Of a stretch of 64,000 nucleotides of DNA, positions 1-64,000 are shown one piece after another. Source of the DNA: an uncultured Roseovarius sp. GTDB taxonomy: Bacteria; Pseudomonadota; Alphaproteobacteria; Rhodobacterales; Rhodobacteraceae. The translations under genes and the position numbers were made by a program. The notes beneath the pieces are model-generated. The model was not told the origin of the DNA. It searched no databases and saw only the letters and a program-made list of their open reading frames with translations. Location: contig CANNCP010000006.1 in assembly GCA_947503145.1 (NCBI GenBank), positions 124,001 to 188,000 on the forward strand. The letters are read 5' to 3'. Position 1 is the first letter of the stretch. Each line of letters starts with the position of its first letter.

Positions 1-2
1 AT

Positions 3-50
3 GTTGCGGAGATCAAGAAAGCGGTTTTCAAACCAAAGCAGAGTGACTAA
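3..50 (+). CDS. possible 3' end of an upstream gene (partial)
   Basis: Frame 3 is open from the window edge for 15 codons to a TAA and reads as a plausible hydrophilic, lysine-rich C-terminus (ends KPKQSD). The overlapping ATG-initiated ORF of 67 codons in frame 1 has poor composition and looks spurious. Nothing identifies the family, and the call rests only on reading-frame composition. Confidence 0.3.
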   Translation, partial: VAEIKKAVFKPKQSD

Positions 51-200
51 GCGTTCCTGCATCTGGTCAGGAACCCGACTTTGCGCGCAAGCGTCCGCGA
101 CACTTGACCGCTGCGTGCCCGTCAATGCCACATTGCGCAACAATGCCGATGCTGAATGCTGTAGAAAAGCGGCAAGTTTGCCAAAGAGGATGCAAGACAC

Positions 201-461
201 ATGAGCGACATTCAGAACAGGGTGATTGCCATTATCGCAGAGCAGGCCGTGCTGGAGCCCGCCGACATCACCATGTCGAGCACGCTCGAAGATCTCGGTA
301 TCGACAGTCTGGGCCTGGTCGAAAGCATATTCGCCATCGAGGAAGAGTTCGACATCAACGTGCCCTTCAATGCCAACGATCCACAAGAGAGCGATTTTGA
401 CATCTCCACAGTGGCGAGTATCGTCGCGGGTATCGGGAACCTGGTGAAAGAGCAGTCGTGA
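201..461 (+). CDS. acyl carrier protein
   Basis: This 86-residue acidic protein has the phosphopantetheine attachment motif GIDSLGLVE, with the carrier serine at residue 36, and the usual four-helix acyl carrier length. It would carry acyl chains as thioesters in the cytoplasm. The stop codon overlaps the GTG start of a ketosynthase, so the two are translationally coupled and probably act together. The housekeeping acpP normally sits beside fabG and fabF; those are absent here, so this is more likely a secondary carrier for a specialised lipid or acylated product. The start ATG has an AAGAGGATG ribosome site upstream. Confidence 0.85.
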   Translation: MSDIQNRVIAIIAEQAVLEPADITMSSTLEDLGIDSLGLVESIFAIEEEFDINVPFNANDPQESDFDISTVASIVAGIGNLVKEQS

Positions 462-1666
462 AACGGGTTGTCATTACCGGCGCAGGCACCATCAACTCTT
501 TGGGGCACGACGTGCCTGCCACACTGGAAGCAATGCGCGAGGGGCGCTGCGGGATCGGGCCGCTGGAATTTCGCGATGTGGAACGCTTGCAGATCCGCAT
601 CGGCGGACAGGTTCGCGGCTATGAGCCCGAGGCGCGCTTTAATCGTCAGCAGCTGTCGCTCTATGACCGGTTCACACAATTCACGCTGATTGCCGCACGC
701 GAAGCAATCGCGCAATCGGGGCTGGAGTTTTCGGGCGAACTGGCGGCGCGCGCAGGCGTGATCCTGGGCAATTCAGGCGGCGGCATGACCACGCTCGACG
801 AAAATTACCGCAGCGTCTACGAAGAGGGCAAGAATCGGGTGCATCCCTTTGTCGTGCCCAAGTTGATGAACAACGCTGCCGCCAGCCATGTGTCGATGGA
901 GTTCAACCTCAAGGGGCCAAGCTTTACCGTGTCGACCGCCTGTGCGTCGTCAAATCACGCGATGGCGCAGGCCTTTCAGATGGTACACGGGGGTGTCACA
1001 CCCGCAATGGTCACTGGCGGCTCAGAATCGATGCTGTGTTTTGGTGGGGTGAAGGCGTGGGAAGGGCTGCGCGTGATGTCCAAGGATGCCTGCCGCCCGT
1101 TTTCCGCGAACCGCAACGGTATGGTTCAGGGCGAGGGTGCCGGCGTCTTTGTCTTCGAGGAATTAGAGCACGCCAAAAAGCGCGGTGCCGAGATTCTGGC
1201 CGAGGTGATCGGCTATGCCATGACCTCGGACGCGGCTGATATCGTGATGCCGTCCAAGCAGGGGGCTTCGCGGGCGATCGCGGGTGCCATGCGGGACGCG
1301 CGGGTGAACCCCGAGGATGTGGGATACATCAATGCTCACGGCACCGGCACGGCGGCCAATGACAAGGTGGAAAGCGCGGCGGTGGCCGACGTGTTCGGCG
1401 CGCATGCGGACAAGCTGATGATTTCATCGACCAAATCCATGCATGGTCACCTGATTGGTGGCACCGGCGCGGTCGAACTGCTGGCCTGTATCATGGCGGT
1501 ACGTGACGGGGTGATCGCGCCGACCATCGGCTATGAAGAGCCAGACCCGGAATGCGCGCTGGATATCGTGCCCAACGTCGCGCGCGATTGCGCCGTCGAT
1601 GTGGCGCTGTCGAACGCTTTTTCCTTTGGCGGGCTCAACGCCGTGATCGCACTGCGCGGGGTCTGA
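458..1666 (+). CDS. beta-ketoacyl-ACP synthase (FabF/KAS II-like)
   Basis: At 402 residues this is a full-length condensing enzyme of the thiolase fold. It should condense an acyl chain with malonyl-ACP, releasing CO2. The active-site cysteine lies in TVSTACASSN (about residue 162), and the two catalytic histidines in NAHGTGT and in MHGHLIGGTGA, giving the Cys-His-His set of KAS I/II. It starts at a GTG overlapping the stop of the acyl carrier gene by four bases. The dedicated ACP partner and lack of other fatty-acid genes suggest a specialised lipid pathway rather than bulk synthesis; the product cannot be named from sequence. Confidence 0.85.
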   Translation: MKRVVITGAGTINSLGHDVPATLEAMREGRCGIGPLEFRDVERLQIRIGGQVRGYEPEARFNRQQLSLYDRFTQFTLIAAREAIAQSGLEFSGELAARAGVILGNSGGGMTTLDENYRSVYEEGKNRVHPFVVPKLMNNAAASHVSMEFNLKGPSFTVSTACASSNHAMAQAFQMVHGGVTPAMVTGGSESMLCFGGVKAWEGLRVMSKDACRPFSANRNGMVQGEGAGVFVFEELEHAKKRGAEILAEVIGYAMTSDAADIVMPSKQGASRAIAGAMRDARVNPEDVGYINAHGTGTAANDKVESAAVADVFGAHADKLMISSTKSMHGHLIGGTGAVELLACIMAVRDGVIAPTIGYEEPDPECALDIVPNVARDCAVDVALSNAFSFGGLNAVIALRGV

Positions 1667-1713
1667 CCCGGCAGGCGGGCGCAAGGAGAGGCTAAGCTTG
1701 TGAAAGATATGTG

Positions 1714-1753
1714 TTCGCAGCCCGGCCCTGAAATACCGGGGCCGGGCTGCGAA
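1714..1753. terminator. strong hairpin between converging genes
   Basis: A perfect 15-bp inverted repeat (TTCGCAGCCCGGCCC and its complement) with a loop of about ten bases lies between the plus-strand ketosynthase and the minus-strand IalB-like gene. It has no clean U tract on either side, so its termination strength is uncertain, but its position fits a bidirectional terminator. Confidence 0.65.
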
Positions 1754-1776
1754 TCTATGTTCTTCAGTCGAGCAGG

Positions 1777-2403
1777 TTACTCGCCAGCCGAAGAAACTGC
1801 GTCAAACCCCTTGGTGAACCCGTTCAGCGACACATTGATACGCACCGTCTGATCCGGCGCCTGAGCTGGCACCAGTGTCAGGGTCGCTTTCGCGCCGCGC
1901 TTGAACGCTGCGATATCCTCTTGGGTAAAGCCGATCTGGGCAATGCAGCCCGACTCGGTGCAAACCCGATAGGGATAGCTCTTGGGGTTACCGCTATCGA
2001 CCGAGATTTTCAGCTCTTCGGTCAGCAAGGTAAAAAGCGGAACGATGATCGTGCCGCCCGCGACCGCTGCGCCTTGGTCTTCGATCTCAAAAATGCTGAA
2101 CTCGGCGACGGGGTTGCCCTGCTCTTCGGTCAGCAGCTGATAGAGCTGACAAGGGTCATTGCCCTCTTGCGCGCGGAAGCAGCGAAGACTCCAGTCACCA
2201 AAAGTCTCCTTGGTGTAGGTCGGGTTTTCGTCTTCGGTGACCTCGCGGCCGGTGGAGAATACAGAGCTGCCCTCGGTTGGGGCTTCGTCAGCTGCAGCCT
2301 CAGGCGGCTCTGACGTTTCGGGCGTGGTGGCCTCCTGGGCCAGCGCCGCGTGCCCGAGGGTGAAGGCCAAGGCAAAGGATAATGTGGTGAGTAATCTGGG
2401 CAT
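1777..2403 (-). CDS. invasion-associated locus B (IalB) family secreted protein
   Basis: The protein of about 208 residues begins with a clear signal peptide (MPRLLTTLSFALAF, cleavage after an AxA near ALAQ), followed by a Pro/Glu/Ala-rich linker and a domain starting at TFGDWSLRC. That start and the paired cysteines (RCF, DPCQLY, RVCTESGC) are typical of IalB-family periplasmic proteins. In Bartonella the family is linked to erythrocyte invasion; in free-living alphaproteobacteria its role is unknown. I chose the second methionine, which directly precedes the signal peptide, over the ORF-track start at 2421. Downstream lies the hairpin at 1714-1753. Confidence 0.8.
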   Translation of the reverse strand: MPRLLTTLSFALAFTLGHAALAQEATTPETSEPPEAAADEAPTEGSSVFSTGREVTEDENPTYTKETFGDWSLRCFRAQEGNDPCQLYQLLTEEQGNPVAEFSIFEIEDQGAAVAGGTIIVPLFTLLTEELKISVDSGNPKSYPYRVCTESGCIAQIGFTQEDIAAFKRGAKATLTLVPAQAPDQTVRINVSLNGFTKGFDAVSSAGE

Positions 2404-2582
2404 ATCGTTCCCGTCTATCATGTAAAGTCAGAGGCGATCTAACATGTCGTGCCGCCACTGTCAGTGAATAAATCGCAGACAGCGTAACGCTGCAAGGTGG
2501 AATTCCGCAGCTGGGCTGGCGCAGACCGAAATGGGCAGGGATGCGCCGGGCCGGGCCGGTGCGGATGACAACAGAGATCACA

Positions 2583-2651
2583 TAAAAGAAAGGGGCCAAA
2601 GTGGCCCCTCTCCATGTCTTCTCCCTGCCGGACTCGGCCGACCTCATATGG
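2583..2651 (-). ncRNA. candidate small RNA 2 (terminated transcript upstream of ialB-like gene)
   Basis: On the minus strand a GC-rich hairpin (AGGGGCC, 5-base loop, GGCCCCT; 2591-2609) is followed by TTCTTTT, an intrinsic terminator. No coding gene lies upstream of it on this strand. About 70 bases upstream is a plausible promoter (2658-2686). A small internal stem GCCG-AGTC-CGGC is also present. It could instead be an attenuator in the leader of the IalB-like gene about 180 bases downstream. Confidence 0.35.
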
Positions 2652-2657
2652 GACCAA

Positions 2658-2686
2658 ACGCTAGGACAGATCGAAAAACACGTCAA
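2658..2686 (-). promoter_or_regulatory. candidate promoter for small RNA 2
   Basis: On the minus strand TTGACG and TAGCGT are separated by 17 bases. The -35 is close to consensus and the -10 is weak. It is supported mainly by its position about 70 bases upstream of the terminator at 2591-2609. Confidence 0.35.
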
Positions 2687-2713
2687 CAGTCAAAATAAGG
2701 CGGCTTTGCTGCA

Positions 2714-2800
2714 GAAAAAGGGCCGCACCCGAAGGCGCGGCCAGTCTGACAGGGAGGAAATCACCCCAGGCCACCAAGAGGACATGTGGCGCTGGGGCCG
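2714..2800 (-). ncRNA. candidate small RNA 1 (structured, with intrinsic terminator)
   Basis: On the minus strand the order is a TATAAA box (2802-2807), a stem-loop pairing CCCCA..GCCAC with GTGGC..TGGGG (2764-2797), a single-stranded linker containing UUUCCUCCCU, then a terminator hairpin GGCCGC..GCGGCC (2721-2742) with five U. This is the usual architecture of a trans-acting small RNA of about 85 nt. The pyrimidine linker resembles an anti-Shine-Dalgarno seed. The -35 region is weak, and no coding gene lies upstream on this strand. Confidence 0.45.
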
Positions 2801-2873
2801 TTTTATACTGGCGGGCATTGGTTAAATTAGTATGGTCAACCCGCACAATCGGACGCAGTCAAGGGGCAGAGTA

Positions 2874-4415
2874 TTGAAAAACAATATCTTTATCGGCGGC
2901 GGTGGGCCGGATTACGGCGAAAAGCAGGGGTTGCGCCTGGACTATGCCAACCGTCACGGGCTGATCGCAGGCGCCACCGGCACCGGCAAGACGGTGACGC
3001 TGCAGATCCTGGCCGAGGGGTTTTCGGCAGCGGGCGTTCCGGTTTTCCTGTCAGACGTAAAGGGTGATCTGTCGGGACTGGCCGAAGCAGGCAATGCTGA
3101 TTTCAAACTGCACGAGGCGTTCGCCAGCCGTGCCGCCACGATCGGTTTTACCGATTATCGTTACGAGGCATTTCCCGTCACCTTCTGGGATCTGTTCGGC
3201 CAGCAGGGCCACCCGGTGCGCACCACCGTGGCCGAGATGGGACCGTTGCTGCTGAGTCGGTTGATGAACCTGACCGAAGCGCAGGAAGGCATCATGAACA
3301 TCGCCTTTCGCGTCTCTGACGAAGAGGGCATGCCGCTGCTTGACCTGAAGGACCTGCAGGCGCTGCTGGTCTGGGTCGGCGAAAACCGCGATTCCCTGTC
3401 GCTGCGCTATGGCAATGTCTCGCCGCAATCGGTGGGCGCAATCCAACGCCAGTTGATGGTGTTGGAAAATCAAGGCGGCGCGGCGCTTTTTGGCGAACCG
3501 GCGCTGGATCTGGCCGATCTGATGCAGTCCGATCCGGACGGGCGAGGGCGGATTAATATTCTGGCCTCCGACAAGCTGATGAGCGCGCCGCGCCTCTATG
3601 CCACTTTTCTGCTGTGGCTGTTGTCCGAACTCTTTGAGACGCTGCCAGAGGTGGGCGACCCGGACAAACCCAAGCTGGTCTTTTTCTTTGACGAGGCACA
3701 TCTGTTGTTTGACGATGCACCCAAGGCGCTGGTGGATAAGGTCGAACAGGTCGCGCGCCTGATCCGCTCCAAGGGGGTCGGCGTCTATTTCATCACCCAG
3801 AACCCCGATGACGTTCCTCAGGACATCCTCGGGCAATTGGGCAACCGTGTGCAGCATGCGCTGCGGGCCTTTACTGCGCGCGACCGCAAGGCGCTGAACC
3901 GCGCCGCCGAGACCTACCGGCCCAATTCCCGGTTCAGCACCGTTGATGCGATCCGCGATGTGGGCGTGGGGGAGGCCGTGACCTCGATGCTGGAGAAGAA
4001 GGGTGCGCCGGGTATCGTCGAGCGCACGCTGATCCGGCCCCCATCATCGAAGCTTGGCCCGATTGATCCGGCGCAACGCAAGCGCGTCATTGCGGCATCG
4101 CCCATCGCGGGCAAATACGAGACGCTGATCGACCGCCGCTCTGCTTATGAGATTCTCAAGAGCCGGGCAGAGGCTGCCGCGCAAGAGGCCCAAACCGCCG
4201 AAGATCAGTCAGAGGAGCAAAGCACGGCGGAACGCGAATTCAACGCCGGACGGCGCTATTCGGGCAAACGCGTCAGCCGCTCGTCTTCGCGCGATGAGGG
4301 GTTTGGTACGCAGTTCGGCAAGGCCATCAGCGGTGCCGTGATCAAGGAGATGAAGGGCACGACCGGGCGGCGGATCGTACGCGGTATCCTGGGCGGATTA
4401 TTCAAGGGGCGCTGA
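2874..4415 (+). CDS. HerA-like ATPase, DUF853 family
   Basis: This P-loop ATPase of about 513 residues has Walker A GATGTGKT near the N-terminus, Walker B FFFDEAHLLF in the middle, and a downstream RSKGVGVYFITQNPDD block typical of the HerA/FtsK-related DUF853 (YjgR) family. The C-terminal quarter is a charged, low-complexity segment ending in a basic, glycine-rich tail (GRRIVRGILGGLFKGR). I prefer the TTG start at 2874, giving (M)KNNIFIGGGGPDYGEKQG right after an AGGGGCAG ribosome site; the ATG at 2832 would add 14 residues that do not look like the family. The cellular role of the family is unsettled. Confidence 0.85.
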   Translation: MKNNIFIGGGGPDYGEKQGLRLDYANRHGLIAGATGTGKTVTLQILAEGFSAAGVPVFLSDVKGDLSGLAEAGNADFKLHEAFASRAATIGFTDYRYEAFPVTFWDLFGQQGHPVRTTVAEMGPLLLSRLMNLTEAQEGIMNIAFRVSDEEGMPLLDLKDLQALLVWVGENRDSLSLRYGNVSPQSVGAIQRQLMVLENQGGAALFGEPALDLADLMQSDPDGRGRINILASDKLMSAPRLYATFLLWLLSELFETLPEVGDPDKPKLVFFFDEAHLLFDDAPKALVDKVEQVARLIRSKGVGVYFITQNPDDVPQDILGQLGNRVQHALRAFTARDRKALNRAAETYRPNSRFSTVDAIRDVGVGEAVTSMLEKKGAPGIVERTLIRPPSSKLGPIDPAQRKRVIAASPIAGKYETLIDRRSAYEILKSRAEAAAQEAQTAEDQSEEQSTAEREFNAGRRYSGKRVSRSSSRDEGFGTQFGKAISGAVIKEMKGTTGRRIVRGILGGLFKGR

Positions 4416-4460
4416 CGGCGGGCCGTCCCGTGATGCGCGTGTAATCCGGTTCAAAAGCAA

Positions 4461-4567
4461 AAGCATTCCGCCTTGGACCGAGGCAATCAGGTAAGGTGGA
4501 ATGCGTGCAACGCTGATATGTATCGCTACATTCCGCGAAAAGCCGTGATTCAGGTTTTTCGCGGAAC
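4461..4567 (-). repeat. composite palindromic intergenic repeat, copy A
   Basis: Read on the minus strand this block aligns by eye with 26044-26151 at roughly 80-87% identity. It holds two palindromic modules: one built on CGCGAAAA..TTTTCGCG, and one built on ATTCC(G/A)CCTT. A conserved spacer (AGCGATA..GTTGCACGC) joins them. It lies between the HerA-like gene and a small membrane-protein gene that converge here. Confidence 0.8.
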
Positions 4568-4584
4568 GCCTCAGGGCAGGGCGC

Positions 4585-4788
4585 TCAGCCGCCCGCACCC
4601 ATCGCGGCCCCCAGAATCAATGCGACCGTCAGCAGCGCCAGCATCCCATGCATGTCCTCATTGCTGTTCTGAACCGCGTCGGCGGCCACCACCCGGGATT
4701 CCACAACCGGATCGGCAAGGCTGCCGGAGACAGCCGGAGAGGCGGCAAGCGCCAGCAAACAGCCCGATGCAAGAATAAGATTTTTCAC
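4585..4788 (-). CDS. small secreted or membrane protein of unknown function
   Basis: This protein of about 67 residues has an N-terminal hydrophobic signal-type segment (KNLILASGCLLALAASPAVSG), a short polar middle, and a C-terminal hydrophobic stretch ending in small residues (MLALLTVALILGAAMGAGG). It could be a periplasmic or inner-membrane small protein. I prefer the GTG at 4788, which has a GGTGGGA ribosome-site-like stretch upstream, over the ATG at 4806. It is monocistronic, divergent from the HU-like gene, and matches no family I recognise. Confidence 0.55.
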   Translation of the reverse strand: MKNLILASGCLLALAASPAVSGSLADPVVESRVVAADAVQNSNEDMHGMLALLTVALILGAAMGAGG

Positions 4789-4923
4789 AATAGCCCATCC
4801 CACCATTAGAAATCCATATCGCGATACTACCCATACACCTGCCGTAACGTCAACGGATGGCTAGCTATTCCGGGGCATTGCCGATAATCTGTTTCCAGAG
4901 CAGAAACAATAGAGGTACAGGCA

Positions 4924-5406
4924 ATGACTACCCACGAAAAATCGACCGACGATGGCGCAGCAGGCGTGAAGGCACCGTCCCGCTCCAAGAATCCGAAACC
5001 GCCCGCCAAGACACGGTTGAACCCCGGTGTGCCCAAGCCGCCCAGCGCAAAGACGACCAAGCGCATACCGGCCACGGAAGCTGTCGCTGCGGCACCCGAA
5101 GCCGTGTCGGCTGTGCCTGCAGCGGACCTTGAGATGAAAAAGCAGGAACTGCTGACCAGGGTCGTTGAACGCTCTGAAATCAAAAAGAAATACGCAAAAC
5201 CGGTCGTAGAGGCGATGATTGCCGTTCTCGGCGAGGCGCTGGCCGAAGGGCGCGGACTCAACCTGCCACCGCTGGGCAAGCTCAAGCTCAACCGGGTCAA
5301 GGAAACGCCTGCGGCGCGGATCATTGTCGCCAAGATTCGCCAGAATAAACCGAATGTGGCCGACGCATCCGATGTGAAAGAGAGTATTGCAGACGCCACC
5401 GAGTGA
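4924..5406 (+). CDS. HU-like DNA-binding protein with long basic N-terminal tail
   Basis: Of 160 residues, the first 70 or so form a Lys/Pro/Ala-rich low-complexity tail. From about residue 71 the protein matches the HU/IHF fold: MKKQELLTRVVERSEI, the helix VVEAMIAVLGEALAEGRGL, then LPPLGKLKLNRVKE. It should bind DNA as a dimer in the nucleoid. The RNPxTG stretch at the tip of the DNA-bending arm is missing, and the segment after LKLNRVKE is short, so DNA bending may differ from classical HU. It ends just before the tRNA-Val gene. Confidence 0.8.
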   Translation: MTTHEKSTDDGAAGVKAPSRSKNPKPPAKTRLNPGVPKPPSAKTTKRIPATEAVAAAPEAVSAVPAADLEMKKQELLTRVVERSEIKKKYAKPVVEAMIAVLGEALAEGRGLNLPPLGKLKLNRVKETPAARIIVAKIRQNKPNVADASDVKESIADATE

Positions 5407-5424
5407 CGCTAGAAAGCGCCCGGC

Positions 5425-5499
5425 GGGTGATTAGCTCAGTGGTAGAGCGCTTCGTTCACATCGAAGATGTCAGGAGTTCAAATCTCTTATCACCCACCA
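5425..5499 (+). tRNA. tRNA-Val (anticodon CAC)
   Basis: A full cloverleaf is visible: acceptor GGGTGAT/ATCACCC, D arm AGCTCAGTGGTAGAGC, anticodon stem CTTCG/CGAAG with loop TTCACAT giving CAC, T loop TTCAAAT, and an encoded CCA. It reads GUG codons. Confidence 0.95.
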
Positions 5500-5593
5500 A
5501 AGACGCTTTGCAGATATGCCCGGAGTGTCCTTGAACGTGCCTATCTTCGCGATGGGTCACAGTTCGTTTCAATCACCACGAAGGTGCTGACTC

Positions 5594-6163
5594 TTGTCTG
5601 ATTACCCCGACATCTGGTTTCTGCGGCATGGCGAAACGGTGTGGAATCGCGAGGGGCGCATTCAAGGACACCGCGATTCCGATCTGACGGCGCGGGGGCG
5701 CGCGCAGGCGGCGCAACAGGCCGTGCTTGTCGCGCCGGTCGTGCCGCGCGTTTTGGCGGCTGGCGGGGCAATTCACGTCTCGCCGCTGGGACGTGCACGG
5801 GCGACGGCCGAGATTGCCATGCCAGGAATGACTTTTGAAATTGATCCGGACCTGGCCGAGGTAAGGACCGGCGCCTGGGAAGGCTGCCTGAAAGCGGACC
5901 TGCCGCAAGCCGGGACCGATCTGGACATCTATGCCGCCGCGCCGGACGGCGAGGGATTCGATATTCTCGAAGCGCGGGTGCGCCGGTTTCTGGACGGGCT
6001 GAATGCGCCTGCCATTGTCGTCTCTCACGGGCTTCTGGGGCAGGTAATGCGGGGGCTGATCTGCGGTCTTGACCGTGCCGCAATGGCCAGACTTCCAAAT
6101 CGCCAGGGATGCGTGTTCCTGTTGCGCGGAGGCAAAGAGACGCTGCTGGAAGCAAAGACGTAG
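5594..6163 (+). CDS. histidine phosphatase family protein (phosphoglycerate mutase-like)
   Basis: The 189-residue protein carries the phosphohistidine motif FLRHGETVWN at residues 9-18. A second arginine-bearing block is SPLGRARATAE, the acid residue is in EVRTGAWEG, and the second catalytic histidine is in VVSHGLLGQVMRG. It is a broad-specificity phosphatase/mutase of the branch that includes CobC and PhoE-like enzymes; the substrate cannot be inferred. Translation probably begins at TTG 5594, since no ATG precedes the RHG motif. It is a single gene between two tRNA-Val genes. Confidence 0.8.
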   Translation: MSDYPDIWFLRHGETVWNREGRIQGHRDSDLTARGRAQAAQQAVLVAPVVPRVLAAGGAIHVSPLGRARATAEIAMPGMTFEIDPDLAEVRTGAWEGCLKADLPQAGTDLDIYAAAPDGEGFDILEARVRRFLDGLNAPAIVVSHGLLGQVMRGLICGLDRAAMARLPNRQGCVFLLRGGKETLLEAKT

Positions 6164-6246
6164 GGCCGCGCGCCAGCCAGACAATTCCGGGAAAGGCACG
6201 CACCCTCTTGCGCGACTTTGCGCACCCGGTTAAGAGGCGCATGGCA

Positions 6247-6322
<76 letters not shown>

Positions 6323-6545
6323 TACAACCCCTTGCGCGGCAAGAGGCCCCGTTCCCCCAGAAAACACCCACAACCAGTAACGAGCGGGTCAGCCGACTCC
6401 GATCGGTTTTCTGCGTTCTGCGGGCAATATCGCGCGGCACCGACGCAATACCGACATTTTCCCGTTGCGATGCCAACCTCTGTGCTTGACGGCGCAGCGC
6501 ACCCCTACTAAACCCTGCTGACGCTCTGATCAGAGCGTGCAGTGG

Positions 6546-6622
6546 GCGGTTGTAGCTCAGTTGGTTAGAGTACCGGCCTGTCACGCCGGGGGTCGCGGGT
6601 TCGAGTCCCGTCAACCGCGCCA
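6546..6622 (+). tRNA. tRNA-Asp (anticodon GTC), copy 1
   Basis: The acceptor is GCGGTTG/CAACCGC, and the anticodon stem CCGGC/GCCGG holds loop CTGTCAC (GTC). T loop TTCGAGT and encoded CCA are present. It is identical over all 77 bases to the copy at 6772. The roughly 220 bp between the tRNA-Val gene and this gene show no feature. Confidence 0.95.
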
Positions 6623-6771
6623 CCGCTGCATTTTCAGGCGTTCGAATGCTTGCCCCAGCGGCAATGCACGCCGCGCCAGACGCACCATCCGAAAATAGCG
6701 CGACGACATGGGTGTTTCTGCACTTTGGGGCATTGACTGGCCCGCGCGCTTGGCCTAATCCCCCCTCACGC

Positions 6772-6848
6772 GCGGTTGTAGCTCAGTTGGTTAGAGTACC
6801 GGCCTGTCACGCCGGGGGTCGCGGGTTCGAGTCCCGTCAACCGCGCCA
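6772..6848 (+). tRNA. tRNA-Asp (anticodon GTC), copy 2
   Basis: This is an exact duplicate of the tRNA-Asp gene at 6546-6622, including the CCA end. The 149-bp spacer between the copies contains no convincing gene. Confidence 0.95.
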
Positions 6849-6876
6849 CTATCCCCACTCTCGTCCCGAACAAACC

Positions 6877-7059
6877 TCAGGGTTTATAGCCGCGATGCAC
6901 ATCGCGGTCCGGTGTAAGCGCCTCTGGCCAGCCGTAGAAATGCTCGAACGCGGCCAGCGCGAGACATACAACGACGATTGCCAGGACGAACATGACCTTG
7001 CGGGCACTGGGCGGGTTCTGCGCCCAGCGGGCCATCTTGAGCAGCCAGCGGGTATTCAT
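6877..7059 (-). CDS. small single-pass membrane protein
   Basis: The 60-residue protein has a basic N-terminus (MNTRWLLKMARWAQNPPSARK), one transmembrane helix (VMFVLAIVVVCLALAAFEHF) and a short C-terminal tail (GWPEALTPDRDVHRGYKP). It begins 10 bases after the hpt stop codon, so it is probably co-transcribed and coupled with hpt. I know no function. The aromatic C-terminus and compact design look like a real, conserved small protein rather than a chance ORF; the ORF track merges it into a longer frame. Confidence 0.65.
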   Translation of the reverse strand: MNTRWLLKMARWAQNPPSARKVMFVLAIVVVCLALAAFEHFYGWPEALTPDRDVHRGYKP

Positions 7060-7069
7060 GACGAGGGAA

Positions 7070-7612
7070 TCACGATTCCGTAAACCGCACCTTGCCGATA
7101 TAGGGCAGGTTGCGGTTGCGCTGTGCGTAATCGATGCCGTAGCCGACAACGAATTCATCGGGGATCTCGAAGCCGATCCAGTCCGCCTTGATATCGGCCT
7201 CGCGGCGCGAAGGCTTGTCGAGCAGCGCAATGGTGCGCAGCTTGCGTGGTTTGCGACTGTTCAGGAGGGTCAGCACATGGGCAAGCGTATGACCGGTATC
7301 CACGATGTCCTCGACGACCAGCACATCGCGCCCTTCGATGTTGCCGCGCAGGTCCTTGAGGATGCGGACTTCGCGGCTGCTCTGCATCGCGTTGCCATAT
7401 GAGGAGGTTTCGACAAAGTCGACCTCGACCGGTAGCGGCAATTCGCGCACCAGATCGGCGATGAACACGAAGGAGCCGCGCAGAAGGCCGACGACGATCA
7501 GTTTTTCGGTTCCTGCGAATTCGGCCCTGATATCTTCGGCCAACGCCTCGATCCGCGCGGCGATCGACTTGGCGGAAATCATCTGTTCGATCACGTAAGG
7601 TTTGTCGCTCAT
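7070..7612 (-). CDS. hpt: hypoxanthine phosphoribosyltransferase
   Basis: The 180-residue type I phosphoribosyltransferase joins hypoxanthine or guanine to PRPP in purine salvage. The PRPP-binding motif is [33 protein letters not shown] forms the pyrophosphate loop and [10 protein letters not shown] the flexible loop. The C-terminal [23 protein letters not shown] block is characteristic of bacterial Hpt. The start at 7612 has a strong AAGGGGG ribosome site. The ORF track extends it by about 60 codons that show no family similarity. Confidence 0.92.
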
Positions 7613-7683
7613 GGCACCCCCTTGAAGTTTTTTGCCCAGTCTAAGACAACGACACCTCCTGTCACGCGAAAACCGAGGCTCAT

Positions 7684-8130
7684 TTGACCAGTTATTCCGA
7701 AATCCGCCAGCTGCCCTACACGGCAAAGCAGATGTATGATCTGGTCGCCGATGTCGCGCGGTATCCGGAGTTTCTGCCATGGACCGCCGCCGCACGGGTG
7801 CGATCGGTCGTACCGCAGGACGACGGTAGCGAGGTGATGACCGCCGATCTGGTCGTCAGTTTCAAGGTGTTCCGCGAGCGGTTCACCAGCCGCGTCGTGT
7901 TGCGCCCCGAGGGCCGGGCGATCGAGACCGAATATCTCGACGGGCCGTTCAAATATATGATCTCGGAATGGGGGTTTACCGATACGGATGCGGGCTGTGA
8001 CGTGTCGTTCAAGGTCGATTTCGAGTTTCGCAACCTGTTGCTGCAAAAGGCGGGCGGGTTGTTCTTTTACGAGGCGATGCAGCGGATCGTGCGCGCGTTC
8101 GAATCGCGCGCAGCTGACCTTTACGGCTGA
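7684..8130 (+). CDS. COQ10/RatA-like START-domain protein (ubiquinone-binding)
   Basis: The 148-residue protein is a single START/polyketide-cyclase fold: [25 protein letters not shown] at the N-terminus, a beta-rich middle, and [22 protein letters not shown] as the C-terminal helix. This is the pattern of the COQ10/RatA family. In mitochondria and alphaproteobacteria these proteins bind ubiquinone and support its function in respiration; the toxin label taken from E. coli RatA is probably not relevant here. It starts at TTG 7684 and is divergent from hpt. Confidence 0.8.
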
Positions 8131-8214
8131 TCCGGCGCGCCGCTTTTCGGCCCTTGCGGGCGCCCTCGCGTCAACCACGCCCGGCAATGATATCCCGCCC
8201 GAACCGTAGTGCTT

Positions 8215-8682
8215 TCAGGACATTGCGCGCAGCAGAATGGCGAGCGCATGGGCACATGCGGCCTGCCGCACGGCGGCGCGGCCAAGCGGGCCGAACTCCT
8301 GTGTTTCGGTGCTCACCGGGCGCCCGCTACGTGCCAGACCAAAGCAGACCCGGCCTTCGGGCTTGTGCTCGGACCCGCCGGGGCCGGCGATGCCGGTGAC
8401 CGAAACGGCCAGTTCGGCGTGGGCATGTGCCAGCGCGCCTGCGGCCATTTCGGCGGCGACCTCTTCGGACACCGCGCCGAAGTGGTTCAATGTCTCGGGA
8501 GATACGCCTAACATCTCTATTTTCGCGTTATTTGAATAGGTTACAAAGCCTCGTTCAACCACACCCGAGCTGCCCGGCACGTCCGTGAGCGCCGCGGCAA
8601 CCATGCCGCCCGTGCAGCTCTCGGCGGTGGCGATCCGCAGGTCCGCGGCGCGCGCCGCATCGAGAACCGCCGAGGCGCTCAC
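8215..8682 (-). CDS. pncC: nicotinamide-nucleotide amidase, CinA C-terminal type
   Basis: The 155-residue stand-alone CinA C-terminal domain should hydrolyse nicotinamide mononucleotide to nicotinate mononucleotide plus ammonia, recycling the pyridine nucleotide. The family motifs are TAESCTGGMVAAALTDVPGSS, GFVTYSNNAKIEMLGV and VSVTGIAGPGGS. The N-terminal molybdopterin-like domain of full-length CinA is absent, as in PncC. Its start overlaps the stop of pgpA by four bases, making it the last gene of the ispDF-pgpA-pncC operon. Confidence 0.85.
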   Translation of the reverse strand: MSASAVLDAARAADLRIATAESCTGGMVAAALTDVPGSSGVVERGFVTYSNNAKIEMLGVSPETLNHFGAVSEEVAAEMAAGALAHAHAELAVSVTGIAGPGGSEHKPEGRVCFGLARSGRPVSTETQEFGPLGRAAVRQAACAHALAILLRAMS

Positions 8683-9176
8683 AGCCCCAGTACGCCGTGG
8701 CTGAGGCCGGCAAAGATCACAACGCCGAGTGCCGCCAGGGCGCCTGCGATGACATCATCGAGCATCACGCCCAGCGGGTCGCCACGTCGGTCGGCCCAGC
8801 CGACCGGGCCCGGCTTGGCAATGTCGAACAGGCGGAAGAGCAAGAAAGCCGCCACCCAGCCGGGCCAGAGTGCGGTGATCGCCGCACCCATGTGCCAAGC
8901 CCCGAAAGAGAGCGGCAACAGGGCAATCCACTGGCCCACCACCTCATCAATCACCACCTCGGAAGGATCGTGGTCTTCGCGCCCGCGCGTGACCTGAGCA
9001 GTGGCCCACAATCCCTTGATAAATCCGGCAATGATAGCGATAATCAGGAGCCACGGGCCACCAATGACATGGATCAGCCAGGCCATGGGAAGGGCGATGA
9101 GCGACCCCCAGGTGCCAGGCGCGGGACGCAGATGACCGACGCCGCCGACCGTAGCGATGAGGGCTGCGATTTTCAT
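8679..9176 (-). CDS. pgpA: phosphatidylglycerophosphatase A
   Basis: The 165-residue membrane protein shows the PgpA hallmarks: [20 protein letters not shown] near the N-terminus, the acidic [15 protein letters not shown], and [18 protein letters not shown] followed by [10 protein letters not shown]. The DE and DD residues coordinate the metal for dephosphorylating phosphatidylglycerophosphate to phosphatidylglycerol in the inner membrane. Several hydrophobic helices are evident. It overlaps ispDF upstream and pncC downstream by four bases each, so the three are translationally coupled. Confidence 0.9.
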
Positions 9177-10303
9177 GGCTTTATCAACGCGGCGGTGGCG
9201 ATGGCAGCAATGCCCTCTTCGCGCCCGGTAAAGCCCAGCCGCTCGGATGTGGTCGCCTTGACCGAGATACGCTCTGGCGCGAGGCCGGTGATCTCGGCGA
9301 CGACGGCCTGCATCGCGGCGGCATGCGGGCCGATCTTGGGGCGTTCACAGACAAGTGTGAGGTCCAGGTTGCTGATATTGAATTTTTTTTCGGCGGCCAG
9401 AGCGACCGCGTGGCGCAGGAAGATATGGCTTTCGCTACCTTTCCACTGCGGATCACTGGGGGGGAAGTGGCGACCGATATCGCCTTCGGCCAGCGCACCA
9501 TAGATCGCATCCGTCAGCGCGTGCAGCCCGACATCGGCATCGGAATGGCCCTGCAGGCCGCGCTCATGCGGCACAGCGACGCCGCAGAGCATGACGTGAT
9601 CGCCGGGACCAAAGCGATGCACGTCGTAACCGTTGCCAATGCGAATATCCATTCGTCCCCACAGATGCGCCTCTGCGCGTGCGAAATCGCCCGGATGGGT
9701 GATCTTCAGGTTGGTTTCATCGCCCGGCACGATCACCACGTCAAGCCCGGCGGCACGGGCAATCTCCACGTCGTCGGCAGCGGGGGCGGGATGGCCCCTG
9801 TGGGCGGCAAGAATAGCGGCAAGATCAAAGCCCTGCGGAGTCTGCGCGCGATACAGCCCGGCGCGGTCCTGCGTGCCCGTCACACGACCTGCCTGCCCAT
9901 GCCACAGCGCATCCGTGACCGGCAGCGCCGGGGCGACGGCATCGTAATGCTCCAACGCATCCAGCACTGCGTCGATGGTGCCCGGTGCGGTGCAGGGGCG
10001 GGCGACGTCGTGGATCAGCACATGGGTCACATCGCTTTGCGCCAGATGCTCCAGCCCGTTGCGTACCGACGCGCTGCGCGTGGCCCCGCCTGCCACGGCC
10101 TCGACTCCGGGTATTTGCGGCCAGTCGGGCAGGTTGTCGGGGTGCAGCACCAGAACCAGGCGGTTGATGCGCGGATGTGTCTGAAACCGGGCCAGCGTCC
10201 AGTCGATCACGCGTCGACCAGCAAGCGGTTGCCACTGCTTTGGTATAGGCCCGCCGGCGCGGGCGCCGTGTCCGGCGGCAACAATGATGGCTGCGACGAT
10301 CAT
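9173..10303 (-). CDS. ispDF: bifunctional IspD/IspF isoprenoid enzyme
   Basis: The 376-residue fusion carries two MEP-pathway activities. The N-terminal half is IspD, the CDP-methylerythritol synthase ([17 protein letters not shown] nucleotide loop, DVARPC). The C-terminal half, from about residue 220, is IspF, the MEcPP synthase ([21 protein letters not shown] and [20 protein letters not shown], with metal-binding Asp and His). The fusion is common in alphaproteobacteria. I place the start at ATG 10303 directly before the IspD nucleotide loop; the ORF track adds 19 residues. It heads an operon with pgpA and pncC and is divergent from dusB. Confidence 0.92.
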
Positions 10304-10464
10304 GATGGGTGTGATAGCGCGGTCGGCGTGATCTGTGCAATGATCGTGACAAGCGCTCATAATTTAGGCAGATACGCTTTGACGCGACGCAAAAAGGCCC
10401 TCGCATTCATTGCGGCACCGAGTATCCGCAGTTAGAAAGGCCACATTGCACAAGGATTGGGCAT

Positions 10465-11456
<992 letters not shown>

Positions 11457-11460
<4 letters not shown>

Positions 11461-12536
11461 CGCCCTCAGATGACGTGATCTGGGCCTCGCTGCCAGTTCC
11501 CGCCTTGATTCTAGATGCCCAAGACCGCATTGCGCGGATCAATCCGGCGGCCGAAGGGTTCCTGAACTCCTCGGCGCGGGCGCTGATCGGCGTGTCGGTC
11601 TGGGACATGCTGATGGTCGACGCCCCATTGGAACAGGCCTTTGCACGTGCCAGGCAGATCGGCACGCCGTTGTTTGTCAATGATGTGGATGTGGGCACCG
11701 GCAGCCGGGCCCCATTACAGTGCAACCTGCAGATTGCGCCGCTGGGCGGGGTCCCGGGGCAGATGCTGATGCTGGTTTCGCCGCGCGAACTGGCGGGGCG
11801 GATGACACAGAAACATTCGGTGAAATCGGCGGCGAAATCCGTCATCGGCATGGCCGAGATGATGGCACATGAGATCAAGAACCCGCTTGCGGGGATCACC
11901 GGGGCCGCACAATTGCTGTCGATGGGGCTGGGATCTGAGGATCTGGAACTGACCGATCTGATCGTGAGCGAAAGCCGCCGGATCGTCGGCATTCTCGATC
12001 AGGTCGAGCAGTTCGGCAATGTGACCGCCCCCCGCCTGCAGCCGGTGAATATCCACGACGTGCTGGATCGCGCTCGGCGCTCGGCGTTGCTGAGCTTTGC
12101 CGCCGACATGACAGTGATCGAGTCCTACGACCCCTCATTGCCGCCCGCCTGGGGCGATCCTGACCAGTTGCTGCAGGTGGTGCAGAACCTGCTCAAGAAC
12201 GCGTCCGAGGCGGTAGGCGGGCAGGGCGGGACGATCACGTTGCACACCTATTATGAACAATCGCTGCGCATCCGCGATGCCGATGGTGTCGGGCGCTCGC
12301 TGCCGTTGCAGATCGAGGTGGCCGATAATGGTCCGGGCCTGCCGCCCGACATTGCCAATGATGTCTTTGACCCGTTCGTATCGGGGCGCGAGAATGGCAC
12401 CGGCCTGGGGCTGGCACTGGCGGCCAGGATCATTTCCGAGATCGGCGGCGGGATTTCAGTCACTTCAGTGCCCGGACGCACGGTCTTTCGCATTTCACTG
12501 GCACGCGCCCCGGCTCTTGATAAGGAGAAGAACTGA
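11457..12536 (+). CDS. ntrB: nitrogen regulation sensor kinase/phosphatase NtrB
   Basis: The 359-residue soluble kinase has an N-terminal PAS domain (about 10-100), a HisKA domain with the phosphorylated histidine in [13 protein letters not shown], and a C-terminal HATPase with [12 protein letters not shown] (N box), VADNGPGLP (G1) and GTGLGLALA (G2). It phosphorylates or dephosphorylates NtrC according to PII status. It has no membrane segment. Start and stop overlap dusB and ntrC respectively, so the three genes are translationally coupled. Confidence 0.92.
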
Positions 12537-13894
12537 TGGATGGCACGGTTCTGGTCGCCGATGACGATCGTACGATTCGCACGGTCCTGACCCAGGCGCT
12601 GACCCGCGCGGGCTGCAAGGTGCATGCGACCTCTTCGCTTACCACGCTGATGCGCTGGGTTGCCGAGGGACGCGGCGATGTGGTGATCTCTGACGTGGTC
12701 ATGCCCGATGGCAACGGGCTTGAGATGTTGCCCAAGATAGCCGAGGACCGCCCAGGCATGCCGGTCATCGTGATTTCGGCCCAGAACACCATCATGACCG
12801 CGATCAAGGCCGCCGAGGCCGAAGCATTTGATTACCTGCCCAAGCCGTTTGACCTGCCCGACCTGATGAAACGCACAGCGCGCGCGCTGGACAGTTGCAG
12901 CAAGCGCACGCAACGGACCGGGCACCAGGAGGCAGAGCGCCCCGACGATTTGCCCCTGATTGGCCAGACGCCGGCGATGCAGGCGCTCTACCGCGTGGTC
13001 GCCCGCGTGATGAACGCCGACCTGCCGGTGCTGATCACCGGCGAATCGGGCACTGGAAAGTCACTGATCGCGCGGGCGATTCATGATTTTTCCGACCGGC
13101 GCACATTGCCCTTCGTGACGGTCACGCCTGCCGATCTGGCCGATCTCGACGGGCCAGCGCGCGTCATGGCACGCGCAAGGGGGGGGACCATTGTGCTGGA
13201 CGAGGTCGCCGATCTGGACGACGCGGCACAGGGCCGGGTCGTGCGGATGATGGACACGCCGGGCGAGCACCTGCCGCGGTTCATCGCCACAAGCCAGTCC
13301 AGGCTGTCTGGTCCGGGTGAAATGCGCGATGACCTTTATTACCGAATTGGCGCCATGGTGATCGATATCCCCAGCCTGTGCGAACGGGTCGATGACATCC
13401 CGCTGCTGGCCTCGCATTTCCTGCAAAAGGCCGAACGCGACGGCGCACCGGGCCGGCGGATTTCCGAGACGGCGCTGGCGATGATGCGGACCTATGGCTG
13501 GCCGGGCAACGTGCGCCAATTGGAGAATGCGGTGCGGCGCATAAGCCTGACCGCGCGCGCAGATGAGATCAGCCGCGACGAGGTCGGCGCCGTGCTGAGC
13601 GATCAGCCTGCCGCCACGCCGGTGATGGGGCCGGGCGATCCCGAACCACTGGCCAAGTCGGTCGCGCAGCACTTGCAGCGGTATTTCGACCTGCACGGGG
13701 CGCTTCTGCCGCCCTCCGGGCTTTACCCGCGCATCCTGCGCGAGGTGGAGCAGCCCCTGATCGAAATCGCACTTGATGCGACGGGCGGAAATCAGGCCAA
13801 ATGCGCCGACTTGCTGGGCATCAACCGCAATACGCTGCGCAAGAAAATCACCGATCTGGATATTCGCGTGACACGCCGCCGTAAAATGATGTAA
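12536..13894 (+). CDS. ntrC: nitrogen regulation response regulator NtrC (lacking the GAFTGA loop)
   Basis: The 452-residue regulator has a receiver domain (VADDDRTIR, phosphoacceptor in [13 protein letters not shown]), an AAA+ domain with Walker A GESGTGKS and Walker [12 protein letters not shown], and a C-terminal Fis-type helix-turn-helix ([19 protein letters not shown]). The stretch between Walker A and B is short and contains no GAFTGA, the loop that contacts sigma-54. This is the situation described for Rhodobacter capsulatus NtrC, which activates sigma-70-dependent promoters. It overlaps the ntrB stop by one base and precedes ntrY by 15 bases. Confidence 0.92.
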
Positions 13895-13909
13895 AACCGC
13901 AACAGACCT

Positions 13910-16255
13910 GTGGCGCAAAAGGGGCACTGCCCGTTGTCGCTACCAGATGTTGTGGAGTGGCATGTGGGTGTGCCTCAGAAACGGGGGGTGCCGGTGGCAA
14001 CCGGGACACGCATTTTGACTTGGGACCGGATCGCGAGACTGCGGCGCTGGCGGCGTTTCCAGAACTTTGCGGCGCTTGGTCTGGTAGTGCTGGGGCCGGG
14101 TCTGACACTGCTCACGTTCCTGGTGATGGGGCCGCTCGAACAGGGCGCCCAATCCAACGTCTTGCGCATCGTCCTGCTGGCCGACCTGGTCTACGTGATC
14201 ATGCTGGCCGCCCTGGTCCTGCAACGGGTGGTCCAGATGATCACCGCCCGGCGCGACCAATCCGCAGGATCGCGTCTGCACCTTCGCCTGACGGGGGTGT
14301 TTGCGATCATGGCGCTCTTGCCTACGGTCACGGTCGCCGTTTTTGCCACGCTGTCGATCAACATGGGGCTTGAGGCGTGGTTTTCCGATCGGGTGGGGCG
14401 GGTGGTCAGCAATTCGGTCGCCGCTGCCGAGGCCTATGAAGAGGAGCACCGGCGTGATCTGATCACTGACGCCGAAGTGCTGGCCTCGATCATCAACGCG
14501 ACCAAGCGCGCGAGCGTGTTTCTGGATGACGGGGACATTCGCAAGGTCCTGTCGGAAGGCCAGCGTGAAATTCAACGCGGGCTGCGCGAGGCCTTTGTGA
14601 TCGACGGGACGGGCGAGATCCGCGCACGCGGCCAGAGTTCATACCTGTTCGACTTTGAGGAACCGACGCCAGAGCAGATACAGCGCGCGCTGGCGGAAGA
14701 TGTCATTGTCATTCAGGATTGGGACAACGACGAATTTCGCGCTCTTCTGCCCCTGCGGACCATTCCCGACAGATTTCTTTACGTCAGTCGCAACGTCGAT
14801 GGCGATATCCTGAACCTGCTGGACGAGACCAAGGAAACCGCAGTTTTCTATCAACAACGCGAGAGCGAGCGGGGCCGGGTGCTGTTCGAGTTCGGGCTGC
14901 TTTATCTGGGCTTCGCCGTGATCCTGATTCTCGCCGCTGTCTGGCTCGGCCTGTGGTTTGCCGAGCGGCTGGCCCGTCCCGTGGGACGTTTGACCAGTGC
15001 TGCACAGCGCGTCGGCGCGGGTGATCTGGATACCCAGGTGCGCGAGGAAGAGGGCAATGACGAGATCGCCCAGCTCAGCACCTATTTCAACCAGATGACC
15101 CGGCAACTGAAGGCGCAGCGCGCCAAACTGCTGACCAACACCGAACAGATCGAACGGCGCCGAAGGCTGTTTGATTCCGTGCTCGGGTCGGTCTCGTCGG
15201 GGGTTGTCGGGCTTGACGCCAAGGGGCGCGTGGCCTTTGTGAACCGCGCGGCCGAGCGGCTGCTCGCCTGGCAGGAAGACCGCCAGTCGGTCGATCTGTC
15301 TGTGGCTGTCCCCGAGTTTTCAGAGCTCTTCGACCGGCTCAGGCGCAACGCCACGGGATTTGTTCAGGACGAGGTGCGGGTGACGCGCGGCGGTACGCAG
15401 GAACATCTGCTGGTCCGCATTTCCACCCGACGCACCGAGGCCGGGCGGCGCGAGGGATACGTGGTAGCCTTCGACGACGTGACCGACCTGGTCAGTGCAC
15501 AGCGCATGGCCGCCTGGGGGGATGTCGCACGCCGGATCGCGCACGAGATCAAGAACCCGCTGACACCGATCAAGCTGTCGGCAGAACGCACCCAGCGCAA
15601 ATTCTCCAAGCTGCTGGGAGAAAAGGACGCCGCCAGCCTGGCGCAGCTGACAGATGTGATTGTCCGCCAGACTGATGATCTGCGGCGCATCGTCGATGAG
15701 TTCTCGAAATTTGCCCGCATGCCAGAACCACAGCGCAAACCCGAGAGCCTGACACGCCTGCTGCGCGAGGCCACGCTATTGCAGGAGGCAGGCCAGCCTG
15801 ACGTGGTGATTGAGGCCAGCTTTGCCGATGATGATCTATGGGCTGACGTGGATGCAACGATGATCAGCCAGGCCCTGACGAACCTGATCAAAAACGCCGG
15901 AGAAGCCACGGAAACACTCGTAGAAAAAGGTTTAGCACCTGATGGTTTCCGGCCAATGATACGAATTGAGAGCACGCGTGGTGATGGCCATGCCGAACTG
16001 CGTATCGCCGACAATGGCATTGGCCTGCCAGAGGACCGGTCGCGCCTGTTCGAGCCATACGTGACGACCCGCGACAAGGGCACGGGGCTGGGCCTGCCGA
16101 TCGTCAAGAAGATCATTGAAGAACACGGCGGCAAGTTGGAACTGGTCGATGCGGACCCGTTTTCCGAGGGGGCGAACAGGGGAGCGATGGCCGTCGTCAC
16201 CCTTGAATTGACAGTAGCGGAAAGCGGCGAAGCTCATGCCGCGGAAGCAGTGTGA
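13910..16255 (+). CDS. ntrY: membrane sensor kinase NtrY
   Basis: The 781-residue transmembrane kinase has hydrophobic helices in the first 150 residues (ALGLVVLGPGLTLLTFLVM; IVLLADLVYVIMLAALVLQ), a periplasmic region, another helix (LYLGFAVILILAAVWLGLWF), then HAMP, PAS, HisKA with [19 protein letters not shown], and HATPase with NLIKNAGEATE, IADNGIGLP and GTGLGLPIVKK. It is the partner of NtrX in the nitrogen and redox response of alphaproteobacteria. The GTG at 13910 is used here; a start up to some 25 codons later is possible. Confidence 0.9.
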   Translation: MAQKGHCPLSLPDVVEWHVGVPQKRGVPVATGTRILTWDRIARLRRWRRFQNFAALGLVVLGPGLTLLTFLVMGPLEQGAQSNVLRIVLLADLVYVIMLAALVLQRVVQMITARRDQSAGSRLHLRLTGVFAIMALLPTVTVAVFATLSINMGLEAWFSDRVGRVVSNSVAAAEAYEEEHRRDLITDAEVLASIINATKRASVFLDDGDIRKVLSEGQREIQRGLREAFVIDGTGEIRARGQSSYLFDFEEPTPEQIQRALAEDVIVIQDWDNDEFRALLPLRTIPDRFLYVSRNVDGDILNLLDETKETAVFYQQRESERGRVLFEFGLLYLGFAVILILAAVWLGLWFAERLARPVGRLTSAAQRVGAGDLDTQVREEEGNDEIAQLSTYFNQMTRQLKAQRAKLLTNTEQIERRRRLFDSVLGSVSSGVVGLDAKGRVAFVNRAAERLLAWQEDRQSVDLSVAVPEFSELFDRLRRNATGFVQDEVRVTRGGTQEHLLVRISTRRTEAGRREGYVVAFDDVTDLVSAQRMAAWGDVARRIAHEIKNPLTPIKLSAERTQRKFSKLLGEKDAASLAQLTDVIVRQTDDLRRIVDEFSKFARMPEPQRKPESLTRLLREATLLQEAGQPDVVIEASFADDDLWADVDATMISQALTNLIKNAGEATETLVEKGLAPDGFRPMIRIESTRGDGHAELRIADNGIGLPEDRSRLFEPYVTTRDKGTGLGLPIVKKIIEEHGGKLELVDADPFSEGANRGAMAVVTLELTVAESGEAHAAEAV

Positions 16256-16263
16256 GGGGACCT

Positions 16264-17697
16264 ATGAACGATATTCTTATTGTCGATGACGAACGTGATA
16301 TTCGCGAATTGATCTCGGATATCCTGCAAGACGAGGGCTATACCACCCGGCTGGCGGGCAATTCTGACGACGCCATGAGCGAGATTGCCGAACAGCCACC
16401 CGCCCTCCTGATCCTGGATATCTGGCTCAAGGACAGCAACATGGATGGGATCGACATCCTGAAGGCGGTGAAACGCGATTACCCCGATGTGCCGGTCGTG
16501 ATCATTTCGGGACATGGCAATATCGAGATTGCCGTCGCCGCGATCAAGCAGGGCGCGTATGATTTCATCGAAAAGCCGTTCAACATCGACCAGTTGATGG
16601 TGGTGATCCGCCGCGGCATGGAAACCAGCCGCTTGCGGCGCGAAAACCACAGCCTCAAGCGGCGCGAGACCAGCCCGGCGGACATGCTCGGCGAAAGCGG
16701 CGTGTTTCGCGCATTGATCAGCCAGTTGGACAAGGTCACACGCTCTAACGGGCGGATCATGCTGACCGGCCCGGCGGGTTGCGGCAAAGAACTGGCAGCA
16801 CGCTACATTCATGTCAATTCGAACCGTGCCGACGCGCCGTTCATATCGGTGGGCTGCGCCTCGATCGAGGCGGAGCGGATGGAAGAAGTCCTGTTTGGCC
16901 GCGAAAGCGACGAGCGCGGAGTCGAGCCGGGTCTGCTGGAAGAGGCCAATGGCGGGGTCATCTATTTCGATGAAGTGGCCGACATGCCCTCCGGCACGCA
17001 ATCCAAAATCCTGCGCGTGCTGGTTGATCAGCAGTTCCTGCGCGTTGGCGGATCGGAAAAGGTCCAGGTGGATCTGCGTGTGATCAGCTCTACCAGTCAC
17101 GACCTGGAGGTTGAGATTGCTGCCGACCGGTTTCGCCGCGAACTCTATCACCGGCTCAATGTGGTGCCGATCAGCGTGCCCTCGCTGGAGGAACGACGCG
17201 ACGATATCCCACTGCTCGCAAACTACTTCATTGAGATGCTGAACAAGACACAGGGCCTGGCCCTGCGCAAACTGAGCGACGAGGCGAATGCCCTGCTTCA
17301 GACCATGCCGTGGCCCGGCAATGTGCGTCAGCTGCGCAACATGGTCGAACGGGTGTTGATTCTGGGCGACGGCTCGGGCGAGATCGAAGCGCACGAGTTG
17401 CCCGGAGAATACGAAGTCGGCCCCGAGGATGGCCGCGTCGTACTGGCCGGCGCGCTGGCTACGATGCCGCTGCGTGAGGCCCGCGAGGCATTCGAGCGCG
17501 AGTATTTGCTGACCCAGATCAACCGGTTCGGTGGCAATATCAGCCGCACCGCCGAATTTGTCGGGATGGAACGCAGCGCGCTGCACCGCAAGCTGAAATC
17601 GCTGGGCGTGGTGACATCGGCCAAATCGGGCGCGCGCATTGCCAAGATCGCCAGTGGCGAGACAGACGGGATGCCGGGGCGGTCTGATTTGATTTGA
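16264..17697 (+). CDS. ntrX: response regulator NtrX (lacking the GAFTGA loop)
   Basis: The 477-residue NtrC-family regulator has a receiver domain (ILIVDDERDIREL, phosphoacceptor in LLILDIWLKDSNMDG), an AAA+ domain (GPAGCGKELAARYIH, GVIYFDEVADMPSGTQ, RRELYHRLNVVPISVPSL) and a C-terminal Fis-type HTH (NISRTAEFVGMERSALHRKLKSL). As in NtrC, the sigma-54 contact motif is missing: the corresponding region reads LFGRESDERGVEPGLLEEA. It is the cognate regulator of NtrY. The ATG at 16264, after a GAGGGGAC ribosome site, fits better than the GTG at 16252. Confidence 0.9.
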   Translation: MNDILIVDDERDIRELISDILQDEGYTTRLAGNSDDAMSEIAEQPPALLILDIWLKDSNMDGIDILKAVKRDYPDVPVVIISGHGNIEIAVAAIKQGAYDFIEKPFNIDQLMVVIRRGMETSRLRRENHSLKRRETSPADMLGESGVFRALISQLDKVTRSNGRIMLTGPAGCGKELAARYIHVNSNRADAPFISVGCASIEAERMEEVLFGRESDERGVEPGLLEEANGGVIYFDEVADMPSGTQSKILRVLVDQQFLRVGGSEKVQVDLRVISSTSHDLEVEIAADRFRRELYHRLNVVPISVPSLEERRDDIPLLANYFIEMLNKTQGLALRKLSDEANALLQTMPWPGNVRQLRNMVERVLILGDGSGEIEAHELPGEYEVGPEDGRVVLAGALATMPLREAREAFEREYLLTQINRFGGNISRTAEFVGMERSALHRKLKSLGVVTSAKSGARIAKIASGETDGMPGRSDLI

Positions 17698-17756
17698 CCC
17701 CGCACTCCCCCTCTGCCATGCCTTGGGCCCGATCAGGGCGCGAGGCTTGAGGTCAC

Positions 17757-19133
17757 ATGAAGGTCATCATCTGCGGCGCGGGCCAAGTCGGCTGGCAGAT
17801 CGCACGGCATCTGTCGGGCGAACGCAACGACGTCACCGTGGTGGACAGCAATCCCGATCTGGTGCGCCGCGCAACCGATACGCTGGACGTGCAGGGGCTG
17901 GCGGGCTTTGCCAGCTATCCCGACGTGCTGGACCGTGCGGGCGCACGCGATGCAGACATGATCATTGCCGCCACCTATTCGGACGAGGTGAACATGGTCA
18001 CGTGCCAGGTCGCCCATTCGGTCTTTTCCATCAGCCGCAAGATCGCGCGCCTGCGCAGCCAATCCTACCTCGATGCAATCTATTCGGACCTCTACCGGCG
18101 CGATCACATGCCGATCGACGTGGTGATCAGTCCCGAACGGGAAGTGGCCGAGGCCGCCTTGCAGCGGCTTGCGGCGCCGGCGGCTTTTGATACGGAAAAG
18201 TTTTTGGACGGCGAGGCACAGCTCATGGGGTTGCGCTTGGAAGAGGATTGCCCGGTCGTCAACACGCCACTGCGCCAGCTGAGCGATCTTTTCTCGACGC
18301 TGCGCGTGGTGGTTCTGGCTGTGCGCCGTGACGGGCGGTTCTTTGCGCCGGACGCGGGCGATCAGTTGTTTGTGGGCGACGAATGCTATGTCTTTGCCCC
18401 CAACGAGGATATTCCGCGCACATTGGAAGTGTTCGGCAAGGAGGCGCCAAAACAGGAACGTGTGGTGATTCTGGGTGGCGGCAATGTCGGGCTGGCCGTG
18501 GCCCGCGCGCTGGAAACCAGCGGGCGACGCATCCGCGCCAAGATGATCGAGCGCAATCGCGCCTGTGCAGAGCGCGCCGCCGACGCGTTGGAACGGACCA
18601 TCGTCCTCAACGGCGATGCGCTGGATATCGCGTTACTGAACGAGGCGGGCATTTCGCGTGCCGATGCGGTGCTGGCCGTGACCGACGACGACAAGACGAA
18701 TCTGCTGGCCGCAGTGCGCGCCAAATCCCAAGGCTGCCCCTTTGCCATCAGCCTGGTAAATGATCCGACCCTTGTGCCGCTATTGCAGCCGATCGGGGTG
18801 GACGCCTACATCAACCCACGCGCCACCACGGTCAGTTCGATCCTGCGGCACATCCGGCACGGACGGGTGCGCGGCGTCTATTCCATCGGCGATGCCGAGG
18901 CAGAGGTGATCGAAGCACAGGTGATGTCGACGTCATCCATCGCGGGTGCCGCGATCCGGGATATAGATTTTCCCGAAGGCGTGCTGATCGGCGCCGTCAA
19001 GAAGGGCAAGGAGATCCGCAAACCGACCGGCAGCATGCGCATCGAAGAGGGCGACGTGATCGTGATCTTTGCCATGACATCGGCTGTGGCGCGGGTCGAA
19101 CAGCTGCTTCAGGTCTCGATTGATTTCTTCTAA
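17757..19133 (+). CDS. trkA: Trk system potassium uptake protein TrkA
   Basis: The 458-residue peripheral membrane protein has two tandem RCK units. The first NAD-binding motif is VIICGAGQVGWQIA at the N-terminus; the second is VILGGGNVGLAVARALE at about residue 235. Each is followed by an RCK C-terminal domain, with DAYINPRATTVSSILRHIRHGRVRGVYSIG in the second half. It gates the TrkH channel in response to nucleotides. Its last 14 bases overlap the start of trkH. The ntrYX-trkAH-hfq-hflX order is conserved in alphaproteobacteria. Confidence 0.93.
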   Translation: MKVIICGAGQVGWQIARHLSGERNDVTVVDSNPDLVRRATDTLDVQGLAGFASYPDVLDRAGARDADMIIAATYSDEVNMVTCQVAHSVFSISRKIARLRSQSYLDAIYSDLYRRDHMPIDVVISPEREVAEAALQRLAAPAAFDTEKFLDGEAQLMGLRLEEDCPVVNTPLRQLSDLFSTLRVVVLAVRRDGRFFAPDAGDQLFVGDECYVFAPNEDIPRTLEVFGKEAPKQERVVILGGGNVGLAVARALETSGRRIRAKMIERNRACAERAADALERTIVLNGDALDIALLNEAGISRADAVLAVTDDDKTNLLAAVRAKSQGCPFAISLVNDPTLVPLLQPIGVDAYINPRATTVSSILRHIRHGRVRGVYSIGDAEAEVIEAQVMSTSSIAGAAIRDIDFPEGVLIGAVKKGKEIRKPTGSMRIEEGDVIVIFAMTSAVARVEQLLQVSIDFF

Positions 19134-20661
19134 CCCGATATCAAACCGCCTTCTGCGGTTCCCGCTGATCCTGGTCCTCGCGGGGTTTGCATCGGTCGCG
19201 ATGTTTCTGCCCGCGCTGCACGCGCTGGCGCTGGAGGATCACACGGTCTCGCGCAGCTTTGCCTATTCGGGCGTGCTGGGGCTGGCCACCGTCGGACTGA
19301 TTGGCCTGGCCATGAGCAGCAATGTCCAGCGCGGCGAGGCCAGCGACATGAGCAATCTGCTGTCGTTGTGCCTGACATTCATCCTGCTCCCGCTGTTCCT
19401 TGCCGTGCCGTTCTACGAGGGCGTGCGCAACACCAGCTTTCTCAACGCCTATTTCGAAATGGTCTCGTCGCTGACCACGACGGGTGCCACGCTTTTTGAC
19501 GCACCCGGACGGCTGGTGGACAGCCTGCACCTTTGGCGCGGCATGGTCGGCTGGTTTGGCGGGCTGTTGATGTGGGTCGCGGCCTCGGCCGTGCTCGCGC
19601 CGCTCAATCTTGGCGGTTTCGAAGTTACGGCGACGGCCGAGCCGGGGCAGGGAGAGACGCGGCTCGACCGATTCGAGCGCGCCGGAGCGGGCAAGCGGAT
19701 AGGGCAGACCACCTATGTGCTGGGCCCGATCTATGTCGGGCTGACCGCGGCGCTCTGGCTTTTCCTGGTGCTGAGCGGAGACCGGCCACTGGTCGCGGTC
19801 GTGCACGCGATGTCGACCATGGCCACCAGCGGGATTTCGGCGGTGAACGGGGTGCAGAACGCCGGGTCCGGCCTTGGCGGCGAGGTGATCATCTTCTTTT
19901 TCATGATGTTCGCGCTGTCGCGGCTCACATTTTCCTCTGACACGATCACCACGGCACGCCCCGGATTGCACAACGATCCGGAATTCCGCCTCGGCATGCT
20001 GCTGGTCCTGGGCGTGCCTTTGCTGCTCTTTTCGCGGCACTGGCTGGGCGCGCTTGAGGTGGAGCAACTCGAAAAATTTCCATCGGCCTTCGCGGCGCTG
20101 TGGGGGGGTATCTTCAGCGTGCTGTCGTTCCTCAGCACAACCGGATTCGAAAGCGCCTATTGGGACGCTGCGCGCGACTGGTCGGGCCTAGGCACGCCGG
20201 GGCTGATCCTGCTGGGGCTATCGCTGGTGGGCGGTGGTGTCGCAACCACGGCGGGCGGGGTCAAGCTGCTGCGGGTGTACGCGCTCTACCTCAATGGCCA
20301 GCGCGAGATGGAGCGGTTGGTGCACCCGTCCTCGGTGGGTCGCGCGGGGGCGCGCAGTCGCCGGATAAGGCGACAGGGCGCCTTCGTGGCCTGGATATTC
20401 TTCATGCTCTTCGCGCTGACGCTGGCGGCGATCACGATCATTCTCACCGGCCTCGGGATCGGGTTCGAACCGGCCCTCATCCTGTCGATCGCCACGCTGT
20501 CGACCACTGGCCCATTGACCCAGGTGGTCGGCGAGACCCCCATCATGCTGGGCCAGATTGGTCCCGCGGCCAAGCTGGTGCTGTGCGCCGCGATGGTGCT
20601 GGGGCGGCTGGAAACCCTGGCGATCATCGCGCTGATCAATCCGGCGCTGTGGCGCGATTGA
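19120..20661 (+). CDS. trkH: TrkH family potassium uptake protein
   Basis: The 513-residue integral membrane protein has many hydrophobic helices and the four-fold pore-loop repeat of the Trk/Ktr family. Selectivity-filter-type segments include SSLTTTGATLFDAP, STMATSGISAVNGV, SFLSTTGFESAYWD and ATLSTTGPLTQVVGE. It forms the channel subunit for potassium uptake with TrkA. A TTG start at 19120 overlaps trkA. Two genes in the standard order trkA-trkH suggest one transport operon within the nitrogen-regulatory block. Confidence 0.92.
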   Translation: MISSNPISNRLLRFPLILVLAGFASVAMFLPALHALALEDHTVSRSFAYSGVLGLATVGLIGLAMSSNVQRGEASDMSNLLSLCLTFILLPLFLAVPFYEGVRNTSFLNAYFEMVSSLTTTGATLFDAPGRLVDSLHLWRGMVGWFGGLLMWVAASAVLAPLNLGGFEVTATAEPGQGETRLDRFERAGAGKRIGQTTYVLGPIYVGLTAALWLFLVLSGDRPLVAVVHAMSTMATSGISAVNGVQNAGSGLGGEVIIFFFMMFALSRLTFSSDTITTARPGLHNDPEFRLGMLLVLGVPLLLFSRHWLGALEVEQLEKFPSAFAALWGGIFSVLSFLSTTGFESAYWDAARDWSGLGTPGLILLGLSLVGGGVATTAGGVKLLRVYALYLNGQREMERLVHPSSVGRAGARSRRIRRQGAFVAWIFFMLFALTLAAITIILTGLGIGFEPALILSIATLSTTGPLTQVVGETPIMLGQIGPAAKLVLCAAMVLGRLETLAIIALINPALWRD

Positions 20662-20797
20662 GACGGGTCTATCCGAAACGCAGGCAAGGAATTGACTTTT
20701 GGGCTGGAAACTCCTTGACGGGCAGGACATACTGACCCCTGATTTAAACTTCGGCGCGGATCCGCCGCGCAAATAAGAATAAAGGCTTTTGGGAAAA

Positions 20798-21037
20798 ATG
20801 GCTTCTGACCGTCAAAATCTACAGGACGCGTTCCTCAACGAGGTACGCAAGACCAAAACGCCAGTCACGGTATTCCTGATCAATGGTGTGAAGCTGCAGG
20901 GTGTCATCACCTGGTTCGACAATTTCTGCATTCTGCTGCGTCGCGATGGCCAATCGCAACTTGTCTACAAGCATGCGGTTTCGACCATCATGCCGTCACA
21001 GCCGATCAACCTTTATAGCGGTGACGATCCCGCGTGA
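20798..21037 (+). CDS. hfq: RNA chaperone Hfq
   Basis: The 79-residue Sm-like protein has the Sm1 motif ([20 protein letters not shown] and [18 protein letters not shown]) and the Sm2 motif ([11 protein letters not shown]). It forms the hexamer that helps small RNAs pair with mRNAs. I start it at ATG 20798 ([12 protein letters not shown]), the family N-terminus; the ORF track adds three codons from a TTG. It overlaps hflX. Two TTGAC(T/G) hexamers at about 20692 and 20715 may belong to its promoter, but their -10 boxes are not clear. Confidence 0.95.
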
Positions 21038-22317
21038 TGGATCACACCCCCGTAGACACCCGCGCCTGGGTTCTGCATCCAGACATCTGGTCCCGCGAGG
21101 AAGCGACGCGCACGCCCGCGCTGGCACTGGAAGAGGCAATGGCCCTGGCACATGCACTGCCCGGGCTGAAGCCTCTCGGCGGCACGGTGATCAAGCTGCA
21201 AAAGGCACATCCCGGCATGCTCTTCGGCAAGGGCAAGATTGAAGAGCTGCGCACCCAATTCGAGACCGAAGAGATCGAGCTAGTCCTGATCGACGGCCCC
21301 GTGACGCCTGTGCAGCAACGCAATCTGGAAAAGGCCTGGGGCGTTAAGCTGCTGGACCGCACCGGGCTGATCCTGGAAATATTCAGCGACCGCGCCGCCA
21401 CCCGAGAAGGTGTCTTGCAGGTCGAAATGGCGGCACTCAGCTATCAGCGCACGCGGCTGGTGCGTGCCTGGACCCACCTGGAACGGCAACGCGGCGGGTA
21501 CGGCTTTGTCGGCGGCCCCGGTGAGACACAGATCGAGTCGGACAGGCGCGCCATCGACGACCATCTCGTGCGTCTGCGCCGCCAGTTGGAAAAGGTGGTC
21601 AAGACGCGCACGCTTCACCGTGCCGCACGGGCCAAGGTGCCGTTTCCCATCGTGGCGCTGGTGGGATATACCAACTCTGGCAAATCGACGCTGTTCAACC
21701 ATCTTACCGGCGCCGAAGTGATGGCCGAGGACATGCTCTTTGCGACGCTTGATCCGACGATGCGACGGGTTGAGCTGCCCGAGGGTGGCCCCGAAGTGAT
21801 CCTGAGCGACACGGTCGGTTTCATCTCGGACCTGCCGACAGAGCTGGTGGCTGCTTTTCGCGCGACGCTTGAAGAGGTGCTGAGCGCCGATCTCATCTGC
21901 CATGTGCGCGACATCGCCCACCCGGAGACCGAAGCCCAGAAGGCGGATGTCGAGGCCATTCTGGAAAGTCTCGATGTGGCCCAAGAAACGCCCCGGATCG
22001 AGATATGGAACAAGATCGATCTGCTCGACGATGCCGACCGCACGGCGATGATGACCCGCGCCGAGCGGCTGGAGGATGTGCAGGCGATCTCGGCGGTGAC
22101 AGGCGAGGGGATGACTGCGCTGGTGGGCCGGATTTCGGCGGCGCTGACGGTCGCGGCCCAGGAAGTGCTGCTGCAACTGCGCTTTGACGAAGGCCGCAAA
22201 CGCGCGTGGCTCTTTGAGCGCGGGCTGGTCGAACACGAGGTCCAGACTGACAAAGGGTTCGATCTGACGGTGCGCTGGACCGCGCGCGAGGCGGCACAGT
22301 TTCACGGCCTGGGCTGA
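21037..22317 (+). CDS. hflX: ribosome-associated GTPase HflX
   Basis: The 426-residue GTPase has the HflX N-terminal domain (AHPGMLFGKGKIEEL) and the glycine-rich segment RQRGGYGFVGGPGETQIESDRR. The G domain shows G1 VGYTNSGKS, G3 SDTVGFISDLP and G4 NKIDLL. It splits stalled or stressed ribosomes and is usually found directly after hfq. Its ATG overlaps the hfq stop by one base, giving tight translational coupling. Confidence 0.93.
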   Translation: MDHTPVDTRAWVLHPDIWSREEATRTPALALEEAMALAHALPGLKPLGGTVIKLQKAHPGMLFGKGKIEELRTQFETEEIELVLIDGPVTPVQQRNLEKAWGVKLLDRTGLILEIFSDRAATREGVLQVEMAALSYQRTRLVRAWTHLERQRGGYGFVGGPGETQIESDRRAIDDHLVRLRRQLEKVVKTRTLHRAARAKVPFPIVALVGYTNSGKSTLFNHLTGAEVMAEDMLFATLDPTMRRVELPEGGPEVILSDTVGFISDLPTELVAAFRATLEEVLSADLICHVRDIAHPETEAQKADVEAILESLDVAQETPRIEIWNKIDLLDDADRTAMMTRAERLEDVQAISAVTGEGMTALVGRISAALTVAAQEVLLQLRFDEGRKRAWLFERGLVEHEVQTDKGFDLTVRWTAREAAQFHGLG

Positions 22318-22380
22318 GCGCGCTTCAACGGGTCACGGCAGACCAAAGCCATGCCGACGACATCTGTTAAAGCGTTGCGC

Positions 22381-22423
22381 GCGTTTCCCCTTTACCTGAT
22401 GTCTCAGGTTAAAGGCGAAACGC
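22381..22423. repeat. palindromic intergenic repeat (module 2), copy C
   Basis: The arm GCGTTTCCCCTTTACCTGA pairs with the complement of TCAGGTTAAAGGCGAAACGC, with one mismatch and one bulge, around a loop TGTC. A TAAAGCG end motif lies just upstream. It sits between convergent hflX and the penicillin-acylase gene and may also act as a transcription stop for both. Confidence 0.75.
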
Positions 22424-22445
22424 AGTAGCAGGCACCCTGACAGCG

Positions 22446-24920
22446 CTACGGCTTTGCCGGTATCAACGTCGTCACGCCAACCGCCGCGGCGCGTGCCAGA
22501 CGCGGGTCGAGCGACATCGGGATATATTCGCCGCGCCGCCAGAGCTGTGCGAGATCATCGTAGTGACGGCTAAGGAAATGCCCTGACTGGCCGGTAGATA
22601 TCACAAATACGCTGCTGTCGGGGTCGGCGAAATCATAGACACCGCGATACCCCGCGCCGTGCACGTTCTGGAACGGGTCCGGGCCGGTGCCGCGCGTCAG
22701 CCCTCGTTGCAGCGTGTGATCGCCACCCGAGGTGGACTGGCGGATGTTCACGAAATACCGCACCCAGGGCACATCACCCAGCACCGGATGGTCATGCGTG
22801 GCCTGGTGCACATCGCCCCAACGCAGCGATTCCAGCGCCGTGCCGTAATGGTTGGTGATCCACACCAGCGCATCATCAAGCGCCAGCCGCGCGATATCCG
22901 TGCAGGTTTCGACCGGGCTGGATTGCACCACGTCGCACCACACTGCGGCATCGTCGATATCGCGGTAGACGCGCTCGATGAATATCGGGTCGGGATGGGT
23001 GAACTCGGAAATGAGCGGGCCAAGTTCGTCCTTGGCCAGCCGCGTCTGGAGTGCCCGCAGCCAGGCGGCGTAAATCAGCGGCTCGGGCAGATGCTCGTTC
23101 ATCTCGCCGTTCCAGTCGGCAAGCATCGCCAGTGCGCGCTGACGCAGGCCTTGCGCGGTTCCCTCCGGCGCACTTTCACCAGTAAACCACAGGTCGGCGC
23201 CGATCAGAGGCAGCAAGGACCGGGCGGTGAAGCTGACCGTGTCAAGCTGCGCCTCGATAAAGCTGTCGCGGGTGTGCACCTGGCGGTTCTGCATCAGAAG
23301 TTGCCAGCGGTGGATACGCTGCGTATCGCCCCAGACATAGCTGATATGCTGCGGAAAGGGGCGATCGGCCGTCTTGTTGTTGGTATTACCCAGAATGCCG
23401 CCAACGGGCGCTATGAACTCGGGAGAGGCCGAATAGGGAAAATGCCCCTGCCAACGATTTTCGGCAATCCAGCCCCGGCTGGGCAGACGTCCCTGGCTTT
23501 CGTGGTCGGCGCTGCGGCGGGGCATGGTGCCGACCATCTTCATGGCGATCTGCTTGCGGTCCACCACGGTCAGGTTCTGGGCCGGCGCTACAAAGAGATC
23601 ACCCACCTCCAGCGCCTCGCCCACCGAATCCGCCTGCATCAAGGCCAACGCAGCACTCATCGTCGTGTCACGCTGGCTGAGCGCCGTCCATGCGAGCGTC
23701 GCCACATGGCCCACCGGTGTCACGGTGCCCAGATCATAGTGCGAGCCGGGCAGAACCGGGCCGTTTTCGGTCCAGCGCAGGGTCATCGTGACCGGATCCT
23801 GATCTGATATGTTGATGATCGACCGACGCGTCTCGAACGGTTTGTACCCGTTCGGAGTCAGGTATTCTTCGGGGTTATCGGGGTTCAGTTGCTCGATATA
23901 GAGATCCTGATCGTCGAGATAGGCCGACGTGATTCCCCAACCCAGCCGGTCGCTGCGTCCGGTCAGAATGGCGGGCACGCCGGGGATCGTGCCGCCGATC
24001 ACCCCGCCGCTGGCCAGTTCCAGCCGCGCCAGATACCAGATCGCGGGTGCGGAAAATCCCAGATGCGGGTCATTGGCCAGCAACGTGCCGCCTGCCGCTG
24101 AACGCGACGGGGCTGCGGCCCAGGCATTCGAGGCGCCGGCGCGTTCAGGCGGTGGAAACGGTGACAGCGGATGCTGTGGCATCGGCGTGCTGGCGGCGTA
24201 GCGGGGTAATTCCAGCCCTGGCATCAGCTGTGCGTAATCGGGCAGGGCGGCGATACCCGGTCCTGGCGCGTCGGGCAGGATATCGGCCAGACGCGCGGGA
24301 TCGTTCAGCATCAGCGACGTGCGGGCGCGGCGCACCTCATGGCTCATCTGCGCCGACATCTGAACCGCCATCAGCTTGATGATCGCGATGCTGTCGGCCG
24401 GCGCCCAGGGCGAAACTGGCGCGTTAAAGAGGAACATCTCGGGCGCGCCGCGTCCCAGCGATGCTTGGTTGATCTCGGAGACACGGGCGTTCACCCCCGC
24501 GGAGTATGCCTCCAGCGCCGATAATGTGGCCGGGTTCTGCGACGCGACCGAGGCGCGCGCCGCGCTGTAGATGTCGAAACGGCGCATGAGCTTGTCCAGC
24601 GCCAGCGTCCGGGTGCCGAAAACTTCTGATAGCCGTCCCTGCGCGGTCCGGCGCAGCACGATCATCTGCCAGAGACGGTCCTGCGCATGCGCATAGCCGA
24701 GACCAAAGAATACACCGGCATCCTGGTCGCCGAAGATATGCGGCACATTGGCATTGTCCCGCACGATTTCCACCGGTACCGCGAGGTCCGGCACCTCAAG
24801 CGTCTTGTCATACTCGGGCAATGAACGCGACAGCAGGAAATAGAGCGCGGCAACCATCACAACAGCCAGAAATACCAGCGCGCTCGCGATTCGCATCAAC
24901 CATTTGAAAAGGTCTGCCAT
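22446..24920 (-). CDS. penicillin acylase family hydrolase (Ntn-hydrolase)
   Basis: The protein of about 824 residues is anchored by an N-terminal hydrophobic helix (MRIASALVFLAVVMVAALYFLL). It then follows the penicillin-acylase plan: an alpha-chain region with YAHAQDRLWQM, a spacer, and a nucleophile region GASNAWAAAPSRSAAGG, in which autocleavage would expose the catalytic Ser. LLANDPHLGF and GVTTLIP are also typical. It would hydrolyse an amide bond of an acyl or N-acyl-amino-acid-type compound; substrates in this family include acylhomoserine lactones as well as beta-lactams, so none is assigned. I chose ATG 24920 over the GTG at 24932. It is monocistronic. Confidence 0.85.
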   Translation of the reverse strand: MADLFKWLMRIASALVFLAVVMVAALYFLLSRSLPEYDKTLEVPDLAVPVEIVRDNANVPHIFGDQDAGVFFGLGYAHAQDRLWQMIVLRRTAQGRLSEVFGTRTLALDKLMRRFDIYSAARASVASQNPATLSALEAYSAGVNARVSEINQASLGRGAPEMFLFNAPVSPWAPADSIAIIKLMAVQMSAQMSHEVRRARTSLMLNDPARLADILPDAPGPGIAALPDYAQLMPGLELPRYAASTPMPQHPLSPFPPPERAGASNAWAAAPSRSAAGGTLLANDPHLGFSAPAIWYLARLELASGGVIGGTIPGVPAILTGRSDRLGWGITSAYLDDQDLYIEQLNPDNPEEYLTPNGYKPFETRRSIINISDQDPVTMTLRWTENGPVLPGSHYDLGTVTPVGHVATLAWTALSQRDTTMSAALALMQADSVGEALEVGDLFVAPAQNLTVVDRKQIAMKMVGTMPRRSADHESQGRLPSRGWIAENRWQGHFPYSASPEFIAPVGGILGNTNNKTADRPFPQHISYVWGDTQRIHRWQLLMQNRQVHTRDSFIEAQLDTVSFTARSLLPLIGADLWFTGESAPEGTAQGLRQRALAMLADWNGEMNEHLPEPLIYAAWLRALQTRLAKDELGPLISEFTHPDPIFIERVYRDIDDAAVWCDVVQSSPVETCTDIARLALDDALVWITNHYGTALESLRWGDVHQATHDHPVLGDVPWVRYFVNIRQSTSGGDHTLQRGLTRGTGPDPFQNVHGAGYRGVYDFADPDSSVFVISTGQSGHFLSRHYDDLAQLWRRGEYIPMSLDPRLARAAAVGVTTLIPAKP

Positions 24921-25118
24921 CGGTCGTGTCACTTAACCTGTCATCAGAGCGTTCTGCCTACAATCCGAGCCGCAGACCTGATGCACAACGCCCACATCAT
25001 TGAAGGGGCCTTTTCCGCCTTCCCCCAGACCGGGAAACCGCAAAAGGCTTTTGCCCTTGCATCCCGGGCCGGGATAGTCAGAAACTCGGGCCAAGACAAT
25101 GGCAAGCGGGGAAAGAAC

Positions 25119-25991
25119 ATGAGTGATTTGGCATTCCTGGGTCTGGGGGTCATGGGATACCCGATGGCAGGTCATCTGCAGGCGGCGGGTCATTCGGTCT
25201 GCGTTTACAACCGGACGGCGACCAAGGCCGGGAAATGGGCAGAGCAGCATGGCGGCACCCACGCGCCAACCCCGCGAGAGGCGGCGGCAGGTGCTGATCT
25301 GGTCATGGCCTGCGTTGGCAACGATGACGATCTGCGATCTGTCTGTCTTGGAGAGGATGGCGCGTTTGCGGGGATGAAGCCCGGTGCGATCTTTGTCGAT
25401 CACACGACCGTGTCAGCCAAGGTGACGGCAGAGCTATACGCCACGGCCAAGGCGGCGGGGCTGAGTTTTGTCGATGCGCCGGTTTCCGGTGGGCAGGCGG
25501 GCGCCGAGAACGGCCAACTGTCGATCATGTGCGGCGGCGACCAGCTGGCCTATGATACCGCAGAGCCGGTCATGAACACCTACGCCAAACTCTGCCGTCG
25601 GATCGGCGACAGCGGCGCCGGGCAGATGACGAAGATGTGCAACCAGATCGCCATAGCCGGTCTGGTGCAGGGGCTCAGCGAGGCGCTGCATTTTGCCGAA
25701 AAGGCGGGGCTCGACGGGCGCGCCGTCACCGAGGTGATCAGCCAGGGCGCGGCGGGCAGCTGGCAGATGGCCAACCGGTACGAGACGATGCTGGATGATC
25801 ATTTTGAACACGGGTTTGCGGTCGACTGGATGCGCAAGGACCTGGGCATCTGCCTCGATACGGCCAACGATAACGGCGCATCGCTGCCGGTCACGGCGCT
25901 GGTCGATCAGTTCTACAAGGATGTGCAGAAGATGGGCGGCGGGCGCTGGGATACGTCAAGCCTGCTCAAACGCCTGCGCAAGCTGGGCTGA
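25119..25991 (+). CDS. NAD(P)-dependent beta-hydroxyacid dehydrogenase (3-hydroxyisobutyrate dehydrogenase family)
   Basis: The 290-residue protein has the Rossmann motif FLGLGVMGYPMAGHLQAAGH, the substrate-binding segment DAPVSGGQAGAENGQLSIM, the catalytic lysine region GAGQMTKMCNQIAIAG, and the C-terminal KDLGICLDTAND motif. The family oxidises 3-hydroxyisobutyrate, tartronate semialdehyde and related compounds; the exact substrate is open. The start at 25119 has a GGGAAAGAAC ribosome site and opens the Rossmann motif at once, whereas the ORF track extends 46 codons upstream. It is divergent from the hydrolase gene. Confidence 0.88.
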   Translation: MSDLAFLGLGVMGYPMAGHLQAAGHSVCVYNRTATKAGKWAEQHGGTHAPTPREAAAGADLVMACVGNDDDLRSVCLGEDGAFAGMKPGAIFVDHTTVSAKVTAELYATAKAAGLSFVDAPVSGGQAGAENGQLSIMCGGDQLAYDTAEPVMNTYAKLCRRIGDSGAGQMTKMCNQIAIAGLVQGLSEALHFAEKAGLDGRAVTEVISQGAAGSWQMANRYETMLDDHFEHGFAVDWMRKDLGICLDTANDNGASLPVTALVDQFYKDVQKMGGGRWDTSSLLKRLRKLG

Positions 25992-26043
25992 ACCGGGACA
26001 CCCCGGCAGCAGCAAGGGCAAACTCCTGCCCTGACATTACAGT

Positions 26044-26151
26044 GTTCCGCGAAAAACCTGACTCACAGATTTTCGCAGAACGCAGCGATATATATGACCG
26101 TTGCACGCATTCCGCCTTAACCAAGTGCCTCAGGTTCAAAGCGAAATACTT
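26044..26151 (+). repeat. composite palindromic intergenic repeat, copy B
   Basis: This block is the counterpart of copy A (4461-4567, opposite strand). Module 1 is GTTCCGCGAAAAACCTGA..TTTTCGCAGAAC. The spacer GTTGCACGC is shared with copy A. Module 2 is ATTCCGCCTTAACC..GGTTCAAAGCGAAAT. It lies between convergent hydroxyacid dehydrogenase and icd. Confidence 0.8.
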
Positions 26152-26157
26152 TAAGAA

Positions 26158-26190
26158 GCGGACGCAAGGCATTGCGTCCGCTTTATTTTT
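26158..26190. terminator. bidirectional intrinsic terminator between hydroxyacid dehydrogenase and icd
   Basis: A perfect 10-bp stem GCGGACGCAA/TTGCGTCCGC with a 4-base loop is followed by TTTATTTTT on the plus strand. The minus-strand side has a weaker TTCTT tract. It ends the dehydrogenase transcript and probably also icd. Confidence 0.85.
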
Positions 26191-26208
26191 GCTAGATTTC
26201 CGAGTGGC

Positions 26209-27423
26209 TTACCCAGCCAGTGCCTTGTTCAGGTTCTCGTCCACCTTTTCGAGGAAGCCCATCGTTGTCAGCCAGCCCTGGTCGGGGCCGACGAGCAGCG
26301 CCAGATCCTTGGTCATGAAGCCGGACTCGACCGTATCCACGACCACCTTTTCCAGCGTTTCCGCGAAATTCATCAGTTGGGTGTTCTCGTCGAGTTTCGC
26401 GCGGTGCTTGAGCCCGCCGGTCCAGGCGTAGATCGACGCGATCGAGTTGGTCGAGGTTTCCTCGCCCTTCTGGTGCTGGCGATAGTGGCGGGTGACAGTG
26501 CCGTGCGCCGCTTCGGCCTCGACCGTCTGGCCATCGGGGGTCATCAGCACCGAGGTCATGAGACCGAGCGAGCCAAAGCCCTGCGCCACGGTGTCGGACT
26601 GCACGTCGCCATCGTAGTTCTTGCACGCCCATACATAGCCGCCGGACCATTTCATTGCCGCTGCCACCATGTCGTCGATCAGGCGGTGCTCATAGGTGAT
26701 GCCCGCTTCTTCGAACTTGTCCTTGAATTCCTCGTCAAAGACCTGCTGGAACAGGATCATGAACTGACCGTCATAATTCTTGAGGATCGTGTTCTTGGTG
26801 GACAGATACACCGGCCACTTGCGCTGCAAGCCATAATTCATCGACGCACGGGCGAAATCCTTGATCGACTGATCAAGGTTGTACATCGCCATATAGACGC
26901 CAGAGGAAGGTGCCTTGAACACTTCCTCTTCCATGATGGTGCCGTCGTCGCCGACGAATTTCATCGACAGCGTACCGGGGCCGGGGAATTTCATGTCGGT
27001 CGCGCGGTACTGGTCGCCATAAGCGTGACGGCCAATGACGATGGGTTTGGTCCAGCCGGGCACAAGACGCGGCACGTTCTGGCAGATAATCGGCTCGCGG
27101 AACACGACACCGCCAAGAATGTTGCGGATCGTGCCGTTTGGCGACCGCCACATCTTCTTGAGGTTGAATTCCTCAACCCGGCCTTCGTCGGGCGTGATTG
27201 TCGCGCATTTGACGCCGACGCCGTATTGCTGGATCGCGTGGGCCGCGTCGATGGTGATCTGGTCATCGGTCTCGTCACGCGCCTCGATCCCGAGGTCGTA
27301 GTATTTCAGGTCGATGTCGAGATAGGGCAGGATCAGTTTCTTCTTGATGAAATCCCAGATGATCCGGGTCATTTCATCGCCGTCGAGCTCGACGACGGGG
27401 TTTTCTACCTTGATTTTGCTCAT
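26209..27423 (-). CDS. icd: NADP-dependent isocitrate dehydrogenase
   Basis: The 404-residue enzyme is of the eukaryotic-like dimeric type and converts isocitrate to 2-oxoglutarate in the TCA cycle. Motifs are [14 protein letters not shown] at the N-terminus, [29 protein letters not shown] for substrate binding, and [29 protein letters not shown] holding the metal-binding aspartates. [16 protein letters not shown] is the nucleotide region. Full length, monocistronic, with about 190 bp of upstream non-coding DNA where I see no clear promoter. Confidence 0.95.
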
Positions 27424-27616
27424 GGGTCGGCCTTTCGCGTGACAGGAATCGCATATTTGAGGTTACGTACCGTATAACTCCAATGAATGAAAGCGTGGTA
27501 TGCAAAGGTATACACGTCTGACGAACACCACTCCCTGACCTGGTTCAGTACGGAGAAATAGCGGCAATACATAGGCTGATATTCGCCGCAAGCGCGCCCG
27601 GCGCGTGGCAGTGACG

Positions 27617-28261
27617 TTATTCGGGTTGCGCGATTTGTGCCGTGATGTCGTCGATCACCTGCAACCACAGATCAGTGCCCTGACAGCCCGGCACCGCATG
27701 CTGACCCGCAACGATGAAGGTCGGCACTCCGGTGATCCCCATCTTGCGGAATTGCGCATCGCGGGCGCTGATGTCGGCGCTATCGGCGTCACTCTTGAGC
27801 AGTTTGAGCACCACTGCGGCATCCATCCCCAGCCCGTCGGCCAGATCGCCCAGCAGGTCATGGGCGCCGATGTCGCGACCCTCTTCGAAATAGGCGCGAA
27901 ACAGCGCCATCGCGGCCGCATCCTGCTTGTCTTCGATCCCGGCCCAGTGCAGCAGGCGGTGCGCATCGAGCGTGTTGGGCGTGCGCTGCATCGCCTCGAA
28001 ATTGATCGTGAGATCCGCCGCCTTGGCGCGTTCGACCACGGGGGCATAGGCACGCACGGCGGCCTCCTTGCCGCCGAATTTGGTCTCCAGGTATTCGCGC
28101 CGGTCCATGCCGTCCGCGGGCATGTCGGGGTTTAGCTGAAAGGGATGCCACTCGATGGTGAATGGATGCTCTGGCCGCTCTGCCAATGCGCGGTCCAGCA
28201 ATGTCTTGCCGATGTAGCACCACGGGCAGATCGGGTCGGAAATGATGTCAAGCTTGACCAT
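27617..28261 (-). CDS. DsbA family oxidoreductase (FrnE-like, CPWC)
   Basis: The 214-residue thioredoxin-fold protein has the redox motif DPICPWCYIGKTLLDRAL at the N-terminus and the cis-proline region GITGVPTFIVAGQHAVPG near the C-terminus, with an inserted helical domain between them. It has no signal peptide, so it is cytoplasmic, as for FrnE and 2-hydroxychromene-2-carboxylate isomerase relatives. It overlaps the end of an acyl-CoA ligase gene by 14 bases and belongs to the same operon. The substrate is unknown. Confidence 0.8.
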   Translation of the reverse strand: MVKLDIISDPICPWCYIGKTLLDRALAERPEHPFTIEWHPFQLNPDMPADGMDRREYLETKFGGKEAAVRAYAPVVERAKAADLTINFEAMQRTPNTLDAHRLLHWAGIEDKQDAAAMALFRAYFEEGRDIGAHDLLGDLADGLGMDAAVVLKLLKSDADSADISARDAQFRKMGITGVPTFIVAGQHAVPGCQGTDLWLQVIDDITAQIAQPE

Positions 28262-29774
28262 GCAGGGCCTCGTAAATCTGCGCCAGTCCGCGGCGCTGTA
28301 ATTTGCCATTGGCCCCGGTCGGCAGGGCGTCGATGTGAAAATAGGCGCGCGGGCATTTATACCCCGCAAGGGCCTCTTTCATGTGGCGGCTGAGCGCCTC
28401 GGCGTCAACCGGCACGGGCGCGGTATAGAATGCCATGATCAACCTTACATCACGGCGCACCTCGATATCGGTGACGGCGCAGCCGGTGATACCGGGGTAG
28501 GTGGCCAGCACGGCCTCCACCTCCAGCGGCGAGACACGGTAGCCGCCTGCGTTCATCATGTCGTCGTCGCGCCCCAGATAGATGATCGCGCCGCTGGCAT
28601 CCATCTGGCCCAGATCACCGGTACGGAACCAATCGCCCTGCATCCTGGCCGCCGTGGCCTCTGCCGCGCCGTCATATCCCAGCATCAGGCCGGGATCTGC
28701 GCGGTGCACCGAAATGACGCCGGGCGTGCCAATGGAAACGGGGCCGTCGGGGCCCAGTATAGCCACCCGGCGGCCCGGATGCGGGCAGCCCAGCGTGCCC
28801 TGCGGGGCGGGTTGCGACGGCGAACCAGAGAGGAAGGTAGAGCATTCCGAGAGGCCATATGCCTCGAAGATCGGCGTGCCGGTGGCTACCTGCCAATCGT
28901 CGTGGATGGTCTGCGACAGCTTCTCGCCCGCCGAGACGCCATGGCGCATTTGGGGCAGGTCAAGCGGTTCATCGCGCTTTAACATCTTTCGGTAAACCCC
29001 GGGTGCCGCTGCAAAAATCGTTGCCTCATGTTGCTTGAGAAGTAGCGGCAGCTGCTCGGGTGTGATGCCCGGTTCGGGGATGAGTGCCGTCGCTCCGACG
29101 CGCCAGGGGTCCATCAGCCCGGCACCCATCGTATAGGTCCAGTTGAATGCCCCCGCATGCAGCAATCGGTCATCGGCGGTGATACCCAGCCAGCCGTCAT
29201 GCATCATCTGCCGCGCCCAGATCGCACGATGGGCATGTACGACAGCGCGTGGGGTGCCCGATGTGCCCGAGGTGTAGACGATATAGGCGGGCCGCTCCGG
29301 ATCGCCCATCTGCCACTCTGCTTGCGGGCCATCCCAGAACGCGCGCAGTGCCTGTATCCCCAGAATCGGCAGATCGGTTTCGGCACAGGCCACATTGTCG
29401 TCGTGCAGGATCAGCGCCGGGGCCAGATGCACCAGCACCTTGGCCACTTCGGGCGCTGTCAGTTGCGGCGAGGTGGGCACAGGCACCAATCCCACGGCAA
29501 TCGCCCCGAGATAGGCGATGGGAAACTCGACGGTATTGCCCAACCGCAAGAGCACGCGGTCGCCGGGGCGCGCACCGGTCGCCAACAGGCCGTGCCCCGT
29601 GGCCAGCACTGCGTCCCGCAGCGCGCCATAACGCCAGTGAGTGGCACCCGTCAGGCCCAGCACTGACAGCGCTACTTTGTTCGGTTGCTTCTCGGCATGG
29701 TCCAGCACATGAGCGGCCATGTTGAAGGGGACGGGGCAGGGCGCATAAGGCCCATGATCGAAAACTGAAAGCAT
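28248..29774 (-). CDS. AMP-dependent acyl-CoA synthetase (benzoate-CoA-ligase-like)
   Basis: The 508-residue adenylate-forming enzyme activates a carboxylic acid with ATP and joins it to CoA. The P-loop-like motif is YIVYTSGTSGTPRAVVHAHRA; the A5-type motif is EAYGLSECS, the hinge is GDWFRTGDLGQMD, and the catalytic lysine region is LPTGANGKLQRRGL. The overall layout resembles benzoate- and aryl-CoA ligases more than long-chain ones. Its last bases overlap the DsbA-like gene. The acid cannot be named from sequence. Confidence 0.85.
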   Translation of the reverse strand: MLSVFDHGPYAPCPVPFNMAAHVLDHAEKQPNKVALSVLGLTGATHWRYGALRDAVLATGHGLLATGARPGDRVLLRLGNTVEFPIAYLGAIAVGLVPVPTSPQLTAPEVAKVLVHLAPALILHDDNVACAETDLPILGIQALRAFWDGPQAEWQMGDPERPAYIVYTSGTSGTPRAVVHAHRAIWARQMMHDGWLGITADDRLLHAGAFNWTYTMGAGLMDPWRVGATALIPEPGITPEQLPLLLKQHEATIFAAAPGVYRKMLKRDEPLDLPQMRHGVSAGEKLSQTIHDDWQVATGTPIFEAYGLSECSTFLSGSPSQPAPQGTLGCPHPGRRVAILGPDGPVSIGTPGVISVHRADPGLMLGYDGAAEATAARMQGDWFRTGDLGQMDASGAIIYLGRDDDMMNAGGYRVSPLEVEAVLATYPGITGCAVTDIEVRRDVRLIMAFYTAPVPVDAEALSRHMKEALAGYKCPRAYFHIDALPTGANGKLQRRGLAQIYEALHGQA

Positions 29775-29981
29775 AGCGCGGGCCTAGGCCGCACACGCGT
29801 CTATTGCAAGCCTGCAAAGCGCCGATAAATTGGTGAACATCATGACCCGGCCGTAACGCTTTGGTTATCAAGGCAGGCCCGTAAAGGGCGCACCCCAGTC
29901 ATCGAACACACAAGAAGGCGCTGCACCGCCGGGGTGCCGCCAGATGATACGATCCGCTATGCCGTCAGGCCGCGTGGCCGG

Positions 29982-30095
29982 TCAGAACCAACCCTGAATT
30001 CCGCGCGACGCGCCGGAAATATCGCGACCCACGCCGTCCACCGTGGCACAGCCCGCAAGTGCGGTCAGCATCGCAACTACGATCCACTTTTTCAT
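29982..30095 (-). CDS. entericidin-like small lipoprotein
   Basis: The 37-residue peptide MKKWIVVAMLTALAGCATVDGVGRDISGASRGI has a short signal peptide with the lipobox LAGC and a Gly/Ala/Asp-rich mature part, as in the entericidin A/B family. It would be a small outer-membrane lipoprotein. The family is associated with envelope stress and stationary phase in enterobacteria; that role is inferred here only. It has its own candidate promoter upstream. It is buried inside a longer meaningless frame in the ORF track. Confidence 0.7.
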   Translation of the reverse strand: MKKWIVVAMLTALAGCATVDGVGRDISGASRGIQGWF

Positions 30096-30129
30096 ATGAT
30101 TGCCTTGCCTGCTTCTATCTTTGTTCATG

Positions 30130-30159
30130 TTATCACGCTGATTTTTCAGTCTTTGACAA
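30130..30159 (-). promoter_or_regulatory. candidate promoter of the entericidin-like gene
   Basis: On the minus strand TTGTCA and TGATAA are 18 bases apart and lie 35-64 bases upstream of the ATG. Both hexamers are near consensus. The sites are in the short gap after the binding-protein gene, indicating independent transcription of the lipoprotein gene. Confidence 0.45.
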
Positions 30160-30171
30160 ACATCTACCGGT

Positions 30172-32010
30172 CTACTCGTCGGCATACCACCAGACTTCGG
30201 GCAGGAACCCCACGCCGTCGCCATAGATCGGCAGCCGGTCTTCAGGATAATGCAACTGACGGATATGGGCAACACGTCCGACCGAATACTGATGTATCGG
30301 AATGACATAGCGACCAGAAATCAACACCCGGTCCAGCGCGCGCGTGGCGGTGATGAATGCTTCGCGCGTGTCAGCCGACAGCATTGCGGCAATCATCGCC
30401 TCGGCAGCGGGGCTGTTCATTCCCATCAGGTTACGGCTGCCGGGGTTGTCGACGCCGTCCGCCCCCCAGTAGAAATACTGCTCGTTGCCGGGGCTGAGCG
30501 ACAGGGCGCGCCGGATGAAAGTCAGGTCGAAATCATAGGTGCGCTCGCGTTCGGCATATTGCGCCTTGTCGATACTCTCGATGGACAGCTTGATGCCCAG
30601 CCGTTCCAGCGCGCGGGCGTAGATCTCCATGATCGACGTGGCCTGCTGGATCAGCCCGTCCTGTTGCAGCACCGCCGTCAGTTCCAGCGCCTTGCCTTCG
30701 GCGTTGCGCATGACGCCATCCTGCGGGGTCCATCCCGCCTCTTGCAACAGGTTCAGCGCCTTGCGGATATTACCGCGATTGCGCTGTGTGCCGTCGCCCT
30801 CGGGCAGGGCATAGCCTTCCAGTGCGCCGGGCAGCAGGCTGTTTCTGAACGGTTCCAGCAGCGTGCGCACGGCATCCGGTGCGGGGCCGGGCTGCATCGC
30901 CAGGATTGAGCCGGAAAAGTACGACGTGATGCGCGGCTGGCGCCCGCCGGTGAGCGTATCGTTGATATACTCGAAGTTGAACGCATGCAGCAGCGCATCG
31001 CGCACGCGCCAGTCATCCAGTGGCGCATGCCGCGTGTTCATCACGAAACCGGTGATGCCCGAGGGCATCTGATGCGGGATTTCAGATTTGATGATATCGC
31101 CGCGCTGGACGGCGGGGAAATCATATTGGGTCTCCCATTTCTCGGCGTTGAATTCGCGCACATATGACACGGCACCGCCCTTGAACGCCTCCTTGAGCAC
31201 AGCATTGTCGCCGTAGAATTCGATGCGGATCTCGTCGAAATTGTTGGTGCCCCGGCGTAGCGGCAGGTCCTTGCCCCAATAGTCGGGGTTGCGGCGCAGC
31301 ACGACATTGCGGTTCACCTCGTAGCTGGCGACCACATAGGGCGCGGTTCCGATGGGAATGTCATTGATTGCCCCGTCGACAAAGGCAGTCTGGGTCCATT
31401 GGTCCTTTTTCAGGATCGGCCGCAGCCCCGCCAACAGCGCCAGATCCTGCTCGGCTGCGTTGAAGGTCAGCCGTACCGAGCGCGGGCCGGTCTGCTCGAT
31501 CGTCTCGACCTTGGACCACAGATCGCGGTAACGCAGATGCCCCTCGGTGCCGATGGTGCGGAATGACCAGATCACATCGTCGGGCGTGACCGGGGTGCCG
31601 TCAGAGAACCGGGCCTCCGGGCGCAAGGTGAATTCGACCCATTCACGATTTGGCCCGGTCTCTACCGATTCGGCCAAAAGCCCGTAGAGCGTGAACGGTT
31701 CGTCCCAAGACCGGCCCATGAGCGATTCGTAGGCGAAATAGCGCAACTGCCAGGGTGGGGCGCCGGTCAGCTGAAATGGATTGAGCGAATCGAATCCGCC
31801 CACATTGCCAGTCACCACCGTGCCACCGCTGGGCGCATCGGGGTTGGCATAGGGCAGCGAGACAAAATCAGGTGGGAGCGCCGGGGCACCATACATAGCG
31901 ATACCATGCGCCGGATCGGCAAGCGTTGACTTGACCATGAAGATCGCCAGCAAAACTTGGGGCACAAGGACCTGAAGGCACTGCGTTGCACGGAATAATA
32001 GTGATCTCAT
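30172..32010 (-). CDS. extracellular solute-binding protein, family 5 (oligopeptide/YejA-like)
   Basis: The protein of about 612 residues has an N-terminal signal peptide (LQVLVPQVLLAIFMVKSTLA) and the family 5 binding-protein fold: GGFDSLNPFQL, LAESVETGPNREWVEFTLRPEARFSDGTPVTPDDVIWSF, then GGAVSYVREFNAEKW. It would capture peptides or similar compounds in the periplasm for an ABC importer. No permease or ATPase genes lie next to it, so the rest of the transporter must be elsewhere. I prefer ATG 32010 because it gives a normal signal peptide; the ORF track begins 20 codons earlier at 32070. Confidence 0.85.
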   Translation of the reverse strand: MRSLLFRATQCLQVLVPQVLLAIFMVKSTLADPAHGIAMYGAPALPPDFVSLPYANPDAPSGGTVVTGNVGGFDSLNPFQLTGAPPWQLRYFAYESLMGRSWDEPFTLYGLLAESVETGPNREWVEFTLRPEARFSDGTPVTPDDVIWSFRTIGTEGHLRYRDLWSKVETIEQTGPRSVRLTFNAAEQDLALLAGLRPILKKDQWTQTAFVDGAINDIPIGTAPYVVASYEVNRNVVLRRNPDYWGKDLPLRRGTNNFDEIRIEFYGDNAVLKEAFKGGAVSYVREFNAEKWETQYDFPAVQRGDIIKSEIPHQMPSGITGFVMNTRHAPLDDWRVRDALLHAFNFEYINDTLTGGRQPRITSYFSGSILAMQPGPAPDAVRTLLEPFRNSLLPGALEGYALPEGDGTQRNRGNIRKALNLLQEAGWTPQDGVMRNAEGKALELTAVLQQDGLIQQATSIMEIYARALERLGIKLSIESIDKAQYAERERTYDFDLTFIRRALSLSPGNEQYFYWGADGVDNPGSRNLMGMNSPAAEAMIAAMLSADTREAFITATRALDRVLISGRYVIPIHQYSVGRVAHIRQLHYPEDRLPIYGDGVGFLPEVWWYADE

Positions 32011-32089
32011 TTTGGCAACAATCCCTCGTACCCGTTGTTTGTCTGGAGCAAACCGTAAAGCTGGATTCATGTCTTTTCAAACTTTTAGC

Positions 32090-32118
32090 TTGGATGTCGG
32101 AGCGAGATTGCGTATAAA
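32090..32118 (+). promoter_or_regulatory. promoter of the candidate small RNA
   Basis: TTGGAT and TATAAA are separated by exactly 17 bases, a strong housekeeping-type promoter for an alphaproteobacterium. It fires away from the binding-protein gene and towards the terminated transcript at 32125-32201. Confidence 0.6.
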
Positions 32119-32124
32119 GGTGTC

Positions 32125-32201
32125 ACTGCTCGATAGGTTTCTTGCCTGTATGAAACCTGCCTCAATAACTTAACGCCAGCCTTGTGCTGGCGTTTTTTTT
32201 T
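32125..32201 (+). ncRNA. candidate small RNA with 3' intrinsic terminator
   Basis: Starting about 7 bases after a TATAAA box, this 77-nt unit has a 5' stem-loop AGGTTTC/GAAACCT (32135-32158), a short single-stranded stretch GCCTCAATAACTT, and a terminator hairpin AACGCCAGC/GCTGGCGTT (32172-32194) followed by an unbroken T tract to 32201. No protein gene ends here: the flanking genes diverge. A 7-codon ATG frame (MKPASIT) lies inside but lacks a ribosome site. Promoter, structure and terminator together make this the best small-RNA candidate in the window. Confidence 0.6.
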
Positions 32202-32319
32202 GACCTGTCGGATTGGTCCGGTCCCCATCAGGATCGCGAGACCGTGTTTGCGCACCCCTGACATTCGCGTATGCAGCATGTTATGCTGCGCGAGCAACAT
32301 CTGAATGGGAGTGCAGGAT

Positions 32320-33093
32320 ATGAGCGTCGAGGGCAAGACCGCAATCATTACCGGGTCGAATTCGGGTATCGGACTGGGCATCGCACGAGAGATGGCGCGC
32401 GTGGGTGCGCATGTCATCCTCAACTCCTTTACCGATTCGGATGAAGATCACAGTCTGGCGGCAGATATGGCCCGTGAATTCGGCACCGATGTACGCTACA
32501 TTCAGGCCGACATGTCCAAGGGCGACCAGTGCCGCGCGCTGATCGAGGCCGCCGGTGCCTGCGATATCCTGATCAACAACGCCGGCATTCAGCATGTGGC
32601 CCCCCTCGATAAATTCCCCGTCGCCAAATGGGACGCGATCATTGCGATCAACCTCAATTCGTCCTTTCACACCACCGCCGCCGCCTTGCCGATGATGCGC
32701 AAGGCAGGCTGGGGCCGGGTGATCAATATCGCATCGGCGCACGGGCTGACCGCATCGCCCTATAAATCGGCCTATGTCGCGGCCAAGCACGGTATCATTG
32801 GCATGACCAAGGTTGTGGCGCTGGAAACCGCGCAGGAACCTATTACCGCCAATGCGATCTGTCCGGGCTATGTGCTGACCCCGCTGGTCGAGGCGCAAAT
32901 TCCCGACACTATGGCAAAATACGACATGAACCGCGAAGACGTGATCAAGAAGGTCATGCTGGAGCGTCAGCCGTCCAGGGAATTCGCCACAGTCGAGCAG
33001 CTGGGCGGCACGGCCCTGTTCCTTTGCTCTGACGCGGCGGCGCAAATAACCGGCACCACGATCAGCGTCGATGGCGGCTGGACCGCGCTATAA
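32320..33093 (+). CDS. bdhA: 3-hydroxybutyrate dehydrogenase
   Basis: The 257-residue short-chain dehydrogenase interconverts D-3-hydroxybutyrate and acetoacetate in polyhydroxybutyrate or ketone-body metabolism. The cofactor motif is ITGSNSGIGLGIA; INNAGIQHVAPL is the NNAG stretch. The catalytic Ser-Tyr-Lys is in IASAHGLTASPYKSAYVAAKHGI, and the HGL and QIPDTM stretches match this enzyme rather than generic family members. The start follows an AGGAT site at 32320. It is monocistronic and just downstream of the small-RNA unit. Confidence 0.88.
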   Translation: MSVEGKTAIITGSNSGIGLGIAREMARVGAHVILNSFTDSDEDHSLAADMAREFGTDVRYIQADMSKGDQCRALIEAAGACDILINNAGIQHVAPLDKFPVAKWDAIIAINLNSSFHTTAAALPMMRKAGWGRVINIASAHGLTASPYKSAYVAAKHGIIGMTKVVALETAQEPITANAICPGYVLTPLVEAQIPDTMAKYDMNREDVIKKVMLERQPSREFATVEQLGGTALFLCSDAAAQITGTTISVDGGWTAL

Positions 33094-33154
33094 GCATGTG
33101 AACCTGCAAACAGGACGAAACACTTGGAGCATATACACGCCGCCGACGCTTTGA

Positions 33155-33853
33155 TCACTCGGCAGCGTCTTTTTCCACGGTTTCTGCTGTATCCTTGTTG
33201 CCCGGATAGACCAGACCCGCCGAGATCACCAGCTTGGCCGCATCCTCGACCGTCATGTCGAGCTCGATCACGTCCTCGCGCGGGAGAAAGAGCAGAAAAC
33301 CAGATGTCGGGTTCGGGGTGGTGGGCAGAAAGATGCTCATCAGCTGACCGCCAGTTTCCGCCCGGCGCGAAATCTCGCCCTTGGCAGTGGTCGAGATAAA
33401 GCCGATGGCCCAGATCCCCTTGCGCGGGTACTGGATCAGGCAGGCTTTTTCAAAGGAGCGCTCGGACTGGGCAAAGATTGTCTCGGCGATCTGTTTCACA
33501 CCGGAATAGATCGAGCGCACGACCGGCATGCGGTCCACCAGCGATTCGGCAAAACGGATCAGCGACCTGCCAATCAGCCCCTTGGCGACCCAGCCGATGA
33601 TGATCGTGAAGACAAGAAAGAAGATGACACCAATGCCGCGCAGGTTGATGCCTATGTATTCGTTGGGGCTGAAATTATAGGGCACCAGCGGCAGTACGAC
33701 ACCGTCCACCCAGCCGATCAGGGTCCATATCAGCCAGATCGTCAGGCTGACGGGGGCAATCACCACCAGCCCGGTGAGAAAGCTGGCCCGCAGACGTGCC
33801 AGCAGCCCGGGGCGGCGTGGAGTGATCGGGTCTTCGTTGAAGGGCGTGTTCAT
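33155..33853 (-). CDS. DUF502 family membrane protein
   Basis: The 232-residue protein has a basic N-terminus, then two hydrophobic helices (SFLTGLVVIAPVSLTIWLIWTLIGW; INLRGIGVIFFLVFTIIIGW). The DUF502 signature segments VRSIYSGVKQIAETIF and IQYPRKGIWAIGFIS follow, with FLPTTPNPTSGFLLFLP further on. The function of the family is unknown. I use the ATG at 33853 (MNTPFNEDP), since the extra N-terminus in the ORF track runs into a palindromic repeat. Confidence 0.85.
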   Translation of the reverse strand: MNTPFNEDPITPRRPGLLARLRASFLTGLVVIAPVSLTIWLIWTLIGWVDGVVLPLVPYNFSPNEYIGINLRGIGVIFFLVFTIIIGWVAKGLIGRSLIRFAESLVDRMPVVRSIYSGVKQIAETIFAQSERSFEKACLIQYPRKGIWAIGFISTTAKGEISRRAETGGQLMSIFLPTTPNPTSGFLLFLPREDVIELDMTVEDAAKLVISAGLVYPGNKDTAETVEKDAAE

Positions 33854-33885
33854 CGGGCGTGCGGTTCCATCAGATTGCCGCTGTC

Positions 33886-34003
33886 TAAAGCGTTTCGGGT
33901 CCAGGTTGAGACACAACTTGAGTTCGAAACGCGCGCAACATCCATGTATCGTGGCCGTTCCGACATATTGTCGTGTTTCAACAATAGTCGGAACGCTTTA
34001 AGC
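33886..34003. repeat. palindromic repeat pair (module 2 variants), copies D and D'
   Basis: Two inverted repeats lie side by side: GCGTTTCG..CGAAACGC (33890-33932), whose inner arms also pair (AGGTTG with CAACTT), and GTTCCGACATATTGT..ACAATAGTCGGAAC (33957-33994). The whole stretch is bracketed by TAAAGCG at the left and CGCTTTA at the right. It fills much of the 380-bp gap upstream of the DUF502 gene. Confidence 0.7.
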
Positions 34004-34124
34004 GGAATTGCCTCTGACGGCAATGGGCTGTGACATATGCGGCGCAGGCCAAGGGCAGTGACGCCTCTGGGGCGCCCGTCATACGGTCAGCTACGCAGTG
34101 CGGTGCAGCAATGTGCGATTTAAT

Positions 34125-34166
34125 GCGTTCCGCCTTGAACCTGAGGCGCTCAATCAAGGCGGAACG
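34125..34166. repeat. palindromic intergenic repeat (module 2), copy E
   Basis: The arms CGTTCCGCCTTGA and TCAAGGCGGAACG are perfect complements, with partial pairing of AACCTGAG and CTCAAT further inside. It lies 67 bases from the stop of the DUF4198 gene. Apart from the palindromes, the gap 33854-34233 holds nothing I can assign. Confidence 0.75.
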
Positions 34167-34233
34167 TTTTCGACGGCCAATCGCGCGTTGTTCTTGATCA
34201 GTGCAATATTGGCGGCGAACGAGGGACCATCGG

Positions 34234-35052
34234 TCAGGGCACGGCGAAGGTCAGCGATGCCCAGAGCGTTTCCCACACGGCACCGTGGGCCTCGCCCAGT
34301 GCCGCGGCAGGTTCGCGCAGCACCACATTGTCCAGCAGGTAGGCGTGGCCCGGCCTTACGGGCACCTGCGCAATACCTGTGTCATCGGTCAGGACAGTTG
34401 TTACAGTGACGCTGCCATCCGGCGCGCGGTCGAAAACCTCGACCTGCGCATCGACGCGCGGCGCGTCCTGATAGAATACCTGAACGGGCAGGGGGCCGGT
34501 TTCGCTGCGTGTATAGGGGTTTTGGAGCGCGACAATCTCGATCTCCAGCCCGGTCGCATGGTCCGCGCCCGCGCCAGAGCCGATCGCGATCAGACTCTTG
34601 GCGTAGCGGGTATAGACCTCGGTAAAATCCGCGTCGGGCAGATCGCGCGCCTTGTGCCGCGCCTCGATATCCACAAAGCGCTTGTGCAGGGCAAAGCGCG
34701 CGAATTTCTCCCATGTCTTGTAGCGCACGTCGCTGGCAGTCGATTGGTAGGTCAGGACCATCAACCCGGCCTCGGGCGCCGTCATGACCAGCGCCGGGTT
34801 GTCACCCGCGCGCCCGGTGACGGCGGTCGCGCCTTCGCCCATGCGCCAGTCAAACCGCACGATGCGCCGGTCGAAATAGGCCAATGTGATCCCCTCGAAT
34901 TGCTCCCCGTTGCGCAGCAACGCCGTCAGCGGCGCGCCGGTTTCGACTTGAAACTTCTGCGGTTCGATCCAAAACTCGTGGGCTATCGCGGCGCGCGGCG
35001 CGGCAACAGCAATCAGCAGGCAGGCAAGCAGGGTGAATTTGGCATTTTTCAT
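34234..35052 (-). CDS. DUF4198 family periplasmic protein (metal-uptake associated)
   Basis: The 272-residue protein has a signal peptide (FTLLACLLIAVAAPRAAIA) and mature start HEFWIEPQKFQVETG, the typical opening of DUF4198 proteins, which are found with nickel or cobalt uptake systems. The C-terminal half contains the Ig-like VTTVLTDDTGIAQVPVRPGHAYLLD stretch. It starts at the ATG whose complement overlaps the ATG of the divergent HupE-like gene. No in-frame alternative start follows it before the mature protein. Partner identity suggests a shared metal-handling role, which is inference. Confidence 0.8.
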   Translation of the reverse strand: MKNAKFTLLACLLIAVAAPRAAIAHEFWIEPQKFQVETGAPLTALLRNGEQFEGITLAYFDRRIVRFDWRMGEGATAVTGRAGDNPALVMTAPEAGLMVLTYQSTASDVRYKTWEKFARFALHKRFVDIEARHKARDLPDADFTEVYTRYAKSLIAIGSGAGADHATGLEIEIVALQNPYTRSETGPLPVQVFYQDAPRVDAQVEVFDRAPDGSVTVTTVLTDDTGIAQVPVRPGHAYLLDNVVLREPAAALGEAHGAVWETLWASLTFAVP

Positions 35053-36178
35053 GAAGAACAAACTGTACTGGCAGGCCGCACTGTCAAGCCTGATCGTGCT
35101 CTGGTCCCTGTGTGCCGCCTCGGCGCATGAGGTGTCGCCCAGCATCGCCGATCTGACCATTGAGGCAGGAACAGCCGGGCTGGACCTTCAGATGAATGCA
35201 GAAGCCTTCATCGCCGGGATCAATCTGGACGCGGTGACTGATACCAATGAAACTGACCTGTCAGATCGCTATGATGCCCTGCGTGCGCTGACACCCGAAG
35301 CATTGGCGGACCGGTTGCGCGCCGTCTGGCCGGATCTGTCCGCGGGTATCTGGCTGCGCGCGGGCGATACGGCGGTTCCGCTGATATTGGAGCAGGTCGA
35401 GGTCGGCGAGATCGGCAATGTAGAATTGCCACGCCGGACGACCCTCACACTCCGGGGCGCGGTGCCCGCCGGGGCCTCGGTGCTGGTGCTGGGCTGGGGC
35501 GCGGGCTTTGGAGAGCTGGTGTTGCGCCAGCAAGGGGTGGATGATCCCTATACCGGATATATCATGGGCGGCGCACAAAGTGGCGAGATCGCCATCAGTG
35601 GTCGCGATGCGCAAACCGGCTGGCAGGCCTTTGGCACCTATGTACCGGTTGGGTTCGATCATATCCTGCCCAAGGGGCTTGATCATATCCTGTTCGTGCT
35701 GGGGCTGTTTTTCCTGTCGTCGCGTCTGCGTCCGCTCTTGTGGCAGGTCACCGCCTTTACCGCGGCGCATACGGTCACGCTGGCGCTGGGCGCGCTGGGC
35801 TGGGTGAACGTACCGGGCAACATTGTCGAACCGTTGATTGCCGCCTCGATCACCTATGTCGCGGTCGAGAACATCCTGGCCAAGGGGCTGACCCCGTGGC
35901 GTCCGGTCGTGGTGTTCTGTTTTGGCCTGTTGCACGGGCTGGGCTTTGCCAGCGTATTGGACGAGTTCGGCCTGCCTGCGGATCAGTTCATCCCGGCGCT
36001 GATCGGGTTCAACGTCGGTGTGGAATTGGGGCAGTTGACGGTGATCGCGCTGGCATTTCTGGCGGTCGGGCTGTGGTTTCGCAACAAGAGCTGGTATCGC
36101 CCCGCCATAGCCATTCCCGCCTCTTGCATCATCGCGGCGGTCGGAGCGTACTGGTTCGTGGAGCGCGTGTTTCTTTGA
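35051..36178 (+). CDS. HupE/UreJ family (type 2) membrane protein
   Basis: The 375-residue protein has a signal peptide (LIVLWSLCAASA) and mature start HEVSPSIADLTIE, a periplasmic domain of about 180 residues, then the HupE/UreJ_2 membrane domain with GLDHILFVLGLFFLS, TAFTAAHTVTLAL and GLLHGLGFASVLDEF. Histidines in the helices are the presumed metal ligands; the family is linked to nickel or related metal uptake. A 12-base direct repeat, GATCATATCCTG, encodes the two DHIL segments. The ATG at 35051 overlaps the opposite start codon; a GTG at 35033 would only deepen the overlap. Confidence 0.8.
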   Translation: MKNKLYWQAALSSLIVLWSLCAASAHEVSPSIADLTIEAGTAGLDLQMNAEAFIAGINLDAVTDTNETDLSDRYDALRALTPEALADRLRAVWPDLSAGIWLRAGDTAVPLILEQVEVGEIGNVELPRRTTLTLRGAVPAGASVLVLGWGAGFGELVLRQQGVDDPYTGYIMGGAQSGEIAISGRDAQTGWQAFGTYVPVGFDHILPKGLDHILFVLGLFFLSSRLRPLLWQVTAFTAAHTVTLALGALGWVNVPGNIVEPLIAASITYVAVENILAKGLTPWRPVVVFCFGLLHGLGFASVLDEFGLPADQFIPALIGFNVGVELGQLTVIALAFLAVGLWFRNKSWYRPAIAIPASCIIAAVGAYWFVERVFL

Positions 36179-36255
36179 AGAGGCGCGCCGCCGGACAGGC
36201 CCGCCAAGACCCGCGCACAGCCTGCGGCAACTGGGACAAACCGCTTGCCCCCCCC

Positions 36256-36284
36256 TTGCGCCCGGCAGATGCCCGGTCTATACG
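36256..36284 (+). promoter_or_regulatory. promoter of rpsB-tsf
   Basis: TTGCGC and TATACG are spaced by 17 bases, about 120 bases before the rpsB start. The GC-rich leader between them and the gene is typical of ribosomal-protein operons. Confidence 0.5.
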
Positions 36285-36403
36285 CGCGGCATTGAAATCC
36301 GCAGGTACGGGCGGGCCAATGGGAGAGACATCCCCATTTGTCCACCGGTTGAGGCATCCGCCTCTCTCCCCGTGCCGAGGCGAAAACCGGAAAAGGAAAC
36401 GAC

Positions 36404-37276
36404 ATGGCTCTTCCCGAGTTCACCATGCGCCAGCTGCTTGAGGCCGGCGTTCACTTTGGTCACCAGACGCAGCGTTGGAACCCCCGCATGGGCGAGTTCA
36501 TCTATGGCGCGCGCAACGGCATCCACATCATGGACCTTACGCAGACCGTACCCATGCTGGATGCGGCGCTGAACGTCGTGCGCGAGACCGTGGCCAAGAA
36601 CGGCCGCATCCTCTTTGTCGGCACCAAGCGTCAGGCCGCAACCCCGGTTGCCGAGGCAGCCGAGAAATGCGCGCAATATTACATGAACCACCGCTGGCTG
36701 GGCGGCACGCTGACCAACTGGCAGACCGTGTCGAAATCCATCCAGCGTCTCAAGCAGATCGAGGAAGCGCTGGAAACCGGTGCCGAGGGCCTGACCAAGA
36801 AAGAGCGTCTGGGCATGGAGCGCGACAAAGGCAAACTGGAAGCGTCGCTGGGCGGTATCCGCGAGATGGGCGGCGTGCCGGATCTCCTGTTTGTCATCGA
36901 CGTCAAGAAAGAAGCGCTGGCCGTGGCCGAGGCCAACAAGCTGGGCATTCCGATCGTCGCGATCGTGGATACCAACTGCCCGCCCGACGGGATTGATTAT
37001 ATCATTCCGGGCAATGACGACGCGGCCCGTGCCATTGCGCTGTATTGCGATCTGGTCAGCCGCGCGGCGCTGGACGGCATGTCGGCACAGCTGGGCGCTG
37101 CCGGTGTGGATATCGGCGCGATGGAAGAAGCCCCCGCCGAAGAGGTCGTCGAGCCTGTCGCCGAAGTGGCCCCCGCCACGGAAGAGCCTGCAGCAGATGC
37201 GGCTGCCGTTACGGAAGAGCCTGCAACAGATGCGGCCCCCGCTGCAGACGTGACGGAAGAAGAAGCCAAGGCATAA
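36404..37276 (+). CDS. rpsB: 30S ribosomal protein S2
   Basis: The 290-residue protein matches S2 from [27 protein letters not shown] through [33 protein letters not shown] and [27 protein letters not shown]. It is longer than the usual S2 of about 250 residues because of an acidic, alanine-rich C-terminal tail containing two imperfect copies of TEEPA(A/T)DAA. It is the first gene of the rpsB-tsf operon. Confidence 0.96.
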
Positions 37277-37312
37277 CGCCAAGGTCGGAACGTCACGACA
37301 CTGAGTACACAG

Positions 37313-37334
37313 GGGGGCGGCAATCGCTGCCCCC
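37313..37334 (+). other. hairpin between rpsB and tsf
   Basis: GGGGGCGGC and GCTGCCCCC form a 9-bp stem with one G-U pair and a 4-base loop, without a following U tract. It may reduce read-through or protect the rpsB mRNA end, setting the ratio of S2 to EF-Ts. Confidence 0.45.
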
Positions 37335-37363
37335 ATCCGATTTGAATTCTGAGGAGAGCCACA

Positions 37364-38236
37364 ATGGCGATTACCGCTGTAATGGTAAAAGAGCTGCGCG
37401 ACACCACAGGCGCGGGCATGATGGACGCGAAAAAGGCACTGACCGAAACCGATGGTGACATGGAAGCGGCTGTTGACTGGCTGCGCACCAAGGGTCTGGC
37501 CAAAGCGGCCAAGAAATCTGGCCGCACCGCGGCCGAGGGTCTGGTGGCCGTCACGGTCGAGGGCGGGCGCGGCGTCGCGGTCGAAATCAACTCCGAGACC
37601 GATTTCGTTGGCAAGAACGCTGAATTCCAGGCGATGGTGGGCGCTGTCGCAGATGTGGCCATCAAGGTCGCTGACCTTGATGCACTCAAAGCGGCCAACC
37701 TGGACGGCAAGACCGTCGAAGAAACAATCACCGCCAAGATCGCCACGATCGGCGAGAACATGTCGCTGCGCCGCATGGCCGCGATCGAGGGCGACACTGT
37801 CGTGTCATATGTACACAATGCCGCCGCCGACGGCATGGGCAAAATCGGCGTGCTGGTCGCATTCAAGGGCGACGAAGCCTTTGGCAAGCAGGTCGCGATG
37901 CACATCGCCGCAACCAATCCCGCCGCGCTAAATGAGGCGGAACTGGATGATTCCGTCGTGGAAAAAGAGCGTCAGGTGCAGATCGACATCGCGCGTGAAA
38001 GCGGCAAGCCCGAGCAGGTGATCGAGAAGATGATCGTCGGTCGGATGAAGAAATTTATCGCCGAATCCACGCTGATGGGGCAGGCTTTTGTGGTAAATCC
38101 CGATCTGACAGTCGAGGCGGCCGCCAAGGAAGCAGGCGCGGAGATCACCGGTTTTGTCCGGCTCGAAGTCGGCGAAGGTATCGAGGTCGAAAAGGAAGAC
38201 TTTGCTGCAGAGGTGGCCAAAGCCGTCAAGGGCTGA
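37364..38236 (+). CDS. tsf: translation elongation factor EF-Ts
   Basis: The 290-residue protein has the EF-Ts signature: [34 protein letters not shown] at the N-terminus and the dimerisation/core motif [17 protein letters not shown]. The core continues with [10 protein letters not shown] and the C-terminal [14 protein letters not shown]. It exchanges GDP on EF-Tu. It follows rpsB after 87 bases in the standard order, with a ribosome site GAGGAG 9 bases before the ATG. Confidence 0.96.
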
Positions 38237-38267
38237 GTTTTCCGCCCGGATCTGACTGGACCATACG

Positions 38268-38294
38268 ACGGGGTGCCCGAAACGGGCGCCCCGT
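38268..38294 (+). terminator. terminator of the rpsB-tsf operon
   Basis: ACGGGGTGCCCG and CGGGCGCCCCGT form a 12-bp stem with one G-T pair and an AAA loop, followed by TTTG only. It is a strong hairpin with a poor U tract, about 30 bases past the tsf stop. Confidence 0.7.
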
Positions 38295-38575
38295 TTGCCA
38301 TCAAGGGGCTTGTGCCGCCAATGTGATGATCTGCGCGGGCATCCCCAAGCGCCTGCCGCGAGGCGCCGACAGCCAATCCCCAAATTTGGACGACTGCCGG
38401 CATCCGGCAAAACCGGACAGGTCAGAGAGCCTTGTAATCACAAGGGTTCTGGCCCGATGTCCCCGGGCCTGCAAAGGCCACCACTCACGGAACATCACCA
38501 GCATGCGGGCTGTGTCGCAGCTGCAAAGTCCGGAAATCCTTACCTTTTGGAGAATTTCTGAGTGGGCCTTATAGG
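38295..38575. other. intergenic stretch with no recognised gene
   Basis: Between the tsf terminator and the 3' end of the luxR-type gene I find no coding frame with convincing composition. Short inverted segments are present (AGAGCCTTGT..ACAAGGGTTCT at about 38426-38450) but there is no U tract. The ORF track entries here run over many rare codons. Confidence 0.4.
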
Positions 38576-39331
38576 TCACGCTTGCGTGATGTAGATCTGA
38601 TGCTGAAAAGATGCCTTCAGCACGGCCTGCGCCGTCGTCTCGACGCAAAGGGCATCACGCGCCAGGCGCAGGTGCTTCTCGATCGTGGCGGGGGTCAGTT
38701 CCAGCAGCAGGGCGATATCCTGCACTGTCTTGCCATCGCCAACCCAACTCAGCACTTCGCGCTGGCGCGGCGTCAGCACCCGGCCCGGCGCGACATAGGG
38801 CAGCAGGAGTATCCGCAGATGCGCGATTGTGCAGAGCGCCTGAATGTCCGCACCCTGCGCGCCCCAGATCCGGTCAACATCGGTCTGATCCAGCCCCACA
38901 CGCGCAGTCAGCGCGATCGCGCCCTTGATCCGCGGCGAGGCGGACCGGAAGCTGACCGTATAGCCCGCCGTCACCCCATGTGCGGCGTTGAATGCCATCA
39001 CCTCGCGCTCTGCCTCGGTCATCGTGCCATCGAGCGTCCGCGCGCTCAGAGCCGACCACGAAGAGGCCCCGTCATTTTCCAGTGCCCATTTGACCATCGG
39101 CGCATGAAAATACAGGGCATCGCCCACGAATTTATCCGTGTAGGCGGTTTCGTGAGTGCTGAGCAGGACAAAATCCTCGGGGTCGCCCAGCGACGTGCCG
39201 CTGCGGTAACGCGTCGCGCCATAGAGCAGCCGGTCAAATCCGGCCTCGGCCAGCCGCGTGCCCAGCATCTCCCACAGCTCTTCGATACTGGGCGCGCCCA
39301 GAAACTTCTGCAACTCTTCGGTCGGGATCAT
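38576..39331 (-). CDS. LuxR-type transcriptional regulator with autoinducer-binding domain (LuxR solo)
   Basis: The 251-residue protein has an N-terminal autoinducer-binding-like domain (residues 5-165) and a C-terminal LuxR HTH ([36 protein letters not shown]). No luxI-type synthase is encoded in the window. In the ligand pocket, the usual Y..xDPV block reads LYFHAPMV, so the conserved aspartate that binds the homoserine-lactone amide appears to be alanine. This suggests a ligand other than a classical AHL. Its ATG overlaps the stop of aroQ by four bases, so it is co-transcribed behind aroQ. Confidence 0.85.
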
Positions 39332-39771
39332 TCCGTCTGGCCGAGATGACCTTCCAACGCCTCCAGCGCCAGCGGGTAGCCCGCCGCGCCAAAGCCGCAG
39401 ATCACGCCTAGTGCCACCTTGGCAATATAGCTGCGATGACGAAATTCCTCGCGGGCATGGATGTTTGAGAGGTGAAGTTCAACCACCGGAAGCCCAACAG
39501 AGCTGATCGCGTCCATCAGGGCCACAGACGTATGCGTGTAGGCGCCTGCGTTGAGGATGATCCCGTCATGCACACCGCGCGCTGCGTGGATGTGATCCAG
39601 CAGCGCACCTTCGCTGTTGCTCTGCTCGAATGCTATGGTAATGCCCAGAGTCTGCGCTTTTTCATGGCACATTGCCTTGATATCGGCGAGGGTGGTATGC
39701 CCGTAGACCTCGGGCTGGCGGGTGCCGAGCAGGTTCAGGTTAGGGCCATTCAGGATCAGGATCGAAGTCAT
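39328..39771 (-). CDS. aroQ: 3-dehydroquinate dehydratase, type II
   Basis: The 147-residue enzyme dehydrates 3-dehydroquinate in the shikimate pathway. Type II motifs are [20 protein letters not shown] with the catalytic tyrosine, [32 protein letters not shown] and [20 protein letters not shown] with the catalytic histidine region. It is the first gene of the aroQ-luxR pair and divergent from the LIV-type transporter operon. Confidence 0.95.
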
Positions 39772-40031
39772 TGTTACGCCTCTTTGTCACAGTCTTAGAC
39801 CGGTGTACGCGCGGCTGTCGAGGCGCCATTGCGGGCGTCGCCTGAATGTGCCGGACGCTGTTGCAACGCCGCACTGGCTGCGCATGTGCAGATTGCCGAT
39901 GCGAAAGCGGTGGAAAGTGCCTCTGCACCCTTTCCTTGAGTGGCGTTTTGATCTTTGTTAGGGGCCAAGTCAATCAACGAGCCGCAGGCGCGACGCGGGC
40001 GCGTGGCCAACAATACCATCAAGGGAGAGTG

Positions 40032-41198
40032 ATGATGAAATTCAAACGGATTGCAGCGGCGGCCTCGGCCATCGCATTGGGGACGGCGGCGCTGGGAACG
40101 GCGGCAATGGCCGAGGCGCATATGAGCGATGTAAAGGTCGGCATGATCACGACGCTGTCAGGCGGCGGTGCCGGCCTGGGGATCGACGTGCGCGACGGGT
40201 TCCTGCTCGCGGTGAAGCTGGCCGACACCAAGCATGTTGAACTGGTCATCGAGGACGACCAGCGCAAGCCCGACATCGCCGTACAATTGGCGGACAAGTT
40301 GATTCAATCCGAAAAGGTCGATGTGCTGACCGGGATCATCTGGTCGAACCTGGCCATGGCGGTGGTGCCGTCGGCGACGGCGCAGGGCAAATTCTACCTC
40401 TCGCCCAACGCAGGCCCTTCGGCGCTGGCGGGCAAGGGGTGCCATGAGAATTACTTTAACGTTGCATGGCAGAACGACAACCTGCACGAGGCAGCGGGCG
40501 CCTACGCCAGTTCTGCCGGTTACACCAAGAGCTTTATCCTTGCCCCAAACTATCCGGCGGGCCATGACGCGCTGACCGGATATAAGCGGCAATATACCGG
40601 CGAACTGGCAGGTGAGCTGCTGACCCAACTGGGGCAAAATGACTATGCTGCCGAATTGGCACAGATCCGCGCCAGCGGGGCAGACAGCGTGTTCTTCTTT
40701 CTGCCGGGCGGCATGGGTATTTCGTTCCTCAAGCAATATGCCGACAGCGGCATCGACCTGCCCGTGGTCGGCCCGGCGTTCAGCTTTGACCAGGGCATCC
40801 TCCAGGCCGTGGGCGAGGCGGCGCTTGGAGTGGTGAACACCAGCCAATGGAACAAGGATATCGACAACGCGGCCAACAAGACCTTTGTAGAGGCATTTCA
40901 GGCCGAATACGGTCGCTTGCCGTCGCTCTATGCGTCGCAGGGATATGATACCGCCAACCTGCTGATCAGCGCCATTTCCAAGGCTGACGTCCACGACCCG
41001 GACGCGTTCCGCGCAGCGCTGAAAGAGGCTGATTTCGATTCGGTACGTGGCGATTTCGCATTCGGGTCGAACCATCACCCGATCCAGGATATCTACGTCC
41101 GCGAAGTGGTCAAGGAGGGTGACGTTTATACCAACAAGATCATTGGTGTGGCACTCGAAGATCATCAGGATGTCTATGTCGCAGACTGCAAGATGTAG
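40032..41198 (+). CDS. ABC transporter substrate-binding protein, branched-chain amino acid type
   Basis: The 388-residue periplasmic binding protein has a signal peptide (IAAAASAIALGTAALGTAAMAEA) and the LivJ-type fold: VKVGMITTLSGGGAGLGIDVRDGFLLAV, LVIEDDQRKPDIAVQLADKLI, and YASQGYDTANLLISAI near the end. It begins at ATG 40032 after an AAGGGAGAGTG ribosome site; the ORF track is 62 codons longer. The next four genes encode matching permeases and ATPases. Known substrates of the class include branched-chain amino acids, amides, urea and aromatic acids; none is chosen here. Confidence 0.88.
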   Translation: MMKFKRIAAAASAIALGTAALGTAAMAEAHMSDVKVGMITTLSGGGAGLGIDVRDGFLLAVKLADTKHVELVIEDDQRKPDIAVQLADKLIQSEKVDVLTGIIWSNLAMAVVPSATAQGKFYLSPNAGPSALAGKGCHENYFNVAWQNDNLHEAAGAYASSAGYTKSFILAPNYPAGHDALTGYKRQYTGELAGELLTQLGQNDYAAELAQIRASGADSVFFFLPGGMGISFLKQYADSGIDLPVVGPAFSFDQGILQAVGEAALGVVNTSQWNKDIDNAANKTFVEAFQAEYGRLPSLYASQGYDTANLLISAISKADVHDPDAFRAALKEADFDSVRGDFAFGSNHHPIQDIYVREVVKEGDVYTNKIIGVALEDHQDVYVADCKM

Positions 41199-41246
41199 GT
41201 CCAACTGCCCCGGCGGCCGCGCTGCCGGGGCCCATCAGGTTTTCCC

Positions 41247-42167
41247 ATGACATTTGTCCTATTCGCCGAACAGATGCTGAACGGTCTTCAGCTGGGGGTG
41301 ATGCTGTTTCTGATGGCGTCGGGCCTGACGCTTGTGTTCGGCGTTATGGGCCTGATCAATCTTGCCCACGGCTCGCTCTATATGGTCGGGGCTTTTGCCG
41401 CGGCGGGTGTCGCTGCGGCGACCGGATCGTTCCTGTTGGCGCTCGTGGCGGCGCTGGCGGCAGCGGCGGCGGCGGGTGCCATCGTCGAGATACTGGTCAT
41501 TCGCAGGCTTTATGCGCGCAATCATCTCGATCAGGTGTTGGCGACCTTTGCCCTGATCCTGATCTTTTCCGAGGGAACGCGGTGGATTTTCGGGTCTTTC
41601 CCGCTCTACCTCAACGTGCCGGCCTATCTGGCGGGGCCTGTGACTTTGCCGGGGGGTATTCAGTATCCGCTCTATCGGCTGACGCTGATCGGGATCGGGC
41701 TGACAATCGCCGGCGGTCTCTACCTGATGATCGCGCGCACGCGGCTGGGCATCCAGATCCGCGCAGGTGAGGCGGACCGCGAGATGATAGCCGCACTTGG
41801 TATCGATATATCAAAGCTTTACACGATAGTCTTCGCGCTTGGCGCGGCCCTTGCAGGGTTGGCGGGCGCGCTGGTGGGCACGATCCAGTCGGTGCAGGTC
41901 GGCATGGGCGAGCCGGTGCTGATCCTGGCGTTCGTGGTGATCGTGATCGGCGGTATCGGCTCGATCAAGGGGGCATTGGTCGGCGCACTGCTGGTGGGGC
42001 TGACCGATACGCTGGGCGGCGTGCTGTTGCCGCGCGCATTTGCGACATTCATGGACAATTCCGCTGCCAGCTCGACCGGATCGGCGCTGGCCTCCATGCT
42101 GATCTATCTGCTGATGGCTGCTGTCCTCTTTCTGCGGCCCAAGGGCCTCTTTGGTGGTGCCACATGA
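41247..42167 (+). CDS. ABC transporter permease, LivH type
   Basis: The 306-residue integral membrane protein is rich in hydrophobic helices and carries family segments such as GLVFGVMGLINLAHGSLYMVGAFAA-type (VFGVMGLINLAHGSLYM), a D-x-x-x-x-A region LGIDISKLYTIVFALGAALAG and VVIVIGGIGSIKGALVGALLVG. It forms half of the membrane channel. It starts 48 bases after the binding protein gene and its stop overlaps the next permease by four bases. Confidence 0.9.
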   Translation: MTFVLFAEQMLNGLQLGVMLFLMASGLTLVFGVMGLINLAHGSLYMVGAFAAAGVAAATGSFLLALVAALAAAAAAGAIVEILVIRRLYARNHLDQVLATFALILIFSEGTRWIFGSFPLYLNVPAYLAGPVTLPGGIQYPLYRLTLIGIGLTIAGGLYLMIARTRLGIQIRAGEADREMIAALGIDISKLYTIVFALGAALAGLAGALVGTIQSVQVGMGEPVLILAFVVIVIGGIGSIKGALVGALLVGLTDTLGGVLLPRAFATFMDNSAASSTGSALASMLIYLLMAAVLFLRPKGLFGGAT

Positions 42168-43147
42168 TCACAGAGAGGTATTTCAACGCAGCTTTGCTGG
42201 GTGGGCTGGCGCTGGTTGCGTTCTGGGCCTACGGCGCGGACGAGCCGTTTACCATCACACTGGTGACCAAGGTGGCGATCCTGGCGCTTGCCGGTGTCGG
42301 GCTGAACATCGCGTTGGGGCAGGGGGGATTGATCAGCCTCGGCCACGCGGTATTCTTTGGCATCGGTGGCTATGCCATGGGCATTCTGGCCAGCCATGCG
42401 CAGAGCTATCAGCCCCTCACCCTCGGGCCATTGGTGATCGAGGGCACCAACTCGATGCCGTTGATCTGGCTCGCGGCGATGGTCGCCGCAGGGCTGGCCG
42501 CGCTGCTGATCGGGTTGGTGTCACTGCGCACCAGCGGTGTCTACTTTATCATGATCACGCTCGCCTTTGGCCAGATGTTCTATTATTTTTCAATCTCCTG
42601 GCCGGCATATGGCGGCGAGGATGGGCTGAGCATCTATGTGCGCAACAGCTTTCCGGGAGTGAACACGCTTGACCCGATCCAGTTCTTTTTCCTGTGTTTC
42701 ATGCTGCTGCTTCTGGCGCTGCTCTTTCACGCCATGCTGGTGCGGGCACCGTTCGGGCTGGCGCTGAACGCTGCGCGGCAATCACCCGAGCGGGCGCAGG
42801 CCGTGGGGCTGAATCCGTTCCGGCTGCGGCTCGCCGCGTTCGTCATTTCCGGTGTGATCACCGGGTTGGCCGGGGCTCTCTTTGCGGATCTGAACCGGTT
42901 TGTCAGCCCCACGATGTTCAGTTGGCAACTGTCGGGCGAGATCATGGTGTTCATCATTCTGGGTGGTACCGCGCGGCTGTGCGGGCCGGTGGCAGGGGCC
43001 GCGATGTTCATTGCACTAGAGCATTGGCTGGGTGGCCTCAGCGAGTACTGGCATATCTATCTGGGGCTGCTGCTGTTGGCGGTCGTCCTGTTTGCGCCCG
43101 GTGGGTTGATCGGGATCATAACGCGGCGCGGGGCGGCCCATGACTGA
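42164..43147 (+). CDS. ABC transporter permease, LivM type
   Basis: The 327-residue membrane protein has LGQGGLISLGHAVFFGIGGYAMG and YFIMITLAFGQMFYYF, the LivM helices, plus the cytoplasmic coupling region GLNPFRLRLAAFVISGVITGLAGAL. It pairs with the upstream LivH-type permease. The first ATG overlaps the preceding stop codon and the ATPase start lies inside its last eight bases. Confidence 0.9.
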   Translation: MITERYFNAALLGGLALVAFWAYGADEPFTITLVTKVAILALAGVGLNIALGQGGLISLGHAVFFGIGGYAMGILASHAQSYQPLTLGPLVIEGTNSMPLIWLAAMVAAGLAALLIGLVSLRTSGVYFIMITLAFGQMFYYFSISWPAYGGEDGLSIYVRNSFPGVNTLDPIQFFFLCFMLLLLALLFHAMLVRAPFGLALNAARQSPERAQAVGLNPFRLRLAAFVISGVITGLAGALFADLNRFVSPTMFSWQLSGEIMVFIILGGTARLCGPVAGAAMFIALEHWLGGLSEYWHIYLGLLLLAVVLFAPGGLIGIITRRGAAHD

Positions 43148-43889
43148 GCCGGTGATCGAAACGCGGGGATTGTGCAAACGCTTTGGCGCGCTAGAGGCCA
43201 GCCGCGATGTGACGCTCGACCTGCGCGCGGGCGAGATACATGCAGTGATCGGCCCGAATGGTGCAGGAAAATCAACTCTTATCAGCCAGATATGCGGTGT
43301 AGTTAAACCTGACAGCGGTCAGGTTCTGCTGTCGGGACGTGATGTGACCGGCTGGGATGTGGCGGCGCGGGCGCGGACCGGGATCGCGCGCACATTTCAG
43401 ATATCGGCGTTGGCGATGGAGGATACCGTGCTGCAAAACGCGCTGCTTGGCGTATTCGGGGCGTCGGGGTGGCGGCTGGGCCTGTTCCGGCCCGCGCTGG
43501 GGTATGCTGACCTGCGGGACCGGGCGCTGGCGGCGCTGCGGCGTACAGGTCTGGCGGAACATGCCGCGATGCGCACAGGTGATCTGTCGCACGGTCAGCG
43601 GCGCCAGTTGGAGATTGCCATCGCGCTTACCCTTGCGCCCAAGGCGTTCGTCATGGACGAGCCGATGGCAGGGCTTGGCCTCGAAGGCTCTCGCGAGATC
43701 ACGGCACTGCTGGACGGGCTGCGCGCCGAGGCCCCGGTGCTGCTGGTCGAGCATGACATGGACGCGGTTTTTGCGCTCGCTGACCGCATCAGCGTGCTGG
43801 TCTACGGGGCGATCATCGCCACAGGCACGGTGAGCGAAATCAGGGCAGATCCGGAAGTGCGCGCAGCCTATCTGGGGGACGCGGCATGA
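43140..43889 (+). CDS. ABC transporter ATP-binding protein, LivG type
   Basis: The 249-residue ATPase has Walker A GPNGAGKSTLI, signature LSHGQRRQLEIAIAL and Walker B AFVMDEPMAGLG, ending in the switch histidine VLLVEHDMD. The long segment between Walker A and the signature (RTFQISALAMEDTVLQNALLG) marks it as the LivG-type subunit. It overlaps both neighbours within the operon. Confidence 0.92.
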   Translation: MTEPVIETRGLCKRFGALEASRDVTLDLRAGEIHAVIGPNGAGKSTLISQICGVVKPDSGQVLLSGRDVTGWDVAARARTGIARTFQISALAMEDTVLQNALLGVFGASGWRLGLFRPALGYADLRDRALAALRRTGLAEHAAMRTGDLSHGQRRQLEIAIALTLAPKAFVMDEPMAGLGLEGSREITALLDGLRAEAPVLLVEHDMDAVFALADRISVLVYGAIIATGTVSEIRADPEVRAAYLGDAA

Positions 43890-44572
43890 GCCTGCTGTCG
43901 CTGCAAGACGTGACCGCATCCTATGGCCCGGCACAGGCGTTGTTCGGCGTCTCGCTGGAGATTGCAGAAGGCGAAGTCCTGGCGCTGATGGGTCGGAACG
44001 GGATGGGCAAATCAACCACCGTCAAGGCGATCTGCCGGATGCTGCCCACGCGCGGCACGCTGCGCTTTGCCGGGCGCGACCTTGGCCCGCTCAGCAGCTT
44101 TCGCGCCGCACGGTTGGGGCTGGGGCTGGTGCCCGAGGGACGGCGCTGTTTCGCGCCGCTGACCGTGACCGAGAACCTCATTGCCGCCGCGCGGCCCGGC
44201 CATTGGGATATGCAGCGGATTTCACAGCTTTTCCCGCGGCTTGAAGAGCGACGTTCTCAGGTCGCTTCGACGCTTTCAGGTGGCGAGCAACAGATGCTGG
44301 CGATCGGGCGCGCGCTGATGACTAATCCACGTCTGCTGATCCTAGATGAAGCGACCGAAGGTCTGGCACCCTTGGTCCGAGCCGAGATCTGGGCGGCGCT
44401 TACGGCGCTGCGGACGCAGTCGGATATGGCAATCCTGGTGATCGACAAATCACTGGCGGAACTGCGCGTAGCGGCAGACCGCGCAGTGATCCTGGAGCGT
44501 GGCCGTGACGTCTGGCACGGAGCGATCAGCGCACTGGATGCCAAAGTTGCCGACCGGTTCCTTGGGGTGTAG
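43886..44572 (+). CDS. ABC transporter ATP-binding protein, LivF type
   Basis: The 228-residue ATPase has Walker A GRNGMGKSTTVKAIC, signature LSGGEQQMLAIGRALM and Walker B LLILDEATEGLAPL, with the shorter middle of LivF-type subunits. The usual switch histidine position reads VIDKSLAEL: where LivF normally has a QN-type segment, this family often varies, so no defect is implied. It is the last gene of the five-gene operon; the DNA after it (44600-44700) is unusually AT-rich. Confidence 0.92.
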   Translation: MSLLSLQDVTASYGPAQALFGVSLEIAEGEVLALMGRNGMGKSTTVKAICRMLPTRGTLRFAGRDLGPLSSFRAARLGLGLVPEGRRCFAPLTVTENLIAAARPGHWDMQRISQLFPRLEERRSQVASTLSGGEQQMLAIGRALMTNPRLLILDEATEGLAPLVRAEIWAALTALRTQSDMAILVIDKSLAELRVAADRAVILERGRDVWHGAISALDAKVADRFLGV

Positions 44573-44759
44573 CGCATCCTGCGAGAGTGTCGCGCGCTAT
44601 CTGTATAACAGCGTAAGGTTCTGTTTTCAATCGAAAAGCAATTCTTGTCTTAGGTCTATTATTTACATAATACTGATTATACGAATAACGTACACCCAGA
44701 CGCGACCCGACCCCATATTTACGATTGGCCTACGATTACGTCTGGAAAAACCCATGCGT

Positions 44760-44820
44760 GCTGATGCCTGATCTGTTTGTGGTCGGCACGATATGTGCCA
44801 ACCTGGGATCAGGCATCAGC
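44760..44820. terminator. nested inverted repeat downstream of gcdH
   Basis: GCTGATGCCTGATC (44760-44773) is complementary without mismatch to GATCAGGCATCAGC (44807-44820), enclosing a second small hairpin GGCAC..GTGCC. On the minus strand it is followed within ten bases by GGTTTTTCC, so it can serve as the terminator of the gcdH gene that ends 34 bases before it. The size and nesting exceed an ordinary terminator. The rest of the 281-bp gap from 44573 shows no gene. Confidence 0.65.
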
Positions 44821-44853
44821 GTGTGCTCTGCGTCAAGCGAGCGCCCGATGGGA

Positions 44854-46077
44854 TCAGAAGAACGCCTGCAGACCGGTCTGCGCCCGTCCTAGGATCAGCG
44901 CATGCACGTCATGAGTGCCCTCGTAGGTGTTCACCGTCTCAAGGTTCATCATGTGGCGGATGACCTGGAATTCCTCCGAAATACCATTGCCACCATGCAT
45001 GTCGCGGGCCATGCGCGCGATATCCAGCGCCTTGCCGCAGTTGTTGCGCTTGATCAGACTGATCATCTCGGGTGCGGCATTGGCATCGTCCATCAGCCGC
45101 CCCACCCGCAACGCTGCTTGCAGGCCCAGCGTGATTTCGGTCTGCATGTTGGCCAGCTTCAGCTGGAAAAGCTGCGTTTGCGCCAGCGGCTTGCGGAACT
45201 GCTGACGGTCGAGCCCGTACTGCCGCGCGCCGTGCCAGCAGAATTCAGCGGCACCCATTACGCCCCAGGCGATGCCATAGCGCGCGCGGTTGAGGCAGCC
45301 GAACGGTCCCTTGAGGCCTTCTACATTGGGCAGCAAGGCGTCTTCGCCTACCTCGACCCCCTTCATCACGATTTCGCCGGTGACGGAGGCGCGCAAGGAT
45401 TGCTTGCCGGTGATCGTGGGCGCGCTGAGACCGGTCATGCCCTTGTCCAGAACAAAGCCGCGGATCTTGCCGTCATGGGCGTCGGACTTGGCCCAGATGA
45501 CGAAAACATCTGCGATCGGGCTGTTGGAAATCCACATTTTCGACCCGGTAATCCGATAGCCGCCGTCGATCTTTTCGGCGCGCGTCTTCATCCCGGAAGG
45601 GTCGCTGCCCGCGTCCGGTTCGGTCAGGCCAAAGCAGCCGATCAGCGTACCGGCGGCGAGGCCCGGCAGGTATTTCCGCCGCTGCTCTTCGCTGCCATAG
45701 GCGTAGATCGGGTACATCACCAGACTGGATTGCACGGACATCATCGAGCGGTATCCGCTGTCCACGCGCTCGATCTCGCGCGCGACCAGACCGTAGCCGA
45801 CATAGCCACCGCCCAGCCCACCGTATTCCTCGGGAATGGTAGTGCCCAGCAGGCCCATCTCGCCCATCTCGACAAAAAGCTCGGGTGCGACGGTCTCTTC
45901 GGCATAAGCCCTGATCACGCGCGGCTGGAGTTTTTCCTGCGCAAAGCTGCGCGCGCTTTCGGCAATCATGCGCTCGTCTTCATCGAGCTGGTCATTCAGG
46001 CGGAACGGGTCCTGCCAGTCGAAATTGCCGAGATCGGGGGCGTCTTTGGCTTTGATCCTGGGGGCGTCGAGGCTCAT
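44854..46077 (-). CDS. gcdH: glutaryl-CoA dehydrogenase
   Basis: The 407-residue acyl-CoA dehydrogenase oxidises and decarboxylates glutaryl-CoA to crotonyl-CoA in lysine, tryptophan and glutarate breakdown. Motifs are [52 protein letters not shown], and the catalytic glutamate in [20 protein letters not shown], the segment specific for this enzyme. I use ATG 46077 (MSLDAPRI); the ORF track adds 11 residues that fall in a palindromic repeat area. A LysR-type gene is divergent from it. Confidence 0.92.
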
Positions 46078-46122
46078 GTCGGGTCCTTTCATGCGTTTAG
46101 CGCAAGACAAGTCACTTTAAGA

Positions 46123-46232
46123 CGCTTCGCTTTGTTTGCGGAATCAGAAGCAAGGCAAAACGCAGTATGACCTGTCAATGTAGCGGGTGTTTCGCATTCA
46201 ATTCGTGAATTAGGTTGAACGCGAAACGCTTT
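46123..46232. repeat. palindromic repeats between gcdH and its divergent regulator (copies F2 and F)
   Basis: Two module-2-like inverted repeats lie in the shared promoter region: CGCTTCGC..AAAACG (46123-46162, imperfect) and GTGTTTCGCATTCAA..TTGAACGCGAAACGC (46188-46230), followed by TTTAGG. They occupy most of the space from which both genes must be transcribed. Confidence 0.6.
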
Positions 46233-46306
46233 AGGTTGCCCTATACCGCGCGCACAGGCAAAAGAATAGCGAGGTTTTGGCAAGCTTACATGAGGAAACC
46301 GCATAG

Positions 46307-47215
46307 ATGCCCCTGCCCCGCCGCTATCTGCCTTCCATCGCCAGCCTGCGCGCCATCGAGGCGCTCGACCGGTTGGGCAGCGCCACTGCAACGGCCGAGG
46401 CGCTGGCGCTGAGCCAGAGCGCGGTCAGCCGACAGTTGCAGACACTGGAGGAACAGCTGGGCGTGTCGCTGATCAGGCGCGAGGGGCGCAGCATGTCCCT
46501 GACGCCCCACGGTGCGGACTATGCCGCCGAAATCCGCAGCGCGCTTGGACAGATCGCGCAGGCCTCGATGAAGGCGGCGCTGAACCCGGCCGGCGGCAGC
46601 CTCAGTCTGGCGATCCTGCCCACCTTCGGGATGCGCTGGCTGGTGCCCCGTCTGCCGGACTTCGCACGTTTGCATCCCGAGGTGACGATTAACCTGTCAA
46701 CGCGGTTCAAGGCGTTCAATTTCGCTGCCGAAGGCTTTGACGCGGCGATCCATTTCGGGCAGCACGACTGGCCGGGAACGGGCGCGATCCAGTTGCACCC
46801 CGAGGCGGTCATCGCGGTCTGCGCGCCCGAGGTGATTGCCGGACATGTGCCGGGTGCCGCACGGGATCTGCTGACGCTACCGCTCTTGCATATCGAGACC
46901 CGGCCCGAAGCCTGGCCGGCCTGGTTCGCGGCGCATGGCGTCGCGGCAGAGCGGGTAGCGGGTACAGTGCATGACCAGTTTTCGACCATCATCCAGGCGG
47001 CGCTGCACGGACTTGGCGTGGCGCTCCTGCCCGACTATCTGGCAGAGCAGGATCTGGCAACCGGACGCCTGGTGGCGGCCTGGGGCGGCGTCACGGCATC
47101 GCCGGGGGCCTATTGGCTGGTGTGGCCAGAGACAAAGGCGAAGCATGCGGCATTGGTCAAGTTTCGCGATTGGATCGCGGGCCAGGTTGGCGAAGAGGAC
47201 CTGCTGCCACGTTAG
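46307..47215 (+). CDS. LysR family transcriptional regulator (GcvA-like)
   Basis: The 302-residue regulator has an N-terminal winged HTH (PSIASLRAIEALDRLGSATATAEALALSQSAVSRQLQTLEEQLG) and a C-terminal LysR effector-binding domain that starts LSLAILPTFGMRWLVPRLPDF. This opening and the GcvA-type IRREGRSMSLTPHG link resemble glycine-cleavage or aromatic-type LysR regulators. It is divergent from gcdH and most simply regulates it. It begins at ATG 46307 after a GAGGAAACC stretch. Confidence 0.88.
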   Translation: MPLPRRYLPSIASLRAIEALDRLGSATATAEALALSQSAVSRQLQTLEEQLGVSLIRREGRSMSLTPHGADYAAEIRSALGQIAQASMKAALNPAGGSLSLAILPTFGMRWLVPRLPDFARLHPEVTINLSTRFKAFNFAAEGFDAAIHFGQHDWPGTGAIQLHPEAVIAVCAPEVIAGHVPGAARDLLTLPLLHIETRPEAWPAWFAAHGVAAERVAGTVHDQFSTIIQAALHGLGVALLPDYLAEQDLATGRLVAAWGGVTASPGAYWLVWPETKAKHAALVKFRDWIAGQVGEEDLLPR

Positions 47216-47261
47216 AGCGTTTTGTAATGGCCCTGACCAACGGTCTGCCGCAAAATGCTCT
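47214..47261. repeat. palindromic repeat, copy G (divergent)
   Basis: AGAGCGTTTTG and CAAAATGCTCT are complementary with one mismatch, 26 bases apart. The element begins on the stop codon of the LysR gene and ends on the stop codon of the carbonic-anhydrase gene, so it may serve as a shared transcription stop. Confidence 0.5.
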
Positions 47262-47805
47262 AGCCGCGCAGAGGCACAGCGAGCGGAATCAGACCGGCGC
47301 GGAACCGGCGCATGTTTTCCTGATAATGCAGCGCGCTTGCCTTCAGTCCGGCAATCGCCTTGTCATCCAGTTGGCGCACTACCTTGCCCGGACTGCCCAT
47401 CACCAGGCTGCCGTCCGGGATAACCTTGCCTTCGGTGATCAGGGCCCCTGCCCCGATCAGGCAGTTGTCACCGATCGTGGCACCGTTCAGCACCGTGGCC
47501 CCCATCCCGATCAGGGAATTGGTGCCGATGGTGCAGCCATGCAGCATTGCCTTGTGCCCGATGGTGCAGCCCGCGCCGATGGTCAGCGGATAGCCCATGT
47601 CGGTGTGCATCACGGTGTTTTCCTGCACATTGCTGCCCGCTCCGATGATGATCGGTTCGTTATCGCCGCGCAGCGTCGCGCCGAACCAGACCGATGTCCC
47701 GCTCTCCAGCAGGACCTGTCCGATCAGGTTGGCATCGGGCGCCACCCAGTAGTCGCCGTCTTCGGGGGTTTGGGGTTCAAATCCGTCCAGAGCATACAGG
47801 GTCAT
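47260..47805 (-). CDS. gamma-class carbonic anhydrase family protein
   Basis: The 181-residue left-handed beta-helix protein has the hexapeptide-type repeats of the gamma carbonic anhydrase family and its zinc-ligand histidines ([22 protein letters not shown]). [29 protein letters not shown] and [11 protein letters not shown] are diagnostic. Activity may be true CO2 hydration or a related acyl function. Its ATG overlaps the gmk stop by four bases, making it the last gene of the yicC-gmk operon. Confidence 0.88.
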
Positions 47806-48443
47806 TTGCGGTCCTCGAATTCTCGTTGCAGGTTGCGCACATGGTGCGTCAGGCCGGGCTGCTGAATACGGCGCAGGCGCGCGGCAGAGATGATCTGTTT
47901 CAGCTGTACGGCAGCGGCGTCCAGATCGTCATTGACCAGCACATAATCATATTCGGCCCAGTGGCTGATCTCATCCCAGCTTTTCTGCATGCGCTTGGCG
48001 ATCACCTCGGCGCTGTCCTGGCCGCGTGCTTCCAGTCTGCGGTGCAGTTCGGTGATCGAAGGCGGCAGGATGAAGATCGACAGCGTGTGCTTGCCCAGGT
48101 CAGAGTTCTGGATCTGCTGCGCGCCCTGCCAGTCGATGTCAAAGAGCACGTCACGCCCGGCCTCGATCGCCGCCGCAACCGGGGCCTTGGGCGAGCCGTA
48201 GAAATTGCCGAACACATGCGCGTGTTCCAGCATCTCACCATGCGTCACGTCGTGCCGGAACGCCTCTTCGCTGCGAAAATGGTAATGTTGCCCATCCACC
48301 TCGCCCTCGCGCGGCGCGCGGGTGGTGGCAGAGACCGAAAAGCTGAGGCTCGTGTCCCATTCCAGCAATCGCCGTGACAGAGTGGACTTTCCCGCGCCCG
48401 AAGGCGATGAAAGGATGATCAGAAGGCCGCGCCGCTGGGTCAT
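47802..48443 (-). CDS. gmk: guanylate kinase
   Basis: The 213-residue enzyme phosphorylates GMP to GDP. The P-loop is [16 protein letters not shown]; the GMP-binding region is [22 protein letters not shown] and the further motif is [16 protein letters not shown]. It lies 9 bases after yicC and overlaps the carbonic-anhydrase gene. The yicC-gmk order is widespread in bacteria. Confidence 0.95.
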
Positions 48444-48452
48444 GTCTCGTCT

Positions 48453-49343
48453 TTACTCCACATTCTGCACCTGTTCGCGCATCTGGTCGATCAGCGCCTT
48501 GAGCGCAAGGCCGATGGTGGTCAGCCCACCTGATTGTGCCTTGGAGCATAGCGTGTTGGCCTCGCGGTTGAATTCCTGCATCAGGAAATCCAGCTTGCGC
48601 CCTACGGCACCGTCCTGCGTCAGCAGATCGCGCGCGGCGGTCACATGGGTGCGCAGGCGGTCGATCTCTTCGGTCACGTCCGACTTGACCGCGATCAGCG
48701 CCAGTTCCTGCGTCAGCCGCGCCTCATCCACTCCGTCGGCATTGTCCAGCACCCGCGCCAGCGACACGCGCAGGGCAGCAGCCATCTCGTCGCGGCGGGC
48801 TTCGGCGGCCTCGATCGCGGCCTCCGTCAGCTGGGCCACTTCGTCCAGTTGGGCGGTCAGAACGGTGTGCAGTGCCTTACCTTCGGCCGCGCGCATGTTC
48901 TGAAACTCGGCCAGAACACCGTCAAAATCCTCCATCAGCGCCTTGGACAAGGCGGCGGTATCCTGTTCGGCGCTGGTTGTCTCCAGCACGCCGCGCACCG
49001 CCAGCACATCGCCGGGGCGCGCAGGTGCCAGTGACAGGCCCTGCGCCATTGCGCATGCCTCGACCTCGGCCATTGCGGCCAATACATCTTCGAGCTGCGC
49101 TGCATTCACGCGCAGCCGCCCGGTCTGTTCCTCGGCCTGAACCCGCAGCCCGAGCGAGACATTGCCGCGCGCCAGCGCCTTGGTCAGACGGGCGCGCAGC
49201 CCGGCCTCCAGCCCGTCGATCCAGTCAGGCACGCGCAGACGCAGATCCAGCCCCTTGCCATTCACACCGCGCAGCTCCCACGCCCAGCTATAGCCTTCAT
49301 GCGCGCCGCGCGCCGAGGCAAAACCGGTCATTGATATCAGCAA
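48453..49343 (-). CDS. yicC: YicC family endoribonuclease-like protein
   Basis: The 296-residue protein begins LISMTGFASARG, the invariant YicC/YloC start, and carries VNGKGLDLRLRVP and the C-terminal GRKLDFLMQEFNREANTLCSKAQSG block. The family is associated with RNA degradation in E. coli. It is the first gene of the yicC-gmk-gamma-carbonic-anhydrase operon. Its upstream region also holds the divergent PAS gene. Confidence 0.92.
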   Translation of the reverse strand: MLISMTGFASARGAHEGYSWAWELRGVNGKGLDLRLRVPDWIDGLEAGLRARLTKALARGNVSLGLRVQAEEQTGRLRVNAAQLEDVLAAMAEVEACAMAQGLSLAPARPGDVLAVRGVLETTSAEQDTAALSKALMEDFDGVLAEFQNMRAAEGKALHTVLTAQLDEVAQLTEAAIEAAEARRDEMAAALRVSLARVLDNADGVDEARLTQELALIAVKSDVTEEIDRLRTHVTAARDLLTQDGAVGRKLDFLMQEFNREANTLCSKAQSGGLTTIGLALKALIDQMREQVQNVE

Positions 49344-49551
49344 GAGGAACCCTCCCAGGATAGCGAAGTCATGTCGTGCTTTGTTTCCTAAGGGGTTGCC
49401 CGTTCATAGGCAAGCACCCGCCGCACCGGGCCGCGAGTACGGCAGGTTAACCAAATGCATGGAATTTTAGGTAAAATGGTCACATTCTGTGCGATAGTTC
49501 AGGGGTGCTCGGACAGGTTGCCGGGCATTGCTGATTTGTGAGGTGAGTGAG

Positions 49552-50241
49552 ATGCGTGACGAGACCCGGAATGACGGCCCCCACGCGAATAATCTGCGCC
49601 GGGTGGTGGGACGCATGATCGGGCGCGAGGATGCACAGGCGCTGGAGGCGTTTGTCACCTACTGGCAGAGCCGTCGCGTCAATGGCCAGGTGCCGCGTCG
49701 CGCCGATATTGATCCGCGCGGGATCGAGCCGCTCTTGTCCAATGCCTTTATCGTCGATCGGATCGCGCCGGGCCTGGCACGTCTGCGGGTGGCCGGTGTG
49801 CATCTGTCGGATCTGCTGGGAATGGAGGTGCGCGGCATGCCGATCAGCGCCTTTTTCAACCCCGGCCATCGCGATACGTTGGCACAGCATCTGGTTCAGG
49901 TCTTTGACGCACCCGCGATGATGCGCCTGTCGCTCCGCTCGGAGGGAGGATACGGCACAGCCGCGCTTATCGGTACAATGGTGTTGCTGCCGCTTGCCAG
50001 CGACCTCGGCGATATATCGCGCGCCCTGGGTTGCCTGATCACCAACGGCGCGCCCCTGCGTGCGCCACGGCGGTTCGACATCACCCGCAGCCACGTCGCC
50101 CCGATCGACCTGACTGGCCCGGCAGAGATCACGGACACTGCCCATGCCGAAGGCTTTGCAGAGATGGCGGCCCCGTTCGAGCGGCAATCAGAGGCCAAAC
50201 GCCCATATCTGCGTCTGGTGCACTCACGACCGGATGAATGA
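49552..50241 (+). CDS. PAS-domain protein of unknown function
   Basis: The 229-residue soluble protein has a single PAS-type fold of the PAS_5 class: YWQSRRVNGQVPRRADIDPRGIEPLLSNAFIVDRI, then RLRVAGVHLSDLLGMEVRGMPISAFF. Such stand-alone PAS proteins are widespread in alphaproteobacteria, with no output domain; here none is visible either, so it probably acts by protein interaction. The start at 49552 has a GAGGTGAGTGAG stretch upstream. It is monocistronic. Confidence 0.75.
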   Translation: MRDETRNDGPHANNLRRVVGRMIGREDAQALEAFVTYWQSRRVNGQVPRRADIDPRGIEPLLSNAFIVDRIAPGLARLRVAGVHLSDLLGMEVRGMPISAFFNPGHRDTLAQHLVQVFDAPAMMRLSLRSEGGYGTAALIGTMVLLPLASDLGDISRALGCLITNGAPLRAPRRFDITRSHVAPIDLTGPAEITDTAHAEGFAEMAAPFERQSEAKRPYLRLVHSRPDE

Positions 50242-50280
50242 CTGTGGGCAGGTCGGCCCCTGACCGGGCTATGCAGCGCA

Positions 50281-50310
50281 GAAAGGAAAAGGCCGGACTG
50301 CTGTCCGGCC
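50281..50310 (-). terminator. intrinsic terminator of the DAHP synthase gene
   Basis: On the minus strand an 8-bp stem GGCCGGAC/GTCCGGCC with a 4-base loop is followed by TTTTCCTTTC. It lies 12-41 bases after the stop codon of the DAHP synthase gene. Confidence 0.8.
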
Positions 50311-50321
50311 CTCCCGAAAAA

Positions 50322-51689
50322 TCAGATCACTTTGGCAGGCCGCTCGGCGCGCAGGTTCGATAGCTCTTCGGCCACGAGAAACGCCAGTTCCAGCGATTGC
50401 GACGCATTGAGACGCGGATCACATGCGGTGTGATACCGTGCGCTTAGATCCTCGTCGCTGACCGCACGAACGCCGCCGGTGCATTCGGTCACGTCCTGGC
50501 CAGTCATCTCGAAATGCACACCACCGGGGATCGTGCCCTCAGCCTTGTGAACGGCAAAGAATTCACGCACCTCGCGCAATACGGCCTCAAAGGGCCGGGT
50601 TTTGTAACCCGACTCTGACTTGATCGTGTTGCCATGCATCGGATCACAGACCCAGACCACTTTGGCGCCCTCTTCCTTCACCGTGCGGATGAGACGCGGC
50701 AAATGCTCGTTCACGTTACCCGCGCCGAAACGCGCAATCAGCGACAGACGCCCCGCCTCGTTCTCGGGGTTCAGTCGCGCCATCAGCGCCTTGAGGTCCT
50801 CGGGTGTCATCGACGGCCCGCATTTGAGCCCGATCGGGTTCAACACACCGCGTGCGAACTCTACATGCGCGCCGTCCGGCTGCCGGGTCCGGTCGCCGAT
50901 CCAGATCATGTGACCCGAGCCTGCCAGCCAGTTGCCCGACGTGCTGTCGAGCCGGGTCAGCGCCTCTTCATACTCCAGCAGGAGCGACTCGTGGCTGGTG
51001 TAGAAATCCACCGTCTGCAGCGCCTCGGTATTGTCGCTGTCCAGCCCCGCCGCCTTCATGAAATCAAGCGCGTCACTAATCCGATTCGCCATGTCGCGAT
51101 ACCGCTCGGCCTTTTCTCCCTCGGCAAAGCCCAGCGTCCAGCTGTGCACCTTGTGCATGTCGGCATAGCCGCCCTTGGAAAAGGCCCGCAGCAGGTTCAA
51201 CGTGGCTGCCGCCTGCGTGTATGCTTGCAGCATCTTGGACGGGTCAGGCGTACGCGATGCCTGGCTAAAGGCTAGCTCGTTGATGATATCGCCGCGGTAG
51301 CTTGGCAGTTCCACACCATCCACTGTCTCGGTCGGCGCACTGCGCGGCTTGGCGAATTGCCCGGCCATGCGTCCCACCTTGACCACCGGCACCTTGGCCG
51401 CGAAGGTCAGCACCATCGCCATCTGCAACATCACCTTGAACGTGTCGCGGATCGCATCGGCGCTGAACTGGTCAAAGGCTTCGGCGCAATCCCCGCCCTG
51501 TAGCAGGAACGCCTCGCCGCGTGACGCGGCGCCCAGTTCGGCCTTGAGGCGGCGCGCCTCGCCGGCAAAGACCAGCGGGGGAAATTGCGACAGTTTCGCC
51601 TCGATACCGGCCAGTGCGCCGGTGTCGGTATAGTCAGGCATCTGAACCCGCGGCTTGGTGCGCCAGGTGGTTTTTTGCCATTCTGTCAT
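50322..51689 (-). CDS. 3-deoxy-7-phosphoheptulonate synthase, class II
   Basis: The 455-residue enzyme catalyses the first step of the shikimate pathway from phosphoenolpyruvate and erythrose 4-phosphate. It is the plant-type or class II form: [14 protein letters not shown] with the metal-binding cysteine, [43 protein letters not shown] and [19 protein letters not shown] use the second methionine of a paired ATG..ATG at 51689, with GGAG upstream. A GlxA-type regulator is divergent from it. Confidence 0.93.
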
Positions 51690-51803
51690 GGTCATGATCT
51701 CCGCTGATCGTGTCTCTGCAAATGCTTCTTTAACAAAGCCACCCCTGATAGGCCATAAGGCGATGGTACGATTCAAGTCAATTCAGCAACCGGAGTCTTG
51801 TGT

Positions 51804-51822
51804 TCCACGACATTATCGTGGA
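51804..51822. promoter_or_regulatory. inverted repeat in the leader of the GlxA-type gene
   Basis: TCCACGA, a 5-base spacer CATTA, and TCGTGGA form a perfect 7-bp inverted repeat, 43 bases before the regulator ATG. It may be an operator of this or another regulator, or a 5' leader hairpin. It sits in the shared region with the DAHP synthase gene. Confidence 0.4.
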
Positions 51823-51864
51823 TCACCGATAAGGAGAAACCTCGGGACACAGGAGTGGCATCTG

Positions 51865-52866
51865 ATGCTCGACGAAGTTGTAAAGGAGCAGCCAGGTGCG
51901 CGCGACACACCACGCCGTTTCGTTTTTGTGCTGGTCGACAACTTCACGCTGCTCAGCTTTGCCTCGGCTGTCGAATGCCTGCGCATCGCCAACCGGATGG
52001 CCGAACGCAAGCTCTACTCCTGGATCGTCGCGGGCGATTCCGACGAAACCGTCACCTGTTCGGCCGGCGCACGCTTTCAGATTGACATGAACCTGGACGA
52101 ACTTTTGCGCGACGACACCCTGATTGTCTGCGGCGGAACCGATATCCAGCAGGCGAGCAGCAAACGACTGCTCAACTGGCTGCGGCGCGAGGCGCGGCGC
52201 GGTCTGAAGATCGGCGGCCTGTGCACCGCGTCCTACATCCTGGCCAAGGCCGGATTGCTGGACGGCAAACGCGCAACGATCCATTGGGAAAACCACGATA
52301 GCTTTACCGAGGAATTCGAAGAGGTGGACCTGAGCAAATCCGTCTTTACCGTCGACGGCAACCGGATGACCACGGCGGGCGGGATCTCGTCCATCGACCT
52401 GATGCTGAAACTGATCGCTGATGAGCACGGCGAAAAACTGGCCAGCGCGGTCGCCGATCAACTGATCTACAACTCGATCCGTACCGATCAGGACACCCAG
52501 CGCCTGTCCGTCCCCACGCGCATCGGCGTGCGCCACCCCAAGCTGAGCCAGGTCATCCAGATGATGGAGGCTAACATCGAGGAACCGATCAGCCCGTCGA
52601 TACTGGCCAAGGACGCAGGCATGTCCACGCGACAGCTGGAGCGGCTGTTTCGCCGCTATCTCAGCCGGTCGCCAAAGCGCTATTACATGGAATTGCGCCT
52701 GCAAAAGGCCCGAAACCTGCTGATGCAGACCGACATGACCGTGATCAACGTGGCGCTGGCCTGCGGATTCTCGTCGCCCTCGCATTTCTCGAAATGCTAC
52801 CGCGCGCATTACGACACGACCCCCTACCGCGAACGCGGAGCTCACGCCTCGCGCCTGTCGGTGTAA
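51865..52866 (+). CDS. GlxA family transcriptional regulator (DJ-1/PfpI plus AraC)
   Basis: The 333-residue protein has an N-terminal amidotransferase-like DJ-1/PfpI domain (RRFVFVLVDNFTLLSFASAVECLRIANRM; IGGLCTASYILAKAGLLDGKRATIHWEN) and a C-terminal AraC HTH (ISPSILAKDAGMSTRQLERLFRRYLSRSPKRYYMELRLQKARNLL). The family includes GbdR and CdhR, which control glycine betaine and carnitine catabolism; the inducer here is unknown. I use ATG 51865, after AGGAG; the ORF track adds 70 residues. It is divergent from the DAHP synthase gene. Confidence 0.87.
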   Translation: MLDEVVKEQPGARDTPRRFVFVLVDNFTLLSFASAVECLRIANRMAERKLYSWIVAGDSDETVTCSAGARFQIDMNLDELLRDDTLIVCGGTDIQQASSKRLLNWLRREARRGLKIGGLCTASYILAKAGLLDGKRATIHWENHDSFTEEFEEVDLSKSVFTVDGNRMTTAGGISSIDLMLKLIADEHGEKLASAVADQLIYNSIRTDQDTQRLSVPTRIGVRHPKLSQVIQMMEANIEEPISPSILAKDAGMSTRQLERLFRRYLSRSPKRYYMELRLQKARNLLMQTDMTVINVALACGFSSPSHFSKCYRAHYDTTPYRERGAHASRLSV

Positions 52867-52899
52867 TCCGCGGCGCTGCGATGGGCCTCAGAATTCTCG

Positions 52900-52950
52900 T
52901 TAAAGCGATCCGCGAAAACTTGCCTCACAGCTTTTCGCGGATCGCTTTAA
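52900..52950. repeat. palindromic intergenic repeat (module 1), copy H
   Basis: TTAAAGCGATCCGCGAAAA and its exact complement are separated by 13 bases (CTTGCCTCACAGC), a 19-bp perfect stem. The core CGCGAAAA..TCACAGC..TTTTCGCG is shared with module 1 of copies A and B. It lies between the convergent GlxA-type gene and dxs. A partial second motif (CAAAATGCTTTG) follows. Confidence 0.8.
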
Positions 52951-53044
52951 TACAAAATGCTTTGTGGCGAGAGCCGGTAAAGCGCGCCCTGCCCTTCGGA
53001 CAGTACCCAAATCCTGCCGTCGGGGGCCTCTTGATACGCAACAG

Positions 53045-54973
53045 TCAGGCACGTTTGCCGGATATTTGTGCGACGCCCAGAACGTCCAGCACCTTGGTCT
53101 CGATCTGCGCCGCACTCAGCCCCGCAACCTTGTACATGTCCGCCGGGCCAGCCTGATCAATAAAGATATCAGGCAGCACCATCGAGCGGAATTTGAGGCC
53201 GGCATCAAACACCCCTTCTTCGGCCAGAAGCTGCGCCACATGGCTGCCAAAGCCGCCAATCGCCCCTTCCTCAATGGTGATCAAGGCTTCGTGGTCGCGG
53301 GCCAGTCGCAGGATCAGATCGCGGTCCAGCGGCTTGGCAAATCGTGCGTCCACGATAGTCGGCGTGATGCCGCGTGCGGCCAATGATTCGGCGGCGCGGC
53401 GCACTTCACCCAGCCGCGTGCCGTAACTGAGCAGCGCCACGCGCGCGCCTTCCTGGATCACCCGGCCCTTGCCGATCTCCAGCGGTACGCCGGTCTGCGG
53501 CATCTCGACGCCTTCGCCTTCGCCGCGCGGATAACGGAACGCGATGGGGCCGTCGTCATGCGCTGCCGCCGTCGCCACCATATGCACCAGCTCCGCCTCG
53601 TCAGCGGCGGCCATGACGACAAATCCCGGCAAATTGGCCAGAAACGCGATATCATAACTGCCCGCATGGGTCGCCCCGTCGGCGCCCACCAGCCCGGCCC
53701 GGTCGATGGCGAACCGCACCGGCAGGCGCTGGATGGCCACGTCATGCACCACCTGATCATAACCGCGTTGCAGGAAAGTAGAATAGAGCGCGCAGAACGG
53801 ACGCAGCCCGCCCGCCGCCATGCCCGCCGCAAAGGTCACGGCATGCTGTTCGGCGATACCCACGTCGAAACAGCGGCTAGGATAGCGTTCGTTAAAGAGG
53901 TTCAGCCCGGTCCCGTCCGGCATCGCTGCCGTGACGGCACAGATACGGCTGTCGCGCGCCGCATGATCCACCAGCGCACGCCCAAAGACCGACGTATAGC
54001 TCGGCGCGTTGCTCGGCGCCTTTTTCTGCTTGCCCGAGACCAGATCAAACTTGGCGGTAGCATGGCCGCCATCATGCGCTTCTTCGGCGGGGCCATAGCC
54101 CTTGCCCTTCTTGGTCAACACATGGATCAGGATCGGGCCGGTTGCCCGCTGCTGCACAGTGCGCAACACCGGCAATAGCTGATCCATGTCGTGCCCGTCG
54201 ATCGGTCCGATATAGGAAAATCCCAACTCCTCAAAGAGCGTCCCGCCCACGGCAATGCTCTTGAGCATGTCCTTGGCCCGGCGCGCGCCCTCCTGAAACG
54301 GTCCGGGCAACAGCGAAACCGCGCCCTTGGCTGCTGCTTTGAGGTCCTGAAAGGGAGCTTCGGCATAAAGTCGGGACAAATACGATGAAAGCGCACCGAC
54401 AGGCGGCGCAATCGACATCTCGTTATCATTCAGGATGACGATCAGGCGCTTTTTCAGATGTCCGGCGTTGTTCATCGCCTCAAAGGCCATACCGGCACTC
54501 ATCGCGCCGTCGCCAATTACTGCAATCGCGTCGCCATGACCGGTCTCGCTTGCCCCACCCAGATCACGCGCCACGGCAAAACCGAGCGCGGCACTGATCG
54601 AAGTCGAACTGTGCGCGGCGCCGAACGGGTCATAGGGCGATTCGGAACGCTTGGTAAAACCGCTCAGCCCGTCCTTTTGGCGAATGGTGCGGATGCGGTC
54701 GCGCCTGCCTGTCAGGATCTTGTGCGGATAGCACTGGTGGCTCACGTCCCAAACGATCTTGTCGCGCGGCGCGTCAAAGACCGCGTGTAGCGCTACGGTC
54801 AACTCGACCACGCCCAGCCCGGCACCCAGATGCCCGCCGGTTTCGCTAACCGCGCTGACGGTTTCGGCACGCAACTCATCTGCCAGTTGCGTCAGTTGCG
54901 CATCACTGAACCGCTTGAGGTCCGATGGACCGTTGACGCGGTCAAGCAGCGGGGTTTCGGGGCGGTTGGACAT
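53045..54973 (-). CDS. dxs: 1-deoxy-D-xylulose-5-phosphate synthase
   Basis: The 642-residue thiamine-diphosphate enzyme makes DXP from pyruvate and glyceraldehyde 3-phosphate, the first step of the MEP pathway. Motifs are [35 protein letters not shown], the cofactor site [20 protein letters not shown] and the C-terminal [22 protein letters not shown]. It is the last gene of xseB-ispA-dxs; the first two bases after ispA leave 45 bases of spacer. Confidence 0.95.
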
Positions 54974-55018
54974 GGGATGGCTTGCCTCCGGAGGCGTGCT
55001 GGTTCAGGGCGGGGTGGC

Positions 55019-55882
55019 TCAGGTCTGGCGCGAGATAACGAAACGCGCCAATTGCCGCAAGGTTTCCGCGTCCTTACCATAAATAGATAGGGCATCCACC
55101 GCTTCGTCAACCAGCGTGGCCGCGCGGCGCGTTGCCCCGTCAAGCCCCAGCAGGGAAACAAACGTGGCCTTGCCTGCCGCGGCATCCTTGCCCACCGCCT
55201 TGCCTGCCGCCGCAGCATTGCCTGTCACGTCGATCACGTCGTCCTGTATCTGGAACGCCAGCCCCACAGCGGCGGCATAGTCGCTGAGCGGTGCGGGATC
55301 GGCACCGGCCATCCGCGCGCCGCATGTCGCGGCCCATTCGATCAGCGCCCCGGTCTTGCCGGCCTGCAGCGCCGTAATCTGATCGAGGTCAAGCGGCTGA
55401 GGTGCGGTTTCGGCCGCGATATCCAGCGCCTGCCCCAGCACCATGCCCTGCGCACCAGCGGCGCACGCAAGGCTGCGGGCAAGATCGGCGCGCAAATCGC
55501 CGCAGCCAACCTGCTTGTGGGTGACCAGTTCAAAGGCCAGCGCCTGCAGCGCATCACCGGTGAGGATCGCGGTCGCCTCGTCCCAGCGCATATGCACCGT
55601 CGGCTGCCCCCGGCGCAGCGCGTCGTCGTCCATGGCAGGCAGATCGTCATGCACCAGGCTATAGGCATGCATCGCCTCGATTGCCGCTGCGGGCCACAGC
55701 GCACGCTCCAGCCTGACACCGTGCAGCCGCGCGCCCTCGATCACCAGCGTGGCGCGAATCCGTTTGCCGCCCGTCACCGCATAGCGCATCGCTTGGGCCA
55801 CGGGGACATCGCCGAAGGGCGCAAGCACCCGCACCAGATGCGCCGCCACCGCGCGCTGCGCCGCTTCCAGCCGGTCCCGCAC
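55019..55882 (-). CDS. ispA: farnesyl/geranyl diphosphate synthase
   Basis: The 287-residue prenyltransferase condenses isopentenyl diphosphate with allylic diphosphates. The first aspartate-rich motif is SLVHDDLPAMDDDALRRG and the second is FQIQDDVIDVTG; GKRIRATLVIEGA and AMEAMHAYS-type helix IEAMHAYS are also present. Chain length is inferred from the family. It begins 5 bases after the xseB stop, so the genes are tightly linked. Confidence 0.92.
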   Translation of the reverse strand: MRDRLEAAQRAVAAHLVRVLAPFGDVPVAQAMRYAVTGGKRIRATLVIEGARLHGVRLERALWPAAAIEAMHAYSLVHDDLPAMDDDALRRGQPTVHMRWDEATAILTGDALQALAFELVTHKQVGCGDLRADLARSLACAAGAQGMVLGQALDIAAETAPQPLDLDQITALQAGKTGALIEWAATCGARMAGADPAPLSDYAAAVGLAFQIQDDVIDVTGNAAAAGKAVGKDAAAGKATFVSLLGLDGATRRAATLVDEAVDALSIYGKDAETLRQLARFVISRQT

Positions 55883-55887
55883 GCGGA

Positions 55888-56130
55888 TTACTGCTGCTCG
55901 ACCGGGGTCGTTCCGATGGGCTCGCCCCCGGCATCAAGCGTGATCGCCGCGACCTTCTCTTCGGCCTCTTTCAGCTTCTCCTCGCAGCGTTTTTTCAGCG
56001 CTGCACCGCGCTCGTACAATGTGATCGACGCATCGAGCGCGACATCGCCACGCTCCAACTGACCGACCACCTGTTCCAGTTCGGTCATTGCCTCTTCGAA
56101 CGTCATTTCCGGAACCGGTTTATCGGCCAT
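55888..56130 (-). CDS. xseB: exodeoxyribonuclease VII small subunit
   Basis: The 80-residue protein has the XseB signature FEEAMTELEQVVGQLERGDVALDASITLYERGAALKKRCEEKLKEAEEKV. It assembles with XseA in degrading single-stranded DNA. It heads the xseB-ispA-dxs operon, a common order. The start at 56130 gives the family length; the ORF track joins it to an unrelated upstream frame. Confidence 0.92.
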   Translation of the reverse strand: MADKPVPEMTFEEAMTELEQVVGQLERGDVALDASITLYERGAALKKRCEEKLKEAEEKVAAITLDAGGEPIGTTPVEQQ

Positions 56131-56232
56131 TGGCGCTGCCTCCCTGGCGAATGAATGCCCGGGCACCTTAACCACGCACGCGGCGGGGTTCAATTCGGTT
56201 GACGCCCCGCCGGCGTTCGGCTCAATTGGGGT

Positions 56233-57210
56233 ATGGCCCGCCCCGATACACCGCCGCCGATCCCTGATTTTGACAGCATGATGACGATCACACGCCTGAT
56301 TGAGGCGGCCCGCACCACCGATCCGCGTGTGGCCGCGATCGAGCCGCGCCACCTGATCCGCCATGTGAAGGGCAAAAGAGCCGTCTTTCACGCTGAATTC
56401 GAAGGGCAGGATGCCGTGGTTCGCCTGTGCATGACGCCCGAGGACGGCAGCGCGGCACGCGAATGGGACGAAATGCAGCGCCTCTGGCTCTATATGTGCG
56501 AGGGACGTATGCGCATCGCGCGCCCCCTGTTTGCCTGCCCCGCACATGGCATCGTCGTCATCGCCGCCGTGCCGGGCGCACCACTGCTCGAGCACCTGTA
56601 CACGCTCGACCCCGTCGACCGTGCGCCCTGTCTGCCCGCCGCAGCGGACTGGCTGCGCCAGTGCACCGCGATGAGCGAAGGCTGGCGCGTCGCCTCGGTC
56701 AAAGGCTGGCTGCGCCGCGCCAGGGCAGCCTCAGAAAAACAAGTATGGGATACGCTGGCCCGGCATGAAGCAGGCATTCTGACCGAGATGGAGCGGCTGG
56801 CCGAGCAGATCGAGAATGCACAATGGCGCACGGCGATCAGCCACGGTGACTTTCATCCCAATAATTTGATTACAAAGGGAAAACTCCTGACAGGAATCGA
56901 CATCGGCGGCTCGCATAGAATGCCGATCTACAAGGACATGGCGCGGTTCCTGATGCATCTGGGACGGCGGCGGGTCGATATGGGTGGCCCGCTGGTTTAC
57001 GGCGTCAACCGCGCCGGGTTCGAGGCCTTTTGCGCGGCGTTCCGGCTCGAATCCGCAGAGCGCGAGGTGTTCCTGCCGTTCATGCTGGGCTTCGAGGCGT
57101 TGATCCGGGTCGAATCCACAGCGCTGCCCAAATCACGCATAACGCGCGCCGAAAAGGCATATGGCGATCTCCTCGCGGATTTGCGTAATGCAAAAAAAGG
57201 GGCGCTATAA
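56233..57210 (+). CDS. aminoglycoside phosphotransferase-like kinase family protein
   Basis: The 325-residue protein has a kinase-like fold. The Brenner motif is AISHGDFHPNNLI, with the catalytic aspartate, followed by the metal-binding GIDIGG-type segment (LLTGIDIGGSHRMPIYKDMARF). The N-terminal lobe has HLIRHVKGKRAVFHAEFEGQDAVVRL. The typical DFG-type aspartate reads IDIG here. The substrate is unknown; it need not be an antibiotic. It is divergent from xseB and convergent with lon; its last codons overlap the terminator hairpin. Confidence 0.7.
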   Translation: MARPDTPPPIPDFDSMMTITRLIEAARTTDPRVAAIEPRHLIRHVKGKRAVFHAEFEGQDAVVRLCMTPEDGSAAREWDEMQRLWLYMCEGRMRIARPLFACPAHGIVVIAAVPGAPLLEHLYTLDPVDRAPCLPAAADWLRQCTAMSEGWRVASVKGWLRRARAASEKQVWDTLARHEAGILTEMERLAEQIENAQWRTAISHGDFHPNNLITKGKLLTGIDIGGSHRMPIYKDMARFLMHLGRRRVDMGGPLVYGVNRAGFEAFCAAFRLESAEREVFLPFMLGFEALIRVESTALPKSRITRAEKAYGDLLADLRNAKKGAL

Positions 57211-57221
57211 GCGCCCCTTTT
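57192..57221. terminator. bidirectional intrinsic terminator overlapping a stop codon
   Basis: GGGGCGC (57199-57205), loop TATAA, and GCGCCCC (57211-57217) form a 7-bp stem. On the plus strand TTTT follows; on the minus strand seven T follow. It ends the lon transcript and also the phosphotransferase transcript, whose TAA is the loop. Confidence 0.85.
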
Positions 57222-57241
57222 CCGTTACTTATGCAGTGCAC

Positions 57242-59653
57242 TTAATGTGCTGTCGCACCGCTACCACTGCTGTCACCCTTGAGCGCGGCCTCGGCGGCGG
57301 CGGCCTCTTCGGCGGCCTCGTCCCACTCAATGGGCTGCGGCACCTCGGTCAGCGCCAGGCGCAGCACTTCGCGCACATGAGACACGGGAATGATCTTGAG
57401 CCCCTGCTTCACGTTGTCGGGGATCTCCACCAGATCTTTCTCGTTCTCTTGCGGAATGATGACCGTCTTGATCCCGCCACGCAGCGCCGCGAGCAGCTTT
57501 TCCTTCAGCCCGCCGATGGGCAACGCGTTACCGCGCAGCGTCACCTCGCCGGTCATGGCGATATCCTTGCGCACCGGGATGCCCGTCAGGACCGAGACGA
57601 TGGAGGTAACCATTGCCAGACCCGCTGACGGGCCGTCCTTGGGTGTGGCACCTTCAGGGACGTGCACGTGGATGTCCCACTTGTCAAAGCGCGGCGGCTT
57701 GATCCCGAGGGACGGCGCGACCGAGCGGACATAGGAAGACGCCGCATCGATCGATTCCTTCATCACGTCGCCCAGCGTGCCGGTGGTCTTCATCCGGCCC
57801 TTGCCCGGCAGGCGCAGTGCCTCGATGTTCAGAAGCTCGCCACCGACTGACGTATAGGCCAGTCCCGTCACAACCCCGACCTGATCGCGTTCTTCGGCCA
57901 AACCGAACTTGTACTTCCTGACGCCGAGGAAATCACCCAGATTGTCGGCATCGACACGAATGGTCTCGGCCTCCTTCTTGATGATCCGGGTCACCGCCTT
58001 GCGCGCGACCTTGGCGATCTCGCGCTCAAGGTTCCGCACGCCCGCTTCGCGGGTGTAGTAGCGGATGATGTCGGTCAACGCGTCGTCGACCAGTTCGAAC
58101 TCCTTGGCTTTCAGGCCGTGGTTCTTGATCTGCTTTTGTAGCAGGTGCTGCTTGGCGATCTCGCGTTTTTCGTCCTCGGTGTAACCGGCCAGCGGAATGA
58201 TCTCCATCCGGTCCATCAGCGGACCCGGCATGTTATAGCTGTTCGAGGTGGTCAGGAACATCACGTTGCTGAGATCGTATTCGACCTCCAGATAGTGGTC
58301 CACAAATGTGGAGTTCTGTTCCGGATCAAGCACTTCGAGCATCGCAGAGGCAGGGTCGCCACGGAAATCCTGGCCCATCTTGTCGATCTCGTCGAGCAGG
58401 ATCAGCGGATTAGTCGTCTTGGCCTTTTTCAGCGCCTGGATGATCTTGCCCGGCATGGAGCCGATATAGGTCCGGCGGTGGCCACGGATCTCGGATTCGT
58501 CGCGCACGCCGCCCAGAGAGATGCGGATGAACTCGCGCCCCGTGGCACGCGCCACGGATTTACCCAGCGATGTCTTGCCCACGCCCGGTGGTCCGACAAG
58601 GCACATGATCGGGCCTTTCAGCTTTTTCGAGCGCTGCTGCACCGCGAGGTATTCGACGATGCGTTCCTTGACCTTTTCCAGACCGTAGTGATCGTCGTCG
58701 AGGATTTTCTCGGCACGGCTGAGGTCCTTCTTCACGCGGGATTTCACGCCCCACGGGATCGACAGCATCCAGTCGAGATAGTTGCGCACCACAGTGGCCT
58801 CGGCGCTCATCGGGCTCATGTTCTTGAGCTTCTTCATCTCGCCGTCGGCCTTTTCGCGCGCTTCCTTGCTCAGTTTGGTTTCCTTGATGCGCGCTTCCAG
58901 CTCGGCAATTTCGCCTTCGCCTTCTTCGCCATCGCCCAGCTCTTTCTGAATGGCCTTCATTTGCTCATTCAGATAATATTCGCGCTGGGTGCGCTCCATC
59001 TGGGATTTCACGCGCGTCTTGATCTTCTTTTCGACCTGCAGCACGCTCATTTCGCCCTGCATCAGGCCGTAAACCTTCTCCAGCCGCTCCGAGACAGATA
59101 GCGTTTCCAGCAGTTCCTGCTTCTGCTCCACCTCTATGCCCAGATGTCCCGCGACCAGATCGGCCAGCCGGGCAGGCTCTTCGGAGTCCGAAACAGCGGC
59201 CAGCGCCTCTTCGGGGATGTTCTTTTTCACCTTGGCATAGCGCTCGAACTCATTGCCGACGGTGCGCAGCAGGGCCTCGATGGTCGCGGCGTCGCCGGGC
59301 ATTTCGGTCAGATATTCGGCGCGTGCCTCAAAGAAGTCTTCGTTTTCAAGGTATTCTGCGATGCGCACGCGTGCCACGCCCTCGACCAGCACCTTGACCG
59401 TGCCATCGGGCAGCTTCAACAGTTGCAGCACATTGGCCAGCACACCGGCCTTGTAGATGCCGGCAGCATCGGGATCGTCCACGCTGGGGTCGATCTGGCT
59501 GCTCAGCAGGATCTGTTTGTCATCGGCCATCACCTCTTCCAGCGCACGCACGGATTTCTCGCGGCCCACGAAAAGCGGCACGATCATATGCGGAAACACC
59601 ACGATATCGCGCAGCGGCAGCACCGGGTAAGAGGAGTTGAGGGGCTCTTGCAT
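57242..59653 (-). CDS. lon: ATP-dependent protease Lon
   Basis: The 803-residue AAA+ serine protease has an N-terminal substrate-recognition domain ([22 protein letters not shown]), Walker [16 protein letters not shown], Walker [15 protein letters not shown], and a C-terminal peptidase with the catalytic Ser in [11 protein letters not shown] and the Lys in [14 protein letters not shown]. It degrades misfolded and regulatory proteins. I use ATG 59653 after AAAGGAAAGAG; the ORF track adds 13 residues. A sigma-32-type promoter lies upstream. Confidence 0.96.
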
Positions 59654-59751
59654 GCTCTTTCCTTTGTATTGCCCGGAGTGCCTCCGGGTCATATTGGCAA
59701 AAGGGTCCGGTCCCGCCTGGCGGCAACCATGCCCTCTCCGTTAGAGGGTTG

Positions 59752-59780
59752 ATTTGGGGGGTACCTGCCCCGCTTTCAAC
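59752..59780 (-). promoter_or_regulatory. sigma-32 (RpoH) type heat-shock promoter of lon
   Basis: On the minus strand GTTGAAA, a GC-rich spacer of about 13-14 bases, and CCCCAAAT match the RpoH pattern (CTTGAAA ... CCCCATnT). It lies about 100 bases upstream of the lon start codon. The rest of the 410-bp gap (59654-60063) shows no convincing gene; a short stem CCCTCT..AGAGGG follows the promoter in the leader. Confidence 0.6.
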
Positions 59781-60063
59781 CGTGTTCGCAGCACAATGCC
59801 TGTGCCCACGCACCTCAGCAAGGGCGATCCCGCCGCCGGCGGGGCAAAAACCGGACCTGTCACAGATGATTGGGCACCGCAGCTTGTCCTTACGAACCGT
59901 TTCAGGATCGACCTGACTAACAGGCTTCCCTGAAATGCCCGCACGATCAACAGGTTACGTGCATTTCGCCATATTTTCGTGATCAAAAGGCAAGTCGGAG
60001 CGCTTTGGCCTTTCATTTTTCCGAAAATACTCAAAAGTGCCTCGGGTTCACAAGACGCCTACG

Positions 60064-61248
<1,185 letters not shown>

Positions 61249-61422
61249 TCAACCGGGTCCGCCCGGCAACACCAATACAAGGCCCATTGTACATATTGCT
61301 GCCGCAGCGTGCAGGGCCTGCCGAAGGCGCCAGGCGCATATGAAATGTTGCAGTTCACGCCTGTTGCGGCCATATTTTTTTGAACCGTCACCTATTATGT
61401 CACTATTATAAGGACGCCCACC

Positions 61423-62316
61423 TTGGATATTGAAACACTGCTCGGCGACCTGCTGGAACAAAACCTGCTCTACCTGCTGGGCGCCGTGCTGCTCGTCATA
61501 CTGGTGATCAAGGCGGTCAAGATCGTCCCGCAGTCTGAACAGCACGTGGTCGAACGCTTTGGCCGATTGCATTCGGTGTTGGGGCCGGGGATCAACCTGA
61601 TCGTACCGTTCCTCGATTATATCGCGCACAAGATTTCCATTCTGGAACGGCAATTGCCCACAGCCAGCCAGGATGCCATCACCAAGGACAACGTACTGGT
61701 GCAGGTTGATACTTCGGTGTTCTACCGGATCACCCAACCGGAAAAGACCGTCTACCGAATTCGCGATGTCGATGCCGCGATCTCGACCACCGTGGCCGGG
61801 ATCGTGCGAGCCGAGATCGGCAGGATGGACCTGGACGAAGTACAATCGAATCGCAACGAGCTGATCTTGATGATCAAGAAACTGGTTGAGGATTCGGTGG
61901 ATGACTGGGGGATCGAAGTGACCCGCGCCGAAATCCTCGACGTCAATCTGGATCAGGCCACCCGCGACGCGATGCTGCAACAGCTCAATGCCGAACGTGC
62001 CCGCCGCGCCCAGGTGACCGAGGCCGAGGGGCACAAGCGCAGTATCGAGCTGAATGCCGATGCCGAGCTTTACGCCGCCGAGCAGATCGCCAAGGCGCGC
62101 CGCATCCAGGCCGATGCCGAGGCCTATGCCACGTCCGCCGTGGCGCAGGCGATTGCCGATAACGGGCTGGAGGCGGCACAGTATCAGGTCGCGCTGAAAC
62201 AGGTCGAGGCCCTGAATGCGCTGGGCTCCAGCCCCGGATCGTCCACCGTCATCGTGCCGGCCAGCGCGCTGGAGGCATTCGGTGATGCGTTCAAGATGCT
62301 CAAGGGCAAGACGTGA
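61423..62316 (+). CDS. SPFH/Band 7 membrane protein (stomatin-like, QmcA type)
   Basis: The 297-residue protein has one N-terminal membrane helix (NLLYLLGAVLLVILVIKAVKIV), then the SPFH domain from VPQSEQHVVERFGRLHSVLGPGINLIVPFLD, and a long alanine- and glutamate-rich coiled-coil C-terminus (ADAELYAAEQIAKARRIQADAEAYAT). It would form membrane microdomain oligomers. TTG 61423 is the likely start. Its stop overlaps the start of an NfeD-like gene, the usual partner. Confidence 0.88.
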   Translation: MDIETLLGDLLEQNLLYLLGAVLLVILVIKAVKIVPQSEQHVVERFGRLHSVLGPGINLIVPFLDYIAHKISILERQLPTASQDAITKDNVLVQVDTSVFYRITQPEKTVYRIRDVDAAISTTVAGIVRAEIGRMDLDEVQSNRNELILMIKKLVEDSVDDWGIEVTRAEILDVNLDQATRDAMLQQLNAERARRAQVTEAEGHKRSIELNADAELYAAEQIAKARRIQADAEAYATSAVAQAIADNGLEAAQYQVALKQVEALNALGSSPGSSTVIVPASALEAFGDAFKMLKGKT

Positions 62317-62597
62317 TGGCGACTGCTGCACTCTGGTCGTTGTGGTGGGTTTGGCTGGCAGCCGCACTGGTGCTGGCCATTGTCGAGGTCATGCTGCCGG
62401 GGTTCATGTTCCTGGGCTTTGCCATCGGTGCGGCGCTGGTCGGCTTGCTGCTGGCGGCGACCGGCGCGGGCTGGGGGCTGCCGCTGCTGCTGGTGATCTT
62501 TGCCGGGTTGTCGCTGATTGCCTGGGCCGCGCTGCGCCGCGTCTTTCGTCTGCGCGAGGGGCAGGTGCGCTATTTCGACGAGGACGTGAACAAGTAG
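62316..62597 (+). CDS. NfeD-like membrane protein
   Basis: The 93-residue protein has three hydrophobic segments (WVWLAAALVLAIVEVMLPGFMFLGFAIGAALVGLLLAA, then LPLLLVIFAGLSLIAWAALRR), matching the short NfeD/YbbJ class that associates with stomatin-like proteins. The soluble OB-fold domain of long NfeD is absent. Its ATG overlaps the upstream stop codon, showing coupling. Confidence 0.8.
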   Translation: MATAALWSLWWVWLAAALVLAIVEVMLPGFMFLGFAIGAALVGLLLAATGAGWGLPLLLVIFAGLSLIAWAALRRVFRLREGQVRYFDEDVNK

Positions 62598-62793
62598 CGT
62601 GGTTTGAGCCGTTTTCGGCCCTGTTTTCCCGCTCCTCGCGCGCACGCAGTACGTCATTTGGCGGGCATAGCCCCAAGTTCCGCCCTTGGCCATAACCCGC
62701 CTTGGTCATGCCAATCTCCCGACTACGCGGGTTACCTCAGCCATGAAACCAACTAACCTGTGCCGAATCGCAATCCCCAATAAGGAGTGTCCC

Positions 62794-64000
62794 ATGTCCC
62801 CATCTGAACCGGTCGAGCCACTGCAATTCGGCTGGGAGGAATGGGTTGATCTGCCCGATCTGGGCGTGCCGGCGCTCCGGGCCAAGGTGGACACCGGTGC
62901 GCGGACCTCGGCGCTGCACGCTTTCGACATCGAAACGTTCGGCCCAGCTGCCAAGCCAAAGGTCCGCTTTACCGTGCATCCGATACCGGGGCGCGACGAT
63001 CTGATCATTCCGTGTTCGGCTCTGATCATCGACCGGCGCGACGTGACCTCGTCGAACGGCGAAAAGGAATCGCGCTTTGTCATCGAGACAAAACTGGCGG
63101 TGGGCGGTGACAGCTGGCCGATCGAGATCACGCTGACCAACCGGGCGGGCATGAACAGCCGCATGTTGCTGGGGCGGCAGGCGCTGAAGGATCACATCTC
63201 GATCGTGGCAACGGACCGCTTCCTGCAGCCCGAACTCAGCTATGACGTCTATCACACCGCCAAGATGCGCCACGCAGCACCTGAGCGGTCGCTGCGTATC
63301 GCCGTGCTCAGCCGCGAGGACAATTACTCGACCCGGCGTCTGGTGGAAGAAGGCGAAAAACGCGGCCATACGGTCGAGGTGATCAACACCACCCGCTGTT
63401 ACATGGCGATCAACGCGATGGCCCCCGAAGTGCATTATGACGGCAAACGCCTGCCGCGCTTTGACGCCGTGATCCCGCGCATCGGCGCATCCATCACGCC
63501 TTATGGCGCCGCGATACTGCGCCAGTTCGAAACCATCGGCACCTGGTGCGTCAACGGCAGCACCGGGATTGTTGCCAGCCGGGACAAACTGCACGCGCAT
63601 CAGATCATGGCGCGCGCCAAGATCGGCATGCCCAACACCGCCTTTGCCGCCAGCCCCCGCGATACCGGCAACATCATCGGTCTGGTGGGCACAGCGCCCC
63701 TGATCGTCAAGCTGCTGGAATCGACCCAGGGCAAGGGCGTCGTGCTGGCCGAAACCCGCAAGGCCGCAGAGAGCGTCATCGACGCGTTTCGCGGGCTCAA
63801 GGCGAATTTTCTGGTGCAGGATTTCGTCAAGGAGGCCGCAGGCGAGGATATCCGCTGTCTGGTGATCGGCGGCAAGGTCGTAGCGGCAATGAAGCGCACC
63901 GGCGCCGATGGCGATTTTCGCTCGAACCTGCATCGCGGCGGCAGCGCCGTATCGGTGCGCATCACGAAGGAAGAGCGCGACACGGCGCTGCGCGCAGCCA
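62794..64000 (+). CDS. RimB-RimK-like fusion: retropepsin-type protease plus ATP-grasp ligase (3' end cut by window)
   Basis: At least 402 codons are open to the window edge, so the ORF track omits it. Residues 1-160 match the RimB/retropepsin-like ATP-dependent zinc protease family (DUF785): the active site reads [15 protein letters not shown], and [16 protein letters not shown] follows. From about 170 comes a RimK-type ATP-grasp domain ([104 protein letters not shown]). RimK-type enzymes add glutamate to proteins or small molecules. The start at 62794 follows an AAGGAG site. Confidence 0.82.

Follow-up and report, generated by a model that had tools for sequence, protein, structure and literature searches.

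The window, i.e. the whole stretch of 64,000 nucleotides analysed here, contains two full copies, A and B, of a 116-bp element that consists of two hairpin arms and a linker and has no transposase gene. Copy A lies between a HerA-like gene (2832-4415, plus strand) and a small ORF (4585-4806, minus strand), and copy B between genes at 24981-25991 (plus strand) and 26209-27423 (minus strand). Both pairs of neighbours are convergent and the copies themselves are in opposite orientations, just as the preliminary description had held; the two are 83% identical over 109 nt by BLAST, with a mean column identity of 80% in a wider alignment. Four plus-strand tRNA genes (5425, 6247, 6546 and 6772) are found near copy A, in the region 5425-6845. 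The copies in the window and their parts are the following:

4459..4573, plus strand: copy A in full with its two arms, 115 nt; through decay its ends read AA and CA in place of the terminal TAs
4463..4504, plus strand: copy A arm 1, a hairpin, counterpart of the right end of the parental IS630 (...CTGAG-CA)
4505..4530, plus strand: copy A linker, the imperfect palindrome GCAACGnTnATATGTATCGC
4531..4566, plus strand: copy A arm 2, a hairpin, counterpart of the left, transposase-proximal end of the parental IS630
4547..4551: copy A GATTC, a GANTC (CcrM site) at the apex of arm 2, nt 23 inward from the element end
26038..26153, minus strand: copy B in full with its two arms, 116 nt, with TA at both ends in a T-TA...TA-A context
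26107..26149, minus strand: copy B arm 1
26081..26106, minus strand: copy B linker
26045..26080, minus strand: copy B arm 2
26060..26064: copy B GAGTC, a GANTC at the apex of arm 2
52901..52949, plus strand: solo arm-2 palindrome of 49 bp, TAAAGCGATCCGCG...CGCGGATCGCTTTA, flanked as gt-TA..TA-at (covariance-model match 52899-53000)
34119..34210, plus strand: decayed copy, chiefly a solo arm 1 (covariance-model E 2e-8)
22298..22429, minus strand: decayed copy, chiefly arm 1 (covariance-model E 1.6e-4)

A pattern combining the spacer with an arm matches at copies A and B only, with none expected from shuffled controls, and both copies fold with a z of about -5 relative to shuffles. The ends of the element are sharp, TAAAGCGTTYCGC...GCGRAACGCTTTA in a Y-TA...TA-R context, and were set by the drop in conservation in an alignment of about 40 copies with their flanks: conservation starts and stops abruptly at Y-TA-AAGCGTTCCGC ... 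GCGGAACGCTT-TA-R. Between these ends arm 1 is a hairpin of 43 nt, the linker is 26 nt long and arm 2 is a hairpin with an apical GANTC. The spacer, GCAACGATCATATGTATCGCTGC, had earlier been described as conserved and non-palindromic; it is indeed conserved, but it is itself an imperfect palindrome (pairs 55-61/73-79).

In an alignment of 39 copies drawn from the genus and the wider family, pairing holds for 93% of the stem cells, as against about 45% in slid controls, and 19 of the 23 stem pairs display compensatory changes, with pairing kept across genera. Hence, the palindromy of the arms is maintained or regenerated: it may stem either from selection on a cruciform or RNA, or from template-switch correction of imperfect palindromes. 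Terminal inverted repeats alone are no explanation for near-perfect hairpin ends with compensatory changes. Such stable, covarying hairpins are what a structured RNA family, a riboswitch or sRNA, would present; however, a search of Rfam gave no match, the roughly 100 copies are dispersed in both orientations relative to genes, and both DNA ends match those of IS630 elements, which together leave this reading exceedingly improbable. Palindromes that consist of one arm only, 49-51 bp long, bounded by TAAAGC...GCTTTA and flanked by TA, were observed as well, at 52901-52949 of the window and at three other loci (L037, 1038-1086; L310, 2784-2834; L324, 1567-1617); they may represent a smaller mobile form, or else what the two-arm element arose from.

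A BLAST search with copy A recovers about 40 copies in its own genome. With a covariance model built from 35 full copies, 115 matches are obtained there at E<=1e-3 (150 of the 1413 candidates were scored, and a few of the matches are opposite-strand doubles), about 56 of them above 60 bits; we accordingly place the copy number at about a hundred. The preliminary description's view of a high-copy mobile repeat thus stands: the spacer remains conserved with more copies aligned, and neither a scarcity of copies nor a variable spacer, the two outcomes that would have spoken against it, materialised. The element is present in 17 of the 35 genomes of the genus that were searched (its own included), with none to at least 60 copies per congener, and in 11 of 297 other genera of Rhodobacteraceae, a patchy distribution typical of a mobile element. 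In 24 further families of the class, each represented by one genome, the covariance model had no match. An exact-pattern scan of named genomes returned none, and a relaxed pattern led to Roseovarius and its relatives; the named records that bear the element are of Roseovarius, Aliiroseovarius, Pelagivirga, Brevirhabdus and Loktanella MAGs, with plasmids among them. Judging by these names, the genus to which the window belongs is probably Roseovarius. The right arm was also seen on a contig binned as Verrucomicrobia (JAAAPI010000361.1), which is probably misbinned Rhodobacteraceae DNA.

The sites occupied are chiefly intergenic: with gene calls from a simple codon-usage script, which make the counts approximate, 55 of 63 copies lie between genes (25 tandem, 22 convergent, 8 divergent), six overlap a gene, mostly at its end, and two are at a locus edge. 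Convergent gaps thereby account for 22 of the 55 intergenic copies, against about 15% of the intergenic DNA in the window. About ten copies begin or finish exactly at a stop codon (among them those at L002, L009, L014, L019, L027, L328 and L336), because the terminal TAA of the element replaces the stop that it interrupts.

Comparisons of filled and empty sites identify the target. In a close pair of genomes from the genus (G006 and G011), two sites read TA-element-TA in the former and a single TA in the latter. The empty site of the locus pair L100/L234 is GC-TA-G, with 60 identical bases up to the junction, and that of L069/L260 is GC-TA-TT, again with a single TA; a further comparison, L101/L247, concerns a copy with decayed ends. 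The two single-TA sites, the only clean ones, show TA as the duplicated target. The context of the TA is likewise constrained: 17 of the 23 copies with intact TAs have YTAR flanks, as against 7.4% of the TA sites of the window (P about 4e-15), and position -1 is C or T in 41 of the 44 left flanks of IS630 elements. Within a species, the gap between modC and a phosphatase gene on Aliiroseovarius crassostreae plasmids is filled in three sequences (S204, S056, S202) and empty in two (S137, S044), which shows strain-level polymorphism; the empty junction there is TTG, and both a site that was never filled and a later deletion between GCTT repeats fit it.

The ends of the element have close counterparts in the IS630 elements of Rhodobacteraceae. 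These display the same asymmetry: a left end in ...ACCTGAATC and a right end in ...ACCTGAGACAT, the former with GAATC at nt 23 and akin to arm 2, the latter with GAGAC at nt 23 and akin to arm 1. Specific instances include: the Roseovarius elements L114 and L280, with ends TAAAGCTTTTCGATCAAAGTTTGAATC / TAAAGCGTTTCGAGATTAGTTTGAGACAT; L202, with TAAAGCGTTTCGTCTTGAACCTGAATC / TAAAGCGTTTCGACATTAACCTGAGACAT; and L205, whose ends TAAAGCGTCCCGCCAAAAACCTGAATC / TAAAGCATTCCGCCTTTAACCTGAGACAT are only a few bases away from arm 2 and arm 1. Matching arm ends with the same asymmetry recur in IS630s of Roseovarius, of the genomes G244 and G108, and of others. The L114 element (genome G034, 971-2028, 1,058 bp) has two overlapping reading frames, which the NCBI reading treats as one slipped CDS; L280 is a plasmid-borne IS of Roseovarius sp. 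THAF8 that shares the ends of L114 and encodes a protein 99.5% identical to that of L114. The transposase belongs to the IS630 family (DDE_3, E 5e-32; NCBIfam IS630, E 2e-39).

In the element's own genome an intact IS630 with matching ends was not found. Its single DDE_3 gene (L041/L219) encodes an IS630 transposase that shares about 50% identity with the query, and terminal repeats could not be recognised around it; it is hence not the obvious driver. On contig C1 of genome G244, at least ten near-identical IS630 copies of the TAAAGCG type were scored among 112 candidates; this type has expanded there recently, and its copies would be well suited for obtaining an active transposase.

The preliminary description had likened the repeat to REP/BIME elements, which are spread by RAYT, a Y1 tyrosine transposase. 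High copy number, palindromic structure, intergenic placement, arms paired in opposition and solo arms of about 50 bp do recall such repeats. The likeness was not borne out, however: the consensus has neither a GTAG nor a CGTC tag, the search for a RAYT-like transposase in the own genome returned only two Y1_Tnp (RAYT/IS200-like) fragments of 67 and 97 aa, and the ends, the TA target and the cognate elements are all those of IS630. We consider this origin very improbable.

The element thus combines terminal inverted repeats that match those of IS630s with a length of 116 bp devoid of a transposase gene. Together with the Y-TA..TA-R flanks, the two single-TA empty sites, the strain-level presence and absence and the patchiness, all directly observed, this makes it very likely that the element is a MITE, i.e. 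a non-autonomous relative of an IS of the IS630 family (Tc1/mariner superfamily), presumably mobilised in trans. Both parental ends would have been retained in their left/right asymmetry, each expanded to a hairpin arm, with the coding sequence gone. An IS630 transposase acting in trans would recognise the terminal TAAAGCGTTYCGC repeats and insert the element at a TA within a YTAR context, thereby duplicating the TA; the surviving copies would be chiefly intergenic, often at the 3' ends of genes. The GANTC of arm 2 would be a legacy of the parent, whose transposase-proximal end carries the motif almost without exception.

This last point bears on the role of the CcrM site. The host encodes CcrM (6pbd, E 2.7e-167), and the GANTC is present in 27 of 35 copies in the own genome and in 23 of 39 from the genus and family. 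Relative to the rest of the element this retention is ordinary (rank 72 of 108 windows in the own genome), and selection keeping the GANTC in the MITE copies is hence rejected. One might nevertheless regard the element as transposon-derived only in origin and now a functional module selected by the host: a CcrM-dependent regulatory site, a terminator or a processing hairpin. The CcrM site in one loop, the compensatory changes that keep the stems paired across genera and the enrichment in convergent gaps are in keeping with this. Against it, the GANTC is kept no better than its surroundings, the distribution is patchy among congeners and other genera and polymorphic within one species, the arms are not followed by the T-run of a terminator, and a bias towards 3' ends is also expected from selection against harmful insertions. 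On balance we find such a module unlikely and retain the IS630-derived MITE.

In the parental transposons the site has a different standing. Among 39 alphaproteobacterial IS630s that are autonomous and have both ends identified, and that are kin by descent though the positions around the site vary widely, a GANTC is found at nt 22 or 23 from the TA in 37 of 39 left ends and in 0 of 39 right ends. The set spans Rhodobacteraceae, the Rhizobium group, Agrobacterium, Bradyrhizobium, Sphingomonas, Azospirillum, Roseomonas and Gluconobacter. Two further GANTCs precede the transposase start in 24 of the 39, one at about nt 30-46 and the other at about nt 53-69, with a spacing of exactly 23 bp; the motif reaches a density of 37 per kb within the initial 70 bp, versus 0.6 per kb in the remainder of the IS. 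Left ends rich in GANTC, with one to three sites in the first 70 bp or so, were seen at L114 (971-2028), L200-L229 and L266-L297. The nt-23 GANTC is absent from the IS630 relatives of Deinococcus, Nostoc and Pseudanabaena, and also from the Methylorubrum, Pseudomonas K-62 subgroup. A search of a partial literature collection for IS630 together with GANTC gave one relevant item only, a 2007 review.

As the repeats take their GANTC over from the end of the parent and their copies retain it no better than other parts, it is most likely a passenger there. In the IS630 itself, its position at nt 22/23 and its density at the left end suggest a role in control: through it, transposition, the expression of the transposase or both are probably tied to CcrM methylation, i.e. 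to the cell cycle; a gating of transposition by CcrM would follow the precedent of Dam and IS10. We tentatively entertain a broader possibility, on the same analogy, that an alphaproteobacterial clade of IS630 is wired to CcrM through the nt-23 GANTC, usually with the 23-bp pair: its transposition or expression would be tied to the hemimethylated window after replication, the CIR-like repeats would be its MITEs, and their CcrM sites would be inherited transposon control sites and not host modules.

Several known systems offer points of comparison. With the ISRm2011-2-like IS630 group the element shares TA(A/G)AGC... terminal repeats, the TA duplication and a link to a DDE_3 transposase; it differs from the autonomous IS, of about 1,057 bp, in that it has 116 bp and no gene, with each end enlarged to a hairpin. 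RUP is also an IS630-related MITE. REP/BIME elements with their RAYT (GTAG and CGTC superfamilies) are likewise short, intergenic, multicopy palindromes, defined by a palindrome of 20-40 nt with a GTAG or CGTC tag at one end (PMC3733652), whereas the present element has neither tag nor RAYT and is a defined two-arm unit of 116 bp with TA duplication. IS10/Tn10, which is controlled by Dam methylation (PMC5371812), has a methylase site in one of its ends, the one in which the promoter of the transposase also lies, and provides an analogy for the possible mode of control; there, the pair is GATC and Dam and here GANTC and CcrM, and the transposases are unrelated. If CcrM gates the transposition of IS630, this would be an alphaproteobacterial counterpart to the Dam control of IS10, by way of a methylase whose activity is confined to the late part of the cell cycle.

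The nearest likeness is to CIR, the Caulobacter CcrM-associated intergenic repeats (Chen and Shapiro, 2003, as reviewed in PMC2229807). By description these share with the element a length of about 110 bp, two inverted-repeat arms with a linker, a GANTC in the loop of one arm, TA termini, intergenic location and an alphaproteobacterial host; the family reported here matches in its two arms and linker, its GANTC loop, its intergenic placement and its TA termini. It differs from CIR in the order of its host, in a far higher copy number (CIR reportedly reach up to 21 copies) and in having a parental IS630 and single-TA empty sites. A two-hairpin, TA-ended element of 104 bp, TAGAGCATTTC...GGAAGTGCTCTA, lacking GANTC, was the one found in 150 kb scanned of Sinorhizobium meliloti pSymB (L343, 34495-34598), and is perhaps a rhizobial counterpart. 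Since 2003 CIR-type repeats have posed two questions: how they are mobile, the mechanism of which is stated as unknown in the review (PMC2229807), and why a CcrM site is present. To the former the present family gives a concrete answer, in that an IS630 would mobilise it in trans; to the latter it gives a testable one, namely that the site belongs to the end of the parental transposon, which may explain such sites in similar repeats. On the whole, the repeats are best regarded as a new family of IS630-derived MITEs, of the same kind as CIR and ordinary in mechanism.
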